DNA of 64,000 nt from positions 62,001-126,000 of the forward strand of contig CAKZLB010000040.1 of NCBI GenBank assembly GCA_937124965.1. Reading direction: 5' to 3'. Source of the stretch: an uncultured Bacteroidota bacterium. Lineage in GTDB: Bacteria > Bacteroidota > Bacteroidia > NS11-12g > UBA9320. The translations under genes were made by a program, and so were the position numbers. Positions 1 to 64,000 of the stretch are shown piece after piece. The notes under the pieces were generated by a model. The model made no database searches. It saw nothing but the letters and a program-made list of their open reading frames with translations, and had not been told where the DNA came from. Within the stretch, counting starts at the first letter, position 1. Every line of letters begins with the position of its first letter.

Positions 1-2
1 CG

Positions 3-554
3 TCTAAAGGACAAGAGTTATTTGGAAAAACTATTGGAATAATCGGTTTTGGTAGAATTGGTAAAGAAGCTGCAAGAATTGCGATTGGTGCAGGCATGAA
101 TGTCATTGCCTTCGATCCTTTTATTAAATCCGATACAAGTTCAGTTGATTTAAAGTTTCATGCTTCATTAAATCTTCCAAGTGTTCAGGCACAAGTAAAG
201 ATGGTTGACAAATCTACTCTTCTAAAAGAGAGTGATTTTGTAACCTTGCACATTCCTGGTGGAGGAGAAACTGTGATTGGTGAAAATGAATTTGCCATGA
301 TGAAAAAGGGTTCTGTTTTAGTAAACTGTGCTCGAGGTGGAGTTGTTGACGAATCAGCGATGAACAAAGCACTTGAGTCAGGACATGTTGCAGCCGTTGG
401 TGTTGATGTGTTTGAAACTGAGCCACCAGTCTACATGGACTTCTTTACTCGCGACAACGTTTCTTTGTCTCCTCATATTGGAGCTGCAACAAGTGAGGCT
501 CAAGAAAGAATTGGTGAAGAACTCGCTGCTAAAATCATTGCTTATTTTGCATAA
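3..554 (+). CDS. serA: D-3-phosphoglycerate dehydrogenase, 3' part (5' end outside window)
   Basis: This is a D-2-hydroxyacid dehydrogenase that oxidises 3-phosphoglycerate with NAD as the first step of serine synthesis. The reading frame is already open at base 3, so the gene begins before the window. The Rossmann motif GFGRIG is encoded at 45-62. All three catalytic positions of the family are visible: Arg in NCARGG, Glu in FETEPP and His in LSPHIGA. The protein ends soon after the catalytic His with no ACT domain, so it is the short, non-ACT type of SerA. A DUF1015 gene follows 9 bases downstream, a pairing I know from serine loci of other Bacteroidota. Family assignment is secure. Phosphoglycerate rather than another hydroxyacid as substrate is inferred from the neighbour. 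Confidence 0.85.
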   Translation, partial: SKGQELFGKTIGIIGFGRIGKEAARIAIGAGMNVIAFDPFIKSDTSSVDLKFHASLNLPSVQAQVKMVDKSTLLKESDFVTLHIPGGGETVIGENEFAMMKKGSVLVNCARGGVVDESAMNKALESGHVAAVGVDVFETEPPVYMDFFTRDNVSLSPHIGAATSEAQERIGEELAAKIIAYFA

Positions 555-563
555 CAATTTCGA

Positions 564-1754
564 GTGCCAAAACTAAATCCATTTCAAGCCTTACAGGCAA
601 AACCAGAATATATTAGCCAAGTTACTGCTAACTCTGCAAATTTTGATTCAGATTCTGAAATTGCCGCAGAACTGAAGAAAAATCCGCTGTCGTTTTTGCA
701 CGTCACCAGAAATCACCTTCTGCGCAGTGAAAATGTCCAATCTTTGTCCACTTTGTTCGAGAATTCAAAAGAGTATTTTTCTCAATTAATTGAAAAAGAA
801 ATAGTTAAGCCTACTGAAGGTGATATATTTTACGTATACAGGCAGACCCACGACGATGTTTCACATACAGGAATTATTGGACTTTGTGATATTGTGGATT
901 ATCAACGCAACAGAATTCGCAAACACGAACATACAAGACCAAGTACTGAAATGTTTGTTGCTAACTTGATGGAAACGGTTAATATGATAGGTGAACCACT
1001 TTTATTAAGTCACCATCATAAACAGTCATTAGAAGATTTGCTTCGATGGGTAATTCAAACTGAGCCAAATATTTCTTTTGAGAAAAAAGGGAAAGGACAT
1101 CAGATATGGGTAATAAACGATCCAGATATTATCCGTGCTATTCAAACAGAGGTTGGAGCAATGGAAGACTTCTATATCATGGATGGTCACCATAGAGCTG
1201 CGAGCGTTTCAAACTTATACCACGAATCTGAAGATGAATCGAAACGATACTGTATGGCATATTTGCTAGACTCTAGTCAACTTAAAATCAGCTCGTTTCA
1301 TAGGCTAGTTAAAGTAGATTCTATGAATGACGTTGTACTTTTCGAACAATTGAGAAGTCATTTTTGGGTTGAAGAGGTTCCTGATTATGCAGTTCATCCA
1401 GAGCATAAAGGAGAGTTTATATTAAAGTGTTCGTCAGGAAGTTACAGGCTTCAATTAAAAGAAGCTCGTGAGCAATTAGATGTTAGAGAGCTCGAGAATC
1501 ACGTTTTGTCAAACATCTTTCAAATTTCAGATTCAAGGTTAGATGATCGAATATCGTTTATAAGTACTCAAGATGAGCTAACCGATGCTATCATTGAGTC
1601 ACAATTGCCAAACACCTATCTATTTCTGCTTCATCCATGCACATTTGAGGATATAGCGTTAATTTCCGATAATGACGAATTCATGCCACCAAAGAGTACA
1701 TTTGTTGAACCGAAATGCGATTCAGGTCTCTTTATTCAGCCATACGGAGAATAG
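564..1754 (+). CDS. DUF1015 family protein
   Basis: A 396-residue protein of the DUF1015 (COG4198) family, whose biochemical role I do not know to be established. The family hallmark MDGHHRAAS lies near residue 206, inside a conserved core that includes FYIMDGHH and an N-terminal segment with the RxxK-type pattern NPLSFLHVTR. The start is GTG; no ATG lies between it and the serA stop 9 bases upstream. Position directly after serA suggests co-transcription and some link to serine or phosphoserine metabolism, which is inference. A bidirectional hairpin terminator follows at about 1862. Length is normal for the family (about 400). Confidence 0.85.
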   Translation: MPKLNPFQALQAKPEYISQVTANSANFDSDSEIAAELKKNPLSFLHVTRNHLLRSENVQSLSTLFENSKEYFSQLIEKEIVKPTEGDIFYVYRQTHDDVSHTGIIGLCDIVDYQRNRIRKHEHTRPSTEMFVANLMETVNMIGEPLLLSHHHKQSLEDLLRWVIQTEPNISFEKKGKGHQIWVINDPDIIRAIQTEVGAMEDFYIMDGHHRAASVSNLYHESEDESKRYCMAYLLDSSQLKISSFHRLVKVDSMNDVVLFEQLRSHFWVEEVPDYAVHPEHKGEFILKCSSGSYRLQLKEAREQLDVRELENHVLSNIFQISDSRLDDRISFISTQDELTDAIIESQLPNTYLFLLHPCTFEDIALISDNDEFMPPKSTFVEPKCDSGLFIQPYGE

Positions 1755-1861
1755 GCAACCATAAGTTGATTGCTCTAACCGTGCAGAAAATCATTGAAAT
1801 CACAGCTCTAGTTTAAGGCTGTTCAAACACATTAAAAGATAAATTGTGATTTTAAATTAAG

Positions 1862-1883
1862 ACCTCTGAATCACAGAGGTTTT
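1862..1883. terminator. bidirectional intrinsic terminator
   Basis: A perfect 7-bp stem ACCTCTG / CAGAGGT with a 5-base loop is flanked by A-rich sequence on the left and TTTT on the right, so it can end transcripts from both sides. It sits between the convergent DUF1015 gene (+) and DUF6580 gene (-). Confidence 0.75.
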
Positions 1884-1899
1884 AAGAAGTTTGTTGGCA

Positions 1900-2448
1900 T
1901 TAAGCAACTACTTGCTTAGACTCGATAGCCTTTCTGTAATAGCTATAACCAGCAAATAGGGCCACAGAAATCACAACATTTCCTAGTAAGGTCATCTTGT
2001 AAAATGGGATACCCATTGCATAACAAGTCAATAATCCAGCGAAAGTTTTAGGATACATTGAGAAGGTAGGGTCAAGCCATACCGCAAAGTTTGTTATCAA
2101 AAAGAATAGTACCGATGATAGCACGGCACCTCCAAATACATTTTTAAGTTTAGGTTGATTACCTATGAGTTTAGCTCCAACGAAAACAGTTATTGCAAAA
2201 CTTGCATAAACAGCGATAAAAGTAGGGCTTAATATGTGTTCGCTATAACCTTCTCGGAAGATAGAAAGTAATACGTCACCAATAAATAAAGCAATCATAG
2301 GGATAATAAATCGAGCATACTTCGATGCGATTAATGCTCCACCGAATAAGGCAGCCGCACCAATTGGTTCTAAGTTCGGTATTGTTATAGCTAATCGACT
2401 TACGCTAAGTAGTACAACTAGGGCTGATATTTCTCCAATTTTTCTCAT
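1900..2448 (-). CDS. DUF6580-like integral membrane protein
   Basis: A 182-residue hydrophobic protein with about five membrane segments. An N-terminal core reading NLEPIGAAALFGGA is followed by a run of hydrophobic helices. That PxxxxALFGGA signature matches the DUF6580 family (annotated elsewhere as a putative transport protein); function is not established to my knowledge. ATG start, with a TAnnTTTG promoter box 16 bases upstream. It stands alone, convergent with DUF1015 and divergent from the XRE regulator. The shared upstream region holds repeats resembling the regulator's operator, so regulation by that XRE protein is possible but inferred. Confidence 0.7.
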   Translation of the reverse strand: MRKIGEISALVVLLSVSRLAITIPNLEPIGAAALFGGALIASKYARFIIPMIALFIGDVLLSIFREGYSEHILSPTFIAVYASFAITVFVGAKLIGNQPKLKNVFGGAVLSSVLFFLITNFAVWLDPTFSMYPKTFAGLLTCYAMGIPFYKMTLLGNVVISVALFAGYSYYRKAIESKQVVA

Positions 2449-2464
2449 TCTTCCTTCTTTCGTG

Positions 2465-2472
2465 CAAATATA
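2465..2472 (-). promoter_or_regulatory. -7 promoter box (TATATTTG) of the DUF6580 gene
   Basis: Exact match to the Bacteroidota -7 consensus TAnnTTTG on the minus strand, 16 bases before the ATG at 2448. I see no clear TTG at the -33 position. Confidence 0.5.
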
Positions 2473-2515
2473 ACTGTGTATTCGAACAGTCTAAATGAAA
2501 CTATGAATAGAATAT

Positions 2516-2527
2516 TAACAATTGTTA
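2516..2527. repeat. 12-bp palindrome TAACAATTGTTA
   Basis: A perfect palindrome in the divergent promoter region between the DUF6580 and XRE genes. It shares the ACAA/TTGT core with the half-sites at 2621-2631 and 2647-2679, so it may be another binding site for the same regulator. Confidence 0.4.
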
Positions 2528-2620
2528 CCCCTCGCACGGTAACTAACACATAATGAGTGTTTAGTGTGTTTTGATTAAAGTGAATTACTTCACATTTTTA
2601 CACTTCAATCGAATGGCTTT

Positions 2621-2631
2621 TTTACAATTGT
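2621..2631. promoter_or_regulatory. additional half-site TTTACAATTGT
   Basis: An 11-base element differing at one position from the TTTACAAATGT arm that starts 26 bases downstream. It is a possible accessory operator half-site upstream of the XRE gene. Confidence 0.4.
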
Positions 2632-2646
2632 TAATCAAGGGTAAAT

Positions 2647-2679
2647 TTTACAAATGTTAAATTGTTTTACATTTGTAAA
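2647..2679. promoter_or_regulatory. operator-like perfect inverted repeat overlapping the XRE promoter
   Basis: Two perfectly complementary 11-base arms, TTTACAAATGT (2647-2657) and ACATTTGTAAA (2669-2679), are separated by an 11-base spacer. The right arm contains TACATTTG (2668-2675), an exact TAnnTTTG -7 box, and the XRE start codon follows immediately at 2680. Arm centres are 22 bases apart, about two helical turns, as expected for a dimeric HTH protein. The likely role is autoregulation of the adjacent gene, and the transcript may be nearly leaderless. Confidence 0.65.
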
Positions 2680-3027
2680 ATGGATAAGATTAATCAACGA
2701 GTTGTAGAGGTGATTGAGCAAAGTGGGTTGTCTAAAAGCGAGTTTGCAATGAAGGTTGGTGTTTCTCCTGCAATTATTAGCCATATAAGCAGCGGAAGAA
2801 ACAAAGTAGGTTTAGAGTTGGTTCAGCGTATATTAGAGCACTACACTGACATATCGGCGCTGTGGTTGCTTTTAGGAGCAGGAAAAATGCGGGAGGATAG
2901 CACTAATAATCAAATATTATTGCTTGAAAATCAGATTGATGCCTTAAAGGATGAGCTATCTTCTTTAGTAAATGGTGTAAATGTGTTTAAGCGAAATTTC
3001 GATAAGCTTAATGACCTAATGACTTAG
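2680..3027 (+). CDS. small XRE-family helix-turn-helix regulator
   Basis: A 115-residue protein beginning MDKINQRVVEVIEQSGLSKS. Residues 1-65 form an XRE/Cro-type HTH, with the recognition region around FAMKVGVSPAIISHISSGRN. Residues 80-113 are a leucine-rich coiled coil, likely for dimerisation. I chose the ATG at 2680 over an in-frame TTG at 2662, because the TTG would place coding sequence inside the inverted repeat and the HTH fold starts normally from the ATG. The perfect inverted repeat abutting the start suggests negative autoregulation. Its 3' end overlaps the convergent transporter gene by 20 bases. There is no toxin partner next to it. Confidence 0.8.
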   Translation: MDKINQRVVEVIEQSGLSKSEFAMKVGVSPAIISHISSGRNKVGLELVQRILEHYTDISALWLLLGAGKMREDSTNNQILLLENQIDALKDELSSLVNGVNVFKRNFDKLNDLMT

Positions 3028-3928
3028 ACCTTTTATTAATCAAATAAACGCCAATCAGGATCAGTATCATGCCTACTAGCTGCATCCATCCAATGTTTTC
3101 GCCATCCTTGTACCCTAAAAACAAGGCTACAAACGGAATGAAATAAGTTACCGAGCTTGCAAAGACAGGACCAGATAGCTGGACTAAGCGATTGAATAAA
3201 ATTAAACTAATGGCAGTACCAAAAATCGCTAGAGCGCTCACAGCACCAAAAGATTTGAAGATTTGTTCGCTCTCATACAGATCAAGATTACTCCAATCGG
3301 TAAACAATAGAATTATCATTGCGGGAATGGAAACTAGAAAAATTGGAGTAGTGGCAATTACAAATGCTTTGTAATGAGACAATTTAGTTTTAATCAAATT
3401 AATGTTGGAGCCATACATTAACGTTGCTATAATAACTAACAAGGCGTATTTAACTTCTTCAATTGACTCAAAAAATGTTAACGTACTATTACCACTGAAG
3501 TATTTGCTTAATATGAGTGCCATAGCACCTAAAAAACCAATGACCACTCCAACTATTTTTGATTTAGACAGGATGAGGGAAGTGAATATTGCAGCTATTA
3601 GTAACGTAAATATTGGGGTAAGGGCATTTAATACTCCAGCTAACGAACTGCTAATTTCTTTTTGTGCAAAAGCAAATAAAAAAGACGGAATCGCACTGCC
3701 CATTAAACCTGCAAGTAAGACGTATTTGCGATCGCTTTTAGCGATTTTCTTGAAGTGGTTGAAGACAAATGGTGAAAATATGGCTCCACTCAAGGCAATT
3801 CTGTAAGCGGCCATTTGAATTGAAGACATCACCTTTAGTCCTTCTTTCATCAAAATAAAAGAGCTTCCCCAAATCAAAGCTAGCATGATCAACAACAAAT
3901 ATGGAAGCCAAGTATTTCTTTCAGACAT
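3008..3928 (-). CDS. DMT-superfamily (EamA) transporter
   Basis: A 306-residue inner-membrane protein with ten predicted helices in two homologous EamA halves. Each half has the family's conserved starts and ends, for example LALIWGSSFILMKEG in the first and IFGTAISLILFNRLVQ in the second. Such proteins export or import amino acids, nucleobases or other small metabolites; substrate cannot be read from sequence. ATG start. The gene converges on and overlaps the XRE gene by 20 bases, and is divergent from purD with about 70 bases between them. Confidence 0.85.
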   Translation of the reverse strand: MSERNTWLPYLLLIMLALIWGSSFILMKEGLKVMSSIQMAAYRIALSGAIFSPFVFNHFKKIAKSDRKYVLLAGLMGSAIPSFLFAFAQKEISSSLAGVLNALTPIFTLLIAAIFTSLILSKSKIVGVVIGFLGAMALILSKYFSGNSTLTFFESIEEVKYALLVIIATLMYGSNINLIKTKLSHYKAFVIATTPIFLVSIPAMIILLFTDWSNLDLYESEQIFKSFGAVSALAIFGTAISLILFNRLVQLSGPVFASSVTYFIPFVALFLGYKDGENIGWMQLVGMILILIGVYLINKRSKSLGH

Positions 3929-3961
3929 TGTTTAAAAAGTCGGGAAAAGTAAACCCAAATA

Positions 3962-3994
3962 TTGTCTTAATCGCAGTAGGTTGTGATAAATTTG
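3962..3994 (+). promoter_or_regulatory. purD promoter (TTG-N22-TAAATTTG)
   Basis: The -33 element TTG (3962-3964) and the -7 element TAAATTTG (3987-3994) are 22 bases apart, within the range known for Bacteroidota. The box ends 6 bases before the purD ATG, predicting a very short or absent 5' leader. Confidence 0.6.
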
Positions 3995-4000
3995 CAATCA

Positions 4001-5287
4001 ATGAAGAATGTACTGATTTTAGGCTCTGGTGGCCGTGAACATGTCTTGGCATGGAAGTTAAACCAAAGTCCATCTGTAAACCATATTTATGTTGCTCCAG
4101 GCAATGCAGGGTCTGCCAATGTAGCATCGAACATTGATCTAGCAATATTAGACTTTGAAGCCATAGGAGCATTTTGCTTGGAAAATAATATTTCAATTCT
4201 AATTCCTGGAAGCGAAGATCCATTAGTTGAAGGCATCGTTGACTATTTTAATGAAAATGATTCGTTGCGTCACGTTTTTGTGTTTGGTCCAAGTAAAGAA
4301 GCAGCGGAACTAGAAGGCAGTAAGGAATTTGCTAAAAAATTCTTGATAGAAAATGATATTCCAACGGCCCAGTACGAATCGTTTACTGCAAAAACAATTG
4401 ATGCTGCGAAGAAGTATCTGAGAACGAAAGAAGCACCTTATGTTTTAAAGGCCGATGGATTAGCCGCAGGTAAAGGAGTAGTAATTTGTGAAACGTTAGA
4501 AGAAGCTGATCTAACATTAGACGAAATGCTCTTAAATGAAAAGTTCGGTACTGCTAGTAGTAAAGTTGTCATTGAAGATTTCCTTCAAGGAGTTGAGTTT
4601 TCAATATTTGCTATGACTGATGGAGAGAGTTACTTGGTTCTTCCCGAAGCTAAAGATTACAAAAGAATTGGAGAAGGCGATACAGGTTTAAATACCGGAG
4701 GAATGGGCGCTGTGAGTCCAGTTCCATTTGTTGATGCTGAATATTTGGCCAAAGTAGAAAATGAAATTATTAAACCAACCTTTGAGGGATTCAAAAAACG
4801 CAATATGAATTACGTAGGTTTTGTATTTTTTGGTTTAATTAACGACAACGGAAATCCAAAAGTTATTGAATACAATGTTCGAATGGGCGATCCAGAAACA
4901 GAAGTTGTGTTCCCAAGAATCAAAAATGATTTTGCTGAATTGCTCGATTTAGCTAAAGATAAACGATTATGCGACGCTAAAATCAACATTGATCAGCGTA
5001 CTTGTACTACTGTTTTTACAGTTAGTGGTGGGTATCCTGAAGCGTATCAAAAAGGTAAAAAAATTGAATTTTCGAAACTTTTAGATACTGACACACTTGT
5101 TTTTCAAGCTGGTACAAAATTGTCAGATGGTGACATTTCGACAAGTGGAGGTAGGGTCATTGCTGTCAGTGCGCTGGCCAACACTTTAACAGAAGCACTT
5201 ACTAAAAGTTACGACGGTGTAAATACAATTTCTTTTGAAGACATGTATTTTCGCAAAGATATTGGTCAGGATCTACTAAATTATTGA
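4001..5287 (+). CDS. purD: phosphoribosylamine--glycine ligase (GARS)
   Basis: PurD joins glycine to phosphoribosylamine using ATP, the second step of purine synthesis. The 428-residue protein starts MKNVLILGSGGREHVLAWKL, the canonical N-domain glycine-rich loop. The ATP-grasp core follows, with LKADGLAAGKGVVI near residue 148 and EYNVRMGDPETEVV near residue 289, the metal/phosphate-binding segment. I chose the ATG at 4001 because the GSGG loop normally begins about six residues after the start. Length matches the family. It is followed 2 bases later by a small membrane-peptide gene, probably on the same transcript. Confidence 0.95.
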   Translation: MKNVLILGSGGREHVLAWKLNQSPSVNHIYVAPGNAGSANVASNIDLAILDFEAIGAFCLENNISILIPGSEDPLVEGIVDYFNENDSLRHVFVFGPSKEAAELEGSKEFAKKFLIENDIPTAQYESFTAKTIDAAKKYLRTKEAPYVLKADGLAAGKGVVICETLEEADLTLDEMLLNEKFGTASSKVVIEDFLQGVEFSIFAMTDGESYLVLPEAKDYKRIGEGDTGLNTGGMGAVSPVPFVDAEYLAKVENEIIKPTFEGFKKRNMNYVGFVFFGLINDNGNPKVIEYNVRMGDPETEVVFPRIKNDFAELLDLAKDKRLCDAKINIDQRTCTTVFTVSGGYPEAYQKGKKIEFSKLLDTDTLVFQAGTKLSDGDISTSGGRVIAVSALANTLTEALTKSYDGVNTISFEDMYFRKDIGQDLLNY

Positions 5288-5289
5288 TT

Positions 5290-5448
5290 ATGAGTATTTT
5301 AAAGAAACTATGGTCATACTTGCTTTTGAAAAAAGATACCGAATTTAAAGACAATAAGTTCTTGTCTACGATGCACCGAATAAATAAGATATCCATTTTT
5401 GTTTTTCTAATCGCATTGGTCATTATCTATTTTAAAGTTTTTAAATAG
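5290..5448 (+). CDS. 52-residue single-pass membrane peptide
   Basis: An ATG begins two bases after the purD stop and opens a 52-codon frame ending in TAG at 5446-5448. The product has a basic N-terminus (MSILKKLWSYLLLKKDTEF), a central polar stretch with MHRINK, then one hydrophobic helix at about residues 33-49, and ends KVFK. The basic end is probably cytoplasmic. Position directly behind purD and coding-like composition support a real gene. It resembles small Bacteroidota proteins annotated DUF6728, but I am not certain of that assignment and know no function. Its stop codon lies inside the promoter box of the next gene. Confidence 0.65.
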   Translation: MSILKKLWSYLLLKKDTEFKDNKFLSTMHRINKISIFVFLIALVIIYFKVFK

Positions 5449-5453
5449 ATTTG
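5446..5453 (+). promoter_or_regulatory. -7 promoter box (TAGATTTG) of the Zn peptidase gene
   Basis: Exact TAnnTTTG match, 35 bases before the ATG at 5489 and overlapping the stop codon of the small upstream gene. No well-spaced TTG is apparent. Confidence 0.4.
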
Positions 5454-5488
5454 GTACATCAATTGATAAACGTAATTAAACGAAAGTA

Positions 5489-6172
5489 ATGGGTTATTTA
5501 GGAGCATACATCATAGGAATAGTCGTAGCTGTGGTTGGAGCAATTGTGCAATCCAAGCTTCGATCAAAATTTAAAAAGTATAGCCAAACATCTATAAGTT
5601 CACATTTATCAGGGAAAGAGATTGCTGAGAAAATGTTGCGTGAAAATGGAATTTATGACGTTGAAGTAATTTCTGTTGCAGGTCAATTAACCGACCATTA
5701 CAATCCCATTACAAGAACGGTAAATTTAAGTGATTCCGTTTATTCAAAACGAAATGCAGCAGCAGCAGCTGTAGCGGCTCACGAATGCGGCCATGCAGTT
5801 CAACATGCGCAAAACTACTCATGGTTAATGATGAGAAGTAAACTTGTTCCAGCAATTCAAAAAACGGGTTTAATGGTGCAAATTGTAATCGTTTTAGGAA
5901 TTTTACTGATAAATATTTTTCCTCAATTATTATTAGCTGGCATTATACTTTTTTCACTCACGACGATATTTAGTTTCGTTACCCTACCTGTTGAATTTGA
6001 TGCAAGTAAGCGCGCTCTTGCTTGGATGAAAACTAGTAATGTTGTTTCAAGTAACGAACTTTCTCAATCGAAAGATGCATTGAAATGGGCTGCATTAACC
6101 TATGTTGTCGCAGCGCTTGGGTCGCTAGCAACTCTAGTTTACTATATTTCAATTTATATGGGTAAACGATAA
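5489..6172 (+). CDS. YugP-type membrane zinc metallopeptidase
   Basis: A 227-residue membrane protein of the Zn_peptidase_2 family (COG2738, YugP). An N-terminal membrane helix (residues 4-21) precedes the HExxH motif H98-E-C-G-H102 within AAHECGHAVQHA. Three further hydrophobic helices follow at about 126-165 and 198-222. The segment ITRTVNLSDSVYSKRNAAAAAVAAHE is typical of the family. Substrate is unknown; membrane protein quality control is a possibility, by analogy only. Length is normal. Confidence 0.9.
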   Translation: MGYLGAYIIGIVVAVVGAIVQSKLRSKFKKYSQTSISSHLSGKEIAEKMLRENGIYDVEVISVAGQLTDHYNPITRTVNLSDSVYSKRNAAAAAVAAHECGHAVQHAQNYSWLMMRSKLVPAIQKTGLMVQIVIVLGILLINIFPQLLLAGIILFSLTTIFSFVTLPVEFDASKRALAWMKTSNVVSSNELSQSKDALKWAALTYVVAALGSLATLVYYISIYMGKR

Positions 6173-6181
6173 AATCACTTT

Positions 6182-7480
6182 ATGAAAATCAAACTATTCG
6201 CGTTTTCTTTATTTTGCTTTTTTTCAATAAGTCTATCTGCTCAGGAAGTGTTGACCGTCAACATAACCAAGAGAATGCAAGACGATAAAATTTCTAGGAG
6301 TCTTGCAATTTTACCAGTATATGTGTTTAAAACTATTGAAGTAGAGCCTTTCACTTTGTTTGGAATTGACGAGGATGAGAAAGAGGAACAAAATCCTTTA
6401 ATCATACAAAAAATGCCAGACATGAATGGTATGCGCGATACAGGTTATACGTATATCTACTTTTCTGGGGCTAATACTGAGATAAATCAAGGGTACTGTT
6501 TAACATTAATAGGAAATTTCAAACGCTCACGAAAAACGATTTACTTTTTCGTTGATCGAAATAACAATTTAGATTTTACGGATGATGGAAAACCAGATAG
6601 CTTAACGTACATGGACGAAAGTTTTATCTTAACACTAAAGAATCAAACCAATAAAAACGCAGAACATAAAATTCAACTAAGTAGAATTGAATACGGAAAG
6701 AACATAGCTTACAAAAATCTTTTAACGGAGCATTTTGCTAAACACAGTGGTAAAAAAGTGTTTTCTGATATTAATTATTGTTACCGAGAACAACGATTAA
6801 ATACAATTGGTGGTGAGTACAAGTCGGGAGAGGATAGCTTTATGATTGCGTTCAAAGACATGAATAATGACGGTATATTCAATGAATCGTGCATGGACAT
6901 GTTTTACATAGGTGCTGTAGGAGAGGAGATTCATACGGAAGAAATGTCGCTGATATTGCCAAACATTGAAGACGTATATTTTGAATGGAATAATAAGAGG
7001 TACCAACTGAAATCAATAGTTCCTAATGGTTCTGAGATGAGATTTGTGCAAGAACAAAATCCTATATTAACCAAGAAGTTAGAGATTGATAAAAAGATCC
7101 CAAAATTCTCATTTGTTTCTATTGAGAACCAAAAAGTCGACATTAAAAAATTCAAGAAAAAGCCTTCATTTATTTTCTTTTGGAATGAAGAGACAATTAC
7201 GAATGAGGACACAATGTATTTGAATAAACTGCATCAAGATTATTCAAACGACCTGAATATCATTGCATTAAATCATGGAGATAATCAACGTGATGTTCGA
7301 AAGTATCACTATTACGAGCAAATAAAGTGGCCAATTGGTTTCTCATCATATCAAATTGGAAAAATGTTTTTTCTGGAAAATTCTAAAAAAGGATTTCTGA
7401 CCGGTAAGCGGTTAAAACTTAAAAAAGAGGAAGTATCACCTAAGCAACTCTACGAATTTCTTCAAAGTAGTGACACCTAA
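6182..7480 (+). CDS. secreted protein with EF-hand-like loops and a cysteine-free thioredoxin-like C-terminus
   Basis: A 432-residue protein with a clear signal peptide (residues 1-20, cleavage after SLSA). I do not recognise the central family. Two calcium-binding-like loops of the DxNxNxDF / DxNxDGxF type occur at about 125-136 (DRNNNLDFTDDG) and 226-237 (DMNNDGIFNESC). From about residue 305 the pattern IPKFSFVSIENQKVDIKKF, then PSFIFFWNEE, resembles a TlpA/AhpC-type thioredoxin fold. However, the position of the CxxC motif reads NEETIT and no active-site cysteines remain, so it is probably not a redox enzyme. No T9SS sorting domain. It starts 9 bases after the Zn peptidase and is probably co-transcribed. 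Confidence 0.7.
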   Translation: MKIKLFAFSLFCFFSISLSAQEVLTVNITKRMQDDKISRSLAILPVYVFKTIEVEPFTLFGIDEDEKEEQNPLIIQKMPDMNGMRDTGYTYIYFSGANTEINQGYCLTLIGNFKRSRKTIYFFVDRNNNLDFTDDGKPDSLTYMDESFILTLKNQTNKNAEHKIQLSRIEYGKNIAYKNLLTEHFAKHSGKKVFSDINYCYREQRLNTIGGEYKSGEDSFMIAFKDMNNDGIFNESCMDMFYIGAVGEEIHTEEMSLILPNIEDVYFEWNNKRYQLKSIVPNGSEMRFVQEQNPILTKKLEIDKKIPKFSFVSIENQKVDIKKFKKKPSFIFFWNEETITNEDTMYLNKLHQDYSNDLNIIALNHGDNQRDVRKYHYYEQIKWPIGFSSYQIGKMFFLENSKKGFLTGKRLKLKKEEVSPKQLYEFLQSSDT

Positions 7481-7591
7481 AAAGTAAAGTTCGAACCCAC
7501 TTATTTGGTTTTATTTTGATCTAGTCTTGATATCAACGCTTTTTTTTTCCGTATATCATAACCTTGCTGTATTTTTACGAAAATATCTTTT

Positions 7592-9247
7592 ATGAGTGAT
7601 TACTACTGGTTAAAAAGTTACCCGGATTTTGTTGCGAAAAACATCAATTTAGATGGATACAATAGCATTGTAGACATTTACGAAGAAGGTCGTAAAAAGT
7701 TTGCTGACAGGGTGGCCTATAAAAACATGGACGTCGAAATGACGTTTAGTGAACTTGGAGAGTATGTTGATGCCTTTACATGGTATCTCCAAAATAAAAC
7801 TAACTTAAAAAAGGGGGATAGAATTGCGTTACAAATGCCCAATTTACTTCAATTTCCGGTTGCAATCTTCGCATGCTTAAAAGCCGGTTTGGTTTTGGTA
7901 AATACAAACCCACTCTACACTTCAGAAGAAATGCGTCATCAGTATAAAGATTCTGGTGCCAAGGCAATCGTAATACTTGAAAACTTTGCGTGTAATCTTG
8001 ATAAAATCATTAAGGATACTGAAATAGAAACTGTTATAACGACCACCATTGGTGATATGTTAGGCGGTTTTAAAGGGGCAATTACCAACTTTGTTGTCCG
8101 AAAAATCAAAAAGATGGTGCCTGATTTTAATCTCCCTAATGCTATTCCATTTAAATCGTGTCTAGCTGCTGGTAAAGGAAAAGTTCCTGTAAAGGTTGAT
8201 TTAACCCTTGAAGATTTAGCGTTTTTACAATACACAGGTGGAACAACTGGTGTGTCAAAAGGTGCGATGTTAACACACGGTAACTTATGTGCAAATGTTC
8301 AGCAGGTAGAGGCTTGGATCGACAACCTTTTTGAAGAAGGAAAAGAGACAATAATTACAGCATTGCCACTATATCACATTTTTGCACTTACTGCGAATTG
8401 TATTGTTTTCTATAGATATGGAACAACCAATGTGCTTGTTACAAATCCTAGAGATATGAAGGCATTCTGTAAAGACTTGAGGAAGAATCCTTTTAGTGTG
8501 ATAACAGGAGTAAATACGTTGTTTAATGGTTTGTTGAATCAAGAGAGTTTTAGGAGCTTAGATTTTAGCAGACTGAAATTAGCGCTAGGTGGGGGCATGG
8601 CTGTTCAAGATGCAGTTGCAGACAGGTGGGAACAAGTTACAGGAACACCTTTACTCGAGGCTTATGGCTTGTCAGAAACCAGTCCAGCTGCCACAATAAA
8701 TCCGGTCGACGGAAGTCATCAAAGAGGTTCGATTGGATTGCCCATGCCAAACACCGACATTAAAATATTGGATGATGATGGCAAGGAAGTGCCAATAGGA
8801 GAACCAGGAGAAATAGCAATAAAAGGTCCTCAGGTTATGCGTGGGTATTGGAATAGACCGGATGAAACAGAGAAATGTTTCCATGGCGATTATTTCTTAA
8901 CAGGGGATATTGGACTAATGAAAGAGGACGGCTTCTTTAAAATCGTCGATCGCAAAAAGGAAATGGTTAACGTATCGGGTTTTAACGTTTATCCGAACGA
9001 CGTAGAACAAGCCATCGCGCTTAATGATAAAGTTCTTGAAGTAGGTGTACGTGGGGAAAAGACGCCAAACGGTTCGGAATTTGTAAAAGCGTTTATCGTT
9101 AAAAAAGACCCATCATTAACAGAAGAAGAGGTTATTCAGTTTTGCCACGAACGCTTAACGAATTATAAAGTACCAAAAGAAGTTGTTTTTAGAGAAGAGC
9201 TGCCTAAATCGAATGTCGGGAAAATATTACGACGACTTCTTAAGTAA
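7592..9247 (+). CDS. fadD: long-chain fatty acid--CoA ligase
   Basis: A 551-residue acyl-adenylate-forming enzyme that activates fatty acids with ATP and CoA. The AMP-binding motif YTGGTTGVSKGA is near residue 215, YGLSETSP near 358 and the hinge region GDYFLTGDIG near 431. The C-terminal catalytic lysine lies in VGKILRR (about K544). Length and motif order fit FadD-type long-chain ligases. The ETF genes 3 kb downstream support a role in beta-oxidation, although no dehydrogenase or thiolase is in the window. ATG start; a lysozyme-like gene follows 6 bases later. Confidence 0.9.
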   Translation: MSDYYWLKSYPDFVAKNINLDGYNSIVDIYEEGRKKFADRVAYKNMDVEMTFSELGEYVDAFTWYLQNKTNLKKGDRIALQMPNLLQFPVAIFACLKAGLVLVNTNPLYTSEEMRHQYKDSGAKAIVILENFACNLDKIIKDTEIETVITTTIGDMLGGFKGAITNFVVRKIKKMVPDFNLPNAIPFKSCLAAGKGKVPVKVDLTLEDLAFLQYTGGTTGVSKGAMLTHGNLCANVQQVEAWIDNLFEEGKETIITALPLYHIFALTANCIVFYRYGTTNVLVTNPRDMKAFCKDLRKNPFSVITGVNTLFNGLLNQESFRSLDFSRLKLALGGGMAVQDAVADRWEQVTGTPLLEAYGLSETSPAATINPVDGSHQRGSIGLPMPNTDIKILDDDGKEVPIGEPGEIAIKGPQVMRGYWNRPDETEKCFHGDYFLTGDIGLMKEDGFFKIVDRKKEMVNVSGFNVYPNDVEQAIALNDKVLEVGVRGEKTPNGSEFVKAFIVKKDPSLTEEEVIQFCHERLTNYKVPKEVVFREELPKSNVGKILRRLLK

Positions 9248-9253
9248 TATACC

Positions 9254-9907
9254 ATGAAAAGGCTGCTTTTAGGGGCTATCGCCTTTTTATTATTTGCGCT
9301 TATCGTTGGAGTAATTGTGCTGAAATACAAGTATCACTTAGAATACAACACCATAACCATTCATAAAACTGTGGTTGAAAAAACCATGGCAAACTATAAG
9401 GATCCAGTATTAAAGGCTGCTCAAAAGTATGATTTGCCACCAGAGTTTTTGTTGTCACTAATAGTCCTTGAATCATCCGGTCGAAAAATAGTTCCTCAAC
9501 GCTTCGAAAAGCATGTTTTTACGAAATTAGATGCAGTAGCAAGAAGTAAACTGAAAAATCTAGAAGGCATAACCGCAAAAGACCTAAAGGGAATGACTGA
9601 TAGTGATTTAAAAGACTTTGCAAGTAGTTGGGGACCTTTTCAAATCATGGGTTACAAGTGCCTTGAAATTGGCGTGGATGTAAATGAATTGCAAGGCAAA
9701 AATGCTGTGATGAATGGAGTGAAATGGATTCACCAAAATTATGGTACAGAATTGCGCCAAGGAAACTATAAAGATGCTTTTCACTTGCACAACACTGGGA
9801 AACCTTACCCTAGTTTAGGTCCTCCTCGAACGTACAACAAAGATTATGTTCCAAAAGGATTAAGATATGTTGAGGAATTTAAGGCACTTTTAAAAAAGCA
9901 AACGTGA
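9254..9907 (+). CDS. membrane-anchored lysozyme-like muramidase
   Basis: A 217-residue protein with one N-terminal membrane helix (residues 4-23) and a periplasmic domain of the lysozyme superfamily. A probable catalytic Glu lies in SLIVLESSGRK (E73). RFEKHVF (83-89) and SSWGPFQIMGY (124-134) resemble the DUF3380 N-acetylmuramidase pattern (FExHxF then SWGxxQIMG). A role in cell-wall turnover is likely. It lies 6 bases after the acyl-CoA ligase, so is probably co-transcribed without an obvious functional link. Confidence 0.75.
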   Translation: MKRLLLGAIAFLLFALIVGVIVLKYKYHLEYNTITIHKTVVEKTMANYKDPVLKAAQKYDLPPEFLLSLIVLESSGRKIVPQRFEKHVFTKLDAVARSKLKNLEGITAKDLKGMTDSDLKDFASSWGPFQIMGYKCLEIGVDVNELQGKNAVMNGVKWIHQNYGTELRQGNYKDAFHLHNTGKPYPSLGPPRTYNKDYVPKGLRYVEEFKALLKKQT

Positions 9908-9983
9908 AGTGTAATGAAGTTATCAGCACAGTTCAAAGTAAACTCCACAATAATAATTGTATACTTGTTTTTGTATTCATCAT

Positions 9984-10655
9984 ATGGCATCAATAAAAAA
10001 ATCTACATTAGACTTCCTAAAAGATATTTCGAAAAACAATCACAAAGAGTGGTTTGACGAGAACAAATCGCTGTATTTGGCCGCAAAATTAAATATGGAA
10101 GAGTTTATGCAAGAGGCGCTAACAGGTCTTAGTTCAAGTGATACGTTAACAGGATTTAAAGTGTACCGAATTTATAGAGATGTTCGATTTTCTAAAGATA
10201 AGACTCCTTACAAAACGTACCTCCATGCATATTTAGAGCGACAAGGTGCTGAAAGAAGGGGAGGTTATTGGGTAGGAATTGAGCCAGGTAATACACAAAT
10301 TGGCGGAGGGTTTTATGGTCCAGAGAAAGATGATTTAATGAGACTGCGAAAAGAATTCGAAGCAGATGGAAGTTCACTTAAAAAAATATTGAACGACCCT
10401 TTATTCAAAAGCACATATAATGAATTGAGAGGAGAAAGATTGAAAACTGCTCCCAAAGGATTTGACAAAGAACATGAACACATTGACTTGCTGCGAATGA
10501 AGCAGTTTTATGCAATGAAGTCGTTTACTGATAAAGAAGTATTGAGTCCTGATTTTGTCTCAGATGTAGTTAAAACACATGAGGCACTAAGACCATTTTT
10601 TGATTATATGAGTGATGTATTGACGACTGACTCAAATGGTCGATCGTTGCTTTAA
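9984..10655 (+). CDS. DUF2461 (TIGR02453) family protein
   Basis: A 223-residue soluble protein of a widespread uncharacterised family. Typical family segments are the N-terminal FLKDISKNNHKEWFDENKS and the basic region YRDVRFSKDKTPYKTYLHA, followed by GGYWVGIEPG and GGGFYGPEKDDL. I prefer the ATG at 9984 to an in-frame TTG at 9957, since the conserved region begins a few residues after it. It is convergent with the ETF/nuclease operon with only 16 bases between stops. Confidence 0.85.
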   Translation: MASIKKSTLDFLKDISKNNHKEWFDENKSLYLAAKLNMEEFMQEALTGLSSSDTLTGFKVYRIYRDVRFSKDKTPYKTYLHAYLERQGAERRGGYWVGIEPGNTQIGGGFYGPEKDDLMRLRKEFEADGSSLKKILNDPLFKSTYNELRGERLKTAPKGFDKEHEHIDLLRMKQFYAMKSFTDKEVLSPDFVSDVVKTHEALRPFFDYMSDVLTTDSNGRSLL

Positions 10656-10671
10656 GTAAAAAAAACTTCCG

Positions 10672-11280
10672 TTATTTCCTGCGATTAATCTCGTCGCGGA
10701 TGGTTGCAGCTTTGTCGTAGTCTTCAAGTTGAAGAGCTTCATTCAGCAATATTTCTAAATCCTCAGTTTCCAAACCGCTATAATCCGTTGGTTCGCCAAT
10801 ATTGTCCATAAAATCGTCAATATCAGTGTCTGGTCTTCCAGGCTCTTCTTGTTTAATCACAGAATCATTATCGGTAAGTATTGATGCAGCACTCATGATG
10901 TCTTCACTTGTATAAATGGGACAGTCAAATCTAATAGCTAAAGCAATTGCGTCGCTTGTTCGTGCATCAATTTCAACCTCTTGATTTTCTCGAACACATT
11001 TAATCTTAGCGTAAAATACTCCTTCAATTAAGTTTGAGATGAGTACTTCAAGGACTTCTATTTCAAAGTCATCCGCCATTGACTTAAACAAATCATGAGT
11101 TAACGGACGTTGAGGTTTAATGTTTTCCAGTACCAAAGCAATCGCCTGTGCTTCAAACGAACCAATAACAACTGGAATTCTACGATCTCCGTCAATCTCA
11201 CCCAAAATAAGAGTGTAGGACGTATTCTTACTGGTATGCCCTGAGGCTAATCCAGCGATTTCCAGTTCAACTTTTTGCAT
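10672..11280 (-). CDS. bifunctional nuclease family protein with UVR motif
   Basis: A 202-residue protein with an N-terminal BFN domain (DUF151, residues 1-135; SYTLILGEIDGDRRIPVVIG, then DARTSDAIALAIRFDCPIY). A C-terminal UVR motif (about 168-202; LEILLNEALQLEDYDKAATI) is of the kind that mediates UvrB-UvrC contacts. An acidic linker joins them. Nuclease activity is reported for plant and Thermotoga relatives; in Bacteroidota the role is unknown. It lies 4 bases downstream of etfA, and I recall the etfB-etfA-BFN order from many Bacteroidota. Confidence 0.88.
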   Translation of the reverse strand: MQKVELEIAGLASGHTSKNTSYTLILGEIDGDRRIPVVIGSFEAQAIALVLENIKPQRPLTHDLFKSMADDFEIEVLEVLISNLIEGVFYAKIKCVRENQEVEIDARTSDAIALAIRFDCPIYTSEDIMSAASILTDNDSVIKQEEPGRPDTDIDDFMDNIGEPTDYSGLETEDLEILLNEALQLEDYDKAATIRDEINRRK

Positions 11281-11284
11281 AGTA

Positions 11285-12244
11285 CTAGCTAGCCTTTAAT
11301 TCTTTAGCTCTAGCAATTAATTTTGGGATAACATCAAATGCGTCTCCAACGATTCCATAATCGGCTGCTTTGAAAAACGGTGCTTCTGGATCAGTATTAA
11401 TGACACAAATAACCTTACTACTGCTAACTCCTGCTAAGTGCTGAATAGCACCAGAAATTCCTGCAGCAATGTATAAGTTTGGTTTGATGGTGATTCCCGT
11501 TTGTCCAACATGCTCGCTATGCGGTCTCCAGTCCATATCACTTACTGGCTTTGAGCAAGCAGTTGCAGCTCCAAGAACGTCCGCCAACTCTTCAATCATT
11601 CCCCAGTTTTCTGGACCTTTAAGACCTCTTCCTGCTGAAACAACTAGTTCTGCTTCAGTTAAAGGAATTTTTCCTTGAACCTTATCGATGCTAACTGATT
11701 TTGATTTGATAAACGATGATACATCAATATCTGAAGAAACAACTTCTGCATTTTGATCAAATTCTTTTATTTCATAAGAATTCGGTACAATGCTAATTAC
11801 TTTCTTTTCTCCAGTAACTTCCACATCTGAAAAAGCTTTGTTAGAAAAGCACGTCTTACGCACACTAAACCCATTTTCGGTATTTGGCATTGCCACAACA
11901 CCAGTAGTTAAACTAGCACTTAATTTTACTGCCACTTTTGGTGCGATACTTTTACCTGTGTAAGAAGCTGATATCAAGACAATTGAGGCATTGTTGTTCG
12001 AAGCCACTTGATGAATAGCCTCTGAATATCCCTCAGGAGTAAATTCATTTAGCCCAGCACCTGATACCGCAAATAATTTTGACGCGCCATATGCACCCGT
12101 ATTTTCTAACCCACTTTCTGAACCGATTGCAATTGCGCTGCATTCTGTATTCAGTTTTGATGCCAAATCAGCGCCATATGTTAAAGCCTCTTGTGACGCT
12201 TTTTTTAAGGAAGTTCCTTCTGTTTCTACAAAAACTAAAACCAT
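11285..12244 (-). CDS. etfA: electron transfer flavoprotein alpha subunit
   Basis: EtfA (319 residues) binds FAD and, with EtfB, carries electrons from acyl-CoA dehydrogenases to ETF-quinone oxidoreductase. The C-terminal FAD domain begins near residue 200 and shows VVSAGRGLKGPENW, then GQTGITIKPNLYIAAGISGA and the ending VINTDPEAPFFKAADYGIVG, the family signatures. ATG start two bases after the etfB stop, so the pair is an operon. Confidence 0.95.
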   Translation of the reverse strand: MVLVFVETEGTSLKKASQEALTYGADLASKLNTECSAIAIGSESGLENTGAYGASKLFAVSGAGLNEFTPEGYSEAIHQVASNNNASIVLISASYTGKSIAPKVAVKLSASLTTGVVAMPNTENGFSVRKTCFSNKAFSDVEVTGEKKVISIVPNSYEIKEFDQNAEVVSSDIDVSSFIKSKSVSIDKVQGKIPLTEAELVVSAGRGLKGPENWGMIEELADVLGAATACSKPVSDMDWRPHSEHVGQTGITIKPNLYIAAGISGAIQHLAGVSSSKVICVINTDPEAPFFKAADYGIVGDAFDVIPKLIARAKELKAS

Positions 12245-12246
12245 GT

Positions 12247-12984
12247 CTATAGTATTTTTTTTTCTGTTCTTAATAAATCAATTAATTCACCTGCGTTTTC
12301 AGCATCTATTAATTTCACACCTTGTTTTGCTGGTGGTAATTCATACCCAGTATATTTCGTTTCAGCATATGAATCTGAATATTCCACAACGGTCAAAGGT
12401 TTTGTTCGAGCTTGCATAATACCACGCATATTTGGGATTCGAGGCTCGCATAATTCCTTTTGAGCTGAAATTACACATGGCATATTTGCGGAAACCGTTT
12501 CACGACCACCATCAATATCTCTAACTGCAGTAATTGTATTTCCTTCAACGGTCAACGATGTTACCACGTTCACAAGACCCATATTTAACATTTCTGATAA
12601 AATTCCTGCAACTTGACCACCATTGTAATCAATAGATTCTCGACCTGTTAAAATCATATCAAAGGATTCTCCTTCAATAGCCGAGGTGATACATTTTGCA
12701 ACGTGCATACCATCTAAAGCTTCAGTGTTGACACGTATCGCTTTATGAGCACCAATTGCAAGACCTTTACGCATAACAGGTTCAACAGAAGCATCGCCCA
12801 CTGTAATTATGGTTACTTCACCTCCATTAGCTTCGGTCAATTCAAGTGCTTTAGTCAAAGCAAGTTCGTCATATGGATTTATGATAAACTGTACACCGGC
12901 TGTGTTAAATTTCGAGTCGTTGTCTACAAAACTTATTTTAGTTGTTGTATCTGGAACGGCACTCAAGCAAACTAATATGTTCAT
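12247..12984 (-). CDS. etfB: electron transfer flavoprotein beta subunit
   Basis: EtfB (245 residues), partner of EtfA. It begins MNILVCLSAVPDTTTKISF and contains the conserved segments NPYDELALTKALEL and LTGRESIDYNGGQV, typical of the AMP-binding beta subunit, and ends with the family's DLLRTEKKI. A TAATTTTG promoter box lies upstream on the minus strand at 13021-13028. The gene is divergent from a small TPR gene. Confidence 0.95.
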   Translation of the reverse strand: MNILVCLSAVPDTTTKISFVDNDSKFNTAGVQFIINPYDELALTKALELTEANGGEVTIITVGDASVEPVMRKGLAIGAHKAIRVNTEALDGMHVAKCITSAIEGESFDMILTGRESIDYNGGQVAGILSEMLNMGLVNVVTSLTVEGNTITAVRDIDGGRETVSANMPCVISAQKELCEPRIPNMRGIMQARTKPLTVVEYSDSYAETKYTGYELPPAKQGVKLIDAENAGELIDLLRTEKKIL

Positions 12985-13020
12985 GTAAAATATTTATTCC
13001 TGTTCGTGAAAAAAGTGGAG

Positions 13021-13028
13021 CAAAATTA
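13021..13028 (-). promoter_or_regulatory. -7 promoter box (TAATTTTG) of the etf operon
   Basis: Exact TAnnTTTG match on the minus strand, 36 bases before the etfB ATG. A TTG on the same strand (13054-13056) is 25 bases away, slightly longer than the usual spacing. Confidence 0.45.
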
Positions 13029-13055
13029 AGGAAATTTGCCATTTATAAACCCTCA

Positions 13056-13379
13056 ATGAGTAGAATAAAACAGTTAAAGGAATTTTTAGAACAGGAACCA
13101 AACGATAGTTTCCTAAACTATGCATTGGCAATCGAGTTTATTGGTGTTAAAGAGTTTGAAAAAGCCGAAAAAATATTTACAAAGTTGCTAAAAAATGACC
13201 CTGATTACACTGCAACATATTATCACCTAGGTAAAATATATCAAGAGCAAGGAAACAAGGACAAGGCTGAGGAAGTCTATGAAGAAGGTATTCGTTTAAC
13301 TAAACTTAAAAGGGAGCAACATAAATTAGCCGAGTTGCAAACTGCTTTAAATAATATGTTATATGACGATGATGAATAA
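13056..13379 (+). CDS. small TPR protein
   Basis: A 107-residue soluble protein composed of about two and a half tetratricopeptide repeats: FLNYALAIEFIGVKEFEKAE, then TATYYHLGKIYQEQGNKDKA. It probably acts as a protein-binding adaptor; partner unknown. The ATG at 13056 is preferred because the open frame upstream overlaps the divergent etfB start. Its end overlaps the next gene by up to 17 bases, implying translational coupling with the hotdog thioesterase. Confidence 0.75.
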   Translation: MSRIKQLKEFLEQEPNDSFLNYALAIEFIGVKEFEKAEKIFTKLLKNDPDYTATYYHLGKIYQEQGNKDKAEEVYEEGIRLTKLKREQHKLAELQTALNNMLYDDDE

Positions 13380-13827
13380 GACGTTCCAAGCACTAAACCC
13401 AGATTTTAAATCAGATATTGAAGAAAAACTTCAGCGGCAGTTTTTTATGAAACTAATGGGCTTTAAACTCGATATTATTGAGGTAGGGTATGTGAAGGGA
13501 AGTTTAGCCTTGGAAGAGAAGCATATGCAACAGAACTACTTTGTGCATGGAGGAGTAATGGCTACGGCAAGCGACATTGTTATGGGCTTTGCGGCATATT
13601 CGGTTGTGCCGAAACATTTTGGAGTGGTAACCACCGATTTAAACGTTTCATTTTTAAATCCAGGAATAGGAGACACCTTGGTGGCTGAAGGGAGAGTTGT
13701 AAAAGCAGGTGGTCAACTAATTTTTTGCGAAGCAGATTTGTTCGTTTTAAAAAACGGCGATAAGACTCAAACAAATCGAGCAACTTCTACCATGTTTAAG
13801 ATAGATCTTAAAGCCGTTAAGAAATAA
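13363..13827 (+). CDS. PaaI/YiiD-type hotdog thioesterase
   Basis: A protein of about 150 residues with a single hotdog fold. The central helix motif HGGVMATASDIVMGFAAYSV and the following strand VVTTDLNVSFLNPG are typical of acyl-CoA thioesterases of the PaaI group; substrate is unknown. Three in-frame ATGs (13363, 13369, 13372) are possible starts; all lie inside the preceding TPR gene, so the exact N-terminus is uncertain. Confidence 0.82.
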   Translation: MTMMNKTFQALNPDFKSDIEEKLQRQFFMKLMGFKLDIIEVGYVKGSLALEEKHMQQNYFVHGGVMATASDIVMGFAAYSVVPKHFGVVTTDLNVSFLNPGIGDTLVAEGRVVKAGGQLIFCEADLFVLKNGDKTQTNRATSTMFKIDLKAVKK

Positions 13828-13906
13828 CTGGCTAGTAATCAATACGTTTTTAACCTTGGTACTAAAAAACTATTTCATTCGTTCGTAGACTAACAGCCAC
13901 AAAATC

Positions 13907-13914
13907 TACTTTTG
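13907..13914 (+). promoter_or_regulatory. -7 promoter box (TACTTTTG) of the ECF sigma operon
   Basis: Exact TAnnTTTG match, 22 bases before the TTG start of the sigma-factor gene. Housekeeping-type transcription is suggested; no separate autoregulatory site was recognised. Confidence 0.45.
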
Positions 13915-13936
13915 TGTTATTCAATTACCCTAGTTT

Positions 13937-14428
13937 TTGAGAGAAACGTATAAACGTCTTTACTTTTTGTATTACAACGATTTATGTCGATTTGCGAATT
14001 TTTACTGTTCTGACACACATATGTCTGAAGACGCTGTACAACAAGTATTTCTTAAACTTTGGGAAAACAAGGTCGACTTCACCAAAGTTAAGCAACCAAA
14101 GTCATATCTCTTTTCAGCTGTAAAAAATCAAGTAATAAACGAGGCCAGAAAAAGTGCCATTGTTTCAACTCTCGAAAATGAAGATGTTTCTGAAAGTTTT
14201 AATGTTGAAGATTACTTAGATGGCAAAGATTTGGAACAAAAACTTAAAATGGTCATAGAGGCACTTCCACCAAAAAGACAATACATTTTTCGTTTGAGCA
14301 GAGAAGACCATAAATCTCATAAAGAAATTGCTGAGTTCTTAGATATTACTCCCAAAACTGTCGAGAATCAAATTGGTAAAGCACTTAAGTTTATAAAAAG
14401 CAAAATATATTCGACTGATAGTCAATAA
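13937..14428 (+). CDS. ECF-type RNA polymerase sigma factor
   Basis: A 163-residue sigma-70 family protein of the extracytoplasmic (RpoE-like) group. Region 2 spans about residues 8-70, with SEDAVQQVFLKLWENK as region 2.2/2.3. Region 4 spans about 108-155, with the HTH KEIAEFLDITPKTVENQIGKAL. The start must be TTG at 13937, because an in-frame TAG precedes it by two codons and no ATG fits. Downstream are a mini anti-sigma-like ORF, a FecR-like anti-sigma gene and a TonB-dependent receptor, so it probably responds to substrate binding at the outer membrane. Confidence 0.9.
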   Translation: MRETYKRLYFLYYNDLCRFANFYCSDTHMSEDAVQQVFLKLWENKVDFTKVKQPKSYLFSAVKNQVINEARKSAIVSTLENEDVSESFNVEDYLDGKDLEQKLKMVIEALPPKRQYIFRLSREDHKSHKEIAEFLDITPKTVENQIGKALKFIKSKIYSTDSQ

Positions 14429-14510
14429 TATATAATTTTATTTGATATTTTTTGAAATAGGAGTGAGGGATAGGGCACTTTAATGTGTCTTATAAATACA
14501 TTCCGGAATT

Positions 14511-14666
14511 ATGAACTATTTACAAGGCAATACCCTACTAAGGTATTTACTAAATCAGTGCACAGTTGAAGAAACTATCGAATTGGGGCATTGGTTAGAC
14601 GAAAGTCAACAAAACAGAAATACATTAAACTATCTACGTACACGTATTAGTTTGATGGCTATTTAA
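14511..14666 (+). CDS. 51-residue stand-alone anti-sigma N-terminal-like peptide
   Basis: An ATG at 14511 opens a 51-codon frame ending TAA at 14664-14666, two bases before the FecR ATG. The product begins MNYLQGNTLLRYLLNQC and continues with a TVEETIELGHWLDES region. Aligned without gaps to the first 45 residues of the next gene's product, it shares the pattern LL-x6-T-[VL]-E-E-x7-L and similar helix spacing. This looks like the cytoplasmic sigma-binding domain of FecR-type anti-sigma factors without membrane or sensor parts. There is no signal or membrane segment. Function is inferred; it could also be a decayed duplicate. Confidence 0.55.
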   Translation: MNYLQGNTLLRYLLNQCTVEETIELGHWLDESQQNRNTLNYLRTRISLMAI

Positions 14667-14668
14667 CA

Positions 14669-15628
14669 ATGAATAAAGAACACTTGATATATGGACACTT
14701 ATTTAAATCTCTAACGTTAGAGGAGGAGCAGATTTTTGCGAACTTACTTAAGAACGATGAGAGTTTTAAACGTGAAGTAGCTCAGATTTCTGAACTATGG
14801 AGTGCTAGTGAAAATATACCTTTTGAAGACACATATAATGTTGGTGAAGCTTGGAATAGTTTCGAAGAAAAAATAAACAACAAACAAAATAAAAAGATTA
14901 TTCATCCAAATCATTGGAAATTACTTTACAGGGTTGCTGCTGTTGTGCTACTCGTTTTGTCTTCTTTGTTTGTATTTAACCAATTTAATGAAGACTCTTT
15001 TACCGCTGGCTTGGTATATGAATCTTCAGAAAACCAACAAGTATGCGGACTGATTGATGGTTCACACGTTTACCTAGACAATCAGTCAAAACTAAAAATA
15101 GATAAACAATTTAATGCGTCAGATCGTAAAATGCGATTAGACGGAAAAGCCTTTTTTGTCGTAAAACCGGATAAAGACAGGGCCTTTGAGGTGGCTACAA
15201 ACCACCTCACTGCCACTGTTAAAGGTACTACTTTTCTTGTTAGAACAGATGACCACTCTTCCACAGTCGGCGTAAAAACCGGGATTGTTGAAGTGCATGT
15301 TGGCAATCAGACCGTATTATTAACTGCTGGAGATCAATTAGATTTTTCAGACGGTAATGGTGGAGTGGTTTCTCGTTCTAATTTAGATGATTCTTCAATT
15401 ACAGTGCTTCAAAAAAATGCACTCGATTATTATGACACACCACTGAATGTTATTTTATCGGATCTTAAAAACAGCCTTGGGTTAGAGGTTCTAGCACCTA
15501 AATCTATTGAAAATGAGAGATTTACTATGCAACTGTCTAATGCTTCTAAAGACGAAATTATCAAGACTATAGAGACAATCACCCATCGAAAAGCTATATT
15601 AAAAAACAATACCTATACGTTAATTTAG
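14669..15628 (+). CDS. FecR-family anti-sigma factor
   Basis: A 319-residue inner-membrane regulator. A cytoplasmic N-terminal sigma-binding domain (1-60) is followed by one transmembrane helix (about 88-106, AAVVLLVLSSLFVFNQF). A periplasmic FecR beta domain (about 115-220) includes LDNQSKLKI and GTTFLVRTDD. The C-terminal DUF4974 domain (about 250-319) has LNVILSDLKNSLGLEV. It should hold the upstream ECF sigma inactive until the TonB-dependent receptor signals. ATG start; 12 bases to the receptor gene. Confidence 0.9.
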   Translation: MNKEHLIYGHLFKSLTLEEEQIFANLLKNDESFKREVAQISELWSASENIPFEDTYNVGEAWNSFEEKINNKQNKKIIHPNHWKLLYRVAAVVLLVLSSLFVFNQFNEDSFTAGLVYESSENQQVCGLIDGSHVYLDNQSKLKIDKQFNASDRKMRLDGKAFFVVKPDKDRAFEVATNHLTATVKGTTFLVRTDDHSSTVGVKTGIVEVHVGNQTVLLTAGDQLDFSDGNGGVVSRSNLDDSSITVLQKNALDYYDTPLNVILSDLKNSLGLEVLAPKSIENERFTMQLSNASKDEIIKTIETITHRKAILKNNTYTLI

Positions 15629-15640
15629 TAGATTTACCGA

Positions 15641-18232
15641 GTGAGACATCACTCGATATATTTCTGGATATTTCTCATAACAATGTCCTTCTTTCATTCG
15701 AAGGCTTTAGCCCAGTGCTCTTTTTTATCACAAAGAGTTTCTGTTTCATTGCAAAACACCAATTCAGAAGCATGTCTTAAAGTTTTATCAAAACGCTACG
15801 ATTTTACCATAAACTACTCTTCTGAAGTTTTTTCCGATTCAGGTTTCAACCTTGAAGTTACCAACCAGAAACTTGAAACAATTTTAAAAAGTATCGCCAA
15901 AAGAAATGGTGCGGAATTCTTATGTGTTGGCACTAACAGTATTGTTTTTCGGAAGAAGCTAGACTCAAAGCCCTCAGTAGTATCTGGTTTTGTTTTAGAC
16001 TCTACTAGTAATCAGCCAATTACAGGAGTGTTGGTGCTGTACGACGATTATTGGGTTGAGACAGATGCAGACGGTTATTTCAGTATTTCAGTTGTTAGCT
16101 TACCCGCAGTTCTTAATTTGTATTCACCAGGTTATTACAATGGATTCGTAATTATCCAGGAAGTGAGTTCCCAACCTAAGAGTTATCTCATGTCGCCCGA
16201 CAATATGCTTAACCCTTCCATAATTAATGTATATGATTCACTCCTCATGGTCACAAAAACTGGTGGGGTAAATATCAATATGGGCGAATTAAGCAAAATA
16301 CCGTCTATAGCAGGGTCTCCAGGTGTTTTAAACAGCTTGCGATTTTTACCTTCGATTCAAAGTACCGTAGAAGTTAATGGTGGAATGGTGGTTCAAGGAG
16401 GTGGAAAAGATCAAAACTTGGTTCTATTCGATGGGATGGAGCTTTACAATCCAATGCATTTATTTGGGTTGTTTTCGGTTTTTGACGAAAACTCTCTTCA
16501 AAGTATTTCGTTTTACAAAAATTCAATTCCAGCGCAATACAGTGGCCGATTGTCGTCTGTGTTAGATGTAAAAAGTAAAGTAGGCGATTATAATAAGTGG
16601 AATTCCAAATTGAACGTAAATCCGGTCTTGTTGGAAGGGATGTTTGATGGTCCAATAAAAAAGGATAAAACTTCTTTGCTAATTTCTGGTAGACGGTCGT
16701 TTACAGACTTTTTTCCGTTGTTCTATGAACAAATTCAAGCTCAAAACGAATTATCACGATTTAAATACTATTTCTATGATTTAACGGGAACGCTTAATCA
16801 TAAAATATCAGAGAAAACACATTTCTATTTGACTGGTTATTTGGGTGGAGATAAAGGCTACATTAGAGGAAGTACGAGTGAAACAAGTAACAATACCGTT
16901 AAAGAAAACCAAAATGACGTATTTGTTCAATCTAACATTTTAGCCACAGCAGGCATTAAGACTTGGGTGAATAATACACTTAGTGTCCATGTTAAAACTG
17001 GGTTTACTCAATACGGTTTTACGCATGAAAATGAATATGATCTTTCCATCGAAAATAGTGAGAATATTTACACCCGAAATACAAGGTTAGGCTATCAAAG
17101 CAAAATTTCGGATTGGAAAACTGGAGTGTATGTAAGAACACTTCCTAGACATAACCATGCATTTGTTTTTGGAATGGAAAATATTTGGCACAATTTCTCA
17201 CCGTCAAATTCACAGTACTTTTTAAAGGAAAATGATTTTATTTTTTATGATACGCTGTTTAAAGTGCGAGACTCAAAAATATTAGAGCAACGATACTTCT
17301 TTAGCGATGTTTTTAGCAAAAAAGGACTTAAAATTATGACTGGTGTTCATTTTGCAAACTTCGACAATGATCAAGTATATCGCTCTCTACAGCCGAGAAT
17401 AAACGTTTCTTATGACGTTAGTTTGAAAAATAGAATTGAACTTGGATTTGCAAGAACTAGCCAGTTCATGCTATTTGTGCCCAACAATTTGTTAGGCATA
17501 CCAATAGATATTTGGATACCCGCAGATGAGAACATAAGCCCAATGCACTGTCAACATATGCTGTTTGGCTTTACTCGAAAAATTGGTAAGACAGTGGCAT
17601 TTAAAATGAATGGGTATTACAAAATATTTGAAAATATAATTGAGTATAGAAATGGCGTTGCTGACTTTATTGCAGAATGGGATAAAGCACTTTTGGCTGG
17701 CAATGGTCGAGCAAAAGGAGTTGAGTTTTTGTTGAAAAAAGAAAAGGGTAAACTCAATGGCTGGTTCGCTTATACTCTTTCAAAAAGTGAACGATCAATC
17801 AGTGAAATTAATAACGGGGAATGGTTTCCTTTTCAATTTGACCGAACTCATGATCTGAAAGCAGTAGTTCATTATCAGTTAAATAAAAACATTTCGTTAG
17901 GAGGAACTTGGTCTTATGCTTCCGGAAACTACCTCACAGCACCTGAAGTTCATTATCTGATTACAGTCGAGAATCAGCAATACTTAATTGAGCAATATGG
18001 TGCAAAAAACAACTTAAAGCTCCCTGCGTATCACAGATTAGACTTAGGTATCCACCATAGAAAAGATTTAGGTAATGCGCTGCAGACATGGAGTTTCACG
18101 ATTTACAATGTTTACAACAGACAAAATGTATTTTATGTGAATTCCAATTTAAACGAAACAGGCGGGTTGTCATTTAAACCTGTTTCAATTTTACCAGTTT
18201 TGCCATCCGTAAACTATGCGATTGAATTTTAA
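15641..18232 (+). CDS. TonB-dependent outer-membrane receptor with STN signalling domain
   Basis: An 863-residue outer-membrane receptor. Signal peptide 1-24 (ending SKALAQ). An STN domain follows at about 29-98 (NLEVTNQKLETILKSIAKRN), then a carboxypeptidase-regulatory-like domain (about 112-190). A plug contains MVVQGGGKDQNLVLFDGMEL near 250, and the beta-barrel runs to the C-terminus. The STN domain marks it as a transducer that contacts the FecR partner encoded just upstream. The start is GTG; an ATG 14 codons later would cut into the signal peptide. No SusD gene follows; a DUF4249 lipoprotein gene overlaps its end by 17 bases. Ligand is unknown. Confidence 0.88.
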   Translation: MRHHSIYFWIFLITMSFFHSKALAQCSFLSQRVSVSLQNTNSEACLKVLSKRYDFTINYSSEVFSDSGFNLEVTNQKLETILKSIAKRNGAEFLCVGTNSIVFRKKLDSKPSVVSGFVLDSTSNQPITGVLVLYDDYWVETDADGYFSISVVSLPAVLNLYSPGYYNGFVIIQEVSSQPKSYLMSPDNMLNPSIINVYDSLLMVTKTGGVNINMGELSKIPSIAGSPGVLNSLRFLPSIQSTVEVNGGMVVQGGGKDQNLVLFDGMELYNPMHLFGLFSVFDENSLQSISFYKNSIPAQYSGRLSSVLDVKSKVGDYNKWNSKLNVNPVLLEGMFDGPIKKDKTSLLISGRRSFTDFFPLFYEQIQAQNELSRFKYYFYDLTGTLNHKISEKTHFYLTGYLGGDKGYIRGSTSETSNNTVKENQNDVFVQSNILATAGIKTWVNNTLSVHVKTGFTQYGFTHENEYDLSIENSENIYTRNTRLGYQSKISDWKTGVYVRTLPRHNHAFVFGMENIWHNFSPSNSQYFLKENDFIFYDTLFKVRDSKILEQRYFFSDVFSKKGLKIMTGVHFANFDNDQVYRSLQPRINVSYDVSLKNRIELGFARTSQFMLFVPNNLLGIPIDIWIPADENISPMHCQHMLFGFTRKIGKTVAFKMNGYYKIFENIIEYRNGVADFIAEWDKALLAGNGRAKGVEFLLKKEKGKLNGWFAYTLSKSERSISEINNGEWFPFQFDRTHDLKAVVHYQLNKNISLGGTWSYASGNYLTAPEVHYLITVENQQYLIEQYGAKNNLKLPAYHRLDLGIHHRKDLGNALQTWSFTIYNVYNRQNVFYVNSNLNETGGLSFKPVSILPVLPSVNYAIEF

Positions 18233-19130
18233 CTATTTGGTTTTAATAATAAGTATGATTAGTGCATTATCATGCAATGATGATCTTTCGTTTAATAGTT
18301 CTAAAAGCCGAAACCTGATTGTTCTTCATGCTCAAGCAGAAGTAGGTAAAAAAATTGTTCTCGAGGTAAAACAAAGTGAGTTAATTACTGAGGATACGTT
18401 AAATAACCCGATTGATGGTGTTCGAGCGGTGCTTAAAGTAAATGGAATTGATGAGGACGTAACCTATTCAAATTCAGAAGGTTTTGCTTCATTTTCATAT
18501 ATAGTAACGCCGCGAGATACGTTGGCAATAGAGCTAGAAAAGGAAGGTTTTGACGTAGTTTCTGCGAAAACAACAACACCCGAAAACATTGGAATTTTAC
18601 AGTTTGATACAACCAATAAAAGGCTGCTAGATCAAGGATTGAGAGTTTCGTTCTATGATCGACCGAATGAAAAGAACTATTATCAGTTAGTTCTTATTGG
18701 AGAGCGTTGGACATACCAACTTGACAACATTACTGGTGAACGATTAGATTCGGTGAGGTCCAGAGAATTTGTAGAAATGAAAAGTATCAATCGAATATTC
18801 TTTTCTGATAATAACATAGTTAACAATAGACAAAACTTTGAACTATTAAACGACAAAATATTTAATGGTAAAAACTTTGTTTTAGATGTTGATGTTAACC
18901 GTTTTGCGCTTTCTGAACAAATAGACAAAAGCGCAATGAAAAAGTTAACGGTAGAACTCAAAAGCATCAGTGAGGCCTACTATAGTTTTTTGACAACATT
19001 GAGTTTGAACAGGCCAATATACGGTGGGCCATTTAGTATTTCATCACAAGTGCCAAGTAATGTGTTAGGAGGCTATGGAATATTTGCAACGTATAGTGTT
19101 GACCGTGCTGAAATAGTGTTAGAACAATAG
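18216..19130 (+). CDS. DUF4249-type outer-membrane lipoprotein
   Basis: A 304-residue lipoprotein. The signal ends in the lipobox SALSC with the lipidated Cys at residue 20. The remainder is beta-rich with the layout of DUF4249 proteins: an Ig-like N-terminal part with an AVLKVNGIDEDVTYS segment, and a C-terminal part with GPFSISSQVPSNVLGGYGIF. DUF4249 genes commonly follow TonB-dependent receptors in Bacteroidota and are thought to be receptor-associated surface lipoproteins. The ATG lies inside the receptor gene (17-base overlap), indicating translational coupling. Confidence 0.82.
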   Translation: MRLNFNYLVLIISMISALSCNDDLSFNSSKSRNLIVLHAQAEVGKKIVLEVKQSELITEDTLNNPIDGVRAVLKVNGIDEDVTYSNSEGFASFSYIVTPRDTLAIELEKEGFDVVSAKTTTPENIGILQFDTTNKRLLDQGLRVSFYDRPNEKNYYQLVLIGERWTYQLDNITGERLDSVRSREFVEMKSINRIFFSDNNIVNNRQNFELLNDKIFNGKNFVLDVDVNRFALSEQIDKSAMKKLTVELKSISEAYYSFLTTLSLNRPIYGGPFSISSQVPSNVLGGYGIFATYSVDRAEIVLEQ

Positions 19131-19134
19131 ATTT

Positions 19135-19602
19135 ATGAAAATATCGAAACAATGTGAGGTTCTGCTTCATGATGAAGAGAATCTTGCAGAGAATATAATT
19201 AACCTACTTAATGACGCTAATGAGTCTGCAAAAAAAGCGTATGCACCTTATTCAAAGTTTCGTGTAGGAGCAGCTTTGGCGTTGGAAACTGGCGAAACTG
19301 TATTAGGAAACAACCAAGAAAACGCTGCGTATCCTAGTGGATTATGCGCAGAGAGGGTTGCGGTATTTGCCGCAAAAGCCAATTTTCCAGATGGTGTTAT
19401 TTCAACTCTTGTTATAACTGTTTTGACTGATATTCCAGTGAAGCAAGGGTTTACACCTCCTTGTGGTTCATGCTTACAGGTTCTTTGGGATATTCAAAAT
19501 CGTCAGAAAACGCCAATTGAAATATTCATAAAAGGTGCTGATAATCAAATTTATAGCGTCAATAACGTAAATCAATTTCTACCTTTTGGATTTGAGCTTT
19601 AG
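19135..19602 (+). CDS. cdd: cytidine deaminase
   Basis: A 155-residue zinc-dependent nucleoside deaminase converting cytidine and deoxycytidine to the uridine forms. Zinc and catalytic residues are visible: C71-A-E73 (GLCAERVAVF) and C110-G-S-C113 (PPCGSCLQVL). Substrate-binding FRVGAAL and NQENAAYPSG are also present. Length fits the homotetrameric class. It starts 4 bases after the DUF4249 stop and may share its transcript, though the functions are unrelated. Confidence 0.93.
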   Translation: MKISKQCEVLLHDEENLAENIINLLNDANESAKKAYAPYSKFRVGAALALETGETVLGNNQENAAYPSGLCAERVAVFAAKANFPDGVISTLVITVLTDIPVKQGFTPPCGSCLQVLWDIQNRQKTPIEIFIKGADNQIYSVNNVNQFLPFGFEL

Positions 19603-19672
19603 TAAAAGATAGTTCCTTAGCTCAGATTATCCACACTCAGCCTTAAATTTTAGCATTCGATAGTCACTGATG

Positions 19673-19680
19673 TATTTTTG
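19673..19680 (+). promoter_or_regulatory. -7 promoter box (TATTTTTG) of the DUF2130 gene
   Basis: Exact TAnnTTTG match whose last base is 4 bases before the ATG at 19685, which predicts an almost leaderless transcript. Confidence 0.5.
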
Positions 19681-19684
19681 TGCT

Positions 19685-20938
19685 ATGGAAAATGGTACTC
19701 ATGTAGTTTGCCCAAATTGTGGTGAAAATATTGATGTAAACACTTTGTTGGCGCACCAACTAGAGGAAGATTTAAAAGGTAGATACGAACAAGAGAGAAA
19801 GCAAGTACAGGATCGCTTAAAGAAGCAAGAAGACTTGTTAAAAGAACAAAAGGAACTCTTTGAAGAAACGAAACGGAAGGAGAATGAATTGTTTAAAGAG
19901 CGTTTAGAGACAAAGCTCAAGGAGCAATCGAAACTTCAAGAAGATAAAATTAAAGCCAAAATTGATGAAGAACAGTCTGAACGTATAGCGCTAATTGAAA
20001 AAGAGTTGGCTGAAAAGTCTGAAAAAATTAAGGAGTTGAATAAATCAAAGGCTGAAATTGAGCAATTGAAGCGTGAAAAAAATGAAATTAAAGAGCAAAT
20101 CGAACTTGAACTTCAGCAAAAAATGAGCAGCCAAATAGTCGAGGAACGTTTGAAAATTCAGAAACTCGAACAAGATAAAAATGAACTCAAACTAAAAGAG
20201 CTACAAAAACAACTTGAAGACCAAAAAAAGCTTACTGATGATATGAAACGGAAGCAGGAGCAAGGGTCAATGCAATTGCAAGGAGAGGTACAAGAACTTG
20301 CTATTGAAGAATGGCTTGCCGCAGAGTTCCCGCTTGATTCCATTGATGAAATTAAAAAAGGCGCTCGTGGAGGAGACTGTATTCAGATTGTAAATACACG
20401 TGTTCGTCAGAACTGCGGAAAGATCTATTATGAAAGTAAGCGAACTAAGGATTTTCAAGCTACTTGGATCGAAAAGTTTAAAGACGACATTCGAGACAAG
20501 AATGCAAATATTGGTGTATTAGTCACAGAAGTAATGCCAACTGGAATGGAGCGTTTAGGGCTAAAGGATGGAATTTGGATTTGCAGTTTTGAAGAATTTA
20601 AAGGTTTGTCTAAAGTATTACGGCAAACCATTGTAATGTTAGATTCAACGATCGAAACGCAATCAAACAAAGGTGATAAAATGGGAATGCTTTATGACTA
20701 CTTAACAAGTAATTCTTTCAAACTACAAATTGAAGGAATAGTAGAAGGTTTTACTTCAATGCAATCAGATTTGGAGTCTGAAAAAAGATCAATGCAACGC
20801 ATATGGAAGTCGCGTGAAAAACAAATTGAACGAGTAATTAATAACACTGTTGACATGTATGGTTCGATAAAAGGCATAGCAGGCAATGCTATCGGTTCAA
20901 TTCAGGCCTTAGAACTTGGTCCATCCGATGAAGATTAA
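19685..20938 (+). CDS. DUF2130 coiled-coil, nuclease-like protein
   Basis: A 417-residue soluble protein of the DUF2130 (COG4487) family. A zinc-ribbon-like start (CPNCGENI, only one Cys pair visible) is followed by a long charged coiled coil (about 25-205). The DUF2130 domain (about 205-330) has a GARGGDCIQIVNTR segment and Y-Y-E250-S-K252, which resembles the D...ExK core of restriction-endonuclease-like folds. A helical C-terminal tail ends it. The family's role is not known to me; DNA binding or cleavage is inference from the fold. ATG at 19685 is chosen because the Cys pair begins nine residues in. Confidence 0.82.
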   Translation: MENGTHVVCPNCGENIDVNTLLAHQLEEDLKGRYEQERKQVQDRLKKQEDLLKEQKELFEETKRKENELFKERLETKLKEQSKLQEDKIKAKIDEEQSERIALIEKELAEKSEKIKELNKSKAEIEQLKREKNEIKEQIELELQQKMSSQIVEERLKIQKLEQDKNELKLKELQKQLEDQKKLTDDMKRKQEQGSMQLQGEVQELAIEEWLAAEFPLDSIDEIKKGARGGDCIQIVNTRVRQNCGKIYYESKRTKDFQATWIEKFKDDIRDKNANIGVLVTEVMPTGMERLGLKDGIWICSFEEFKGLSKVLRQTIVMLDSTIETQSNKGDKMGMLYDYLTSNSFKLQIEGIVEGFTSMQSDLESEKRSMQRIWKSREKQIERVINNTVDMYGSIKGIAGNAIGSIQALELGPSDED

Positions 20939-20947
20939 TAGTTCCAG

Positions 20948-21235
20948 CTAAAATCCTTTTTTTGAGCTAAAGTATTTTTTGTCGATGTAAAAAGTGCCAA
21001 ATGGAATAACAGCAGCCAATAAAATTATAGCAGTCTTTTTTACGTCCCACTTTTGTTCTGAGCGGATTACTAGCGCAAAGATGACGTACGCAATAAAAAG
21101 TAACCCATGTGGCATACCTAACATCTTTACGTATGTTGGGTCATCAGTAAAGTGTTTTATTGGTGTTGCGATAAATAGCAATAGAAGATAAGAAACTCCT
21201 TCTAAAAAAGCGATTACTCTAAACGTTTTTATCAT
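20948..21235 (-). CDS. DUF3817 integral membrane protein
   Basis: A 95-residue membrane protein with three hydrophobic helices. It starts MIKTFRVIAFLEGVSYLLLL and includes the conserved GMPHGLLFIAYVIF segment characteristic of DUF3817. The role is unknown. The ATG at 21235 is preferred to an in-frame start 16 codons upstream, because the family's conserved region begins here. Convergent with the DUF2130 gene, 9 bases apart. Confidence 0.85.
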   Translation of the reverse strand: MIKTFRVIAFLEGVSYLLLLFIATPIKHFTDDPTYVKMLGMPHGLLFIAYVIFALVIRSEQKWDVKKTAIILLAAVIPFGTFYIDKKYFSSKKGF

Positions 21236-21499
21236 AGTGCAAGAATACGAATCCTCGAAAAAGAATAGTTCATTTTTTATCAAAAATGTTGCAGTCCTAT
21301 AATTTACAAATTGCCGTCAACCATCTTACAAACTAACGAGAAAATCATGGAGATCAAGCGCAAAAATGGTACATCGATATTTACTAATAAACGATTAACT
21401 TTCGCCCAAATTCAAACCCATTTTTAAAACCATTATTTGAGTAGGAGTCATTGCGATTCTTGACACTACTTTTTGATTTTTTTAAGGATAAATAATATA

Positions 21500-22816
21500 A
21501 TGATTACAAATAAAACGAAATCACAAGACCTATTAGATAGGCGTAAAGTAGCAGTAGCTAATGGAGTTGGAGTCTTTAATACTGCAACAGTTCAGCATGC
21601 AAAAGGTGCGATAATTACCGATGTAGATGGTAACGAACTAATTGATTTTGCAGGAGGGATAGGCGTTGTTAATGCAGGGCATTGTCCAGAACCTGTAGTA
21701 AAGGCAATACAAGAGCAAGCAGCTAAATACCTTCATACTAGTTTTAATGTTGTAACCTACGAACCATACATTGAGTTATGTGAAGAGTTGGCAGAAATAC
21801 TGCCTCATGGAGAAAATACGAAGGCCATGTTGGTTAGTACAGGCGCTGAGGCGGTAGAGAACGCTATCAAAATTGCACGCCAAGCAACCAAAAAATCTGC
21901 AGTATTGTGTTACACTGGTGCATACCACGGGCGAACAATGATGGCTATGACGCTTACAAGCAAAGTAAGTTATAAGTACAATTGTGGGCCATTTGCGCCG
22001 GAGGTTTATAGGCTACCATTTCCAAATTTTTATCGATATGCTGGGTCTCGAACTGAAGAGGAGTTTGCAGAAGACGAGTTGAAACGATTACGAGAATCGG
22101 CGTTAAACTTAGTTGATGTAAATGAAGTCGCAGCAATCATTTTAGAACCAATTCAAGGTGAAGGTGGATTTAACCCAATTCCACAGACATATTTAGAAGG
22201 TTTACGTGCGTTTTGCGACGAGCATGGAATAGTTTTAATTATGGATGAGGTACAAAGTGGATTTTGCAGAACGGGGCATTGGGCCGGTTGGCAACACTAT
22301 GGAGTTGAGCCAGATATTAGCACATATGCTAAATCCATGGGATCAGGGTTGCCAATTGCAGCTGTTGTTGGCAAGGCTGATGTGATGGATGCGGCAGCAC
22401 CAGGTTCGATTGGCGGTACCTACATAGGGAGTCCTATTGCTTGTGTGGCGGCTTCAGCAACTATTAAGTACATGAAAGAAATTGATCTAAACGAAAGGGC
22501 TAAGCACGTTGGTACAGTTATAATGGATCGATTGAATTCTATAAAGTCAGAATGTCCAGAGATTGGTGATGTTAGGGGAGTAGGAGCCATGATAGGTTTT
22601 GAATTCGTGCACAATAATGACCCAAGACAGCCAAACTCAGATATTTGTTCTAAAATTGTTAAAGGGTGTGCTGACGCAGGATTAATTGTGTTAAGTGCAG
22701 GTACTTATAAGAACGTAATCCGGATTCTTTCACCTTTAGTAATTACAGATGAGGAGCTAGAAAAAGGATTAAGTATTTTAGAACAGGAGATTAAAAAAGC
22801 AATTAAACACATATGA
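21500..22816 (+). CDS. gabT: GABA-type class III aminotransferase
   Basis: A 438-residue PLP-dependent omega-aminotransferase. The PLP-binding Asp lies in LIMDEVQSGFCRTG (D249) and the Schiff-base lysine in TYAKSMGSGLPIAAV (K278); STGAEAVENAIKIAR is the phosphate-binding region. The family moves the terminal amine of GABA or related omega-amino acids or diamines to 2-oxoglutarate. The ATG at 21500 has an AAGGA ribosome-binding site; the 264-base leader region carries no other convincing gene. It heads a six-gene run with a hydrolase overlapping its stop by 4 bases. The exact amine substrate is not determined by sequence. Confidence 0.85.
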   Translation: MITNKTKSQDLLDRRKVAVANGVGVFNTATVQHAKGAIITDVDGNELIDFAGGIGVVNAGHCPEPVVKAIQEQAAKYLHTSFNVVTYEPYIELCEELAEILPHGENTKAMLVSTGAEAVENAIKIARQATKKSAVLCYTGAYHGRTMMAMTLTSKVSYKYNCGPFAPEVYRLPFPNFYRYAGSRTEEEFAEDELKRLRESALNLVDVNEVAAIILEPIQGEGGFNPIPQTYLEGLRAFCDEHGIVLIMDEVQSGFCRTGHWAGWQHYGVEPDISTYAKSMGSGLPIAAVVGKADVMDAAAPGSIGGTYIGSPIACVAASATIKYMKEIDLNERAKHVGTVIMDRLNSIKSECPEIGDVRGVGAMIGFEFVHNNDPRQPNSDICSKIVKGCADAGLIVLSAGTYKNVIRILSPLVITDEELEKGLSILEQEIKKAIKHI

Positions 22817-23751
22817 AACCATTTGCAATAGCAGGAATACAAATGAAAGTTTCGGCAGTTGTTCCAAATGTCGAAATGATGAAATTGAAGTTGGATATTA
22901 CCATGAACTTGTATCCATGGATACAGATGGTAGTATTTAGTGAGTTGTGTGCATACGGTCCACTCACACACCACGCTCAAACCATTCCAAATGATTTCGA
23001 AGCACAAATGCAACGTTTGGCCAAGAAATACGGAATATGGATACTGCCAGGGTCGGTATTTGAAAAAACTGATGGAAAAATATATAATACTGCCTCGGTA
23101 ATAAATCCAGATGGTGAAATTGTCACAAGGTATAGGAAGATGTTTCCATTTTATCCATACGAGGTTGGTGTGACTCCAGGAGAAGAGTTTTGTCTTTTCG
23201 AAGTACCAGATGTAGGCAAGTTTGGAGTTTCAATTTGTTATGATATGTGGTTCCCAGAAACCATCCGAACTCTAACATGCATGGGAGCAGAGGTGATTTT
23301 GCACCCAACGATGACTGGTACTATCGATCGAGAAATAGAACTTTCGATTGCACGAGCCATGGCGTCTGTAAATCAGTGTTACTTTTTCGACATTAATGGA
23401 CTAGACACAGGTGGTTGTGGAAAGTCGGTAGTTTGTGGACCAGATGGCAGAGTTTTACATCAATCAGGTGGTAATGAAGAGATTATTCCGCTAGAAATTA
23501 ACATCGACCGTGTAAAAAGAAGCCGAGAATTAGGTATTTTGCGACTTGGGCAACCATTAAAGAGTTTTAGAGACCACATTGGTCAGTTCAATATTTATCA
23601 GCCGGAGACAAAACATGAATACTTGGATTCATTAGGTCCGTTGATAAAACCTAAACAACTTAATGAACTAACTCAGCTCAAAATAAAGGAGAGTGAAATT
23701 ATTCATCAGGAATCAATTCACACATTTAATAAGGATAAACGAATAGAGTAA
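22813..23751 (+). CDS. carbon-nitrogen hydrolase (nitrilase superfamily)
   Basis: A 312-residue amidase of the nitrilase superfamily. The catalytic triad is complete: E44 (VFSELCAYG), K109 (RYRKMFPFYPYE) and C142 (VSICYDMWFPE). Members hydrolyse linear amides such as N-carbamoylputrescine, omega-amides or formamide. Aliphatic-amidase-like features are seen, but the substrate cannot be assigned. The ATG overlaps the GabT stop by 4 bases (ATGA), so the two are translationally coupled and probably act in one pathway. Confidence 0.87.
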   Translation: MKPFAIAGIQMKVSAVVPNVEMMKLKLDITMNLYPWIQMVVFSELCAYGPLTHHAQTIPNDFEAQMQRLAKKYGIWILPGSVFEKTDGKIYNTASVINPDGEIVTRYRKMFPFYPYEVGVTPGEEFCLFEVPDVGKFGVSICYDMWFPETIRTLTCMGAEVILHPTMTGTIDREIELSIARAMASVNQCYFFDINGLDTGGCGKSVVCGPDGRVLHQSGGNEEIIPLEINIDRVKRSRELGILRLGQPLKSFRDHIGQFNIYQPETKHEYLDSLGPLIKPKQLNELTQLKIKESEIIHQESIHTFNKDKRIE

Positions 23752-23758
23752 AGTATTT

Positions 23759-24166
23759 ATGGGCGGATCATCAGGAGGAGCTATAGGAAATAAACGTAAA
23801 ATAGATAATTATGTAAGCTGGTTTGAAATCCCTGCAATCGACTTTCAACAAGCAGTGCAATTTTACTCAACTATTTACCAAATTGAAATGCCCCAAACTG
23901 TGACCGACTCAAACTCTATGGCATATTTTCCTGTTGTAAATGGGGTAGGAGGAGCTGTAATCGCTGGTCCTGGATCTGTTCCTAGCGATGTAGGTCCACT
24001 AATTTATCTAAATGGAGGTGATGATTTAAGTGTTGTTTTAAATAGGATAGAAGACGCTGGAGGACGTATAATTATGCCCAAAACATTAATAAGTGAAGCA
24101 GCAGGATATTTTGCTATCTTTATCGATTCTCAGGGAAATAAACTAGCACTTCATTCACAACACTAA
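23759..24166 (+). CDS. VOC-family (glyoxalase-like) protein
   Basis: A 135-residue protein of the vicinal-oxygen-chelate superfamily, similar to COG3324. It contains VSWFEIPAIDFQQAVQFYST at the N-terminal strand-helix, GPLIYLNGGDDLSVVLNRIE in the middle and FAIFIDSQGNKLALHSQ at the end. The usual metal ligands are incomplete, so it may be a binding or accessory protein rather than a lyase. It sits 7 bases after the amidase and one base before the decarboxylase start, so is clearly part of the operon. Confidence 0.8.
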   Translation: MGGSSGGAIGNKRKIDNYVSWFEIPAIDFQQAVQFYSTIYQIEMPQTVTDSNSMAYFPVVNGVGGAVIAGPGSVPSDVGPLIYLNGGDDLSVVLNRIEDAGGRIIMPKTLISEAAGYFAIFIDSQGNKLALHSQH

Positions 24167-24167
24167 T

Positions 24168-26906
24168 TTGATTACTAAAAACATATATAGTTCGAATTAC
24201 TTTAACATTGGTCAACTTCGAGTTGATTATTGGAATATTTTAAAAAAAGATTCAAACGAACTTGCACGATGCAACGACGGTTCTAGCAATGAAAAACGCT
24301 TAACTGATAAAATAAGACTACACTTACAAGAGCTTGAGGGTGTCGAATGCTTTTTTGCCTCACCTGGCAAAGAAAGATTAAACAAGATTCAGGCGGCATT
24401 AGACAGAAAAGAGCATGTTTCACTTGCGTACATCGTTACTGAAACGACAAAACAGTTAGTTGGAGATAGCTATAAGACCAATCCTGATTATGTTGATCAT
24501 AGCGAAACCGATATAGAAGAAGCAGAAGAACACGATAACTTTAACATTGTTCGAGAAAAACACTTTGAAGTACTTTTTATTGACAACATATCCGACGAGG
24601 AGGAGTTTCATTTACTATCGCGTTTAAAGAAAATGCATTCATCTACGGATGAGTTTACGTATGGCGTTGTTGTACAGAAAACTTTTCAAGATGCACTAAT
24701 TGCCTTGCTTTTTAATCATAATATCCAAGCGGTGGTTGTAAGATATGCTCCGCCATATTATGCAAAAAGGATTACTCCAATCATTAAGCCTTACATCCAG
24801 AGGGTACTAAAATTAGATTTTTCATCAAGACCAAATATCAGCTTGGGTCCAGTTCTAGGTAAGGTAATAAAACAACTTAGACCCGAACTTGACACGTACT
24901 ATGTTACAGATACTTCCTTAGGCCAATTAAAAGATAGTACCATTCGAAGTTTTAGAAGAATCTTTTATCAAACTGAAGATATTCAAGAGCTACACCTAAC
25001 GATCTTACGAGGCATCGCAGAAAGATTTGAAACACCATTCTTTTCTGCCTTGAAAAATTATAGCCAGAAACCAACAGGTATTTTTCATGCAATGCCAATA
25101 TCTCGTGGCAACTCTGTGTTTAAATCTCGTTGGATTAATGACTTCGGTGATTTTTATGGAAGAAATATGTTCTTGGCAGAAACGTCTTCCACGACTGGAG
25201 GTTTAGATTCTTTATTACAGCCAAAGGGACCAATAAAGAAGGCTCAAGAAATGGCACGTGATGCTTATGGGTCTCAGTATACATATTTTGTCACCAACGG
25301 AACTTCGACGGCCAATAAGATTGTTATGCAAGCGTTGGTTAAGCCTGGTAATGTTGTACTAATTGATCGTGATTGTCACAAATCACACCATTATGGCTTG
25401 GTGCTCGTTGGTGCGTTACCAGTGTATCTAGACTCGTATCCAATTGAAGAATACTCGATGTACGGCGCTGTGCCTTTAAAACATATAAAAAGTAAATTAC
25501 TTCAATTAAAAGATGCTGGGCGACTTGATAAAGTAAAAATGCTACTCCTTACAAACTGCACGTTTGATGGTTTAGTTTACAATGTTGAGCGTGTCATGGA
25601 GGAGGTTCTTGCCATTAAACCAGATATGATATTTTTATGGGATGAAGCTTGGTTTGCGTTTGCTGGTTTTGCGTATAATTATAAGCAACGCACGGCAATG
25701 TATTGTGCTAAAAATCTGTACGAAAAGTACCAATCTAAAAAATATCAGAAAGAATATGAAGATCATATTGAAGGTTTAGGTCCTTCTGAGGTTTCTAAAC
25801 TACCGAATCCAAATGAGGTGAAGATACGTGTATATGCCACCCAAAGTACCCACAAAACCCTTAGTAGTTTCCGTCAAGGTTCTATGATTCATATATGGGA
25901 TGAAGACTTTAGACAGAAATCCGAAAACACATTTATGGAAGCGTATATGACACATACCTCAACGTCGCCAAATTACCAAATGTTGGCATCGTTGGATGTT
26001 GGAAGAAGACAAATTCAGTTAGAGGGATTTGAACTGGTTGAAAAGAGTATCGAATTAGCGATGGTGTTAAGAGCAAAAATATACGACAACCCTCAGCTTA
26101 GTAAATATTTCGATGTTCTTACAGTTCGTGATTTTATTCCAAATGAACATAGGCAGGTTGGACTTAATGAGTATTATACAACTAAAGTTGGTTGGAGCAG
26201 AATGGACGAAGCCTGGAAAGACGATGAGTTTGTTTTAGATCCCACTAAAATCACACTGTATATAGGTAGAACTGGTGTAGACGGTGATACGTTTAAGAAC
26301 AAATATTTGATGGATAAATTTAATATTCAAATAAATAAAACGTCTCGAAATACCGTTTTGTTTATGACGAATATTGGTACCACGAGAGGAAGTGTGGCAT
26401 ATTTAACAAACGCGTTATTGCGTATTGCTGATGAATTGGATGAGGAGTATAAAGCCTTGAACTCGAAAGAACGGGAAATTCATGAAAATCGGATTACTGC
26501 TTTAACAAAAGACGTACCTCCATTGCCAGATTTTAGTTATTTCCATCATTCCTTTCAAGCCGTTCCTGGAGTTCCTGGTGGAAACTTGAGAGACGCATAT
26601 TTTCTGGCGTACGACGAAGACAATTACGAGTATATACCATTAGCGGATTGTATATCGTCTATGCAACAAGGTCGAGTTCTAGTGGCATCAACCTTTGTGA
26701 TACCTTATCCTCCGGGTTTCCCAGTTTTGGTACCAGGTCAAGTAGTGAGTGAAGAAATAATCAATTTCCTTACGGTTCTAGATGTGTCAGAAATTCATGG
26801 TTATCGTTCTGATTTAGGATTAAGAATTTTTAAAGAATCGGTGTTAAACCGACAAAAAACAGTTACGTCGATTGGAGCCATGGCAATCGGTAATAGTAAG
26901 AAATAA
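24168..26906 (+). CDS. Orn/Lys/Arg-type PLP-dependent decarboxylase
   Basis: A 912-residue PLP enzyme. An N-terminal domain of about 300 residues (receiver/wing-like) is followed by the aminotransferase-fold core. YFVTNGTSTANKIVMQAL binds phosphate, D492 in LWDEAWFAF holds the pyridine nitrogen, and K563 in TQSTHKTLSSFRQGS forms the Schiff base. These are the marks of basic amino acid decarboxylases, which make cadaverine, putrescine or agmatine; the exact substrate is unknown. It is larger than the E. coli enzymes (about 710-755). The start is TTG, one base after the VOC stop; no ATG fits. The ATP-grasp gene follows 3 bases later. Confidence 0.85.
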   Translation: MITKNIYSSNYFNIGQLRVDYWNILKKDSNELARCNDGSSNEKRLTDKIRLHLQELEGVECFFASPGKERLNKIQAALDRKEHVSLAYIVTETTKQLVGDSYKTNPDYVDHSETDIEEAEEHDNFNIVREKHFEVLFIDNISDEEEFHLLSRLKKMHSSTDEFTYGVVVQKTFQDALIALLFNHNIQAVVVRYAPPYYAKRITPIIKPYIQRVLKLDFSSRPNISLGPVLGKVIKQLRPELDTYYVTDTSLGQLKDSTIRSFRRIFYQTEDIQELHLTILRGIAERFETPFFSALKNYSQKPTGIFHAMPISRGNSVFKSRWINDFGDFYGRNMFLAETSSTTGGLDSLLQPKGPIKKAQEMARDAYGSQYTYFVTNGTSTANKIVMQALVKPGNVVLIDRDCHKSHHYGLVLVGALPVYLDSYPIEEYSMYGAVPLKHIKSKLLQLKDAGRLDKVKMLLLTNCTFDGLVYNVERVMEEVLAIKPDMIFLWDEAWFAFAGFAYNYKQRTAMYCAKNLYEKYQSKKYQKEYEDHIEGLGPSEVSKLPNPNEVKIRVYATQSTHKTLSSFRQGSMIHIWDEDFRQKSENTFMEAYMTHTSTSPNYQMLASLDVGRRQIQLEGFELVEKSIELAMVLRAKIYDNPQLSKYFDVLTVRDFIPNEHRQVGLNEYYTTKVGWSRMDEAWKDDEFVLDPTKITLYIGRTGVDGDTFKNKYLMDKFNIQINKTSRNTVLFMTNIGTTRGSVAYLTNALLRIADELDEEYKALNSKEREIHENRITALTKDVPPLPDFSYFHHSFQAVPGVPGGNLRDAYFLAYDEDNYEYIPLADCISSMQQGRVLVASTFVIPYPPGFPVLVPGQVVSEEIINFLTVLDVSEIHGYRSDLGLRIFKESVLNRQKTVTSIGAMAIGNSKK

Positions 26907-26909
26907 AAA

Positions 26910-28406
26910 ATGAACATTATGAGCGCAAAAAAAAGTATAAAGCCTACACGTCTTCCTGTCTTAAATGGGGTTTCAGACATACGAAGGTTCTTTTATAAAA
27001 ACGAAACTCCTCTTTATTTTATTAGCGCAACTAACTTCAATTTGTTAGGTGCTGATGAGTGGATTAAAGGATTTAAATTCATTTGCCATATTGAATGTTT
27101 TGATGGTCAGCATCCTAACGTTTTTTCCCCTGATGAAGAAATACCTCATGATGATTTTACTAGCATTGAGGATATTAATAATTATTTATTACAACACCCT
27201 GAAGTTAAAGATTATATAAAGACAAGAACGAATGACAAGAATGCTGGTAAGGTTATGTTCTTGATGTTCGATGAAAAGACAGAAAAACTTGCAAAAAAAC
27301 TTGGTCTCGAAATAATGTTCCCATCTGCCAAGATGCGTACGTTTATGGATAACAAAGTGAATACCAATCGAATTGCCGAAAAAGCAGGCGTTCCATGTGT
27401 TCCATATGTATTGTCAAAGGTTAATGACTACAAGCACTTACGGAAATTATCGAAAGAGTTAGGAGAGGAGTTGGTAGTGCAAACACCTTTTGGAGATTCA
27501 GGACATACAACGTTCTTTATTTCTAATGAAGAAGAGTTTGATAAGCATTCGGAGGAAATCATAAAAGAAAAGGAAGTTAAAGTAATGAAGCGAATCAATT
27601 GCAAAGGTTCTGCAATTGAGGCGTGTGTAACTCGTCATGGTACTATAGTCGCTCCGTTGATGACAGAATTGGTTGGGTTCGATGAATTAACCCCGTATCA
27701 AGGTGGCTGGTGTGGTAATGAAATTTACCCTGATGCATTCACACCAAAACTGAGAAAAAAGGCAGCGAAGTTCACCCAACTCTTCGGTGACCAACTAAGA
27801 AAAGAAGGGTATATTGGTTATTTTGAATTAGATTTTCTAATAGATCAGGATAATGGTGAAATTTATTTAGGAGAATTAAATCCGAGAGTTACAGGTGCCA
27901 GTTCTATAACAAATCATGCAGTTTTTGCATTAGCAGATGCTCCGTTATTTGTGTTCCATATGTTAGAATGGATGGGTGTTGACTATAAATTAAACGTTAA
28001 TACCATAAATAGGAGATGGGCAAAACAAGAAAATATCGATAGTTGGAGTCAACTTATTATTAAGCACACGGAAGACACCATTGAATACATTAATCAAGCA
28101 CCTGCAAGTGGTATTTATAAAATGTTTGATAATGGCCATATTAAATATGATCGGATGGATACTCACAGAAGAGCGGTGGAATCTGAAAATGAGGCTTTCT
28201 TTCTACACATATCAAAAACTGGAGATTATTTATACGAAGGCGCTGATATGGGGATATTAGTTTCTCGAGGAAGAATGATGACCGATGATTTCCAACTGAA
28301 TGAGCGTGCTCAAAATTGGATCAAAGCAATTCGATCAAAGTATAACTCAACGATTGTTGAAGACAAACGAAAAAAATTAACCTTAACTGGTAGTTTAACA
28401 AAATAA
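26910..28406 (+). CDS. ATP-grasp ligase of unknown substrate
   Basis: A 498-residue ATP-grasp enzyme. A central nucleotide-binding subdomain contains LVVQTPFGDSGHTTFFIS. The Mg/ATP-binding strand carries YLGELNPRVTGASS (E322, N324, R326) after GYIGYFELDFLI. It resembles biotin-carboxylase/carbamoyl-phosphate-type ATP-grasp domains, but no biotin or carboxyltransferase domains follow, so an acid-amine ligase is equally possible. It starts 3 bases after the decarboxylase stop (an alternative ATG lies at 26919), so the two are tightly linked. A hairpin lies just after its stop. Confidence 0.78.
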   Translation: MNIMSAKKSIKPTRLPVLNGVSDIRRFFYKNETPLYFISATNFNLLGADEWIKGFKFICHIECFDGQHPNVFSPDEEIPHDDFTSIEDINNYLLQHPEVKDYIKTRTNDKNAGKVMFLMFDEKTEKLAKKLGLEIMFPSAKMRTFMDNKVNTNRIAEKAGVPCVPYVLSKVNDYKHLRKLSKELGEELVVQTPFGDSGHTTFFISNEEEFDKHSEEIIKEKEVKVMKRINCKGSAIEACVTRHGTIVAPLMTELVGFDELTPYQGGWCGNEIYPDAFTPKLRKKAAKFTQLFGDQLRKEGYIGYFELDFLIDQDNGEIYLGELNPRVTGASSITNHAVFALADAPLFVFHMLEWMGVDYKLNVNTINRRWAKQENIDSWSQLIIKHTEDTIEYINQAPASGIYKMFDNGHIKYDRMDTHRRAVESENEAFFLHISKTGDYLYEGADMGILVSRGRMMTDDFQLNERAQNWIKAIRSKYNSTIVEDKRKKLTLTGSLTK

Positions 28407-28421
28407 AAATTAAAGAAGAGG

Positions 28422-28444
28422 AGTAGGGCTTCAACCTACTTTTT
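28422..28444 (+). terminator. hairpin with T-run directly before the gabD start
   Basis: A perfect 6-bp stem AGTAGG / CCTACT with a 7-base loop is followed by TTTTT, and the gabD ATG is 7 bases further. It could be a weak terminator or attenuator inside the operon. Alternatively, the overlapping TACTTTTTG could be a promoter box with one extra spacer base. Confidence 0.5.
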
Positions 28445-28450
28445 GGATCT

Positions 28451-29812
28451 ATGAAATTTCAAAGTATCAATCCTTACAATGACCAAGTCATTGGAGAATA
28501 CACCGCTTTATCGAAAGATGATATCTCACAGAAGTTAGAGCTATCTCAAACAGCATTTAAGTCTTGGAAAAATGAGCCATTGAGCGTTCGTACGACGTTA
28601 CTAAGAAATGCAGCTGATGTTTTGCGAAAGAATGCGAATCGTTATGCTAAAATGATTACCCTCGAAATGGGTAAACCAATAAAAGAGTCAATTGGCGAAG
28701 TGCAAAAATGTGCATGGGTTTGTGATTACTATGCAGAAAATGCCGAAGCTTTTTTAGAAAATGAAATTATTGAAACGGATGCTTACAAAAGCTTTGTTCG
28801 TCACGACCCAATTGGATGTGTATTTGCTATTATGCCATGGAACTTTCCATTTTGGCAAGTTTTTAGATACGCAGCGCCAACGTTGACTTCAGGTAATACT
28901 GGCTTGCTGAAACATGCCGCAAATGTGTTTGGATGCGCCGAGCTTATACAAGAAGTATTTGATGAAGCTGGTTATCCAGAAGGGGTATTTCAAAATTTAA
29001 TAATTCATCATGATTTAACAGATTTTATTGTTTCACATGATGTTGTTCAGGCAGTTACTCTAACAGGAAGTGAACGCGCAGGTTCTGCGGTTGCTCAAAT
29101 CGCCGGAAAAAGACTAAAACGTTCATTATTAGAGCTTGGAGGAAACAATGCATTTATCATTTGGGAAGATGCGGACATTGATCAGGCGGTCAAAACAGCA
29201 ATAACCGCACGAATGTTAAATGCGGGACAAAGTTGTATTGCTGCTAAACGTTTTATTATCGTTGAATCTGTTTACGATGAGTTTGTAGATAAGTATACCA
29301 AATCATTGAAAGAGTTAGAATCGGGAGATCCTATGAACGAATCAACACAAGTTGGACCGTTAGCTCGATTAGATTTAGCCGATCAATTGCAAAAACAAGT
29401 ACAAGAGTCGATAAGTGATGGTGCTGAGTTACTGTACGGTGGAAACCAAAAGAACTGCTATCATGAGCCAACAATTTTAGGTAATGTCACATCAGGAATG
29501 GCGGCATTTGATGAAGAAACGTTTGGCCCAATATCTACAATGATTAAGGCTAACGATATTGTTCATGCTTTTGAACTCGCTGAATTATCAAAGTTTGGTT
29601 TAGGTGCAACGGTATTTACGCAAAATATTGATAAAGCAATTCAAATGGCTGATCGTGTTAGTGACGGTGCATATTTTATTAATGAATTAGTTAAGTCTGA
29701 TCCAAGATTGCCATTTGGTGGAACAAAAACTTCTGGTTATGGTCGTGAACTTGGTAAAGATGGTATGATGGAGTTTGTAAATCGTAAAACTGTGTACGTT
29801 AAGAAAGTATAA
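28451..29812 (+). CDS. gabD: succinate-semialdehyde dehydrogenase (aldehyde dehydrogenase family)
   Basis: A 453-residue NAD(P)-dependent aldehyde dehydrogenase. Catalytic C262 lies in NAGQSCIAAKR, general base E228 in LELGGNNAF and the cofactor-binding segment is IMPWNFPFWQ. The short length and the start FQSINPYNDQVIGEYTAL fit the Sad/GabD-type succinate-semialdehyde dehydrogenases. With GabT at the start of the cluster it would complete conversion of an omega-amino acid to a dicarboxylate. A hairpin terminator lies 13 bases downstream. Confidence 0.87.
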   Translation: MKFQSINPYNDQVIGEYTALSKDDISQKLELSQTAFKSWKNEPLSVRTTLLRNAADVLRKNANRYAKMITLEMGKPIKESIGEVQKCAWVCDYYAENAEAFLENEIIETDAYKSFVRHDPIGCVFAIMPWNFPFWQVFRYAAPTLTSGNTGLLKHAANVFGCAELIQEVFDEAGYPEGVFQNLIIHHDLTDFIVSHDVVQAVTLTGSERAGSAVAQIAGKRLKRSLLELGGNNAFIIWEDADIDQAVKTAITARMLNAGQSCIAAKRFIIVESVYDEFVDKYTKSLKELESGDPMNESTQVGPLARLDLADQLQKQVQESISDGAELLYGGNQKNCYHEPTILGNVTSGMAAFDEETFGPISTMIKANDIVHAFELAELSKFGLGATVFTQNIDKAIQMADRVSDGAYFINELVKSDPRLPFGGTKTSGYGRELGKDGMMEFVNRKTVYVKKV

Positions 29813-29825
29813 TTACTAATTGAAA

Positions 29826-29850
29826 AGGCGCTAATAATGGTGCCTATTTT
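29826..29850 (+). terminator. intrinsic terminator after gabD
   Basis: A 6-bp stem AGGCGC / GTGCCT (one G-U pair) with an 8-base loop, followed by ATTTT. Confidence 0.55.
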
Positions 29851-29902
29851 CATAGATTAATATAGCCTATAATATATATTATGTTAAGTAAAAGAAAATA
29901 AG

Positions 29903-29931
29903 AAAGGGGCTCGACTTTCATCTGCCCCTTT
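29903..29931 (-). terminator. intrinsic terminator of the TPR/gyrA transcript
   Basis: A perfect 8-bp stem AAAGGGGC / GCCCCTTT with a 13-base loop, 4 bases after the stop of the minus-strand TPR gene and followed on that strand by a T-rich run. Confidence 0.7.
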
Positions 29932-29934
29932 AAA

Positions 29935-31179
29935 TTATCCTTCTAACGTTGCAATCAACGCCTTCATTTCTTCATACTTCTTCTTGTATTCACCAGTTTT
30001 GTCATTAGCCTTTAATCGTCCGTATAATTTTTTAAGATTCTGCGCCAAATCTAATTTTTGCGCATCATCGTAATTAGAGACAGCCATAACTTCAGCGAAT
30101 TGTTCAGCAGCTTTTGCGTAAAGTGTATCTATTTGATTTTCGTATGGTAATGATTCTTCATAGCTAACTTCGTCAATTTTCTTAGAAATTGGTTTACAAC
30201 GGTCTAAATATATTACTCCAAGGTTAAAATAAGCATCCGAATATGTTGGATCAATTTCAATTACCTTTTTGTAACTTTTCTCAGCCTCTTTGTCATTTCC
30301 AACATTATAATAACTAATTGCACGTGCAAAATGAAGAACTGCGCTTTCTGGTTCAATTTCTATAGCTTTATCAAGTTTCTCAATTAACTCATCTGTTCTT
30401 CCCAACTTCATATAAATATCGAGTTCAGAACGCATGAGATTTTGATCTCTTTCATACATTTCCCTGCCTTGAGCGATATACTCTAACGCACCAGTTGTGT
30501 CTTTTTCATCAAGAAGTAACTGAGCCATTTCTCCGTAGATTCTTGGATCTCCATACGCGTTATCAATTAATTGCTGCAGAAGTTCCTTTGCTTTGGCAGT
30601 ATTACCTGAGCCTGAAGCAGCATATGCAGAATAAAGAGTAATTGTTTCCTTATTTATCTGTGCTTGCTTAGTCAAGAACTCATCTTCATCATATGGATAA
30701 ACCTTAAGTACTTCACCATATGCTTTCAGCGCAAGTTCGTAATCTTTGCTATTAAATGCCTTCACACCTACATTATAATGTCCGATTGCACAGTTTACTA
30801 AGCCTTTTTTACTTAAGATGATAAGTTTTTCCTTTGTATCAGTTTTGATACTGTTGTAAAAACTTTCAGTTGCAATATCTAAAGCATTCGGATATTTAGC
30901 TTTTTGCTCTTCGCTTCCTTCATTGTTAAGCGCAAGGAAAGTTATTCCTCTATAATACCACATTCGGTAATTATTTGCTGTTTTTGGGTGAGCGTGAGCA
31001 GCTTCAATGTCCGTAACATTGTCTTCAATTCGCTGATGTCTTGCTTCAGGAGTATCATCTTCGCTGGCTCTTTCCCAGCTCATAATTACAGATTCAACAT
31101 TTGAATTTTGGGCACTCACCAGTACGCTTGAAAGTGCTACGGTGCATAGAAACAATAGTTTTGTGATGTTTTGTCGCAT
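29935..31179 (-). CDS. secreted TPR-repeat protein
   Basis: A 414-residue protein with a signal peptide (residues 1-23, ending LVSAQ) and about eight TPR-like repeats, for example AVLHFARAISYYNVGNDKEAEKSY and YSDAYFNLGVIYLD. It is probably a periplasmic scaffold; partners are unknown. It lies 3 bases downstream of gyrA in the same direction and probably shares its transcript. The terminator at 29903 ends the unit. Confidence 0.82.
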   Translation of the reverse strand: MRQNITKLLFLCTVALSSVLVSAQNSNVESVIMSWERASEDDTPEARHQRIEDNVTDIEAAHAHPKTANNYRMWYYRGITFLALNNEGSEEQKAKYPNALDIATESFYNSIKTDTKEKLIILSKKGLVNCAIGHYNVGVKAFNSKDYELALKAYGEVLKVYPYDEDEFLTKQAQINKETITLYSAYAASGSGNTAKAKELLQQLIDNAYGDPRIYGEMAQLLLDEKDTTGALEYIAQGREMYERDQNLMRSELDIYMKLGRTDELIEKLDKAIEIEPESAVLHFARAISYYNVGNDKEAEKSYKKVIEIDPTYSDAYFNLGVIYLDRCKPISKKIDEVSYEESLPYENQIDTLYAKAAEQFAEVMAVSNYDDAQKLDLAQNLKKLYGRLKANDKTGEYKKKYEEMKALIATLEG

Positions 31180-31182
31180 TAT

Positions 31183-33744
31183 TTATTTTTTGTCATTAGT
31201 GTCTACATTATCGGACGAATCGTTCTCATTGGTCTTCCCATCTTCACCGGTTACATTTATATTTTCTGCGTCCTCTCCTTCTACTTCTTCGACAACTTCC
31301 TCTTTAGTTACTTTAGCAACAGAAGCGATTTCGTCACCCTCTCTCATCTTAATTAATCGAACTCCTTGTGTGGCTCTACCCATAACTCTCAATTCATCAA
31401 GTGGTAATCGTATTGCTATACCAGATTTGTTGATAATCATCAGTTCGTCATCATTTGTAACAGCTTTGATCGTTACCAAATTACCTGTTTTTTCAGTGAT
31501 GTTAAGGGTTTTGACTCCTTTTCCTCCCCTACCAGTAATTCTATAATCTTCTACTGCCGTCCGTTTTCCGTAACCTTTTTCTGATACTACCATGATGGTT
31601 TCATCCTCTAAACTACCGACACAAACCATGCCAACGACTTCATCGTTTTCGTTTTCGAGTTTGACACCTCTTACTCCAGCAGCTGTTCTTCCCATCGGTC
31701 GAACAAGGCTTTCGTTGAAACGAATTGCCTTTCCAGAGCGTTTTGCTAGTAAGATTTCGTTCTGACCATCCGTCAGCTTAGCTTCTAATAGCTCATCCCC
31801 TTCTTTGATCGTAATTGCGTTGATACCGTTTGTTCTTGGTCTAGAGTATGCACGTAAGGAGGTTTTTTTGATAATTCCTTTTTTCGTACACATAATGATG
31901 AAATTGTTATCAATGTACTCATCATCCTTCAAGCCATTAATTGATATAAATGCCTTAATCTGATCTTCCTTAGGCATTGCAATTAAATTCTGAATAGGTC
32001 TACCTTTCGTTGCCTTCGCTCCTTCTGGAATTTCATAGACCTTCATCCAGAAACATCTACCTTGTTCCGTAAAGAATAACATGTAATTATGCGTTTTCGC
32101 AGATAACAAATGCTCAACAAAGTCTTCATCTCTGTGCTTTACACCTCTGTTCCCTACTCCACCTCTACTTTGTGTTCTGTACTCAGACAATAAGGTTCGT
32201 TTAATATACCCCATATGTGAAATGGTGATTACCACATCATCATTTGGAATTAAATCTTCTATGTTTAAGTCTCCGCTATCGTATTCAATATTGGTTCTTC
32301 GCTCATCACCATACTTGTCTCGAACTTCAATTAATTCAGTTTTAATCAATTCCATTCGAAGATCTTCATTTGCCAAAATTTCCTCTAATCGAGTAATTGT
32401 TAGCATGATTTGAGCGTGTTCGTCACGGATTTTATCTCTCTCAAGACCCGTTAACTTTTGCAATCGCATATCAAGGATTGCTCGAGCTTGAATTTCAGAC
32501 AACGAATACGTTGACATTAATCCGTTTCTGGCTTCTTCTGGACTTGCTGACGCTCGAATTAATGCTATAACCTCATCTAAATGGTCAAGGGCAATCAGTA
32601 AACCTTCTAAAATATGAGCCTTCTTTTTGGCTTCTTGTAAATCGTATTCAGTTCTTCGTACAACTACTTCATGTCGATGTTCTACGTAATACTCAATCAT
32701 TTGCTTAAGGTTGAGCATTTCTGGTCGACCTTTTACTAAAGCAATGTTATTGACTGAAAATGAGGTTTGTAGTGGCGTGTATTTGAATAATTGATTAAGA
32801 ACAATATTCGGAATCGCATCTCTTTTTAAGTCAAATACAATACGTAGCCCATTTCTATCTGACTCGTCGCGTATTTCAGCAATTCCGTCAATCATCTTTT
32901 CGTTAACAAGGTCAACGGCTTTAACGATAATTTGAGATGGACTTACCTGATATGGAACTTCTTTAATAATGATTTGCTCTCGGCCTGTTTTCGTAACCTC
33001 AAACTCAGCCTTACCTCTCATTACAATTCTTCCCCTACCAGTTTCAAATGCATTACGCACTCCTTCGTATCCATAAATGGTACCTCCAGTTGGGAAATCA
33101 GGAGCTTTAATAAACTCCATTAATTCAGAAATTTCTATATCTCTGTTCTCAATGTATGCAACGGTTCCATCAATTACTTCGGTAAGATTGTGTGGAGCCA
33201 TATTGGTTGCCATACCTACCGCAATACCTGCTGCTCCGTTTACTAATAAACTTGGAATTTTTGAAGGTAAAACAGTTGGTTCCTTTAACGAATCGTCAAA
33301 GTTGGTTTGGAAATTAACCGTGTTCTTGTCAATATCGGTCATCATTTCCTCGGCAATTTTTTTCATTCTTGCCTCCGTATATCGCATTGCTGCAGGTGGA
33401 TCACCATCAATAGACCCAAAGTTACCTTGCCCGTCGACCATGGGATATCGTAAACTCCATGGTTGAGCCATTCGGACCATTGTGTCGTATACGGATGAGT
33501 CGCCATGTGGGTGATACTTTCCTAATACCTCTCCAACAATTCTTGCAGACTTTTTATATGGTCGGTTGGCAGCAAGCCCTAACTCAGTCATTCCATATAA
33601 AACACGTCGGTGAACTGGTTTTAGTCCATCTCGAACATCTGGCAACGCTCGCGAAACAATTACTGACATCGAATAATCGATGTAAGCCGTTTTCATTTCG
33701 TCTTCAATGTTAATTGGTATAATCTTCTCGTTTGGATTGTCCAT
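31183..33744 (-). CDS. gyrA: DNA gyrase subunit A
   Basis: An 853-residue type II topoisomerase subunit that cleaves and rejoins DNA. Catalytic Y122 lies in [11 protein letters not shown]. The quinolone region reads [17 protein letters not shown], with Ser at 83 and Asp at 87, numbered as in E. coli, so no known resistance substitution is seen there. The C-terminal beta-pinwheel includes [17 protein letters not shown] (GyrA box-like, about 530), and an acidic tail follows. ATG start. A secreted TPR gene follows in the same direction. Confidence 0.97.
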
Positions 33745-33895
33745 ACGGTTTCAATTTTTGTTTAGATGGTAAAACTACACCCAAAGCTTACTTTACTGAG
33801 GAAATACTGGGCTAAGATACCAACATTTTACCTACAAATTGTGGGTATTTGATGAGTTGACAAGGCGAATTGACAAACGGAGATTTAATTTTGAA

Positions 33896-35278
33896 TTATA
33901 AGGTGTACTTAGCGTTTACATAAGGCACTTCAATTGTCTCATAGTCAGACGATAGTACGTCTTTAAGTAATAGTAAGCTTGATTCTTCGCCGTGAGATAA
34001 AAACACTTTCTTTAGTGCACTGTTTTGATTGACTTCTTGAAAATAAGATTGTAACTCTGTTTGGTCTGGATGCGCTGAAAAAACATCTGTCGATGAAATT
34101 GTTGCATAAACTTCGCGATCGTGTTTTTTGATTCGAACAGATCTTCGTCCTTCAAGTAAGTCAGCACCTAAGCTTCCTGGGGTGCAATAACCTGCAATTA
34201 AAATGGTGCAAAGTGGGTTTTGAATATTATTGGCGATATGTCGCTGAATTCTCCCTCCATCTAACATTCCTGCCGATGACACAATAATACTAGGTTCGTA
34301 GTATCGCTGCATACTTTCCTCGTCTTCCTTGTCTTCAATGATGTCTAACTGAGGGAACTTGAATAAATCTCTGTACTCACTTACAAATTTTCTAGACTCA
34401 AGGTTTAGGTATTCAACAAAGTCCTCGTGAATTGCGCCGCTACTTATCCCTAAAGGGCTGTCTGTAAATACACGTATTGGCTTTAACCGTTGCTCTCGAA
34501 ATAGCTTATTAAGCGTAAATAATATTGCTTGTGTTCGACCCACACTGAAGGCGGGAATGATTAGTCGACCTGGTTGATCGATACATGTTTTTGTCACATA
34601 TTCAATTAGTGTTTCCTCTGGACTTCGTTGTTCTTTATGAAATCTAGAACCGTATGTTCCTTCCATCACCAAGTAGTCTAACCCTTTTAATGGTGCTGGT
34701 CTTACCACAACTTTTGCATCAGATTTACCTAAATCACCTGTAAACCCAAGCACCTTGGTTTTACCATTTTCTGTTACCTGAATTCTTATGCTTGCTGCAC
34801 CTAATATATGGCCAGCTGGGACAAACTCAACGGTTAAATGCTGATTGACTTCAAAAGGAGCATTGAACGTAACTGTGACTATATTATCGACAACATCCAT
34901 GACCTGTTTGTGTCCAAATAATCGTCGTGTTGCTTCTTTCTTTTTTCTTTTTTTGTTTACTCTGTTGGCTTCAATATTCGCAGAATCGGTAAGCAGAATA
35001 TCAACCAAAGCAGCTGTTGGTTCAGTGCATAAAATCTTACCTTCGAAGCCGTTTGCATAAAGTGTTGGAAGGTTCCCTGAATGATCTATGTGCGCATGAG
35101 TTAACAATACTAAATCAATGTCTTCTGGGTCGAACGGAAATTTAGCATTGTCTTCCCTTGGGACATCTTTTTCATAGTTTAATCCACAATCTATCAATAC
35201 GTTATATCCAGTTTCTAGACGGAGTAAATACATACTTCCTGTCACTTGTCTCGCCGCACCGTAAAAACCTAATTCCAT
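33896..35278 (-). CDS. beta-CASP metallo-beta-lactamase RNA hydrolase
   Basis: A 460-residue MBL-fold nuclease of the YSH1/CPSF73-like group. The metal motif is HAHIDHSGNLP (H61, H63, D65, H66). The beta-CASP part includes IVSSAGMLDGGRIQRHI, and the RMMBL C-terminal part contains DVFSAHPDQTELQSYF and VFLSHGE. An RNA-processing role is likely from the family; target unknown. ATG start. The 150 bases to gyrA hold only an imperfect inverted repeat (TACCTACA/TGTGGGTA) and probably the gyrA promoter. Confidence 0.9.
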   Translation of the reverse strand: MELGFYGAARQVTGSMYLLRLETGYNVLIDCGLNYEKDVPREDNAKFPFDPEDIDLVLLTHAHIDHSGNLPTLYANGFEGKILCTEPTAALVDILLTDSANIEANRVNKKRKKKEATRRLFGHKQVMDVVDNIVTVTFNAPFEVNQHLTVEFVPAGHILGAASIRIQVTENGKTKVLGFTGDLGKSDAKVVVRPAPLKGLDYLVMEGTYGSRFHKEQRSPEETLIEYVTKTCIDQPGRLIIPAFSVGRTQAILFTLNKLFREQRLKPIRVFTDSPLGISSGAIHEDFVEYLNLESRKFVSEYRDLFKFPQLDIIEDKEDEESMQRYYEPSIIVSSAGMLDGGRIQRHIANNIQNPLCTILIAGYCTPGSLGADLLEGRRSVRIKKHDREVYATISSTDVFSAHPDQTELQSYFQEVNQNSALKKVFLSHGEESSLLLLKDVLSSDYETIEVPYVNAKYTL

Positions 35279-35373
35279 GTAAAGGGTGCAAAGGAAAGAT
35301 TAAAAACGAATAAAGTCGAATGCAATTTTAATAATGATTTTTACCTGAATTTACAACGTGGAAAATATCCTTC

Positions 35374-36513
35374 TTACCACTGTGCAATCTGGAGTTTTTG
35401 GATGCTCACAGCACTGTCTTTTTTGAGCTTGACGATGTACATGTCATTCAAAATTTCAGGTAGCTTAATGGTTTTTGATTCAATATTTTTCAGCTGATAA
35501 ACCAACTGACCTGATGTCGTCCAAATTTCTAATTCATCTGGTTGAAATTCGTTAGTTTGAATGTGTCGGTTAGCCGGATTTGGGAAAATAGAACTTTGAG
35601 TTTGTAATAACTCATTTATACCACTGTACTTTGGAATTTGAGCAAAATGAACAGCAGAGGAAATGGAGAGCTTGACAGCTTCCTTAAATGAAACAGTGTC
35701 CATATTTCCTAAAGAATCAGCAGCAGAATGACCAAAGCGATCATTTGCGTATTGGTAAAGTCCTGTTACGGTGTATCCTTGATTTTCAAATGGAACATAA
35801 TCACTGCCTGTAACTATTCCAATTTGAGGTTCCAATGATGTGTATAATCTAGCTAGCTGTGCTATCGTATCTGTAATTAGCCAACTGCGACCATTGTTAG
35901 ACATTGGAGAGTTGTTTTCATCTCGCTCACAAATAATCTTATCGTTGCCACTCTCCCCTTTCGTTCCGCCTATTTGGTCAATATTTAAAACTAAGTATAA
36001 AAGAGAGTCTTGATTGTTTAACGTCTGATTAACATAGTATTGACTTCCTGTATATCCTTCTTCCTCACCATCAAAATTGATGAATTTTATGGTTCGTATA
36101 GTTGTAAGGTCAGCTATTAATCGCGCTGTTTCCAAAATTGCTGCAACGCCAGAACCATTGTCGTTAGCCCCTACTCCACCTCGTGTATCATAATGTCCGC
36201 AAACAATTATGTATTCATTTGATTGACCTTGCTTTGTGACAACTATGTTGTTGTACGTGCGATTATTCTTTTCGAAGGAGTCGATTAGTATATTGGTATA
36301 CCCATAAGACGAGTACTGATTAATAAGCCATGATTTGGTTTGATTAATTTGATCACTTCCAGGTGTTTTTAAACCAAACTGTTCGAAGTTTCGTATTCGT
36401 TCAACAGATTGATCAGAGCTATTGACCAATTTGTTTATGTTTGGATTGTACTTCTGACAGAAAGCAGAAAAACTAATTCCAAGAAACAAGAACGTTACAA
36501 AGTACTTACTCAC
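35374..36513 (-). CDS. M28-family zinc aminopeptidase with T9SS sorting domain
   Basis: A 379-residue secreted peptidase. Signal peptide 1-19 (ending SAFCQ). The M28 zinc residues are visible: H107 and D109 (CGHYDTRGG), D118 (GANDNGSGVA), E150/E151 (NFDGEEEGY), an Asp in LNIDQIGG and a His in RFGHSAADSLG. The C-terminal 75 residues (from PNPANRHI) form a type A T9SS sorting domain, so it should be exported and surface-bound or released. GTG start overlapping the tsaE stop by 4 bases. It lies third in the porX-tsaE operon. Confidence 0.88.
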   Translation of the reverse strand: MSKYFVTFLFLGISFSAFCQKYNPNINKLVNSSDQSVERIRNFEQFGLKTPGSDQINQTKSWLINQYSSYGYTNILIDSFEKNNRTYNNIVVTKQGQSNEYIIVCGHYDTRGGVGANDNGSGVAAILETARLIADLTTIRTIKFINFDGEEEGYTGSQYYVNQTLNNQDSLLYLVLNIDQIGGTKGESGNDKIICERDENNSPMSNNGRSWLITDTIAQLARLYTSLEPQIGIVTGSDYVPFENQGYTVTGLYQYANDRFGHSAADSLGNMDTVSFKEAVKLSISSAVHFAQIPKYSGINELLQTQSSIFPNPANRHIQTNEFQPDELEIWTTSGQLVYQLKNIESKTIKLPEILNDMYIVKLKKDSAVSIQKLQIAQW

Positions 36514-36923
36514 TTTACAAAAATACGTCTCGCTCCTGTTTTATCCGCAGTGATGTTGACTTCAAGTACATCATACTCGTGCCATATTTCCTCCGCCATT
36601 TCAGGCCATTCAATCAAACAGATATTACCTGAGTCCAGTACTTCATACAGACCAAATTCATATATTTCCTGAATATCTTTTATTCGATATAGGTCTACAT
36701 GGTATACCGTAGAAGACTTTGCATCATACTCATTGATAATACTAAAACTAGGACTACTCATGGATCCAAGTACGCCTAGTTTCGTACAAATTTGTTTAAT
36801 CAGCGTCGTTTTTCCAGCACCTAAATCACCCCGAAATAAAACGATTTTTTTGGATTGAATACTTTCCAACAATTCAGAAGCAACGTTGCCTAAATCTGAC
36901 TCATTGTCTACTGTTACATTCAT
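36510..36923 (-). CDS. tsaE: tRNA threonylcarbamoyladenosine biosynthesis ATPase TsaE
   Basis: A 137-residue P-loop ATPase that supports TsaB-TsaD in making the t6A37 modification of tRNA. Walker A is GDLGAGKTTLI (K38), and the family segments SSPSFSIINEYD and VYHVDLYRI follow. Length is normal. It overlaps porX by one base (TAATG) and the M28 gene by four, so the three form a translationally coupled unit. porX and tsaE are neighbours in many Bacteroidota. Confidence 0.93.
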   Translation of the reverse strand: MNVTVDNESDLGNVASELLESIQSKKIVLFRGDLGAGKTTLIKQICTKLGVLGSMSSPSFSIINEYDAKSSTVYHVDLYRIKDIQEIYEFGLYEVLDSGNICLIEWPEMAEEIWHEYDVLEVNITADKTGARRIFVK

Positions 36924-38476
36924 TACTTGCTGGTCAGTTTTATCAATGGTATCATCATTTCTTCAATGCTAATTCCACCATGTTGTATTGTATTTCTATA
37001 ATACTTTGCATAATGGTTTAAGTTATTTGGGTAAACAAAGAAGTCTGCATTTTTGCAGAAAATAAAATTTGAGCTTAGATGTTGTTCAGGCAAGCCAGCT
37101 TTGTGTGGATCTTTAATTTGGAACACCTCTTTTTTATTAAAATCTAAGTTTCGTCCAGTCTTATACCGCAAATTGGTTGTGGTCTTTCTGTCGCCAATTA
37201 CTTTTACAGGGTCGGAGACTTTCACTGAACCGTGATCGGTGGTTATAATAACTTTTGCTTTCTGCTCTGAAATTCGTTTCAACGCTTCGTACAACGGACT
37301 ATGTTCAAACCATGAAAGAGTCAGCGACCGATATGCAGCCTCATCTTCGGCAAGCTCTCGCATCACCTTGTTATCAGTACGAGCATGTGACAACGTATCA
37401 ACAAAATTGTAAACAACTACATTTAAATCGTTGTCAAACATATTTGGAATTTCATCAACAAGGTCTTTTCCTTGATTGAGATGCACAATTTTTTTGTAAC
37501 TAGTTTTTGCATTTACACGTAACCTGCCCAGCAAATCATTTAAGAAATGCTCTTCATGTAGGTTTTTGCCGCCATCCTCTTCATCGTTACTCCACATTTT
37601 AGGGAAACGCTTTTCAATGTCTCTTGGAAGCAAACCAGCAAATATGCTGTTTCTACAATATTGCGTTGTCGTTGGCAGAATACTTAAGTACATATCCTCA
37701 TCTTCCACTCTAAACATTTGAGCAATAAGAGGTTGTATAAATCTCCATTGATCAAACCTCAAGTTGTCAATCATAAATAAAAAGACAGGCTCATTCCCAA
37801 GCTCTGGAACAATCTTACGAGTCATAAGCGTATGAGACATTGTAGGTGCCTTTTCATTGTCATAATCAAGGAAGTCGATATAATTCTTCTCAATGTACTT
37901 TGAAAACTCTCTATTTGTCTCACTTTTTTGAGTTTCCATCACCTCTTCCATCCCCGTTTCGTTGCTCTTTTGAATTTCTAATTCATAGTAAACCAGTTTT
38001 TTGTAAATGGCTTTCCACTGATCAAAATCCATATGGTCCATTAGGGCCATCATAATGTTACGAAACTCTTGTTGATACTTAGAAGTAACTTTTTCAGTAA
38101 CCAATCGCTTGTTGTCCACTGCTTTTTTAATGGACATTAAAATCTGGTTTGGGTTTACAGGTTTAATTAAGTAATCCTCGATTTTTGAACCAATGGCGTC
38201 TTCCATAATATGTTCCTCTTCACTTTTCGTAATCATTATTACAGGAAGGTCTTCGCGTAGTTCTTTTATTTGGCTTAATGCATCAAGTCCGCTTATTCCT
38301 GGCATGTTCTCATCCAAGAAAACCAGATCAAATTGAGTTGTTTTAACATTTTCAACAGCATCAATGCCATTGTTTACTGTGGATACATCGTATCCTTTAG
38401 CTTCTAGAAATAAAATATGTGGTTTTAGCAGTTCGATTTCATCGTCTGCCCAAAGGATTTTAATTTTTGACATCAA
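36923..38476 (-). CDS. porX: PorX: response regulator with PglZ effector domain
   Basis: A 517-residue two-domain regulator of type IX secretion. The receiver domain (1-125) has the acidic pair D11-D12 and phosphoacceptor D55 in FLDENMPG. A helical linker (about 125-205) follows, then a PglZ domain of the alkaline-phosphatase superfamily (about 205-510) with FMIDNLRFDQW, VVYNFVDTLSHARTD and IITTDHGSVKVSD as likely metal-binding segments. In Porphyromonas PorX works with the kinase PorY and sigma factor SigP, and its PglZ domain hydrolyses oligonucleotides. PorY is not in this window. ATG start; divergent from the HD gene. Confidence 0.93.
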   Translation of the reverse strand: MMSKIKILWADDEIELLKPHILFLEAKGYDVSTVNNGIDAVENVKTTQFDLVFLDENMPGISGLDALSQIKELREDLPVIMITKSEEEHIMEDAIGSKIEDYLIKPVNPNQILMSIKKAVDNKRLVTEKVTSKYQQEFRNIMMALMDHMDFDQWKAIYKKLVYYELEIQKSNETGMEEVMETQKSETNREFSKYIEKNYIDFLDYDNEKAPTMSHTLMTRKIVPELGNEPVFLFMIDNLRFDQWRFIQPLIAQMFRVEDEDMYLSILPTTTQYCRNSIFAGLLPRDIEKRFPKMWSNDEEDGGKNLHEEHFLNDLLGRLRVNAKTSYKKIVHLNQGKDLVDEIPNMFDNDLNVVVYNFVDTLSHARTDNKVMRELAEDEAAYRSLTLSWFEHSPLYEALKRISEQKAKVIITTDHGSVKVSDPVKVIGDRKTTTNLRYKTGRNLDFNKKEVFQIKDPHKAGLPEQHLSSNFIFCKNADFFVYPNNLNHYAKYYRNTIQHGGISIEEMMIPLIKLTSK

Positions 38477-38538
38477 ATAGGGTTAAATTTATTACTTAAC
38501 TGCAAAGGTGTTAAGCTTAGTACAAGGTTAAGCAACCT

Positions 38539-39831
38539 ATGGACAAAAAGATGCGATTAACAGACAAAAAATATCCAATCACTCATTTGAGAAACAAGTT
38601 TAGTTTTGCAGCAGTGAATAGAAAAAAAATAATTAACGACCCTGTTTACGGTTTTATTTCGATTCGGAGTGAACTCGTTTTTTCGCTAATTGAGCACCCA
38701 TATTTTCAGCGCTTAAGGAGAATAAAGCAACTTGGATTAACTAACTTAATTTATCCTGGGGCAAATCATACCCGATTTCATCATGCTCTTGGAGCGATGC
38801 ACTTAATGACTAAGGCTATAAATGTTTTAAAGTCAAAAGGAGTCGAGATAACTACAGAAGAAGAAGAAGCCGCTCAAATTGCTATTTTACTGCATGATAT
38901 TGGCCACGGGCCTTTTAGTCATGTTATGGAGCATGCATTCGTTCATGAAGTCAATCATGAAGAAATTTCATTGGCTTTCATGCATGAATTAAACGATCAG
39001 TTTGATTCACAATTAAGTTGTGCTATTGATATATTTAAGAATACCTACTCTAAAAAGTTCTTACATCAATTAGTTTCTAGTCAACTAGATGTTGACCGAT
39101 TAGACTACTTAACCAGAGACAGTTTTTATACGGGGGTCTCTGAAGGTATTGTCGGTCTTGAGCGAATTATAGAGATGTTGAATGTGAAAAACGACCAATT
39201 GGTTATCGACGAAAAAGGGATTTACTCAGTAGAGAAATTTATCGTTGCTCGACGGTTAATGTACTGGCAGGTCTACCTCCACAAAACAGCCGTCGCTGCG
39301 GATACTGTTTTGTTGAGTGCCCTTAAAAGAGCACGAGAATTAGCATTAGAGGGAACAACTATTTTTACACTACCAACGATTGACTATTTCTTGAAAAATC
39401 ACATTACAGGTGATCAAATATCATCATCAAAAGAGGTGTTACATACCTTTAGTCTAATTGATGATTTAGACGTAATGGTATGTTTAAAAAACTGGCAAAA
39501 TGAAAGCGACTTTGTACTCTCGTATTTGTCTAAATCACTGGTAAACAGAAAATTGCCAAAGATTCATATACTTGATGAACCTGCTACTGATGAAGTTTTA
39601 AACAACACAATCAATAACCTCTCTGATAAGCTTAGAATCAGCGAGAAAGAAGCTTCGTACTTGGTACAATCTGGAGTGCTTAAAAACTCAGCATATCAAT
39701 CTGGAGACGAGACAATTATGATTTTAACAAAAAGTGGCGAATTGATTGACCTAGCTACTGCGTCTGTTAACTACAATTTTGTGAGTGCTAATAGCATTGC
39801 TACAAAGTATTTCGTTTCGAGCCCAAAATAA
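38539..39831 (+). CDS. HD-domain phosphohydrolase
   Basis: A 430-residue protein of the COG1078 HD hydrolase family, related to dNTP triphosphohydrolases. Motifs in order are HTRFHHALGAMHL (about 77-89), ILLHDIGHGPFSH with H119-D120, and LDVDRLDYLTRDSFYTGV (about 185-202), the complete HD metal set. The nucleotide substrate is unknown. ATG start. It precedes lpxD by 27 bases; this neighbourhood (HD - lpxD - lpxC/fabZ - lpxA) is usual for Bacteroidota. Confidence 0.88.
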   Translation: MDKKMRLTDKKYPITHLRNKFSFAAVNRKKIINDPVYGFISIRSELVFSLIEHPYFQRLRRIKQLGLTNLIYPGANHTRFHHALGAMHLMTKAINVLKSKGVEITTEEEEAAQIAILLHDIGHGPFSHVMEHAFVHEVNHEEISLAFMHELNDQFDSQLSCAIDIFKNTYSKKFLHQLVSSQLDVDRLDYLTRDSFYTGVSEGIVGLERIIEMLNVKNDQLVIDEKGIYSVEKFIVARRLMYWQVYLHKTAVAADTVLLSALKRARELALEGTTIFTLPTIDYFLKNHITGDQISSSKEVLHTFSLIDDLDVMVCLKNWQNESDFVLSYLSKSLVNRKLPKIHILDEPATDEVLNNTINNLSDKLRISEKEASYLVQSGVLKNSAYQSGDETIMILTKSGELIDLATASVNYNFVSANSIATKYFVSSPK

Positions 39832-39834
39832 TTT

Positions 39835-39842
39835 TAACTTTG
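39835..39842 (+). promoter_or_regulatory. -7 promoter box (TAACTTTG) of the lpx operon
   Basis: Exact TAnnTTTG match, 16 bases before the lpxD TTG start, just after the HD gene stop. Confidence 0.5.
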
Positions 39843-39858
39843 CCTAAATTTTAAGCAT

Positions 39859-40896
39859 TTGAGAACTTTATTGGTTGCCGAACTGGCTGATTTTTTGGAA
39901 GGAGAGCTAAACGGCCCCAATGTTGAAACCGTATTTGGCGTTTCGAAAATTGACCAACCTATCGAAGGGTCTCTTTCTTTTTTAGCTAACGAAAAATACG
40001 AAGAACACTTGTACCAAACCTCGGCTAGTGTTGTGCTTGTAAATAAAGATTTTACACCATCAAAAGAGGTGACATTGACCTTGCTTCGTGTCCAAGATCC
40101 TTACATGGCTTTTTGTAAAGTACTCAATCAATATTTCAACCCAGGGGTCGCAAAATCTGGCATTGAAAACGGTGCTACTTTAGCAAAATCAGCCAAGATT
40201 GGTGAGTATTGTTATGTAGGTGCCAATACGTATATTGATGAAGGTGCGACCATAGGTTCAAATGTTAAGATTTTTCCAAATTGTTTTATTGGCTCAGGAG
40301 TAACAATTGGTGATAATTGTTTGATTTATGCAAACGTTAGCATTTACAATGATTGTGTGTTGGGCTCTAATACCATCGTACATTCTGGTTCAGTTATAGG
40401 TTGTGATGGATTTGGTCATGCACCTCAGAAAGACGGTAGCTATGTTAAAATTCCTCAAATAGGCAATGTTATTATCGGTTCAGATGTCGAAATAGGTTCG
40501 AATTGTTCCATAGATAGAGCTACGATGGGGTCTACAATCATTCATGATGGAGTTCGATTAGACAATTTAATCCAAGTGGCACATAATGTTGAAATTGGAA
40601 AGCATACAGTTATAGCTGCTCAAACGGGAATTTCAGGAAGCACCTCTCTCGGCTCAAATTGTGTTGTTGGTGGTCAGGTTGGATTTGCTGGTCACTTAAG
40701 CATCGCAAAGGGCACGCAAATAGGTGCTCAAAGTGGACTTGGCAAAAACGTGGTCGAAGAGAATACACGCTTATTTGGAAGTCCAGTGCAACCGCTTAAA
40801 GATGAGTTAAAAAGTCAAGTAATATTTAGAGACTTACCTAATCTAAAGTCTCGGGTAGATTCATTAGAAAAAAAAATTAATACAAAAGAGGATTAA
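39859..40896 (+). CDS. lpxD: UDP-3-O-acylglucosamine N-acyltransferase
   Basis: LpxD (345 residues) adds the second acyl chain during lipid A synthesis. An N-terminal uridine-binding domain (1-100) with SLSFLANEKYEEHL is followed by left-handed beta-helix hexapeptide repeats (about 105-315) with the catalytic His H242 in QVAHNVEIGKH. A C-terminal helix completes it. The start is TTG; no ATG or GTG is placed plausibly. One base separates its stop from lpxC-fabZ. Confidence 0.93.
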   Translation: MRTLLVAELADFLEGELNGPNVETVFGVSKIDQPIEGSLSFLANEKYEEHLYQTSASVVLVNKDFTPSKEVTLTLLRVQDPYMAFCKVLNQYFNPGVAKSGIENGATLAKSAKIGEYCYVGANTYIDEGATIGSNVKIFPNCFIGSGVTIGDNCLIYANVSIYNDCVLGSNTIVHSGSVIGCDGFGHAPQKDGSYVKIPQIGNVIIGSDVEIGSNCSIDRATMGSTIIHDGVRLDNLIQVAHNVEIGKHTVIAAQTGISGSTSLGSNCVVGGQVGFAGHLSIAKGTQIGAQSGLGKNVVEENTRLFGSPVQPLKDELKSQVIFRDLPNLKSRVDSLEKKINTKED

Positions 40897-40897
40897 T

Positions 40898-42304
40898 ATG
40901 GAGAAGTTGCAAACGACGATTAAAGAGTCATTTACAGTTTCGGGGACTGGTTTACATACAGGAGGGTCCGTGAATATGACCTTTTTACCTGCACCTGAAG
41001 ATCATGGATACAAGTTTCAACGAATTGATTTGCCTGATCAACCTATTGTTGACGCATTAGTAGATTACGTTGTAGATGTATCGCGAGGTACAACGCTTGA
41101 GCAAAATGGAGCACGAATTAATACAGTAGAACATGTACTTGCTGCACTTGCAGGTTTGGAAATTGACAATGTTTTAGTTCAATTGGATTCATCTGAAACT
41201 CCAATAATGGATGGAAGCTCTGCTCCTTTTGTTGCAAAATTAAAGGAGGTAGGAATTGTTGATCAAACTAAAGAAAGAGAGTATTTCGAAATTCCATATA
41301 ACATTTCGTACGAAGAGGAAGAACGAGGTGTTGAGATGGTGGCAATGCCGTTGGATGATTATCGCCTAACGGTGATGATTGATTACAACTCTCCAGTTCT
41401 AGGAAGTCAGCATGCTTCAATTACAAACCTTAACGAATTTGATTCAGAAATTTCTAGTTGTCGAACTTTTTGCTTTCTGCATGAACTAGAAATGTTGGTT
41501 GATAATAACCTTATTAAAGGCGGAGACCTGAACAATGCTATTGTTATTGTCGACAGAGTCATTGAGGATGGAGAGTTAGACCAATTGGCTAAACTATTTA
41601 ATAAACCAAGGGTAGAAGTTAAAAAAGAAGGAATTTTAAACAATGTTGAGTTGCGTTTTCAAAACGAACCAGCACGGCATAAACTTCTAGATATGATTGG
41701 GGATTTAGCGTTAATTGGAACACCGTTGAAGGCACAAATAATGGCTGCAAGACCCGGGCATGCTGCAAATGTTGAATTTGCGAAAAAAATCAAAAAAATT
41801 ATTGAAAAAACTAAAAAGGAAAAGGAACGAATGAAGAACGTACCACAATATGATCCAAACGTCGAACCTATTTTCAATTATCAGCAGATTGAAAAAATAC
41901 TTCCACACACCTTTCCCTTTTTATTAGTAGATAAGGTTTTGCAGATTGATGACAAGTCAATTGTTGGGGTGAAAAACATTACTGGTGATCAGTATTTTTT
42001 TCAAGGGCACTTTCAAGGTGAGCCACTTATGCCTGGAGTTCTTCAGTTGGAAGCGATGGCTCAAGCTGGTGGCGTTTTAGTCCTTCATGACAAAGAGTTT
42101 CCATCAAAATGGAGTACATATTTTGTAAAGATTGAAAATGCCAAATTTAAAGGCAAGGTTGTTCCTGGTGATAGTTTAATCATTAAGATGGAATTAAGAG
42201 CACCAATACGTCGTGGTTTGTGCCTGATGCATGGAGAGGCATTTGTTGGTAGCAAATTAGTATGTGAAGCTGATATGATGGCTCAAATAGTAGAGAATAA
42301 ATAA
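40898..42304 (+). CDS. lpxC/fabZ: bifunctional LpxC deacetylase / FabZ dehydratase
   Basis: A 468-residue fusion. LpxC (1-310), the committed zinc deacetylase of lipid A synthesis, shows H79 in TVEHVLAALAGLEID and the later zinc ligands in ARHKLLDMIGDLALIG. FabZ (about 325-468), the 3-hydroxyacyl-ACP dehydratase of fatty acid synthesis, has a catalytic His in KILPHTFPFLLVD and Glu in PLMPGVLQLEAMAQAGG. A charged linker joins them. This fusion is characteristic of Bacteroidota and couples lipid A and fatty acid supply. Confidence 0.95.
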   Translation: MEKLQTTIKESFTVSGTGLHTGGSVNMTFLPAPEDHGYKFQRIDLPDQPIVDALVDYVVDVSRGTTLEQNGARINTVEHVLAALAGLEIDNVLVQLDSSETPIMDGSSAPFVAKLKEVGIVDQTKEREYFEIPYNISYEEEERGVEMVAMPLDDYRLTVMIDYNSPVLGSQHASITNLNEFDSEISSCRTFCFLHELEMLVDNNLIKGGDLNNAIVIVDRVIEDGELDQLAKLFNKPRVEVKKEGILNNVELRFQNEPARHKLLDMIGDLALIGTPLKAQIMAARPGHAANVEFAKKIKKIIEKTKKEKERMKNVPQYDPNVEPIFNYQQIEKILPHTFPFLLVDKVLQIDDKSIVGVKNITGDQYFFQGHFQGEPLMPGVLQLEAMAQAGGVLVLHDKEFPSKWSTYFVKIENAKFKGKVVPGDSLIIKMELRAPIRRGLCLMHGEAFVGSKLVCEADMMAQIVENK

Positions 42305-42306
42305 GT

Positions 42307-42314
42307 TACTTTTG
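42307..42314 (+). promoter_or_regulatory. possible internal promoter box (TACTTTTG) before lpxA
   Basis: Exact TAnnTTTG match ending 5 bases before the lpxA ATG. It would allow separate transcription of lpxA within the lpx operon. Confidence 0.4.
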
Positions 42315-42319
42315 TCGAA

Positions 42320-43102
42320 ATGATTCAACCATTAGCATACGTTAATCCAGAAGCGAAAATTGCCAACAATGTTGTTGTCGAACCTTTTGTGACCATTCAT
42401 AAAAACGTTGAAATAGGAGAAGGTTCTTGGATTGGTTCCAATGTAACAATTATGGAGGGCGCTCGAATTGGTAAAAATTGTAAAATTTTCCCAGGCGCTG
42501 TTATATCTGCAATTCCTCAGGACTTAAAGTTTAACGGGGAAGACACAACTACAGAGATAGGCGACAATACTACTATAAGAGAATGTGTAACAATTAATAG
42601 AGGGACAGTAGCCAAAGGAAAAACGGTTGTTGGTGAAAACTGCTTGCTCATGGCATATTCACATATTGCTCATGATTGTGTTTTAGGCAACAATGTAATA
42701 ATTGGTAACGCATCTCAAATTGCAGGTGAAGTTGTTATCCAAGATTTTGCTATTCTCAGTGGCTTGGTTGCAGTGCATCAATTCGTAAACATTGGCCCAC
42801 ATGTAATGATTAGTGGTGGAAGTTTAGTGCGTAAAGACGTTCCTCCCTATACAAAAGCAGCTAGAGAACCGTTATCATACGAAGGTGTAAATTCTATTGG
42901 TCTTCGGCGTCGCGGTTTTACTTCCGAAAAAATATCTGAAATTCAGGAAATTTACAGAATGTTGTATTTGCGTGGTTTAAACAATGCAAAAGCATTAGCG
43001 AAAATTGAAGCAGAAATGCCTGCTACGAGAGAACGCGATGAAATCATCAGCTTCATTAAAAGTTCTGATCGTGGCATTATGAAAGGTTTCCTTTCAAGAT
43101 AG
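42320..43102 (+). CDS. lpxA: UDP-N-acetylglucosamine O-acyltransferase
   Basis: LpxA (260 residues) transfers a 3-hydroxyacyl chain from ACP to UDP-GlcNAc, the first lipid A step. Left-handed beta-helix repeats run from residue 10 to about 185, with the catalytic His H118 in SHIAHDCVLGNN. GGSLVRKDVPPYTKAAREPL and the helical C-terminus are typical of LpxA. ATG start; the ABC ATPase gene follows 5 bases later. Confidence 0.94.
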   Translation: MIQPLAYVNPEAKIANNVVVEPFVTIHKNVEIGEGSWIGSNVTIMEGARIGKNCKIFPGAVISAIPQDLKFNGEDTTTEIGDNTTIRECVTINRGTVAKGKTVVGENCLLMAYSHIAHDCVLGNNVIIGNASQIAGEVVIQDFAILSGLVAVHQFVNIGPHVMISGGSLVRKDVPPYTKAAREPLSYEGVNSIGLRRRGFTSEKISEIQEIYRMLYLRGLNNAKALAKIEAEMPATRERDEIISFIKSSDRGIMKGFLSR

Positions 43103-43107
43103 TATAA

Positions 43108-43731
43108 ATGTCTATAGAAATAGAACTTTCTGGAATTTCTAAAAAATTTAAACGTGATTGGGTTATTAAAAATCTGTCATATCAAATTAACCTAGGAAGT
43201 AAAACAGCAATTCTTGGCGCAAATGGAAGCGGGAAGTCTACCCTACTAAAAATAATATGCGGTTTCACTGGAACTTCAAAAGGAGAAGTCAAGTGGCATA
43301 AAGATGATAATGTTCTGGATATAACTGAATGGCATAGTCATTTTAGTTATAGCGCTCCGTATTTAGAGTTAATTGAAGAGTTCACTTTAAAAGAAATGTT
43401 AGACCTTCATTTTAAACTTAAACCAGAGCTCAAAAGTGTTAATCGGTCAGAAATATTAACGGATTCCGGTTTGTTAGATCACATGGATAAACCCATCGTA
43501 AACTATTCTAGTGGGATGAAACAGCGTGTGAAATTAATCTTATGTCTATGCTCAGATGTTGATGTATATTTTTTAGATGAACCATGTTCAAACCTTGACG
43601 ATGAGGGTGTTTTATGGTATCACAAACTAGTGAACAGTCTTCCTGAGAATAAAACTATTATCGTTGGCAGTAATAGCACTGTAGAATATTCGTTTTGCGA
43701 TGAATATGTACGCGTGGTTGACTTCAAATAA
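43108..43731 (+). CDS. ABC transporter ATP-binding protein
   Basis: A 207-residue ABC ATPase. Walker A is GANGSGKST (37-45), the signature is YSSGMKQRVKL and Walker B is DVYFLDEPCSNLD. No permease gene is adjacent, so its membrane partner must be encoded elsewhere or it has a soluble role. The protein is small and CcmA-like in layout. Position at the end of the lpx operon hints at, but does not show, a lipid-related substrate. Confidence 0.85.
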   Translation: MSIEIELSGISKKFKRDWVIKNLSYQINLGSKTAILGANGSGKSTLLKIICGFTGTSKGEVKWHKDDNVLDITEWHSHFSYSAPYLELIEEFTLKEMLDLHFKLKPELKSVNRSEILTDSGLLDHMDKPIVNYSSGMKQRVKLILCLCSDVDVYFLDEPCSNLDDEGVLWYHKLVNSLPENKTIIVGSNSTVEYSFCDEYVRVVDFK

Positions 43732-43748
43732 GGGCTTAGCGCTTGTTA

Positions 43749-44471
43749 CTACTTACTCCAAATGTTGTACTTAGCGATACACCAAAGAGCACGAAAACCA
43801 TCTTTCCATCCAATTTTCTTTCCGTCTTCATAGGTTCGGCCATAATACGAAATACCAATTTCATAAATACGAACTTTAGGAATTCGTGAAATTTTAGCAG
43901 TGACCTCTGGCTCAAAGCCAAAGCGTTTTTCTTTCAGCCTTAATGACTGAACCATTTCACGCTTAAAGACTTTATAACACGTTTCCATATCTGTTAAATT
44001 CAGATTGGTGAACATGTTGCTTAAAATGGTTAGAAACTTGTTACCTAAGGTATGCCAAAAGAATAAGATTCTATGTGGCTTCCCTCCCATAAATCGTGAA
44101 CCATAAACCACGTCTGCAACTCCTTCCTCCAATGGTCTTAACAAATCGTTGTATTCAAACGGATCATACTCAAGGTCAGCATCCTGAATTAGAACATATT
44201 TTCCAGTAGCGCCTGCTATTCCAGTATGCAATGCTGCACCCTTTCCACTATTTACAGTGTGTTCTAAAAGTCTGATGTTTAACGATGGGTTTAAACCTTG
44301 ATATTTTTTTACTGCCTCGGATGTGTCATCCGATGAACAATCGTTCACAATGATGATCTCTTTTCCCAATTCGTTGATAAGAACAACGTCTCGAACCTTA
44401 TCTAATATCAAGTGAATTGTTTTCCCTTCGTTGTACGCCGGGATTACGATTGAAACTACGTTATTTGCCAT
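43749..44471 (-). CDS. glycosyltransferase family 2 (DPM1-like)
   Basis: A 240-residue GT-A glycosyltransferase. It starts [20 protein letters not shown]; the nucleotide-sugar and metal site is [13 protein letters not shown] and the acceptor region is [15 protein letters not shown]. The layout without membrane helices resembles dolichyl-/polyprenyl-phosphate mannose synthases. The ATG at 44471 is preferred over an upstream in-frame start at 44567, because the GT2 fold begins here and the longer form would overlap the divergent mnmD gene. Confidence 0.87.
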
Positions 44472-44497
44472 TGGAATAAACGGCAAATTAAAGGAAT

Positions 44498-45184
44498 ATG
44501 TCTGAGAAAAGTGGTACTGAAAAAAAAGTAATGAGCCGAAAGGTAATTTATACGGCTGATGGTTCAACTTCCATTTTGATTCCCGATATGAATGAAATGT
44601 ATCATAGTCGAAAAGGTGCTGTAATAGAATCGAAACACGTATATATTGATAATGGAATTTCGCTTGTCAAGTCAAAAGAGTTAAATGTTTTAGAAATTGG
44701 TATGGGGACAGGTTTAAACGTTTTTCTTGCTTGTTTATATGGAGAAGAAAATGGTTTAACAATAAATTTTGAGACTTTAGAACCGTACCCTCTGAGTGAA
44801 CATGAATGGAGCCAGTTGAACTTTCACGAAATTCTTCCAATATCTCAAGACACTGTTGTAAAGTGTCACTCTTCTAATTCATCAGAGAAGACGCAGATTA
44901 ATGAAAGATTTTCCCTCTTAAAGTATACTGTTCTTTTAGAAGAATTTGAGACGAATAGTGTTTATGACATCATTTTATTCGATGCGTTCGCCCCCAACAA
45001 GCAGGCCTCTCCATGGTCAATAAAAAACATTCAAAAGGCTTATCAGATCCTAAAGCCAAAAGGGATATTAACTACGTATTGTGCTCAAGGGCAGTTTAAA
45101 AGAGACTTAAAGTCTGCAGGGTTTAAAGTTACAAATCCGGAGGGACCTTTAGGCAAGCGTGAAATAACAGTTGCTTATAAATAA
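44498..45184 (+). CDS. mnmD: stand-alone MnmD-like tRNA methyltransferase
   Basis: A 228-residue SAM-dependent methyltransferase of the DUF752 family, which performs the last step of mnm5s2U34 modification as a stand-alone MnmD without the FAD-dependent MnmC1 half. Visible features are [21 protein letters not shown], the SAM loop [11 protein letters not shown], and [17 protein letters not shown] followed by [12 protein letters not shown]. An AAAGGA ribosome-binding site 6 bases upstream supports the ATG at 44498. Divergent from the glycosyltransferase. Confidence 0.87.
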
Positions 45185-45188
45185 AAAA

Positions 45189-45210
45189 CCCCCAGAACTT
45201 AATCTGAGGG
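45189..45210. terminator. terminator between convergent genes
   Basis: An 8-bp stem CCCCCAGA / TCTGAGGG with one mismatch and a 6-base loop, preceded by an A6 run, lies just after the mnmD stop. The A-run gives the T-tract for the opposite (minus) strand cargo gene; downstream on the plus strand it is only moderately T-rich. Confidence 0.55.
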
Positions 45211-45238
45211 CTTCGTTAAATTTATTTATATTCTGTGG

Positions 45239-46558
45239 TTACTTTACGCTAAATTTCTTAGACGTTTTGAAGTCACCAGCAGTGATTGTATAAAGGTAGA
45301 ATCCTGGCTTAAGGTTATTTGTGCTTAAAGTTTCCGTATGCTCACCAGCAGTATATGTATTGGTTACTGTAGAAATTGTTTTACCAACAAGATCAAACAT
45401 TTCAATTGTAACTGTTTCAGAGTTTCCTAATGTAAACGGAATATTAACTTCAGCATTAACAGAAGCAGGGTTTGGATACGCATTTCCTAAACCGTATCCA
45501 TCTTTAGACAATTCTCCAACAGATACATTATCACTTTTTAATTTGAATAAAGCATAAACGTGATTTCTTGCTGGAGTAGTGGTTAAGTTACCAGGGTAAA
45601 AATAATCCGGATCAGTAGTTCTGTATTTAACAAAGCTGTAAGCAAATACACCATGGTTCATAGTGGTGTCTACTAAGAAAGCAGGGTTCTGAACTGTTCC
45701 TTGACGCATTACTAAAGGCATAAATGAATTTAATTTTGTGTCACCTTGTATTAAACTATCATTAACGATAGTATCTCCAAATTGATTGCTCATTGATGGT
45801 TTATATGAAACTGTGAATCCAGTATAACCTCCACGAGTAGTTTCAGGTAGACCAGTTGCGAAAGTCATTAAACCAGAAAATGAACCTAAGTCAGTAGAAT
45901 AAAAACCTTCTGTTGATTCTGAGATAGGCATTTTGATGGTATTCACTGGGCTGTATCCAGAGTTTGTAGTTCTATTGTATCTGAAACTAGCAGAAGTCCA
46001 TTGTTGTTGCGTTTGACTGTTAGTGTAGGTAAGAGGTATAACAGACGTGTTATTATAGACATCAATGATTAATGTGTCAACAGTTCCAGGATTTGCGTTT
46101 CTGTATTTATAAAAGAAACCAATAGAATCAACTGTATACGCATTGTGTTTAGACAACTGTGGAGTTTCAGCAATTAACTGAAATGTTTCACTCTTAGGGT
46201 CAAATACTTGTCCAAGTGCATGAGTTCCAACGTGACTAATTTCTGGTTGATCATTATCATCCATAAATATTTGAACTGCAGAAGAGTCTGGCCAAATGCT
46301 ATTTCCTGTAAAATAGGTTCTACCTTCTCCGTTTTCTGCAAGTGCATTTTGGTATATGTACCACTCTTCAACTTCTAACTTTCCAAGCTTCTTAGCTGCA
46401 TTATGCTTTAAAATTTCAGCTTCATTAAATGGAACTTCTTTTTGAGCGCCCATTTTGTCTTGATACGTGTTTTCACTATCAACAACCTGACCATTGGCAA
46501 CCACAGCACTAGTAGCAATCATTCCAGTAGTCAAAACTTTCGTAAATAATCTTTTCAT
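45239..46558 (-). CDS. secreted T9SS cargo protein
   Basis: A 439-residue exported protein. Signal peptide 1-23 (ending VVANGQ), a central beta-rich region of no family I recognise, and a C-terminal type A T9SS sorting domain (about 355-439). The sorting domain has NAYPNPASVNAEVNIPFTL, MFDLVGKTISTV and GFYLYTITAGDFKTSKKFSV. It has one of the clearest expression signals in the window: TTG-N21-TATTTTTG and a strong AAAGGAG ribosome-binding site. Adhesion or a structural surface role is possible; function is unknown. Confidence 0.85.
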   Translation of the reverse strand: MKRLFTKVLTTGMIATSAVVANGQVVDSENTYQDKMGAQKEVPFNEAEILKHNAAKKLGKLEVEEWYIYQNALAENGEGRTYFTGNSIWPDSSAVQIFMDDNDQPEISHVGTHALGQVFDPKSETFQLIAETPQLSKHNAYTVDSIGFFYKYRNANPGTVDTLIIDVYNNTSVIPLTYTNSQTQQQWTSASFRYNRTTNSGYSPVNTIKMPISESTEGFYSTDLGSFSGLMTFATGLPETTRGGYTGFTVSYKPSMSNQFGDTIVNDSLIQGDTKLNSFMPLVMRQGTVQNPAFLVDTTMNHGVFAYSFVKYRTTDPDYFYPGNLTTTPARNHVYALFKLKSDNVSVGELSKDGYGLGNAYPNPASVNAEVNIPFTLGNSETVTIEMFDLVGKTISTVTNTYTAGEHTETLSTNNLKPGFYLYTITAGDFKTSKKFSVK

Positions 46559-46584
46559 TAATTCTCCTTTGTTATAATGTTTTG

Positions 46585-46616
46585 CAAAAATATACTTTCA
46601 AAACAAATGTACGCAA
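46585..46616 (-). promoter_or_regulatory. strong promoter of the T9SS cargo gene (TTG-N21-TATTTTTG)
   Basis: On the minus strand, TTG (46614-46616) and TATTTTTG (46585-46592) are 21 bases apart, a textbook Bacteroidota promoter. A strong Shine-Dalgarno AAAGGAG follows a few bases before the ATG at 46558, which is unusual for this phylum. Confidence 0.65.
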
Positions 46617-46657
46617 CTAATTATTCGAAGTGTGTCAAAATGTAGTAATCGTTCCAT

Positions 46658-47365
46658 TTATTCTATGTCACCTTCCATTGGTCGAAGGATAATGTCTTCC
46701 ATGACAGTACCTTTTGGCAAATTATAACCTGCGGCAATCATTTCTGCAATAGATTCTGGCTTTAAGAATCGAGATGATGGTAAGTCTGTACCCGCCCACG
46801 AATCGGTTAGTGTGGCACCTGGAAGCACAGCAGTTACAGATATATTATCTTCCTTTAACTCTTCTCTCAATACCTTAGTTAATCCATATTGGGCGTATTT
46901 AGAAATACAATATGTTCCACCATTATTGTACGGTTTAATACTCGCTGTTGAACAAATGTTGAACATGCAAGCTTTGTGGGATTTTTTCAAATATGGAATT
47001 GAAAGCTTTGAAAAATAGTAGGTTGCATTCAAATTAGTTTCCATCATAAGCGTGAATGTGTCATCATCTTCTTCTTGAATTTTTCCGGGTATAAAGACAC
47101 CGACGTTATTAACTAGTACATCTATGTGAGAAAAGGTTTGTACACAGGTTTCAAAAAAACGTTGAATGTCTTTCCTTTTTGTCGCATCACATTTGTCAAC
47201 AATGAAAGGCTTTCCAATTTCTGAGAGACTACTTTTGAGAGCATTAATAGCATTAATATCACGACCAAATGTTGCAACACTGAATCCCATTTGAGCAAAC
47301 TTCAAACAAATTGCTTTGCCTATACCTTTTGTTCCACCGGTTACTAAAATCACTCTATTCTCCAT
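46658..47365 (-). CDS. short-chain dehydrogenase/reductase
   Basis: A 235-residue classical SDR. The NAD(P)-binding loop is VTGGTKGIGKA (residues 8-18), NNVGVF follows and the catalytic YxxxK is in GGTYCISKYAQYGL, with Ser in NICSTASIK. Substrate is unknown. The ATG at 47365 is preferred over the upstream in-frame GTG at 47386, since the fold starts normally from MENRVILVTGG. Confidence 0.88.
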   Translation of the reverse strand: MENRVILVTGGTKGIGKAICLKFAQMGFSVATFGRDINAINALKSSLSEIGKPFIVDKCDATKRKDIQRFFETCVQTFSHIDVLVNNVGVFIPGKIQEEDDDTFTLMMETNLNATYYFSKLSIPYLKKSHKACMFNICSTASIKPYNNGGTYCISKYAQYGLTKVLREELKEDNISVTAVLPGATLTDSWAGTDLPSSRFLKPESIAEMIAAGYNLPKGTVMEDIILRPMEGDIE

Positions 47366-47394
47366 ATTTATCGAGTTTATTTCCACAATTATGG

Positions 47395-47402
47395 CAAAAC
47401 TA
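47395..47402 (-). promoter_or_regulatory. -7 promoter box (TAGTTTTG) of the SDR gene
   Basis: Exact TAnnTTTG match on the minus strand, 29 bases before the ATG at 47365 (8 bases before the alternative GTG). Confidence 0.4.
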
Positions 47403-47458
47403 GTTGATTAAATGTTTGCTAAAAGTTTAATCCAATATATTTACCGCTCAAAATAGTT

Positions 47459-48196
47459 ATGCTAATTTTTTACCATTTCGGTCGGTACTTATTATTTTTA
47501 AAAAGAATGATTTCTCGCCCAGAGAAATTGAGTGTTTATTGGGAGCGAACAGCTCTTGAAATGAAGAACATTGGAGCAGGGTCTTTGGCAATTGTAGCAA
47601 TTATTGCAGTTTTTCAGGGAGCTGTAACCACTCTCCAAATTGCCTATCAATTAATTAGTCCTTTAGTCGCGAATCCAGTTATCGGGAGTATTGTTAGTGA
47701 TTCTTCTATGTTAGAACTTGCACCAACTATTACTTGCTTGGTATTGGCAGGTAAGGTCGGCTCACACATTGCGTCAGAGATTGGAACGATGAAAGTGAGT
47801 GAACAAATTGATGCTTTGGAGATTATGGGAATTAACTCAAATGCCTTTGTTGCTTTACCAAAAATTATTGCAGGGGTTGTTATGGTGCCTTGTTTAATAG
47901 TGATATCAATATTGCTTAGTAACTTAGGAGGTATTTTTGCCGGCAGCGCAAGTGGTATTTTAACTGCTGATGAATTTATTCAAGGTGCAAGAGAATCTTT
48001 CTTACCGTTTAATTTAGCGTTCAGTTTAATTAAAGCATTCGTATACGCCTTTATTATTACGTCTGTTTCTTCATACCATGGGTATCAAACATCAGGTGGA
48101 GCTCTTGAAGTTGGCCATAGCAGCACGAAGGCTGTGGTTTACAGTGCGGTACTTATTTTATTTTCAGATTATTTACTAACACAATTACTTCTGTAG
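47459..48196 (+). CDS. mlaE: MlaE-family ABC transporter permease
   Basis: A 245-residue inner-membrane permease of the MlaE/YrbE family. An N-terminal amphipathic segment precedes about five helices. The signature regions are LVLAGKVGSHIASEIGTMKVSEQIDALEIMG and FVALPKIIAGVVMVPCL. With MlaF it should form the core of a phospholipid (or sterol-like lipid) transporter between the membranes; no MlaD-type MCE gene lies beside it here. One base separates it from the ATPase gene. Confidence 0.88.
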   Translation: MLIFYHFGRYLLFLKRMISRPEKLSVYWERTALEMKNIGAGSLAIVAIIAVFQGAVTTLQIAYQLISPLVANPVIGSIVSDSSMLELAPTITCLVLAGKVGSHIASEIGTMKVSEQIDALEIMGINSNAFVALPKIIAGVVMVPCLIVISILLSNLGGIFAGSASGILTADEFIQGARESFLPFNLAFSLIKAFVYAFIITSVSSYHGYQTSGGALEVGHSSTKAVVYSAVLILFSDYLLTQLLL

Positions 48197-48197
48197 A

Positions 48198-48929
48198 ATG
48201 ATCGAATTGACCAATTTAAAGAAGTCCTTTGATGGCGTTGAGGTGCTTAAAGGTATTTCAACCAAATTTGAACCAGGAAAAATTAATCTCATTATCGGAG
48301 CCAGCGGCGGAGGTAAGAGTGTCTTAATGAAGTGTATGGTTGGTTTGCTAAAACCTACCGAAGGAAACGTCTTATACGACAACCGAGATTTTCATAAATT
48401 AGACAATAAAGAAATTAGAGATGTTCGTCGAGAAATCGGAATGCTATTTCAAGGGAATGCATTGTTCGATAGTTATACGGTAGAAGAAAACATTGAGTTT
48501 CCACTTAAAATGTTTACGGAAATGAGTCCGGCAGAAAGAATTGACCGTGTCAATTTTTGTCTCGAACAGGTTCATCTTGAAGGAGTCAATTCCAAGTATC
48601 CAGCTGAAATTAGTGGTGGGATGAAAAAGCGGGTTGGAATAGCACGTGCAATTGCCTTAGACATTAAATATTTGTTTTGTGATGAACCAAATTCTGGACT
48701 AGATCCGGTTACTTCAAGGGTAATTGACCAACTGTTGGAAGAAATTACTAAGGAGTTTCAAATGACGACAGTAATAAATACACATGACATGAAAACAGTG
48801 TTTGACATAGGCGATCAAATTATTTACATGTACGAAGGAAACAAGTGGTGGGAAGGCAAAAAAAGTGACGTCCGACATTCCAATAACGAAGAATTACAAG
48901 CATTTATCAATGCATCATACTTTGAATAA
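48198..48929 (+). CDS. mlaF: MlaF-type ABC transporter ATP-binding protein
   Basis: A 243-residue ATPase partner of the MlaE permease. Walker A GASGGGKSVLMK (about 34-45) has the Ser-Val variant typical of MlaF; the signature is EISGGMKKRVGIARAI and Walker B is YLFCDEPNSGLDPVT. It energises lipid transport. It directly follows mlaE and is followed 7 bases later by a S46 peptidase gene, which may share its transcript without functional linkage. Confidence 0.9.
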   Translation: MIELTNLKKSFDGVEVLKGISTKFEPGKINLIIGASGGGKSVLMKCMVGLLKPTEGNVLYDNRDFHKLDNKEIRDVRREIGMLFQGNALFDSYTVEENIEFPLKMFTEMSPAERIDRVNFCLEQVHLEGVNSKYPAEISGGMKKRVGIARAIALDIKYLFCDEPNSGLDPVTSRVIDQLLEEITKEFQMTTVINTHDMKTVFDIGDQIIYMYEGNKWWEGKKSDVRHSNNEELQAFINASYFE

Positions 48930-48936
48930 AAATACA

Positions 48937-51066
48937 ATGAAACGTTTAATAACTTCTAATTTCAAAGGAGCTGCGCTTCTCCTTTTTCTTTCTCTATTTG
49001 CGTTTACGCCTTCCGAAAAAGAGGAAGGTATGTATCCTTTGGCTCAATTAGGTAGCTTGGATTTAAAAAAAGCAGGTTTGAAAATACCACAATCAGATAT
49101 TTACCAACCAGGACAAATTGGTCTAACAAATGCACTAGTTAGGCTAGGTGGTTGTACTGGATCATTCATATCGGAGAAAGGTTTAATAATAACAAATCAT
49201 CATTGCGTTTTTGGCGCAGTTGCTTCGGCAAGTACAACAGAAAATAATTATCTTGAGAATGGGTTTTACGCGAAAGATGAATCTGAAGAAATCAAAACCA
49301 CGTTGCCTTGTAAAATAACATTGTCGTTCGACGATGTAAGTTCTGAAGTATTAAAGGGTGTTTCAGACAATCAAACTCCTGAAGAGCAGCAAAAAACAAT
49401 AGCCGACAATATTGAACAGTTAACAAAAATAGAACAAGACAAATTCCCTGAGTTGAAAATTGAAATTTCAGAAATGTTTGTCGGGAAGTTTTACACCTTG
49501 TTTCGTTACAAAATGTTAACGGATGTAAGGCTGGTTTACGTTCCACCAAAAGCAGTTGGAAAGTTTGGAGGCGAAACTGATAATTGGATCTGGCCCAGAC
49601 ATAACGGGGATTTTAGTGTTGTAAGAGCCTATGAAAATGGGAAGCCTTATAAACCTGAGAAACATTTGAAAATAGATGTTAACGGAACTCAGGAAAACGA
49701 CTTCGTGTTTATATTAGGGTACCCAGGTAGCACTTACAGACACTTTCCAGCCCAATTCTTAACGTATCAAAATGAGCACATCTTACCAGTTATCTCATCG
49801 TGGTTTGATGAGCGTATAAACCTTTTGAAGCAAGATGCCAAAGGAGACCCTGCTAAAGAGCTCAGATATGCTAGTACACTTGCTCAATTGAGTAATACAA
49901 CCAAGAACTTTAAAGGCAAACTGCAAGGTTTACGTCGAACAAGTATTCTTGAAACACGATATGAAGAACAAGAAAAACTTAAAGATTTTGCAAACAAAAC
50001 CGATGGAGTTGATGGCTCTGTAATTCCAAGAATATCGGAATTGTATGCTAAAAAGAATCAAATTGCTGATGATTATATTCTCTTAAATCAAATGTACTCT
50101 TCTTCTGGCATGTTTAACGTTGCGTTTATGCGTAATGAAGTGTTGGGTCAATACAACAACTTGTCTAAGGTAGAACAGAAAGCTTGGTCTGAAAACATTG
50201 AGGAAAATATGGCTGATGTGAAGGCTTCATACCGGGTAATCAACAAAGATATGGATGCGACTCTGTTTGGTTCTTTGGTTTACAGGGTCTACAAATCTGG
50301 TCAAGGAAACGCAGATGAGGTTTTAAAATATTTAAAAGTTGAAAATCCAAGTAAGTCGACCATTCAACAAGCAGTAAACACAATATGGAACAAAAGCCTT
50401 TATGGTGATAAAACAGGAACAATTGCGTTAATGGACAAAAAGCCGATGGCGTTCTTGAAGAAAAAAGACAAGATTCAAGAATTAGCATTAATTATCACGC
50501 CAATCGTAAGAAACTTGGGGCAAGAATGGAGAACCATTAATGCAGAACTTGACGTATTAATGCCGCGATTAGCAGACATCAAGCAGGCATATTATGGTGG
50601 CAACTTTGTTCCTGATGCCAATTCAACGCTTCGATTGACGTACGGCTATGTAAAAGGGTATAGTCCAAGTGACGGTGTATACAATGATCCATTTACGACC
50701 ATTGACGGTATTTTAGAGAAAGCTCAACCTGAAGGAGATTACTACATGCCTGAAAACATCTTGAAAAAGTTCAAAACAGTCAATGCAAATGATAACTTGA
50801 AGCATCCAAAACACGACCAGGTTGTTGTTGGAATCTTGTACAACTTAGACACAACTGGAGGAAACAGTGGAAGTCCAATATTAAACGCAAAAGGTGAATT
50901 AGTAGGGGTTAATTTTGATCGTGCTTTTTCAGCAACGATTAACGACTTCGAGTGGAATGAATCATACAGCCGATCGATTGGTGTTGACATTCGGTATGTA
51001 CTTTACGTTATGAAATACGTGAGTGGTGCAGACGCTGTATTAGAAGAACTGCAAGTGGAGTTATAG
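48937..51066 (+). CDS. S46 dipeptidyl-peptidase, DPP11-like (Asp/Glu-specific)
   Basis: A 709-residue periplasmic serine peptidase that releases dipeptides from peptide N-termini. Signal peptide-like start (residues 1-24). The catalytic His is in LIITNHHCVFGAV and the nucleophile S644 in TGGNSGSPILN. Eighteen residues after it lies R662 (NFDRAFS), the position equal to Arg673 that gives Porphyromonas DPP11 its acidic P1 preference. The ATG at 48937 is preferred over an upstream in-frame ATG that would overlap mlaF. It is paired with a DPP7-like paralogue. Confidence 0.87.
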   Translation: MKRLITSNFKGAALLLFLSLFAFTPSEKEEGMYPLAQLGSLDLKKAGLKIPQSDIYQPGQIGLTNALVRLGGCTGSFISEKGLIITNHHCVFGAVASASTTENNYLENGFYAKDESEEIKTTLPCKITLSFDDVSSEVLKGVSDNQTPEEQQKTIADNIEQLTKIEQDKFPELKIEISEMFVGKFYTLFRYKMLTDVRLVYVPPKAVGKFGGETDNWIWPRHNGDFSVVRAYENGKPYKPEKHLKIDVNGTQENDFVFILGYPGSTYRHFPAQFLTYQNEHILPVISSWFDERINLLKQDAKGDPAKELRYASTLAQLSNTTKNFKGKLQGLRRTSILETRYEEQEKLKDFANKTDGVDGSVIPRISELYAKKNQIADDYILLNQMYSSSGMFNVAFMRNEVLGQYNNLSKVEQKAWSENIEENMADVKASYRVINKDMDATLFGSLVYRVYKSGQGNADEVLKYLKVENPSKSTIQQAVNTIWNKSLYGDKTGTIALMDKKPMAFLKKKDKIQELALIITPIVRNLGQEWRTINAELDVLMPRLADIKQAYYGGNFVPDANSTLRLTYGYVKGYSPSDGVYNDPFTTIDGILEKAQPEGDYYMPENILKKFKTVNANDNLKHPKHDQVVVGILYNLDTTGGNSGSPILNAKGELVGVNFDRAFSATINDFEWNESYSRSIGVDIRYVLYVMKYVSGADAVLEELQVEL

Positions 51067-51199
51067 AAAAAATCCCAATTCCCGTAATCGAAAAATTCTT
51101 ATCGTGCGTCTTTTTGGTTTTCAGACGTCAATGATTAGACTATTTTCGCAAACTGTTAGAAGTATAAGAACACAATTCAAATTTAATTCTTAAAACAAT

Positions 51200-53350
51200 A
51201 TGAAGAGAATCTACCTAATACTATCCCTTATTATAATTGGGTTTGGTATTGATGCAAAAGCTGATGAAGGCATGTGGTTGCCGCATCTAATTCAAGGACA
51301 AACGTATGACGAAATGGTCCGATTGGGTGTTGAACTAACACCAGAACAAATTTATGATGTAAATAATTCAAGTCTAAAAGACGCAATCGTTCGTTTAGGT
51401 CGGGGGTTTTGTACCGGTGAAATTATTTCATCGCAAGGTTTAATGCTTACGAACCACCATTGTGGTTTCGGATCTATTCAAAGTTTAAGTTCTGCTGGTG
51501 AAAAGAATTACCTTGAACGAGGATTTTGGGCTAAAACTAAAAAAGAAGAATTAGCTGCAGGTTTTTCTGTATCGTTTTTGAAAAAGATTGAAGATGTAAC
51601 AGAAGAAGTAACGAAAGGTCTTACTGAAGGTATGACATTAAGTGAGAGATCTGCCAAAATTCGAGAAAGATCAATTGCGATTCAAAAAAGATACAACGAT
51701 GAAAAAGCACATTTAAGCGGTACAGTGAAATCTTTTTTTGAAGGAAATAATTACTATGTTTTTATTTATCAAACATTTCCAGATGTTAGACTTGTAGGAA
51801 CCCCTCCACAATCATTAGGTAAGTTCGGCGGTGAAACTGACAACTGGATGTGGCCAAGACATACATGTGATTTTTCTATGTTTAGAGTGTATGCTGACAA
51901 AGACAACAATCCAGCAGAATACAGTGAAGATAACGTTCCTTACACTCCAAAGCATCACTTGCCAATTGCAATGAATGGAGTAAAAGAAGGAGATTTTGCA
52001 ATGATTTTTGGTTACCCTGGAAGCACAGACAGATACCTTACTTCATACGGAGTAAACTTTGCTACTGAGACTGAATTTCCAGCACGTGTAAAAGTTCGAA
52101 GAAATAAATTAGACATTTACGAGAAGTATATGTCGATGAACGAAGCAAACAAGTTAATGTACGCTTCGAAGTACGCTGGAGTAAGTAATTATTGGAAAAA
52201 CTTCATGGGGCAAACAAGAGGGCTTAAAAGACTTGACATCGCTTCAAGAAAAAAGTCTGAGGAGCAAGCATTTAAGAAATGGGCAAATGCAGATCCTAAA
52301 AGAAAAGCTACGTATGGTAATGTTATTGATCTTTACGAAGAAGGATTCAAAACATTAAACCAGTATAAGATGTCGCAGGTATATCTTGTAGAAGAAGCAA
52401 TTATTGGTATTGAAGGATTACTATACTCTTACCGTTTTAGTGGTTTATTGGATTCTATGTCGGATGAGGATAGAGCGAAAATGGCTGCAGGGTTAGCTTC
52501 TCAAGTTGATGGTCATTATAAGGACTACATTAAAGATCTAGATCAAGAAGTATGTGCTGCCATGTTGAAGCATTACTACAATGATATTCCGAAAGACCAA
52601 CAACCAGCTGAGTTTTTGAAGATGGTTACTAAATACAAAGGTGATTTTGACGCAATGGCTGCAAAGATTTTCAAAAAATCAATGTTTGTAGATAAAGAAA
52701 AGACTTTAGCATTCTTAGCTAAGCCAAAGACTAAGAAGCTTCAGAAAGATCCATTATTTCAATTACAGGATATATTCATCGGACACTATCGCTCTGTAAT
52801 TGCACCTCAAATTGCTAGTTCGTACGAATCTTTAGCAAAGGCTAAGCGTTTATACGTTAAAGGGCTAATGGAAATGAATCCAAACAAAGCATACGCGTCT
52901 GATGCAAACAGCACAATGCGATTGACTTACGGTTCTGTTAAGGATTATTACCCTGCAGATGCGGTTCATTACAACTACTTTACAACTATGGATGGTGTGT
53001 TAGAGAAATATGTTCCTGGAGATATTGAATTTGATTTACCAAACAGATTTGTTGATTTAGCAAAAAGTAGAACATATGGGAAGTACGCTGACAAAGACGG
53101 AGAACTTCACGTTTGTTTCTTATCAAACAACGATATCACTGGTGGTAATTCGGGAAGTCCAGTTATCAATTCAAAAGGTCACTTAATCGGTACCGCATTT
53201 GACGGAAACTGGGAAGCAATGAGTGGAGATATCGCTTTCGAACCTGAATTACAGCGAACCATTTCTGTTGATATCAGATATACCTTATGGGTTATCGATG
53301 TTTATGCACAAGCAGGACATTTAGTCGACGAAATGACGTTGGTAAAGTAA
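51200..53350 (+). CDS. S46 dipeptidyl-peptidase, DPP7-like (hydrophobic P1)
   Basis: A 716-residue S46 peptidase with signal peptide 1-21 (ending IDAKA). Catalytic His in LMLTNHHCGFGSI and S651 in TGGNSGSPVIN. The specificity position 18 residues later is Gly (G669, AFDGNWEAMSGDIAF), as in DPP7, which prefers hydrophobic P1 residues. Its 3' end is followed by a strong terminator. It probably acts with the DPP11-like neighbour in complementary peptide digestion. Confidence 0.88.
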   Translation: MKRIYLILSLIIIGFGIDAKADEGMWLPHLIQGQTYDEMVRLGVELTPEQIYDVNNSSLKDAIVRLGRGFCTGEIISSQGLMLTNHHCGFGSIQSLSSAGEKNYLERGFWAKTKKEELAAGFSVSFLKKIEDVTEEVTKGLTEGMTLSERSAKIRERSIAIQKRYNDEKAHLSGTVKSFFEGNNYYVFIYQTFPDVRLVGTPPQSLGKFGGETDNWMWPRHTCDFSMFRVYADKDNNPAEYSEDNVPYTPKHHLPIAMNGVKEGDFAMIFGYPGSTDRYLTSYGVNFATETEFPARVKVRRNKLDIYEKYMSMNEANKLMYASKYAGVSNYWKNFMGQTRGLKRLDIASRKKSEEQAFKKWANADPKRKATYGNVIDLYEEGFKTLNQYKMSQVYLVEEAIIGIEGLLYSYRFSGLLDSMSDEDRAKMAAGLASQVDGHYKDYIKDLDQEVCAAMLKHYYNDIPKDQQPAEFLKMVTKYKGDFDAMAAKIFKKSMFVDKEKTLAFLAKPKTKKLQKDPLFQLQDIFIGHYRSVIAPQIASSYESLAKAKRLYVKGLMEMNPNKAYASDANSTMRLTYGSVKDYYPADAVHYNYFTTMDGVLEKYVPGDIEFDLPNRFVDLAKSRTYGKYADKDGELHVCFLSNNDITGGNSGSPVINSKGHLIGTAFDGNWEAMSGDIAFEPELQRTISVDIRYTLWVIDVYAQAGHLVDEMTLVK

Positions 53351-53368
53351 TTTAGCTTTCTCAATAGA

Positions 53369-53406
53369 AAAGAGGTTGTCTTATATGAGGCAACCTCTTT
53401 TTTTTT
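53369..53406 (+). terminator. strong intrinsic terminator after the S46 pair
   Basis: A perfect 10-bp stem AAAGAGGTTG / CAACCTCTTT with a 12-base loop is followed by a run of T. It also lies just after the stop of the convergent YyaL-like gene and may serve both strands. Confidence 0.8.
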
Positions 53407-53411
53407 GGTAA

Positions 53412-55457
53412 CTATTCTTTTATAATGGTTAAAGCTTTCTCTACAGAGTCAACTGGGGTATGACATTGAGAACCTTTACACACATAAATCAAGGTCTTAT
53501 CTTTCACATATCTACCTTCAAAAATCGACAGTTCATTACTATTTTTACTTGCAAAAACGGTAATTTCAGGTGAGTAACCAGACTTGTTAATGTCTGATGC
53601 CAAATCAAAGGCATTGTCCCCCACTATTACTACTTCCTTATAGTTTCCAAACGCCTCTAACATTGCAATCATCCAATTGCTAAACCCTGAACCATAATTT
53701 TCAATTCTAGGAGCAATCTTGTCGATCATTTCAAGAGCAATTGACCTATATTTTATGTTATTAAAAATTTTACTCATTCGCAATAAATTCCTACACATCA
53801 TTGAATTCGAAGACGGAATAACGTTATCAAAATAGTCAACCTGTCTTACAACTAAATCTTTTTGATGATGTGGTGTAAAAACGAACATACCTTGCTCATC
53901 GTCATAAAAATTATCTAACGTATACTCGAGTAGATTTCTCGCATGAATCAGCCATTTAGTATCATATTCAATATGATATACGTCTAAAAATCCAGCAATT
54001 ATAGACGCATAATCTTCGAGGAATCCTTGAATTGTGCTCTTTCTTTTTTTAAAGCTATGAAATAAGCTATAATCTTTTTTTAGTTGATATTTTAAAATTG
54101 CTTCAGCGGTTAACAATGCTGATCGTTTGTAATCATCAACACCTGCTGTTTTATACACTGAACAATACGCACTTATAGCGAAGCCATTCCAACTTGTTAA
54201 ACATTTGTCATCTAATCCAGGCTTCGTCCTTTTTTGACGAACATCCAACAACCGGGCTTTGATATCTTCAACTTCCATGTGTAAAATATGAATAGTTGAA
54301 TTTAACTCATCGATAGATTCCTGTTCTGACTGCCTAACAAGAATGTTGTTGTCGTCTTCCCAATATCCACGTGACCCTATTCCAAAGTACACTTCTGCTG
54401 TTTTGTAAAGTGGTCCTAAAACTTCCTCTAACTCATCTTTGGTCCACACATAAAATTTCCCTTCTACACCTTCACTATCAGCATCCAACGCAGAATAAAA
54501 CAAATTCTGATTATTTTGAAAATCATTAATCATGAATTTAGCCGTATCTTGAATCAGTATCAAATACTCTCGGTCGTTTGTAGCACGATAAGCCTCAGAA
54601 TATAGTTCCAGTAATTGCATGTTGTCATAGAGCATTTTTTCAAAATGTGGAACTTTCCATAGTGCGTCGACGCTGTATCTGGCAAAACCGCCTGCTAATT
54701 GATCATAAATTCCACCTCTTGCCATTTTCTTAAGAGTTAAATGAACATGCTGTTTTAAAGGATCATTGTCTCGAATTTCAGCATAGCGAAGAAGAAATAA
54801 ATAGTTATTTGGAAGAGGGAATTTAGGAGCTTTTTTCATCCCCCCATTTTCATGATCAAACTGTTCACTCCATTTTGCAACAGACTTATCAATTTGACTA
54901 TTTATAAGTTTATTATTTGAAACAAATCCAGACACAGAGCTAATGTACGACGACTCTTTAATTCCTTTGAGCAATTTAGAGGCATAATCCTCCAGTTTTA
55001 GTCGATTAGTCTCCCATTCGTTATTGATGGTTTCCAAAAGGCGCAACCAGTTCTCTTTTGTAAAGTATGTGCCAGCATAAAACGGACGACCATCTGGAAA
55101 AGCAAAACAATTGAGCGGCCAACCACCACTGCCGGTTATAAGCTGTGCGGCACTCATATATAACTGGTCAACGTCAGGACGCTCTTCTTTATCCACTTTT
55201 ATACAAATAAAGTATGCGTTCATTATTGCTGCAACAGCATCATTTTCAAAGCTTTCACCTTCCATTACATGGCACCAATGACAAGCAGAGTAACCAATTG
55301 ATATGAGTAACGGCTTATTAAGTTCTTTCGCTCGCATTAGTGTTTCATCACTCCAAGCATACCAATCAACTGGATTATGAGCATGCTGCAACAAGTACGG
55401 ACTAGTTTCTTGAATTAGAGAATTAGTGTGACGATGATCTTTCTGATGACTTTCCAT
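53412..55457 (-). CDS. YyaL/SSP411-type thioredoxin-domain protein
   Basis: A 681-residue protein. An N-terminal DUF255 thioredoxin-like domain (about 10-170) has C59-H-W-C62 in [14 protein letters not shown], preceded by [15 protein letters not shown]. An (alpha/alpha)6-type toroid domain (about 200-600) includes [17 protein letters not shown]. The family is known from bacteria to mammals, where it is linked to fertility, but its reaction is unclear. The ATG at 55457 is preferred because the upstream in-frame extension lacks family similarity. Confidence 0.88.
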
Positions 55458-55726
55458 TATACTGCAATTTCGTAAATAGTATTCACTTACACCTGAGTTC
55501 AATCATTATTTATGATTAAGGGCGTTTGGAAGAATGTCATGTTGTTGCCCCTCACCCGATATCCTTCGCTGGCTCTGATTCACTTAGTTCACAACATCTT
55601 CTCAAAACTATCTTGTTTACTGAGTATTATGAATTTATAATCCAATTATAGATGAATCGAAATCAAGTTTAGAGTAAAAACAAAATCATTATTCTTTCGG
55701 TTTTAATTTAACGTTTATATTTAAGC

Positions 55727-55734
55727 TATTTTTG
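55727..55734 (+). promoter_or_regulatory. -7 promoter box (TATTTTTG) of the large T9SS cargo gene
   Basis: Exact TAnnTTTG match ending 5 bases before the ATG at 55740. The remaining 55458-55726 contains no gene or hairpin I can support. Confidence 0.5.
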
Positions 55735-55739
55735 ACTCA

Positions 55740-58700
55740 ATGATCCTAATTCGCTCTGTACAAAATGCCTTTCTTCTGCTTCTACTAGTGTTTCTAGCAA
55801 ACACAAAAGTGGAAGCTCAATACACGTCCATTGGAGATGTCACCTTTGCCTCGAACACTTTTGGCCCAATGGTGGCTAGATCTGATAGTGCAAATGCTTA
55901 TAGCAGGCACGCATACATTTATCCTGAAGCTTCACTAGGAAGACTCCGTCATGGAGACTCCATTCGTATGATCCAATTTTACAAGCTTGGTGCGAACGTA
56001 TATTTGGGAGACCCATCGTTCCGAATTTATATAGGAATGTCTGATTCTTCCGATTTTGGATTTTCAAATATCAAAAGTTGGACTTCGGAGTTAAAAGCAA
56101 ATGGAGTAATGAAGGTATTTGACAATACAATATCGTCTATTGTTGATGCTTCAGAGGGTTACAAGTCATTTCCATTTGATTCTGTCTTTTTATTCGACAC
56201 AACGAAAGGAAAAAATCTTAAGATTATGGTAGAATTTGAGCAGAATCAAATTCAAAATGCTGGCATACCTACATGGGGTTATGAAAATGATAATTCAGTT
56301 GCCGGTTTTGTATCAAACAATGAATCAAAATACGATTATAATCCAAGTAGTTTGCTTACAGACTCTACGCGATTTACTAATGTTCGCAAGCCGTCTATCC
56401 GACTATTTCATCAAAAATATGATGTCAACGCTGAAGTTACGAAGATTTATTGTCTTGGTGAATTAGCATTGCTCATGAACCCAATTGATACAATTAAATT
56501 TTTAGTTGATGGAACTGGTTTAAAAACTGGATTTAACAAAGGTTTTGAAGTAAGAGTATCAGGAGCTAATACATACAGGGATACAGTGTTTGCTGATACC
56601 TTGAAGTTATTTGATAGCCAAATGCTCTATTCAACAAAGTATAAGCCTTCTAAAACTGGCATTGATACAATCACCATTCGACCAATTGGTGATGATTACA
56701 TATTAGACGACACAAGTGTTTTGGTTCGGCGTATATCAACAAATATCTTAAGTCAAAACAATCCGTTAATTCCAAACGCACCTTTTGGTGTTGGGTTTTC
56801 TGGCTCTAACGGTGATTTTGTGGCAAAGTATTACACGGATAGTAATTTCATTAATCAAGTGAAAATCGGGTTCTTAACCAATACGCAAGAACGTTTCAAT
56901 GTTGGAATTTGGGAAGAAGACTCAAATGGAGCTCCTGGTAAGCTATTGTATATTTCCGATACCTTACTAACAGTCAATGGTCAGTATATTCAACCAATTT
57001 TGCCGAAGGTTCAAGTTAAAAATGGATACTTTGTAGGCATTCGTCAACTTGACAACACAAACGTTGGTTTTCAGTATGAAAGTGAAGTGCCTATTCGAAA
57101 CGATATCTTTTATTTCACATCTCCTCCTGGAAATACGAACTGGACGGTTTTTAGCTCTCCAGCTACAGATTTTAATGTAGATATTCAACCTAGAATTCAA
57201 GTTAATAATGACGTCTCGGTTCTTAGTATTTTAAATCCAAATGATTTAGACACATTTGAATTTGATATTAACAAGTCGTTTTATCCTAAAGCATTAGTGT
57301 ATAACTACGGTGCGAGAGACCAAAAGGCACCGTTTGACTTAGTTTGTGAGGCAAGAGATCGTTTTAATAATGTGGTGTACTCTAGTACAGAAATAATCAC
57401 GATAAACTCAGAGGACAGTCTTGAAGTTACGTTTAAAGACTCATTTTCGTTAGGTAATTATGGCGATATAAGAATGATGGTTTATCCAAAACTTGCTGTT
57501 GAGGAAGCTAAAGAAAACGATACCGCAAGTGTCGATTTTAGTATTTACGTAAGTTATGATGTACAAGTAGAATCGTTTTTTGATCCTGTTAATGGGAATC
57601 AATATGAATTTAATAAAGATCGCGTAGGTCCAACAGTTCGTATTGTGAATTTTGGTTCAAAAGACCAAGACAATATTCGGGTAACGTCGCGCATGGTCAA
57701 AGACGGTCAATATGCACGTGAACAAACAAAGTCGCTCAGTTTGATCGGTGGTGGATCCCAAATTATGTCATTTGATTCTGTTACAATTCCATTTGCGGGT
57801 GATGTTACGTTTGAAGTATTCTGTTTCAATACGATAGATAGTTTTCCGACAAATGATACTGCACGAGTTACCGTTGAAGTTGTTCGGAGTAATGATATGG
57901 GTGTTGTTTCTATATTTAGACCAAGAGACAGCTCTATTTTTAACAGAAACGAAGTATTTAGACCTTATGTAACATTCAGAAATTTTGGTTTAGGAGATCA
58001 AGATTCTGTGGTTTTGACAAGCACAATTTCCCAATTAGACGGAACTGTTCTTTATCGTGATACCTTATCCAGGGCTATTCCTAAATTGAGTACAATACAA
58101 CTGCTGTTTAAAGATTTCAAAGCTCCAGATTCAGCTCAAACATTGGTATTTGAAACGAAATCATGGATTGCAGGAGATCAAGATAGCACAAATGATTCTC
58201 TCTCATCTGAGTTTTTTATTCGAACCAAGACAGATTTAGCAGCTACACAAATCCTCTCTCCTACTTCAGATTCGTTGTATTTACTTGGAGATTCCATGAC
58301 ACCTAATGTACAAATCACAAATACAGGGAACTCTCCAATAGCTTCAGGAGCAACAATAAAATGCAGAATAACCAACAGTAATGGTGTAATGCAGTACTTC
58401 GACTCTGTTGATGCAAATAATGGCTTCCAGTTAGAAGAAAACAAACGTTTTGATTTTAAATCATTTAAACCTTTAAATCGTGATAAATACACCACGGTTT
58501 TCTTCATAGATTTTCCTTCGGATGGGGAGCGTTCCAACGATACAATTTCTAATAGATTTGAGGCAGCTCTTCGTAATTCTATAAAAATAAATGCAGTCGC
58601 GTTACCAGAAGTTGAGCAAGTATACCAACTGAATAAAGATACTATGAAGTTTGACTATTCTATCGTTAACGATGGTTTGAATGACATTGTTTCTCCGGTT

Positions 58701-59516
58701 TTCGTTTCAGTTATATTAGAAGAGTCTGGCCAACAGGTGTATCAGCATTTGGATACAATTTTTAACCTTACTTCAGAAGATATTTCGAACAGAACAGCTC
58801 CAGATTATATCCCGCTACAAACTGGAACGTATGAGCTCACTATCAATATTTCCAATGCTGAGGATCAACAAATTAATGATAACGAAAGAAGTTTCAACGT
58901 TTTTGTTTCTTTAGCGAATGACGTATTACCCGTAAAACTTGTATCTCCCCAAAATGACTCATTGGTATTCGCGAATCGAGTATATGCGCCAAAAGGTGAG
59001 GTTAAAAATATTGGAGATAGTTCACAGTTAATAGAGTTTTCAACTTCCTATATCATTGAATTTGGTGGAACGCAAGTCTATAATTCAAATAAAAACATCA
59101 CACTAGAATCGGGATCAACGTCATTAGTAGTTTTTGATAGCGTATTTAATCCAAAGACTCCTGGGATTTATGACATGATGCTCATAACACGTTTGGGCAG
59201 CGATCAGGTTAAAACGAACGACACTCTAACTGGAAGTTTTGAAGTTGATTTTAACAGCTCGATAAAGGATTTAAGTATTTTAGGAATTGAAGTGTATCCT
59301 AACCCAGCGACTGATGTTATTTCTATATCATCAAAAAATATTGACGTTAAAACAGCAGCATTATATGATGTTTCAGGTAGATTGTTGACTGCTAAAGAGT
59401 TTAATAATAACGAGGCTCAAGAACTAAACCTTGAAAAGATTACGCCACAGACAGGTTGGTTGAAAATTGACACGGAATATGGAGTCTATTGGACTAAGAT
59501 TTTAATACTCAAGTAG
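55740..59516 (+). CDS. giant T9SS cargo protein with six ~114-residue repeats
   Basis: A 1258-residue exported protein. Signal peptide 1-26 (ending NTKVEA). Residues 27-490 form an unrecognised beta-rich region with a repeated VGFSGSNGDF/GIWEEDSNGAPG-like part. Six diverged repeats then start at about 490, 606, 718, 831, 946 and 1060. Each begins with a stretch like NDVSVLSILNP or NDMGVVSIFRP, followed by a V-x-N-x-G (for example YNYGARDQ, VNFGSKDQ, RNFGLGDQ); this resembles CARDB/Ig-like domains. Residues 1180-1258 are a type A T9SS sorting domain (EVYPNPATDVISI). A surface adhesin or scaffold is plausible; function is unproven. Confidence 0.85.
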   Translation: MILIRSVQNAFLLLLLVFLANTKVEAQYTSIGDVTFASNTFGPMVARSDSANAYSRHAYIYPEASLGRLRHGDSIRMIQFYKLGANVYLGDPSFRIYIGMSDSSDFGFSNIKSWTSELKANGVMKVFDNTISSIVDASEGYKSFPFDSVFLFDTTKGKNLKIMVEFEQNQIQNAGIPTWGYENDNSVAGFVSNNESKYDYNPSSLLTDSTRFTNVRKPSIRLFHQKYDVNAEVTKIYCLGELALLMNPIDTIKFLVDGTGLKTGFNKGFEVRVSGANTYRDTVFADTLKLFDSQMLYSTKYKPSKTGIDTITIRPIGDDYILDDTSVLVRRISTNILSQNNPLIPNAPFGVGFSGSNGDFVAKYYTDSNFINQVKIGFLTNTQERFNVGIWEEDSNGAPGKLLYISDTLLTVNGQYIQPILPKVQVKNGYFVGIRQLDNTNVGFQYESEVPIRNDIFYFTSPPGNTNWTVFSSPATDFNVDIQPRIQVNNDVSVLSILNPNDLDTFEFDINKSFYPKALVYNYGARDQKAPFDLVCEARDRFNNVVYSSTEIITINSEDSLEVTFKDSFSLGNYGDIRMMVYPKLAVEEAKENDTASVDFSIYVSYDVQVESFFDPVNGNQYEFNKDRVGPTVRIVNFGSKDQDNIRVTSRMVKDGQYAREQTKSLSLIGGGSQIMSFDSVTIPFAGDVTFEVFCFNTIDSFPTNDTARVTVEVVRSNDMGVVSIFRPRDSSIFNRNEVFRPYVTFRNFGLGDQDSVVLTSTISQLDGTVLYRDTLSRAIPKLSTIQLLFKDFKAPDSAQTLVFETKSWIAGDQDSTNDSLSSEFFIRTKTDLAATQILSPTSDSLYLLGDSMTPNVQITNTGNSPIASGATIKCRITNSNGVMQYFDSVDANNGFQLEENKRFDFKSFKPLNRDKYTTVFFIDFPSDGERSNDTISNRFEAALRNSIKINAVALPEVEQVYQLNKDTMKFDYSIVNDGLNDIVSPVFVSVILEESGQQVYQHLDTIFNLTSEDISNRTAPDYIPLQTGTYELTINISNAEDQQINDNERSFNVFVSLANDVLPVKLVSPQNDSLVFANRVYAPKGEVKNIGDSSQLIEFSTSYIIEFGGTQVYNSNKNITLESGSTSLVVFDSVFNPKTPGIYDMMLITRLGSDQVKTNDTLTGSFEVDFNSSIKDLSILGIEVYPNPATDVISISSKNIDVKTAALYDVSGRLLTAKEFNNNEAQELNLEKITPQTGWLKIDTEYGVYWTKILILK
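57207..59250 (+). repeat. six tandem diverged CARDB/Ig-like coding repeats
   Basis: Repeat units about 342 bases (114 codons) apart within the T9SS cargo gene. They are similar at protein level, with conserved unit start (ND-x3-x-S-I) and Asn-x-Gly turns, but are strongly diverged in DNA. Confidence 0.7.
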
Positions 59517-59520
59517 TCGT

Positions 59521-61182
59521 TTATTGAACGATTCCCTGATGTTTAGAGATCATTGTAATTTTACCTTCTTTATTTTCCGAGTAAAATTCTAACACAACAG
59601 GTTTTTCGGCAGGCAAAGTAGATAGGCTGATACCGATTTTGGCAAAATTACTCTCAAAAACTTCTGCATCGTACGTCCATTTTGTTTTTAAATATTTAAA
59701 AAACAAGAAGCGTTTTTTAATTCTGACCTTACACGAAACGTATGATTGGTTTGGAGCAAATATGGTAATAGACATATCTCGTTTAAACTTACTTGAGTCA
59801 ATATCTACCACGCTTGCTTTAGAATAGTCGAATTGTTTGTCGGCTCCAGTCATTATAAGAGCCAGTTTAAAATTTGGAGCACCATTACCTGATAGATAAT
59901 CAGGGTGGAGCGATAAATGAGAAGATTGAATTATTATTCTCTTTAACTGATCTGGTGTCAACGAGGTATTCGCCTGCCATAAACAAGCAGAAAGTCCAGT
60001 TATGATTGGCGCAGAATACGAAGTTCCATTTCCTGTTCCATTTCCATAAGTGGTTGCGATACGCGTATTTTTACCTAGAGCGGTCACATCGGGTTTTAAC
60101 CGAAGATCAGCGGTAGGCCCGGGTGAACTGAATTTAGTAGGCTCTAATGAGTTATCTACTGCACCAACTACAAGAATTTCTTCTACGTCTGCTGGAAAAT
60201 CCAGCTTTCCCCATGACTTGTTCCCATCATTTCCTGCAGAACTAACTACAAACATACCGCGTGATGCAGCATACGCTGCTCCCCTACTAATGTATGCCGT
60301 TTTTCCATCCAATTGTTCATGCGTGTGATTCAACCTTTCTTCATCAAACTTATTGTACCCCAAAGAACTATTAATCACATCAACGCCTAAACTATCCGCT
60401 ATCTCAGCTGCACGAACCCAATTTAGCTCTTCTAACCACGTTTCATAATAGTTACTTTCGGTCCGTATGAGCACATAGTTAGCCTCTGGTGCAGAACCAA
60501 TAAAAGTTGAAGGTTTGTTTGCTGTTAATATTCCTAAAACATGTAATCCATGATCATCGTCATCGTAGACACTTGTTTCTAAATCCACCAAATCATTGGT
60601 ATAAATAACGCCATTTCTATCAAATAAGGGCTTAAATAAACTAAGCTCATTTGCCTTTCGAAACCCTGCATCAAACACTGCAATAACCATATTTTGTCCT
60701 TGATAACCCGCATTGTGTAAAGATGTTCCATTGTTTAGTTCTAATTGATTAAGGCCTTTGCCATAATCCATCTTAGCGTCAGACTCAGCTTGTCTTCCAT
60801 TGATTCCCGTTGCTCTGGCACTTTTTCCTAAATACACAACATCCTTAACAAAAAACTTAATTTTCAATTGCCAAGCAGTATCCATCGATTGAGTAGTAAT
60901 CACTGCTCCATTCAACCATTTCGAAACATAACGAACATGCAAAGATGGTTTTGTTATATTGGTGATGTAGGCCTTAGTGACAGGTAAATCAGCGGAGTCA
61001 ATCGGTATGTTTAAACGTTCACGCCTTTCAATACTTCTTTGTGAAAGGAATAATTCAGGTTTGGAAATATCAACATAATTTAGGCCTTTATCTTCAAATT
61101 GAACAAAGAAGTGATAATCTGTTTGAGCGTTTGCAAATGCATAACCGAAGCATATAAGTAAAATCGATAAAAATAGTCTCAA
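59521..61182 (-). CDS. secreted S8 subtilisin-like serine protease
   Basis: A 553-residue protease. The signal peptide MRLFLSILLICFGYAFANAQ is read from a TTG at 61182; a TTG at 61215 is also possible but overlaps the upstream gene by 25 bases. Catalytic Asp in AVFDAGF, His in DDDDHGLHVLGIL and Ser in GNGTSYSAPIITG are all present, with the oxyanion Asn in VSSAGNDGNKSW. The ending lacks a recognisable T9SS sorting domain. It follows two paralogous lipoprotein genes and shares their transcript, so the lipoproteins may be its partners. Confidence 0.85.
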   Translation of the reverse strand: MRLFLSILLICFGYAFANAQTDYHFFVQFEDKGLNYVDISKPELFLSQRSIERRERLNIPIDSADLPVTKAYITNITKPSLHVRYVSKWLNGAVITTQSMDTAWQLKIKFFVKDVVYLGKSARATGINGRQAESDAKMDYGKGLNQLELNNGTSLHNAGYQGQNMVIAVFDAGFRKANELSLFKPLFDRNGVIYTNDLVDLETSVYDDDDHGLHVLGILTANKPSTFIGSAPEANYVLIRTESNYYETWLEELNWVRAAEIADSLGVDVINSSLGYNKFDEERLNHTHEQLDGKTAYISRGAAYAASRGMFVVSSAGNDGNKSWGKLDFPADVEEILVVGAVDNSLEPTKFSSPGPTADLRLKPDVTALGKNTRIATTYGNGTGNGTSYSAPIITGLSACLWQANTSLTPDQLKRIIIQSSHLSLHPDYLSGNGAPNFKLALIMTGADKQFDYSKASVVDIDSSKFKRDMSITIFAPNQSYVSCKVRIKKRFLFFKYLKTKWTYDAEVFESNFAKIGISLSTLPAEKPVVLEFYSENKEGKITMISKHQGIVQ

Positions 61183-61190
61183 GTGAAGTA

Positions 61191-61868
61191 TTATTTGTGT
61201 GCTATTAATTTCCAATGATAATAAAAACCTTTTCGTTTATCCTGTTGTATATCGATTAGCACCGTCTTTTTTTCAATAAGTCCTATATCCGCTGCATAAA
61301 CCTCCCAACGTATTTTTTTCTCAATTATATTCGTGTCAAGTTGCTGTTCAACAATAATTGTATTTGGAAAACTGTCGCGAAGTTCTGCTAAATATAATAT
61401 CGACTCATTGTAACGAAAACGATCTTCTTGAGAATTGTTTAATTGGTTGCCATCCCAATACACCCTATTTTTATAAGGAAATAATAAATTCATTACTTCC
61501 ATGTTGTCTGTTTTTCGCACAGCTCTGAACGCATCTTTGTAGGTAATAAACGAGGAGTGATAATACCAATCCGTAGTATCTGTTTTATAAAAAACATCTA
61601 CTGAAAAGCGATCTGACGAACTAGGTAAATCTGCGATAGAAGAAACATGCTCTTTTCTATAGTATCTGAAGGAATCTGTAGGTAGACCAAAATCACTATA
61701 ATGAACTGAATCTATTTGATAAATCATTTCTTGATCAATCGAGAGCGGATAATAATCAGTAACTGGTATGTTTTCGACAACCCGATCTCCACATGATACT
61801 ATAACGGTGCTTAATATCAGCATTGTAAAAATAAGAACTACATTCTTATTAATGCTTTTGAATATCAT
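61191..61868 (-). CDS. lipoprotein of unknown function (paralogue 2)
   Basis: A 225-residue lipoprotein with lipobox VIVSC (C26). I do not recognise the family. It is a diverged paralogue of the gene upstream: both have a YYP[IL] motif after the lipobox, a YQ[IV]DS segment and an [LV]FP...YWD[AG]N core near the middle. It overlaps the paralogue by 4 bases (ATGA) and lies 8 bases before the subtilase. Confidence 0.7.
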   Translation of the reverse strand: MIFKSINKNVVLIFTMLILSTVIVSCGDRVVENIPVTDYYPLSIDQEMIYQIDSVHYSDFGLPTDSFRYYRKEHVSSIADLPSSSDRFSVDVFYKTDTTDWYYHSSFITYKDAFRAVRKTDNMEVMNLLFPYKNRVYWDGNQLNNSQEDRFRYNESILYLAELRDSFPNTIIVEQQLDTNIIEKKIRWEVYAADIGLIEKKTVLIDIQQDKRKGFYYHWKLIAHK

Positions 61869-62566
61869 CTTTTAAACGACTTTAGTGTATAGGTGTAATC
61901 GTATCCATCTGGAATCTCAGCGGTATCGTTCAGTCGTTCTTTAGTCCACGAAATTTGACGAGCATAAATCATCCCAAAGTGTTTTGAATACTTCTCGATG
62001 CCATAGTTTTTTATTGTTCTAAAATCCTCATCTTGCTGAACAACATGAACAACATCGTTATATTCATTTGAACCAATGGTTTCTGTTTCAAGATTGTCGA
62101 TAATCTCGTATTCCAGCGTTGGGTTTGTGTTAAACGCATTTGCATCCCAATATTTCAACTTATTAGGCGGAAACACTAAACTAATAACTTTGAAATTGGT
62201 ATCAGTAACTTCCGCTCTGTAATCAAAAACTCGCTTTGTAACACTTCTGTTTAGTTTATAACTTCCTCCTATTGAATCGGAGTGATATACATTAATAATA
62301 CTGCTTTTCACTCCTGTAGCATCGATAAATGTATCAACAACGATGTGCTTTACCATAAACTGAAATGTGTCAATTCTGCTGTCAAAAGGTTTAAATTGGA
62401 TAGAATCAACTTGATATTCCCAAGTTGTTCCAAGATCTATAGGATAGTAATCGTATCCAAAATCCGAAACAGTTGGCTCAACTTCGTTTCTTTTACAACC
62501 AATCTCTCCAATTATAAAAATGAAAAATAAAGAAGCAAAAACTGAATGTACGTAGCGTTTTTTCAT
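61865..62566 (-). CDS. lipoprotein of unknown function (paralogue 1)
   Basis: A 233-residue lipoprotein (lipobox IGEIGC, C24), first gene of a three-gene unit with its paralogue and a subtilase. Shared features with the paralogue are a GYDYYPIDLGTTWEYQVDS region and VFPPNKLKYWDANAF. The ATG at 62566 is preferred over an upstream in-frame start because it gives a normal signal peptide. No domain is recognised; a surface or periplasmic binding role is only a guess. Confidence 0.72.
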   Translation of the reverse strand: MKKRYVHSVFASLFFIFIIGEIGCKRNEVEPTVSDFGYDYYPIDLGTTWEYQVDSIQFKPFDSRIDTFQFMVKHIVVDTFIDATGVKSSIINVYHSDSIGGSYKLNRSVTKRVFDYRAEVTDTNFKVISLVFPPNKLKYWDANAFNTNPTLEYEIIDNLETETIGSNEYNDVVHVVQQDEDFRTIKNYGIEKYSKHFGMIYARQISWTKERLNDTAEIPDGYDYTYTLKSFKR

Positions 62567-62649
62567 TTGAATATGTAGTTTTATCAATCTCAACAACAAA
62601 GAACAGAATTAAATTATATTGATAGTAAACGTAATTTTTCTTATATGCC

Positions 62650-62657
62650 TACTTTTG
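62650..62657 (+). promoter_or_regulatory. -7 promoter box (TACTTTTG) of folD
   Basis: Exact TAnnTTTG match, 22 bases before the folD ATG. Confidence 0.45.
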
Positions 62658-62679
62658 CCGACAAAGTTAGTTTATACCT

Positions 62680-63555
62680 ATGTTATTAAAAGGAAAAGAA
62701 GTAGCAAATCAAATAAAAGAAGAAATTGCAAAAGAGGTTCAATCGATTGTATCTAAAGGAGTTAGACCACCTCACTTAGTAGCTGTGTTGGTTGGAGAAG
62801 ATGGTGCAAGCAAGACATATGTAAAAAATAAGGAATTGGCATGTGAAAAAGTTGGATTCTCTTCAACCTTAGTTCGACTGCCTGATACCACATCAGAAGA
62901 AGAACTTCTTGCTAAAATTGAAGAAATTAATAATGATGATGAAATCGACGGACTAATTGTTCAATTACCGTTACCTAAACATATTTCTGAGCATAACATC
63001 ACGCAAGCAATCAATCCTGCAAAAGACGTTGATGGTTTTCATGATGTAAGCGTTGGGAGACTTTCTAAAGGTCAAGACACCTTCATAAGCGCAACCCCAT
63101 ATGGAATTACGCAATTGTTAGACCGATACAATATCGAAACAAAAGGAAAACATTGTGTTGTTGTTGGTAGAAGCAATATCGTTGGGAGACCAATGAGTAT
63201 ATTAATGTCGGGAAGCAACAAAACTGGAAATGCAACAGTGACAATTTGCCATAGACATACCGTAGATTTAAAGAAGTATACAGTTATGGCTGATATTTTA
63301 ATTGTAGCTGTTGGAATTCCAGAATTCATAACAGCTGATATGGTTAAAGAAGGAGCAACTGTAATAGACGTTGGTATTACTCGAGTAGATGCCGACAACA
63401 AAAAAGGGTATGTTTTAAAAGGTGACGTTAATTTCGACCAAGTTGAAGAAGTTGCGGGATATATTACTCCGGTACCTGGTGGTGTTGGTCCGATGACTAT
63501 AATTGGACTAATGCAGAATACGTTGAAATCTCATCAAGCAAAATTCAATGTCTGA
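62680..63555 (+). CDS. folD: methylenetetrahydrofolate dehydrogenase / cyclohydrolase
   Basis: FolD (291 residues) interconverts 5,10-methylene-, 5,10-methenyl- and 10-formyl-tetrahydrofolate. Visible motifs are the catalytic-lysine region SKTYVKNKELACEKVG, DGLIVQLPLPKHI, the NADP-binding GRSNIVGRPMSILM and the end motif PVPGGVGPMTI. ATG start. The queE gene begins inside its last codons (8-base overlap). Confidence 0.96.
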   Translation: MLLKGKEVANQIKEEIAKEVQSIVSKGVRPPHLVAVLVGEDGASKTYVKNKELACEKVGFSSTLVRLPDTTSEEELLAKIEEINNDDEIDGLIVQLPLPKHISEHNITQAINPAKDVDGFHDVSVGRLSKGQDTFISATPYGITQLLDRYNIETKGKHCVVVGRSNIVGRPMSILMSGSNKTGNATVTICHRHTVDLKKYTVMADILIVAVGIPEFITADMVKEGATVIDVGITRVDADNKKGYVLKGDVNFDQVEEVAGYITPVPGGVGPMTIIGLMQNTLKSHQAKFNV

Positions 63556-64000
63556 TCAGAAATGGCCAGTCATGGAACAATTCTACACCGTTCAAGGTGA
63601 AGGAAAGTATACTGGTCATGCTGCCTATTTCATCCGACTTGCTGGTTGCGACGTAGGTTGTGTCTGGTGTGACGTCAAAGATAGTTGGGATGCTACTGGC
63701 TATCCAGTTTTTAGTGCCAACGAACTTGCTCACAAGGCATCATTTCATCCCTGTGATATCGTAGTAATCACTGGAGGTGAACCAGCAATGTATGATCTAA
63801 CTGAATTAACCAAAGCACTGCACAACGTTGGTAAACGTGTTCACATTGAAACCTCTGGTGCACATCCAATACGAGGAAGCTTTGATTGGGTTACTTTTAG
63901 TCCCAAAAAGTTTAAGGCGCCACTTTCCGAATCTGCTCTATTGGCAGACGAATTGAAAATAATTATTTATAATTCATCAGATTTTGATTGGGCAATCAAA
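63548..64000 (+). CDS. queE: 7-carboxy-7-deazaguanine synthase, 5' part (runs off window)
   Basis: A radical-SAM enzyme of queuosine/preQ0 synthesis that rearranges 6-carboxytetrahydropterin. The frame opens at ATG 63548, 8 bases before the folD stop ends, and is still open at 64000 (151 codons). The substrate-binding N-terminus MEQFYTVQGEGKYTG is followed by the iron-sulfur cluster motif in LAGCDVGCVWCDV (CxxxCxxC) and the SAM-binding ITGGEPAM. The product and overlap suggest coupled translation with folD. Confidence 0.93.
   Translation, partial: MSDQKWPVMEQFYTVQGEGKYTGHAAYFIRLAGCDVGCVWCDVKDSWDATGYPVFSANELAHKASFHPCDIVVITGGEPAMYDLTELTKALHNVGKRVHIETSGAHPIRGSFDWVTFSPKKFKAPLSESALLADELKIIIYNSSDFDWAIK

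Follow-up and report, generated by a model that had tools for sequence, protein, structure and literature searches.

FecR-type regulators are a classic example of signalling in which stepwise proteolysis finally leaves a cytoplasmic piece some 50 residues long. The N-domain shared by FecR, FoxR, FpvR and PupR (DUF4880, PF16220; ASDI group AS243) comprises helices 1-3 and carries a conserved Trp. In E. coli, FecI is bound and activated by FecR residues 9-59, and no activating fragment is shorter than 51 residues (PMC9249621). In the HasI-HasS-HasR system the sigma factor HasI activates hasS only and not its own gene (PMC9249621). Soluble class I anti-sigma factors, which form ~35% of the ASDIs and are mostly zinc-binding, are small cytoplasmic domains encoded beside an ECF sigma gene. 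An adjacent ASDI is found at only 6% of the ECFs in Bacteroidetes (PMC7406223).

In the window, which is the whole 64,000-nucleotide stretch of DNA analysed here, five genes of interest lie on the forward strand. The ECF sigma factor gene (13937..14428) matches Pfam Sigma70_r2 (E 1.7e-10) and Sigma70_r4_2 (E 2.1e-14), and its start codon, TTG according to the ORF list, is uncertain. It is followed by a putative ECF-type promoter (14465..14492) of the mini-ORF-fecR operon, recognised as an upstream element common to the mini-ORFs. The mini-ORF (14511..14666) consists of an ATG located 82 bases past the sigma stop at 14428, 51 codons in all and a TAA. The sequence-only reading had placed it between the sigma gene and fecR, where it is indeed found, 2 bases before the fecR ATG (14669). 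The fecR product (14669..15628; Pfam FecR, E 7.6e-16) has a Trp-less N-domain, one TM helix, a periplasmic FecR domain and FecR_C, and its relatives in the PDB are 4m0n/4m0h. A TonB-dependent receptor with an N-terminal STN-like signalling domain (15641..18232; Pfam FecR_C/STN-like at 37-94, CarboxypepD_reg and Plug) is the probable partner of FecR, and the DUF4249 gene overlapping it (18216..19130; E 3.1e-28) is probably the end of the operon. The host genome (4.09 Mb in 79 contigs) encodes two FecRs; the second one, whose N-domain is ordinary, is encoded on contig C49 a short distance 3' of its own sigma gene.

The location of the mini-ORF between the ECF sigma and FecR functions recalls the FecIRA-type operon. 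Its product resembles the N-domain of FecR, FoxR, FpvR and PupR in helices 1-3 and in the conserved Trp, but it is a separate protein of 51 residues that lacks the TM and periplasmic parts, and the domain in the neighbouring FecR is degenerate or missing. The mini-protein is soluble and has the same length and residues as the RseP-released E. coli fragment (9-59); however, it is encoded by a gene instead of being a cleavage product, and its activity is a prediction. Although it shares with soluble class I anti-sigma factors the form of a small cytoplasmic domain beside an ECF sigma gene, it is of the FecR type, has no zinc motif and coexists with a membrane FecR. The element between sigma and regulator is reminiscent of HasI-HasS-HasR, where the sigma factor drives the regulator gene and not its own, but HasS is one intact membrane protein. 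No described example of a stand-alone FecR N-domain was found in the open-access literature, in line with what the sequence-only reading had stated; because the search covered open-access papers, the novelty is provisional.

Conservation and family of the mini-ORF

The mini-ORF is a real, conserved gene. A protein search of 97 relatives located it in the corresponding position in each of the four other genus members in this set (4/4) with 80-82% identity, where FecR identity is 53-64% and sigma identity 54-62%. With a profile (A1) built from 26 mini-ORF members, 89 of the order's 108 genomes were each found to have a single stand-alone homologue, an open frame of 54-133 residues directly upstream of fecR; in one further genome (the 90th of 108) the match is confined to the beginning of a 338-residue FecR. 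The reading frame, on whose conservation the sequence-only reading had staked its proposal, is therefore kept in relatives. In the family of the window (f1), the mini-ORF is present exactly where fecR is present, with 30 genomes having both and 8 having neither. Within the genus, the mini-protein is under the tightest constraint among the three products: dN/dS (Nei-Gojobori, taken only where synonymous sites are unsaturated) is 0.06-0.10 for the mini-ORF and 0.11-0.57 for fecR, and between the window and its congeners pN reaches 0.24-0.29 in sigma and 0.26-0.36 in fecR but stays at 0.11-0.14 in the mini-ORF. A chance ORF is ruled out by the conservation in genus and order and by these dN/dS values.

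Outside the order, in a set of 395 genomes of the class, the profile matches (best E 7e-10) are mainly at the N-terminal end of open frames 300-430 residues long, a few of the frames being shorter or cut. Since the matches elsewhere in the class are mainly FecR N-termini, the stand-alone form appears to be limited to one order of uncultured Bacteroidia. The same matches make the homology between the mini-protein and the FecR N-domain independent of the neighbouring FecR.

The mini-protein is a FecR-type sigma-binding domain, as had been read from the sequence. When 57 mini-ORFs were aligned with 21 FecR N-domains of other orders (hhalign), they matched over helices 1-3 with a probability of 97% and E 4e-11, and profile-profile comparison gave 96% and E 4e-9 against the f1 FecR N-termini. 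The versions of f1 and of f2, a sister family in the same order, match each other at 98.7% (profile-profile). Three residues, N7, E21 and W28, do not vary among the mini-ORFs (57/57), and W28 falls in the column of E. coli FecR W39 in every one of the 57; the E. coli reference was confirmed against annotated fecR records (99.7%). The gapless alignment with the neighbouring FecR that had been reported earlier holds in its register (offset -2), which the profiles support, and fails in its pairwise significance: BLASTP returned no match between the two proteins, and the ungapped alignment has 6 identities (shuffle p = 0.51). The homology of the two is thus carried by the profiles. With 51 residues and no further domain, and with FecR encoded by the next gene, the mini-protein has no membrane or sensor part, as originally described.

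Pfam DUF4880 matches 6 of 26 mini-ORF members, with a best E of 0.0019 and without the window copy. The window peptide itself has no Pfam or NCBIfam match, and other members have weak anti-sigma matches. A small gene located between sigma and fecR can thus escape notice, the peptide in the window being unnamed by either database. A profile search of PDB sequences returned no credible relative. The HxxxCxxC motif of zinc-binding soluble anti-sigma factors (ZAS) is absent and the window peptide has a single Cys. This residue, Cys17 (14559-14561), is invariant in 22/22 f1 mini-proteins and is Met in most of f2; a redox or metal role of Cys17 in f1 is conceivable.

By homology, the mini-protein very probably binds the sigma factor. 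The structure prediction of the peptide-sigma complex that the sequence-only reading had called for yielded AlphaFold models too weak for docking. The input was a read-through of one locus (L091) with its genes in one frame, and the alignment was very shallow. The sigma-mini fusion reached pLDDT 64 and pTM 0.37 and the sigma-mini-FecR-N fusion pLDDT 58 and pTM 0.30, and neither gives a reliable docking. In the latter model, the mini-protein and the FecR N-domain each have three helices of similar lengths.

Complementary loss in FecR and the upstream element

The N-domain of the f1 FecRs is still recognisable, with a median of 32 bits to the canonical model. The Trp at the W28 position is found in none of them (0/23), whereas it occurs in 16/21 canonical FecRs and 22/22 f1 mini-ORFs. 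In the related PupR, W39 belongs to the core (PMC9249621), so the loss of the Trp shows divergence of the FecR copy and not necessarily lost binding, and the Trp-less N-domain of f1 FecR may still bind sigma. In f2 the loss goes further: the FecRs lack helices 1-2 and begin at about canonical column 47, with only the IW..AW part left. The mini-ORFs span canonical columns 14-17 to 53-55, and the mini-ORF and f2 FecR are complementary in that they cover largely different columns of the canonical domain. Most simply, part of the FecR N-terminus was duplicated in the ancestor of the order and FecR later lost its own copy; a possible alternative is that the domain was split off in f2 by fission and regained in f1.

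A GGGGG-N15-KTGTATTA element was found close 5' of the start codon in all mini-ORFs examined (60/60, window included). Its two blocks, the first TTTTGGGGG-like and the second KTGTATTA-like, are about 15 bases apart, and it ends 5-38 bases before the mini-ORF start. The spacing is exactly 15 in 50 of 59 scored upstream regions, and a match score of at least 10 is reached by 75% of the regions against 3.6% of first-order shuffles. In the window, the element is formed by GAGGG (14465-14469), N15 and GTGTCTTA (14485-14492), with 18 nt to the ATG, and a search of its own genome with the strict pattern returned this site and one intragenic match. We infer that the element is an ECF promoter which would serve autoregulation through recognition by the cognate sigma factor.

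Possible inhibition or activation of the sigma factor

The best explanation, to which we give about an even chance, is that the presumably translated mini-protein is the free 51-residue sigma-binding half of a two-piece FecR, inhibitory and under feedback control. A regulator that is normally one membrane protein would here be made as two pieces. The mini-ORF would have arisen a single time, when part of the FecR N-terminus was duplicated in the ancestor of the order. Its product would then have assumed the canonical role in sigma binding, and the FecR copy would have decayed in f1 and been deleted in f2. A sigma-dependent promoter located in the gap between sigma gene and mini-ORF would allow co-expression of the mini-protein and FecR, joined in f1 by the TonB receptor. 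The cytoplasmic mini-protein would bind sigma and keep it inactive; the receptor would inform FecR, which would then shift the balance and end the inactivity of sigma, the outcome being a negative-feedback loop. The mini-protein would probably be an autoregulated inhibitor and more a complement to FecR than its competitor.

The anti-sigma sign itself has, in our judgement, about an even chance. What stands against the inhibitory reading is that in E. coli the corresponding fragment (FecR 9-59) activates FecI. The mini-protein could instead be a permanently encoded RseP-type fragment that stays on sigma and activates it, with FecR restraining or supplying the complex at the membrane and with no need for proteolytic release. 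Its length and residues match those of the minimal activating fragment, its invariant W28 corresponds to W39, where the W39R substitution abolishes FecI induction in E. coli (PMC9249621), and the extreme conservation of the mini-protein suggests more than one binding surface. Soluble FecR-type N-domains of other systems inhibit, however, and one genus of f2 (g19, three genomes) has lost the mini-ORF: a profile search returned no match there, and in the two genomes whose upstream regions were read the mini-ORF is absent and the element retained. The sigma homologue is kept in 3/3 genomes, and so is a fecR that is truncated or has its DAAWERMKAAI segment repeated in tandem. This would be unexpected for an obligate activator and suggests, indirectly and from one lineage, that the mini-protein is not one; that g19 dropped the mini-ORF and kept sigma, fecR and the element is our main reason for preferring an inhibitory role, and we regard permanent activation as unlikely. 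In the same genomes (L201, L202 and L203), the cytoplasmic N-segment of FecR was observed to carry several tandem HPEAASNDAAWERMKAAIQAKEE-like units before the membrane helix.

The complementary coverage in f2, where the pieces overlap little, would also suit a domain in which helices 1-3 of the mini-protein and the IW..AW region of FecR join non-covalently and neither works alone. The co-occurrence of the mini-ORF with fecR and their near-constant adjacency are consistent with this, but the f1 FecRs retain their own helices 1-3 and many f2 FecRs lie beside neither the sigma gene nor a TonB receptor, and we consider it quite unlikely. The sequence-only reading had suggested a competitor or threshold setter; in this case the mini-protein and the FecR N-domain would contend for the same sigma face. 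The two do belong to the same domain family, and in the AlphaFold model (pTM 0.30) each has three helices, with similar lengths in both. Simple competition with a functional FecR domain does not fit the loss of the signature Trp in f1 (0/23) and the absence of helices 1-2 in f2, which makes competition by the FecR N-domain impossible in that family; we therefore prefer a division of labour and judge the competitor very improbable. A decaying, functionless fragment of a duplicated fecR would account for the homology to part of the FecR domain, but it is hardly credible beside order-wide single-copy retention, dN/dS of 0.06-0.10 and an own conserved promoter-like element, and was rejected on conservation.

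FecR signalling through two polypeptides may extend across the order, the sigma-controlling fragment, which other bacteria make by intramembrane proteolysis, having its own gene and the signal passing by protein contact and not by cutting; we hold this generalisation only tentatively and think it rather doubtful. A lineage with the fragment as a separate conserved gene offers a direct test of whether the fragment inhibits or activates and whether proteolysis is needed.

Gene order in the sister family

The sigma gene is linked to the mini-ORF in f1. In many f2 genomes, the best match to sigma is located 26-34 kb away in the opposite orientation while the element stays with the mini-ORF. This layout looks like the result of an old inversion that cut the operon and left the promoter with the regulator genes. 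The distant sigma gene (L206, L207 and others) adjoins recQ-like and glycosyltransferase-like genes. Some strict-pattern matches in f2 genomes were observed 5' of other genes; for example, in L210, L211, L200 and L196, GGGGG-N15-KTGTNTTA was also seen closely 5' of genes that were judged by eye to be phosphoglycerate mutase-like, DUF3108-like and ComF-like, and a wider regulon of the element is possible in f2.

In several f2 genera (L121, L141, L115, L138 and L131), a large DUF7948/SBBP secreted-type protein follows fecR in place of a TonB receptor, assigned by Pfam for L121 (which also has PKD) and L141 and by eye for L115, L138 and L131. The f2 FecR may therefore have a different signalling partner.
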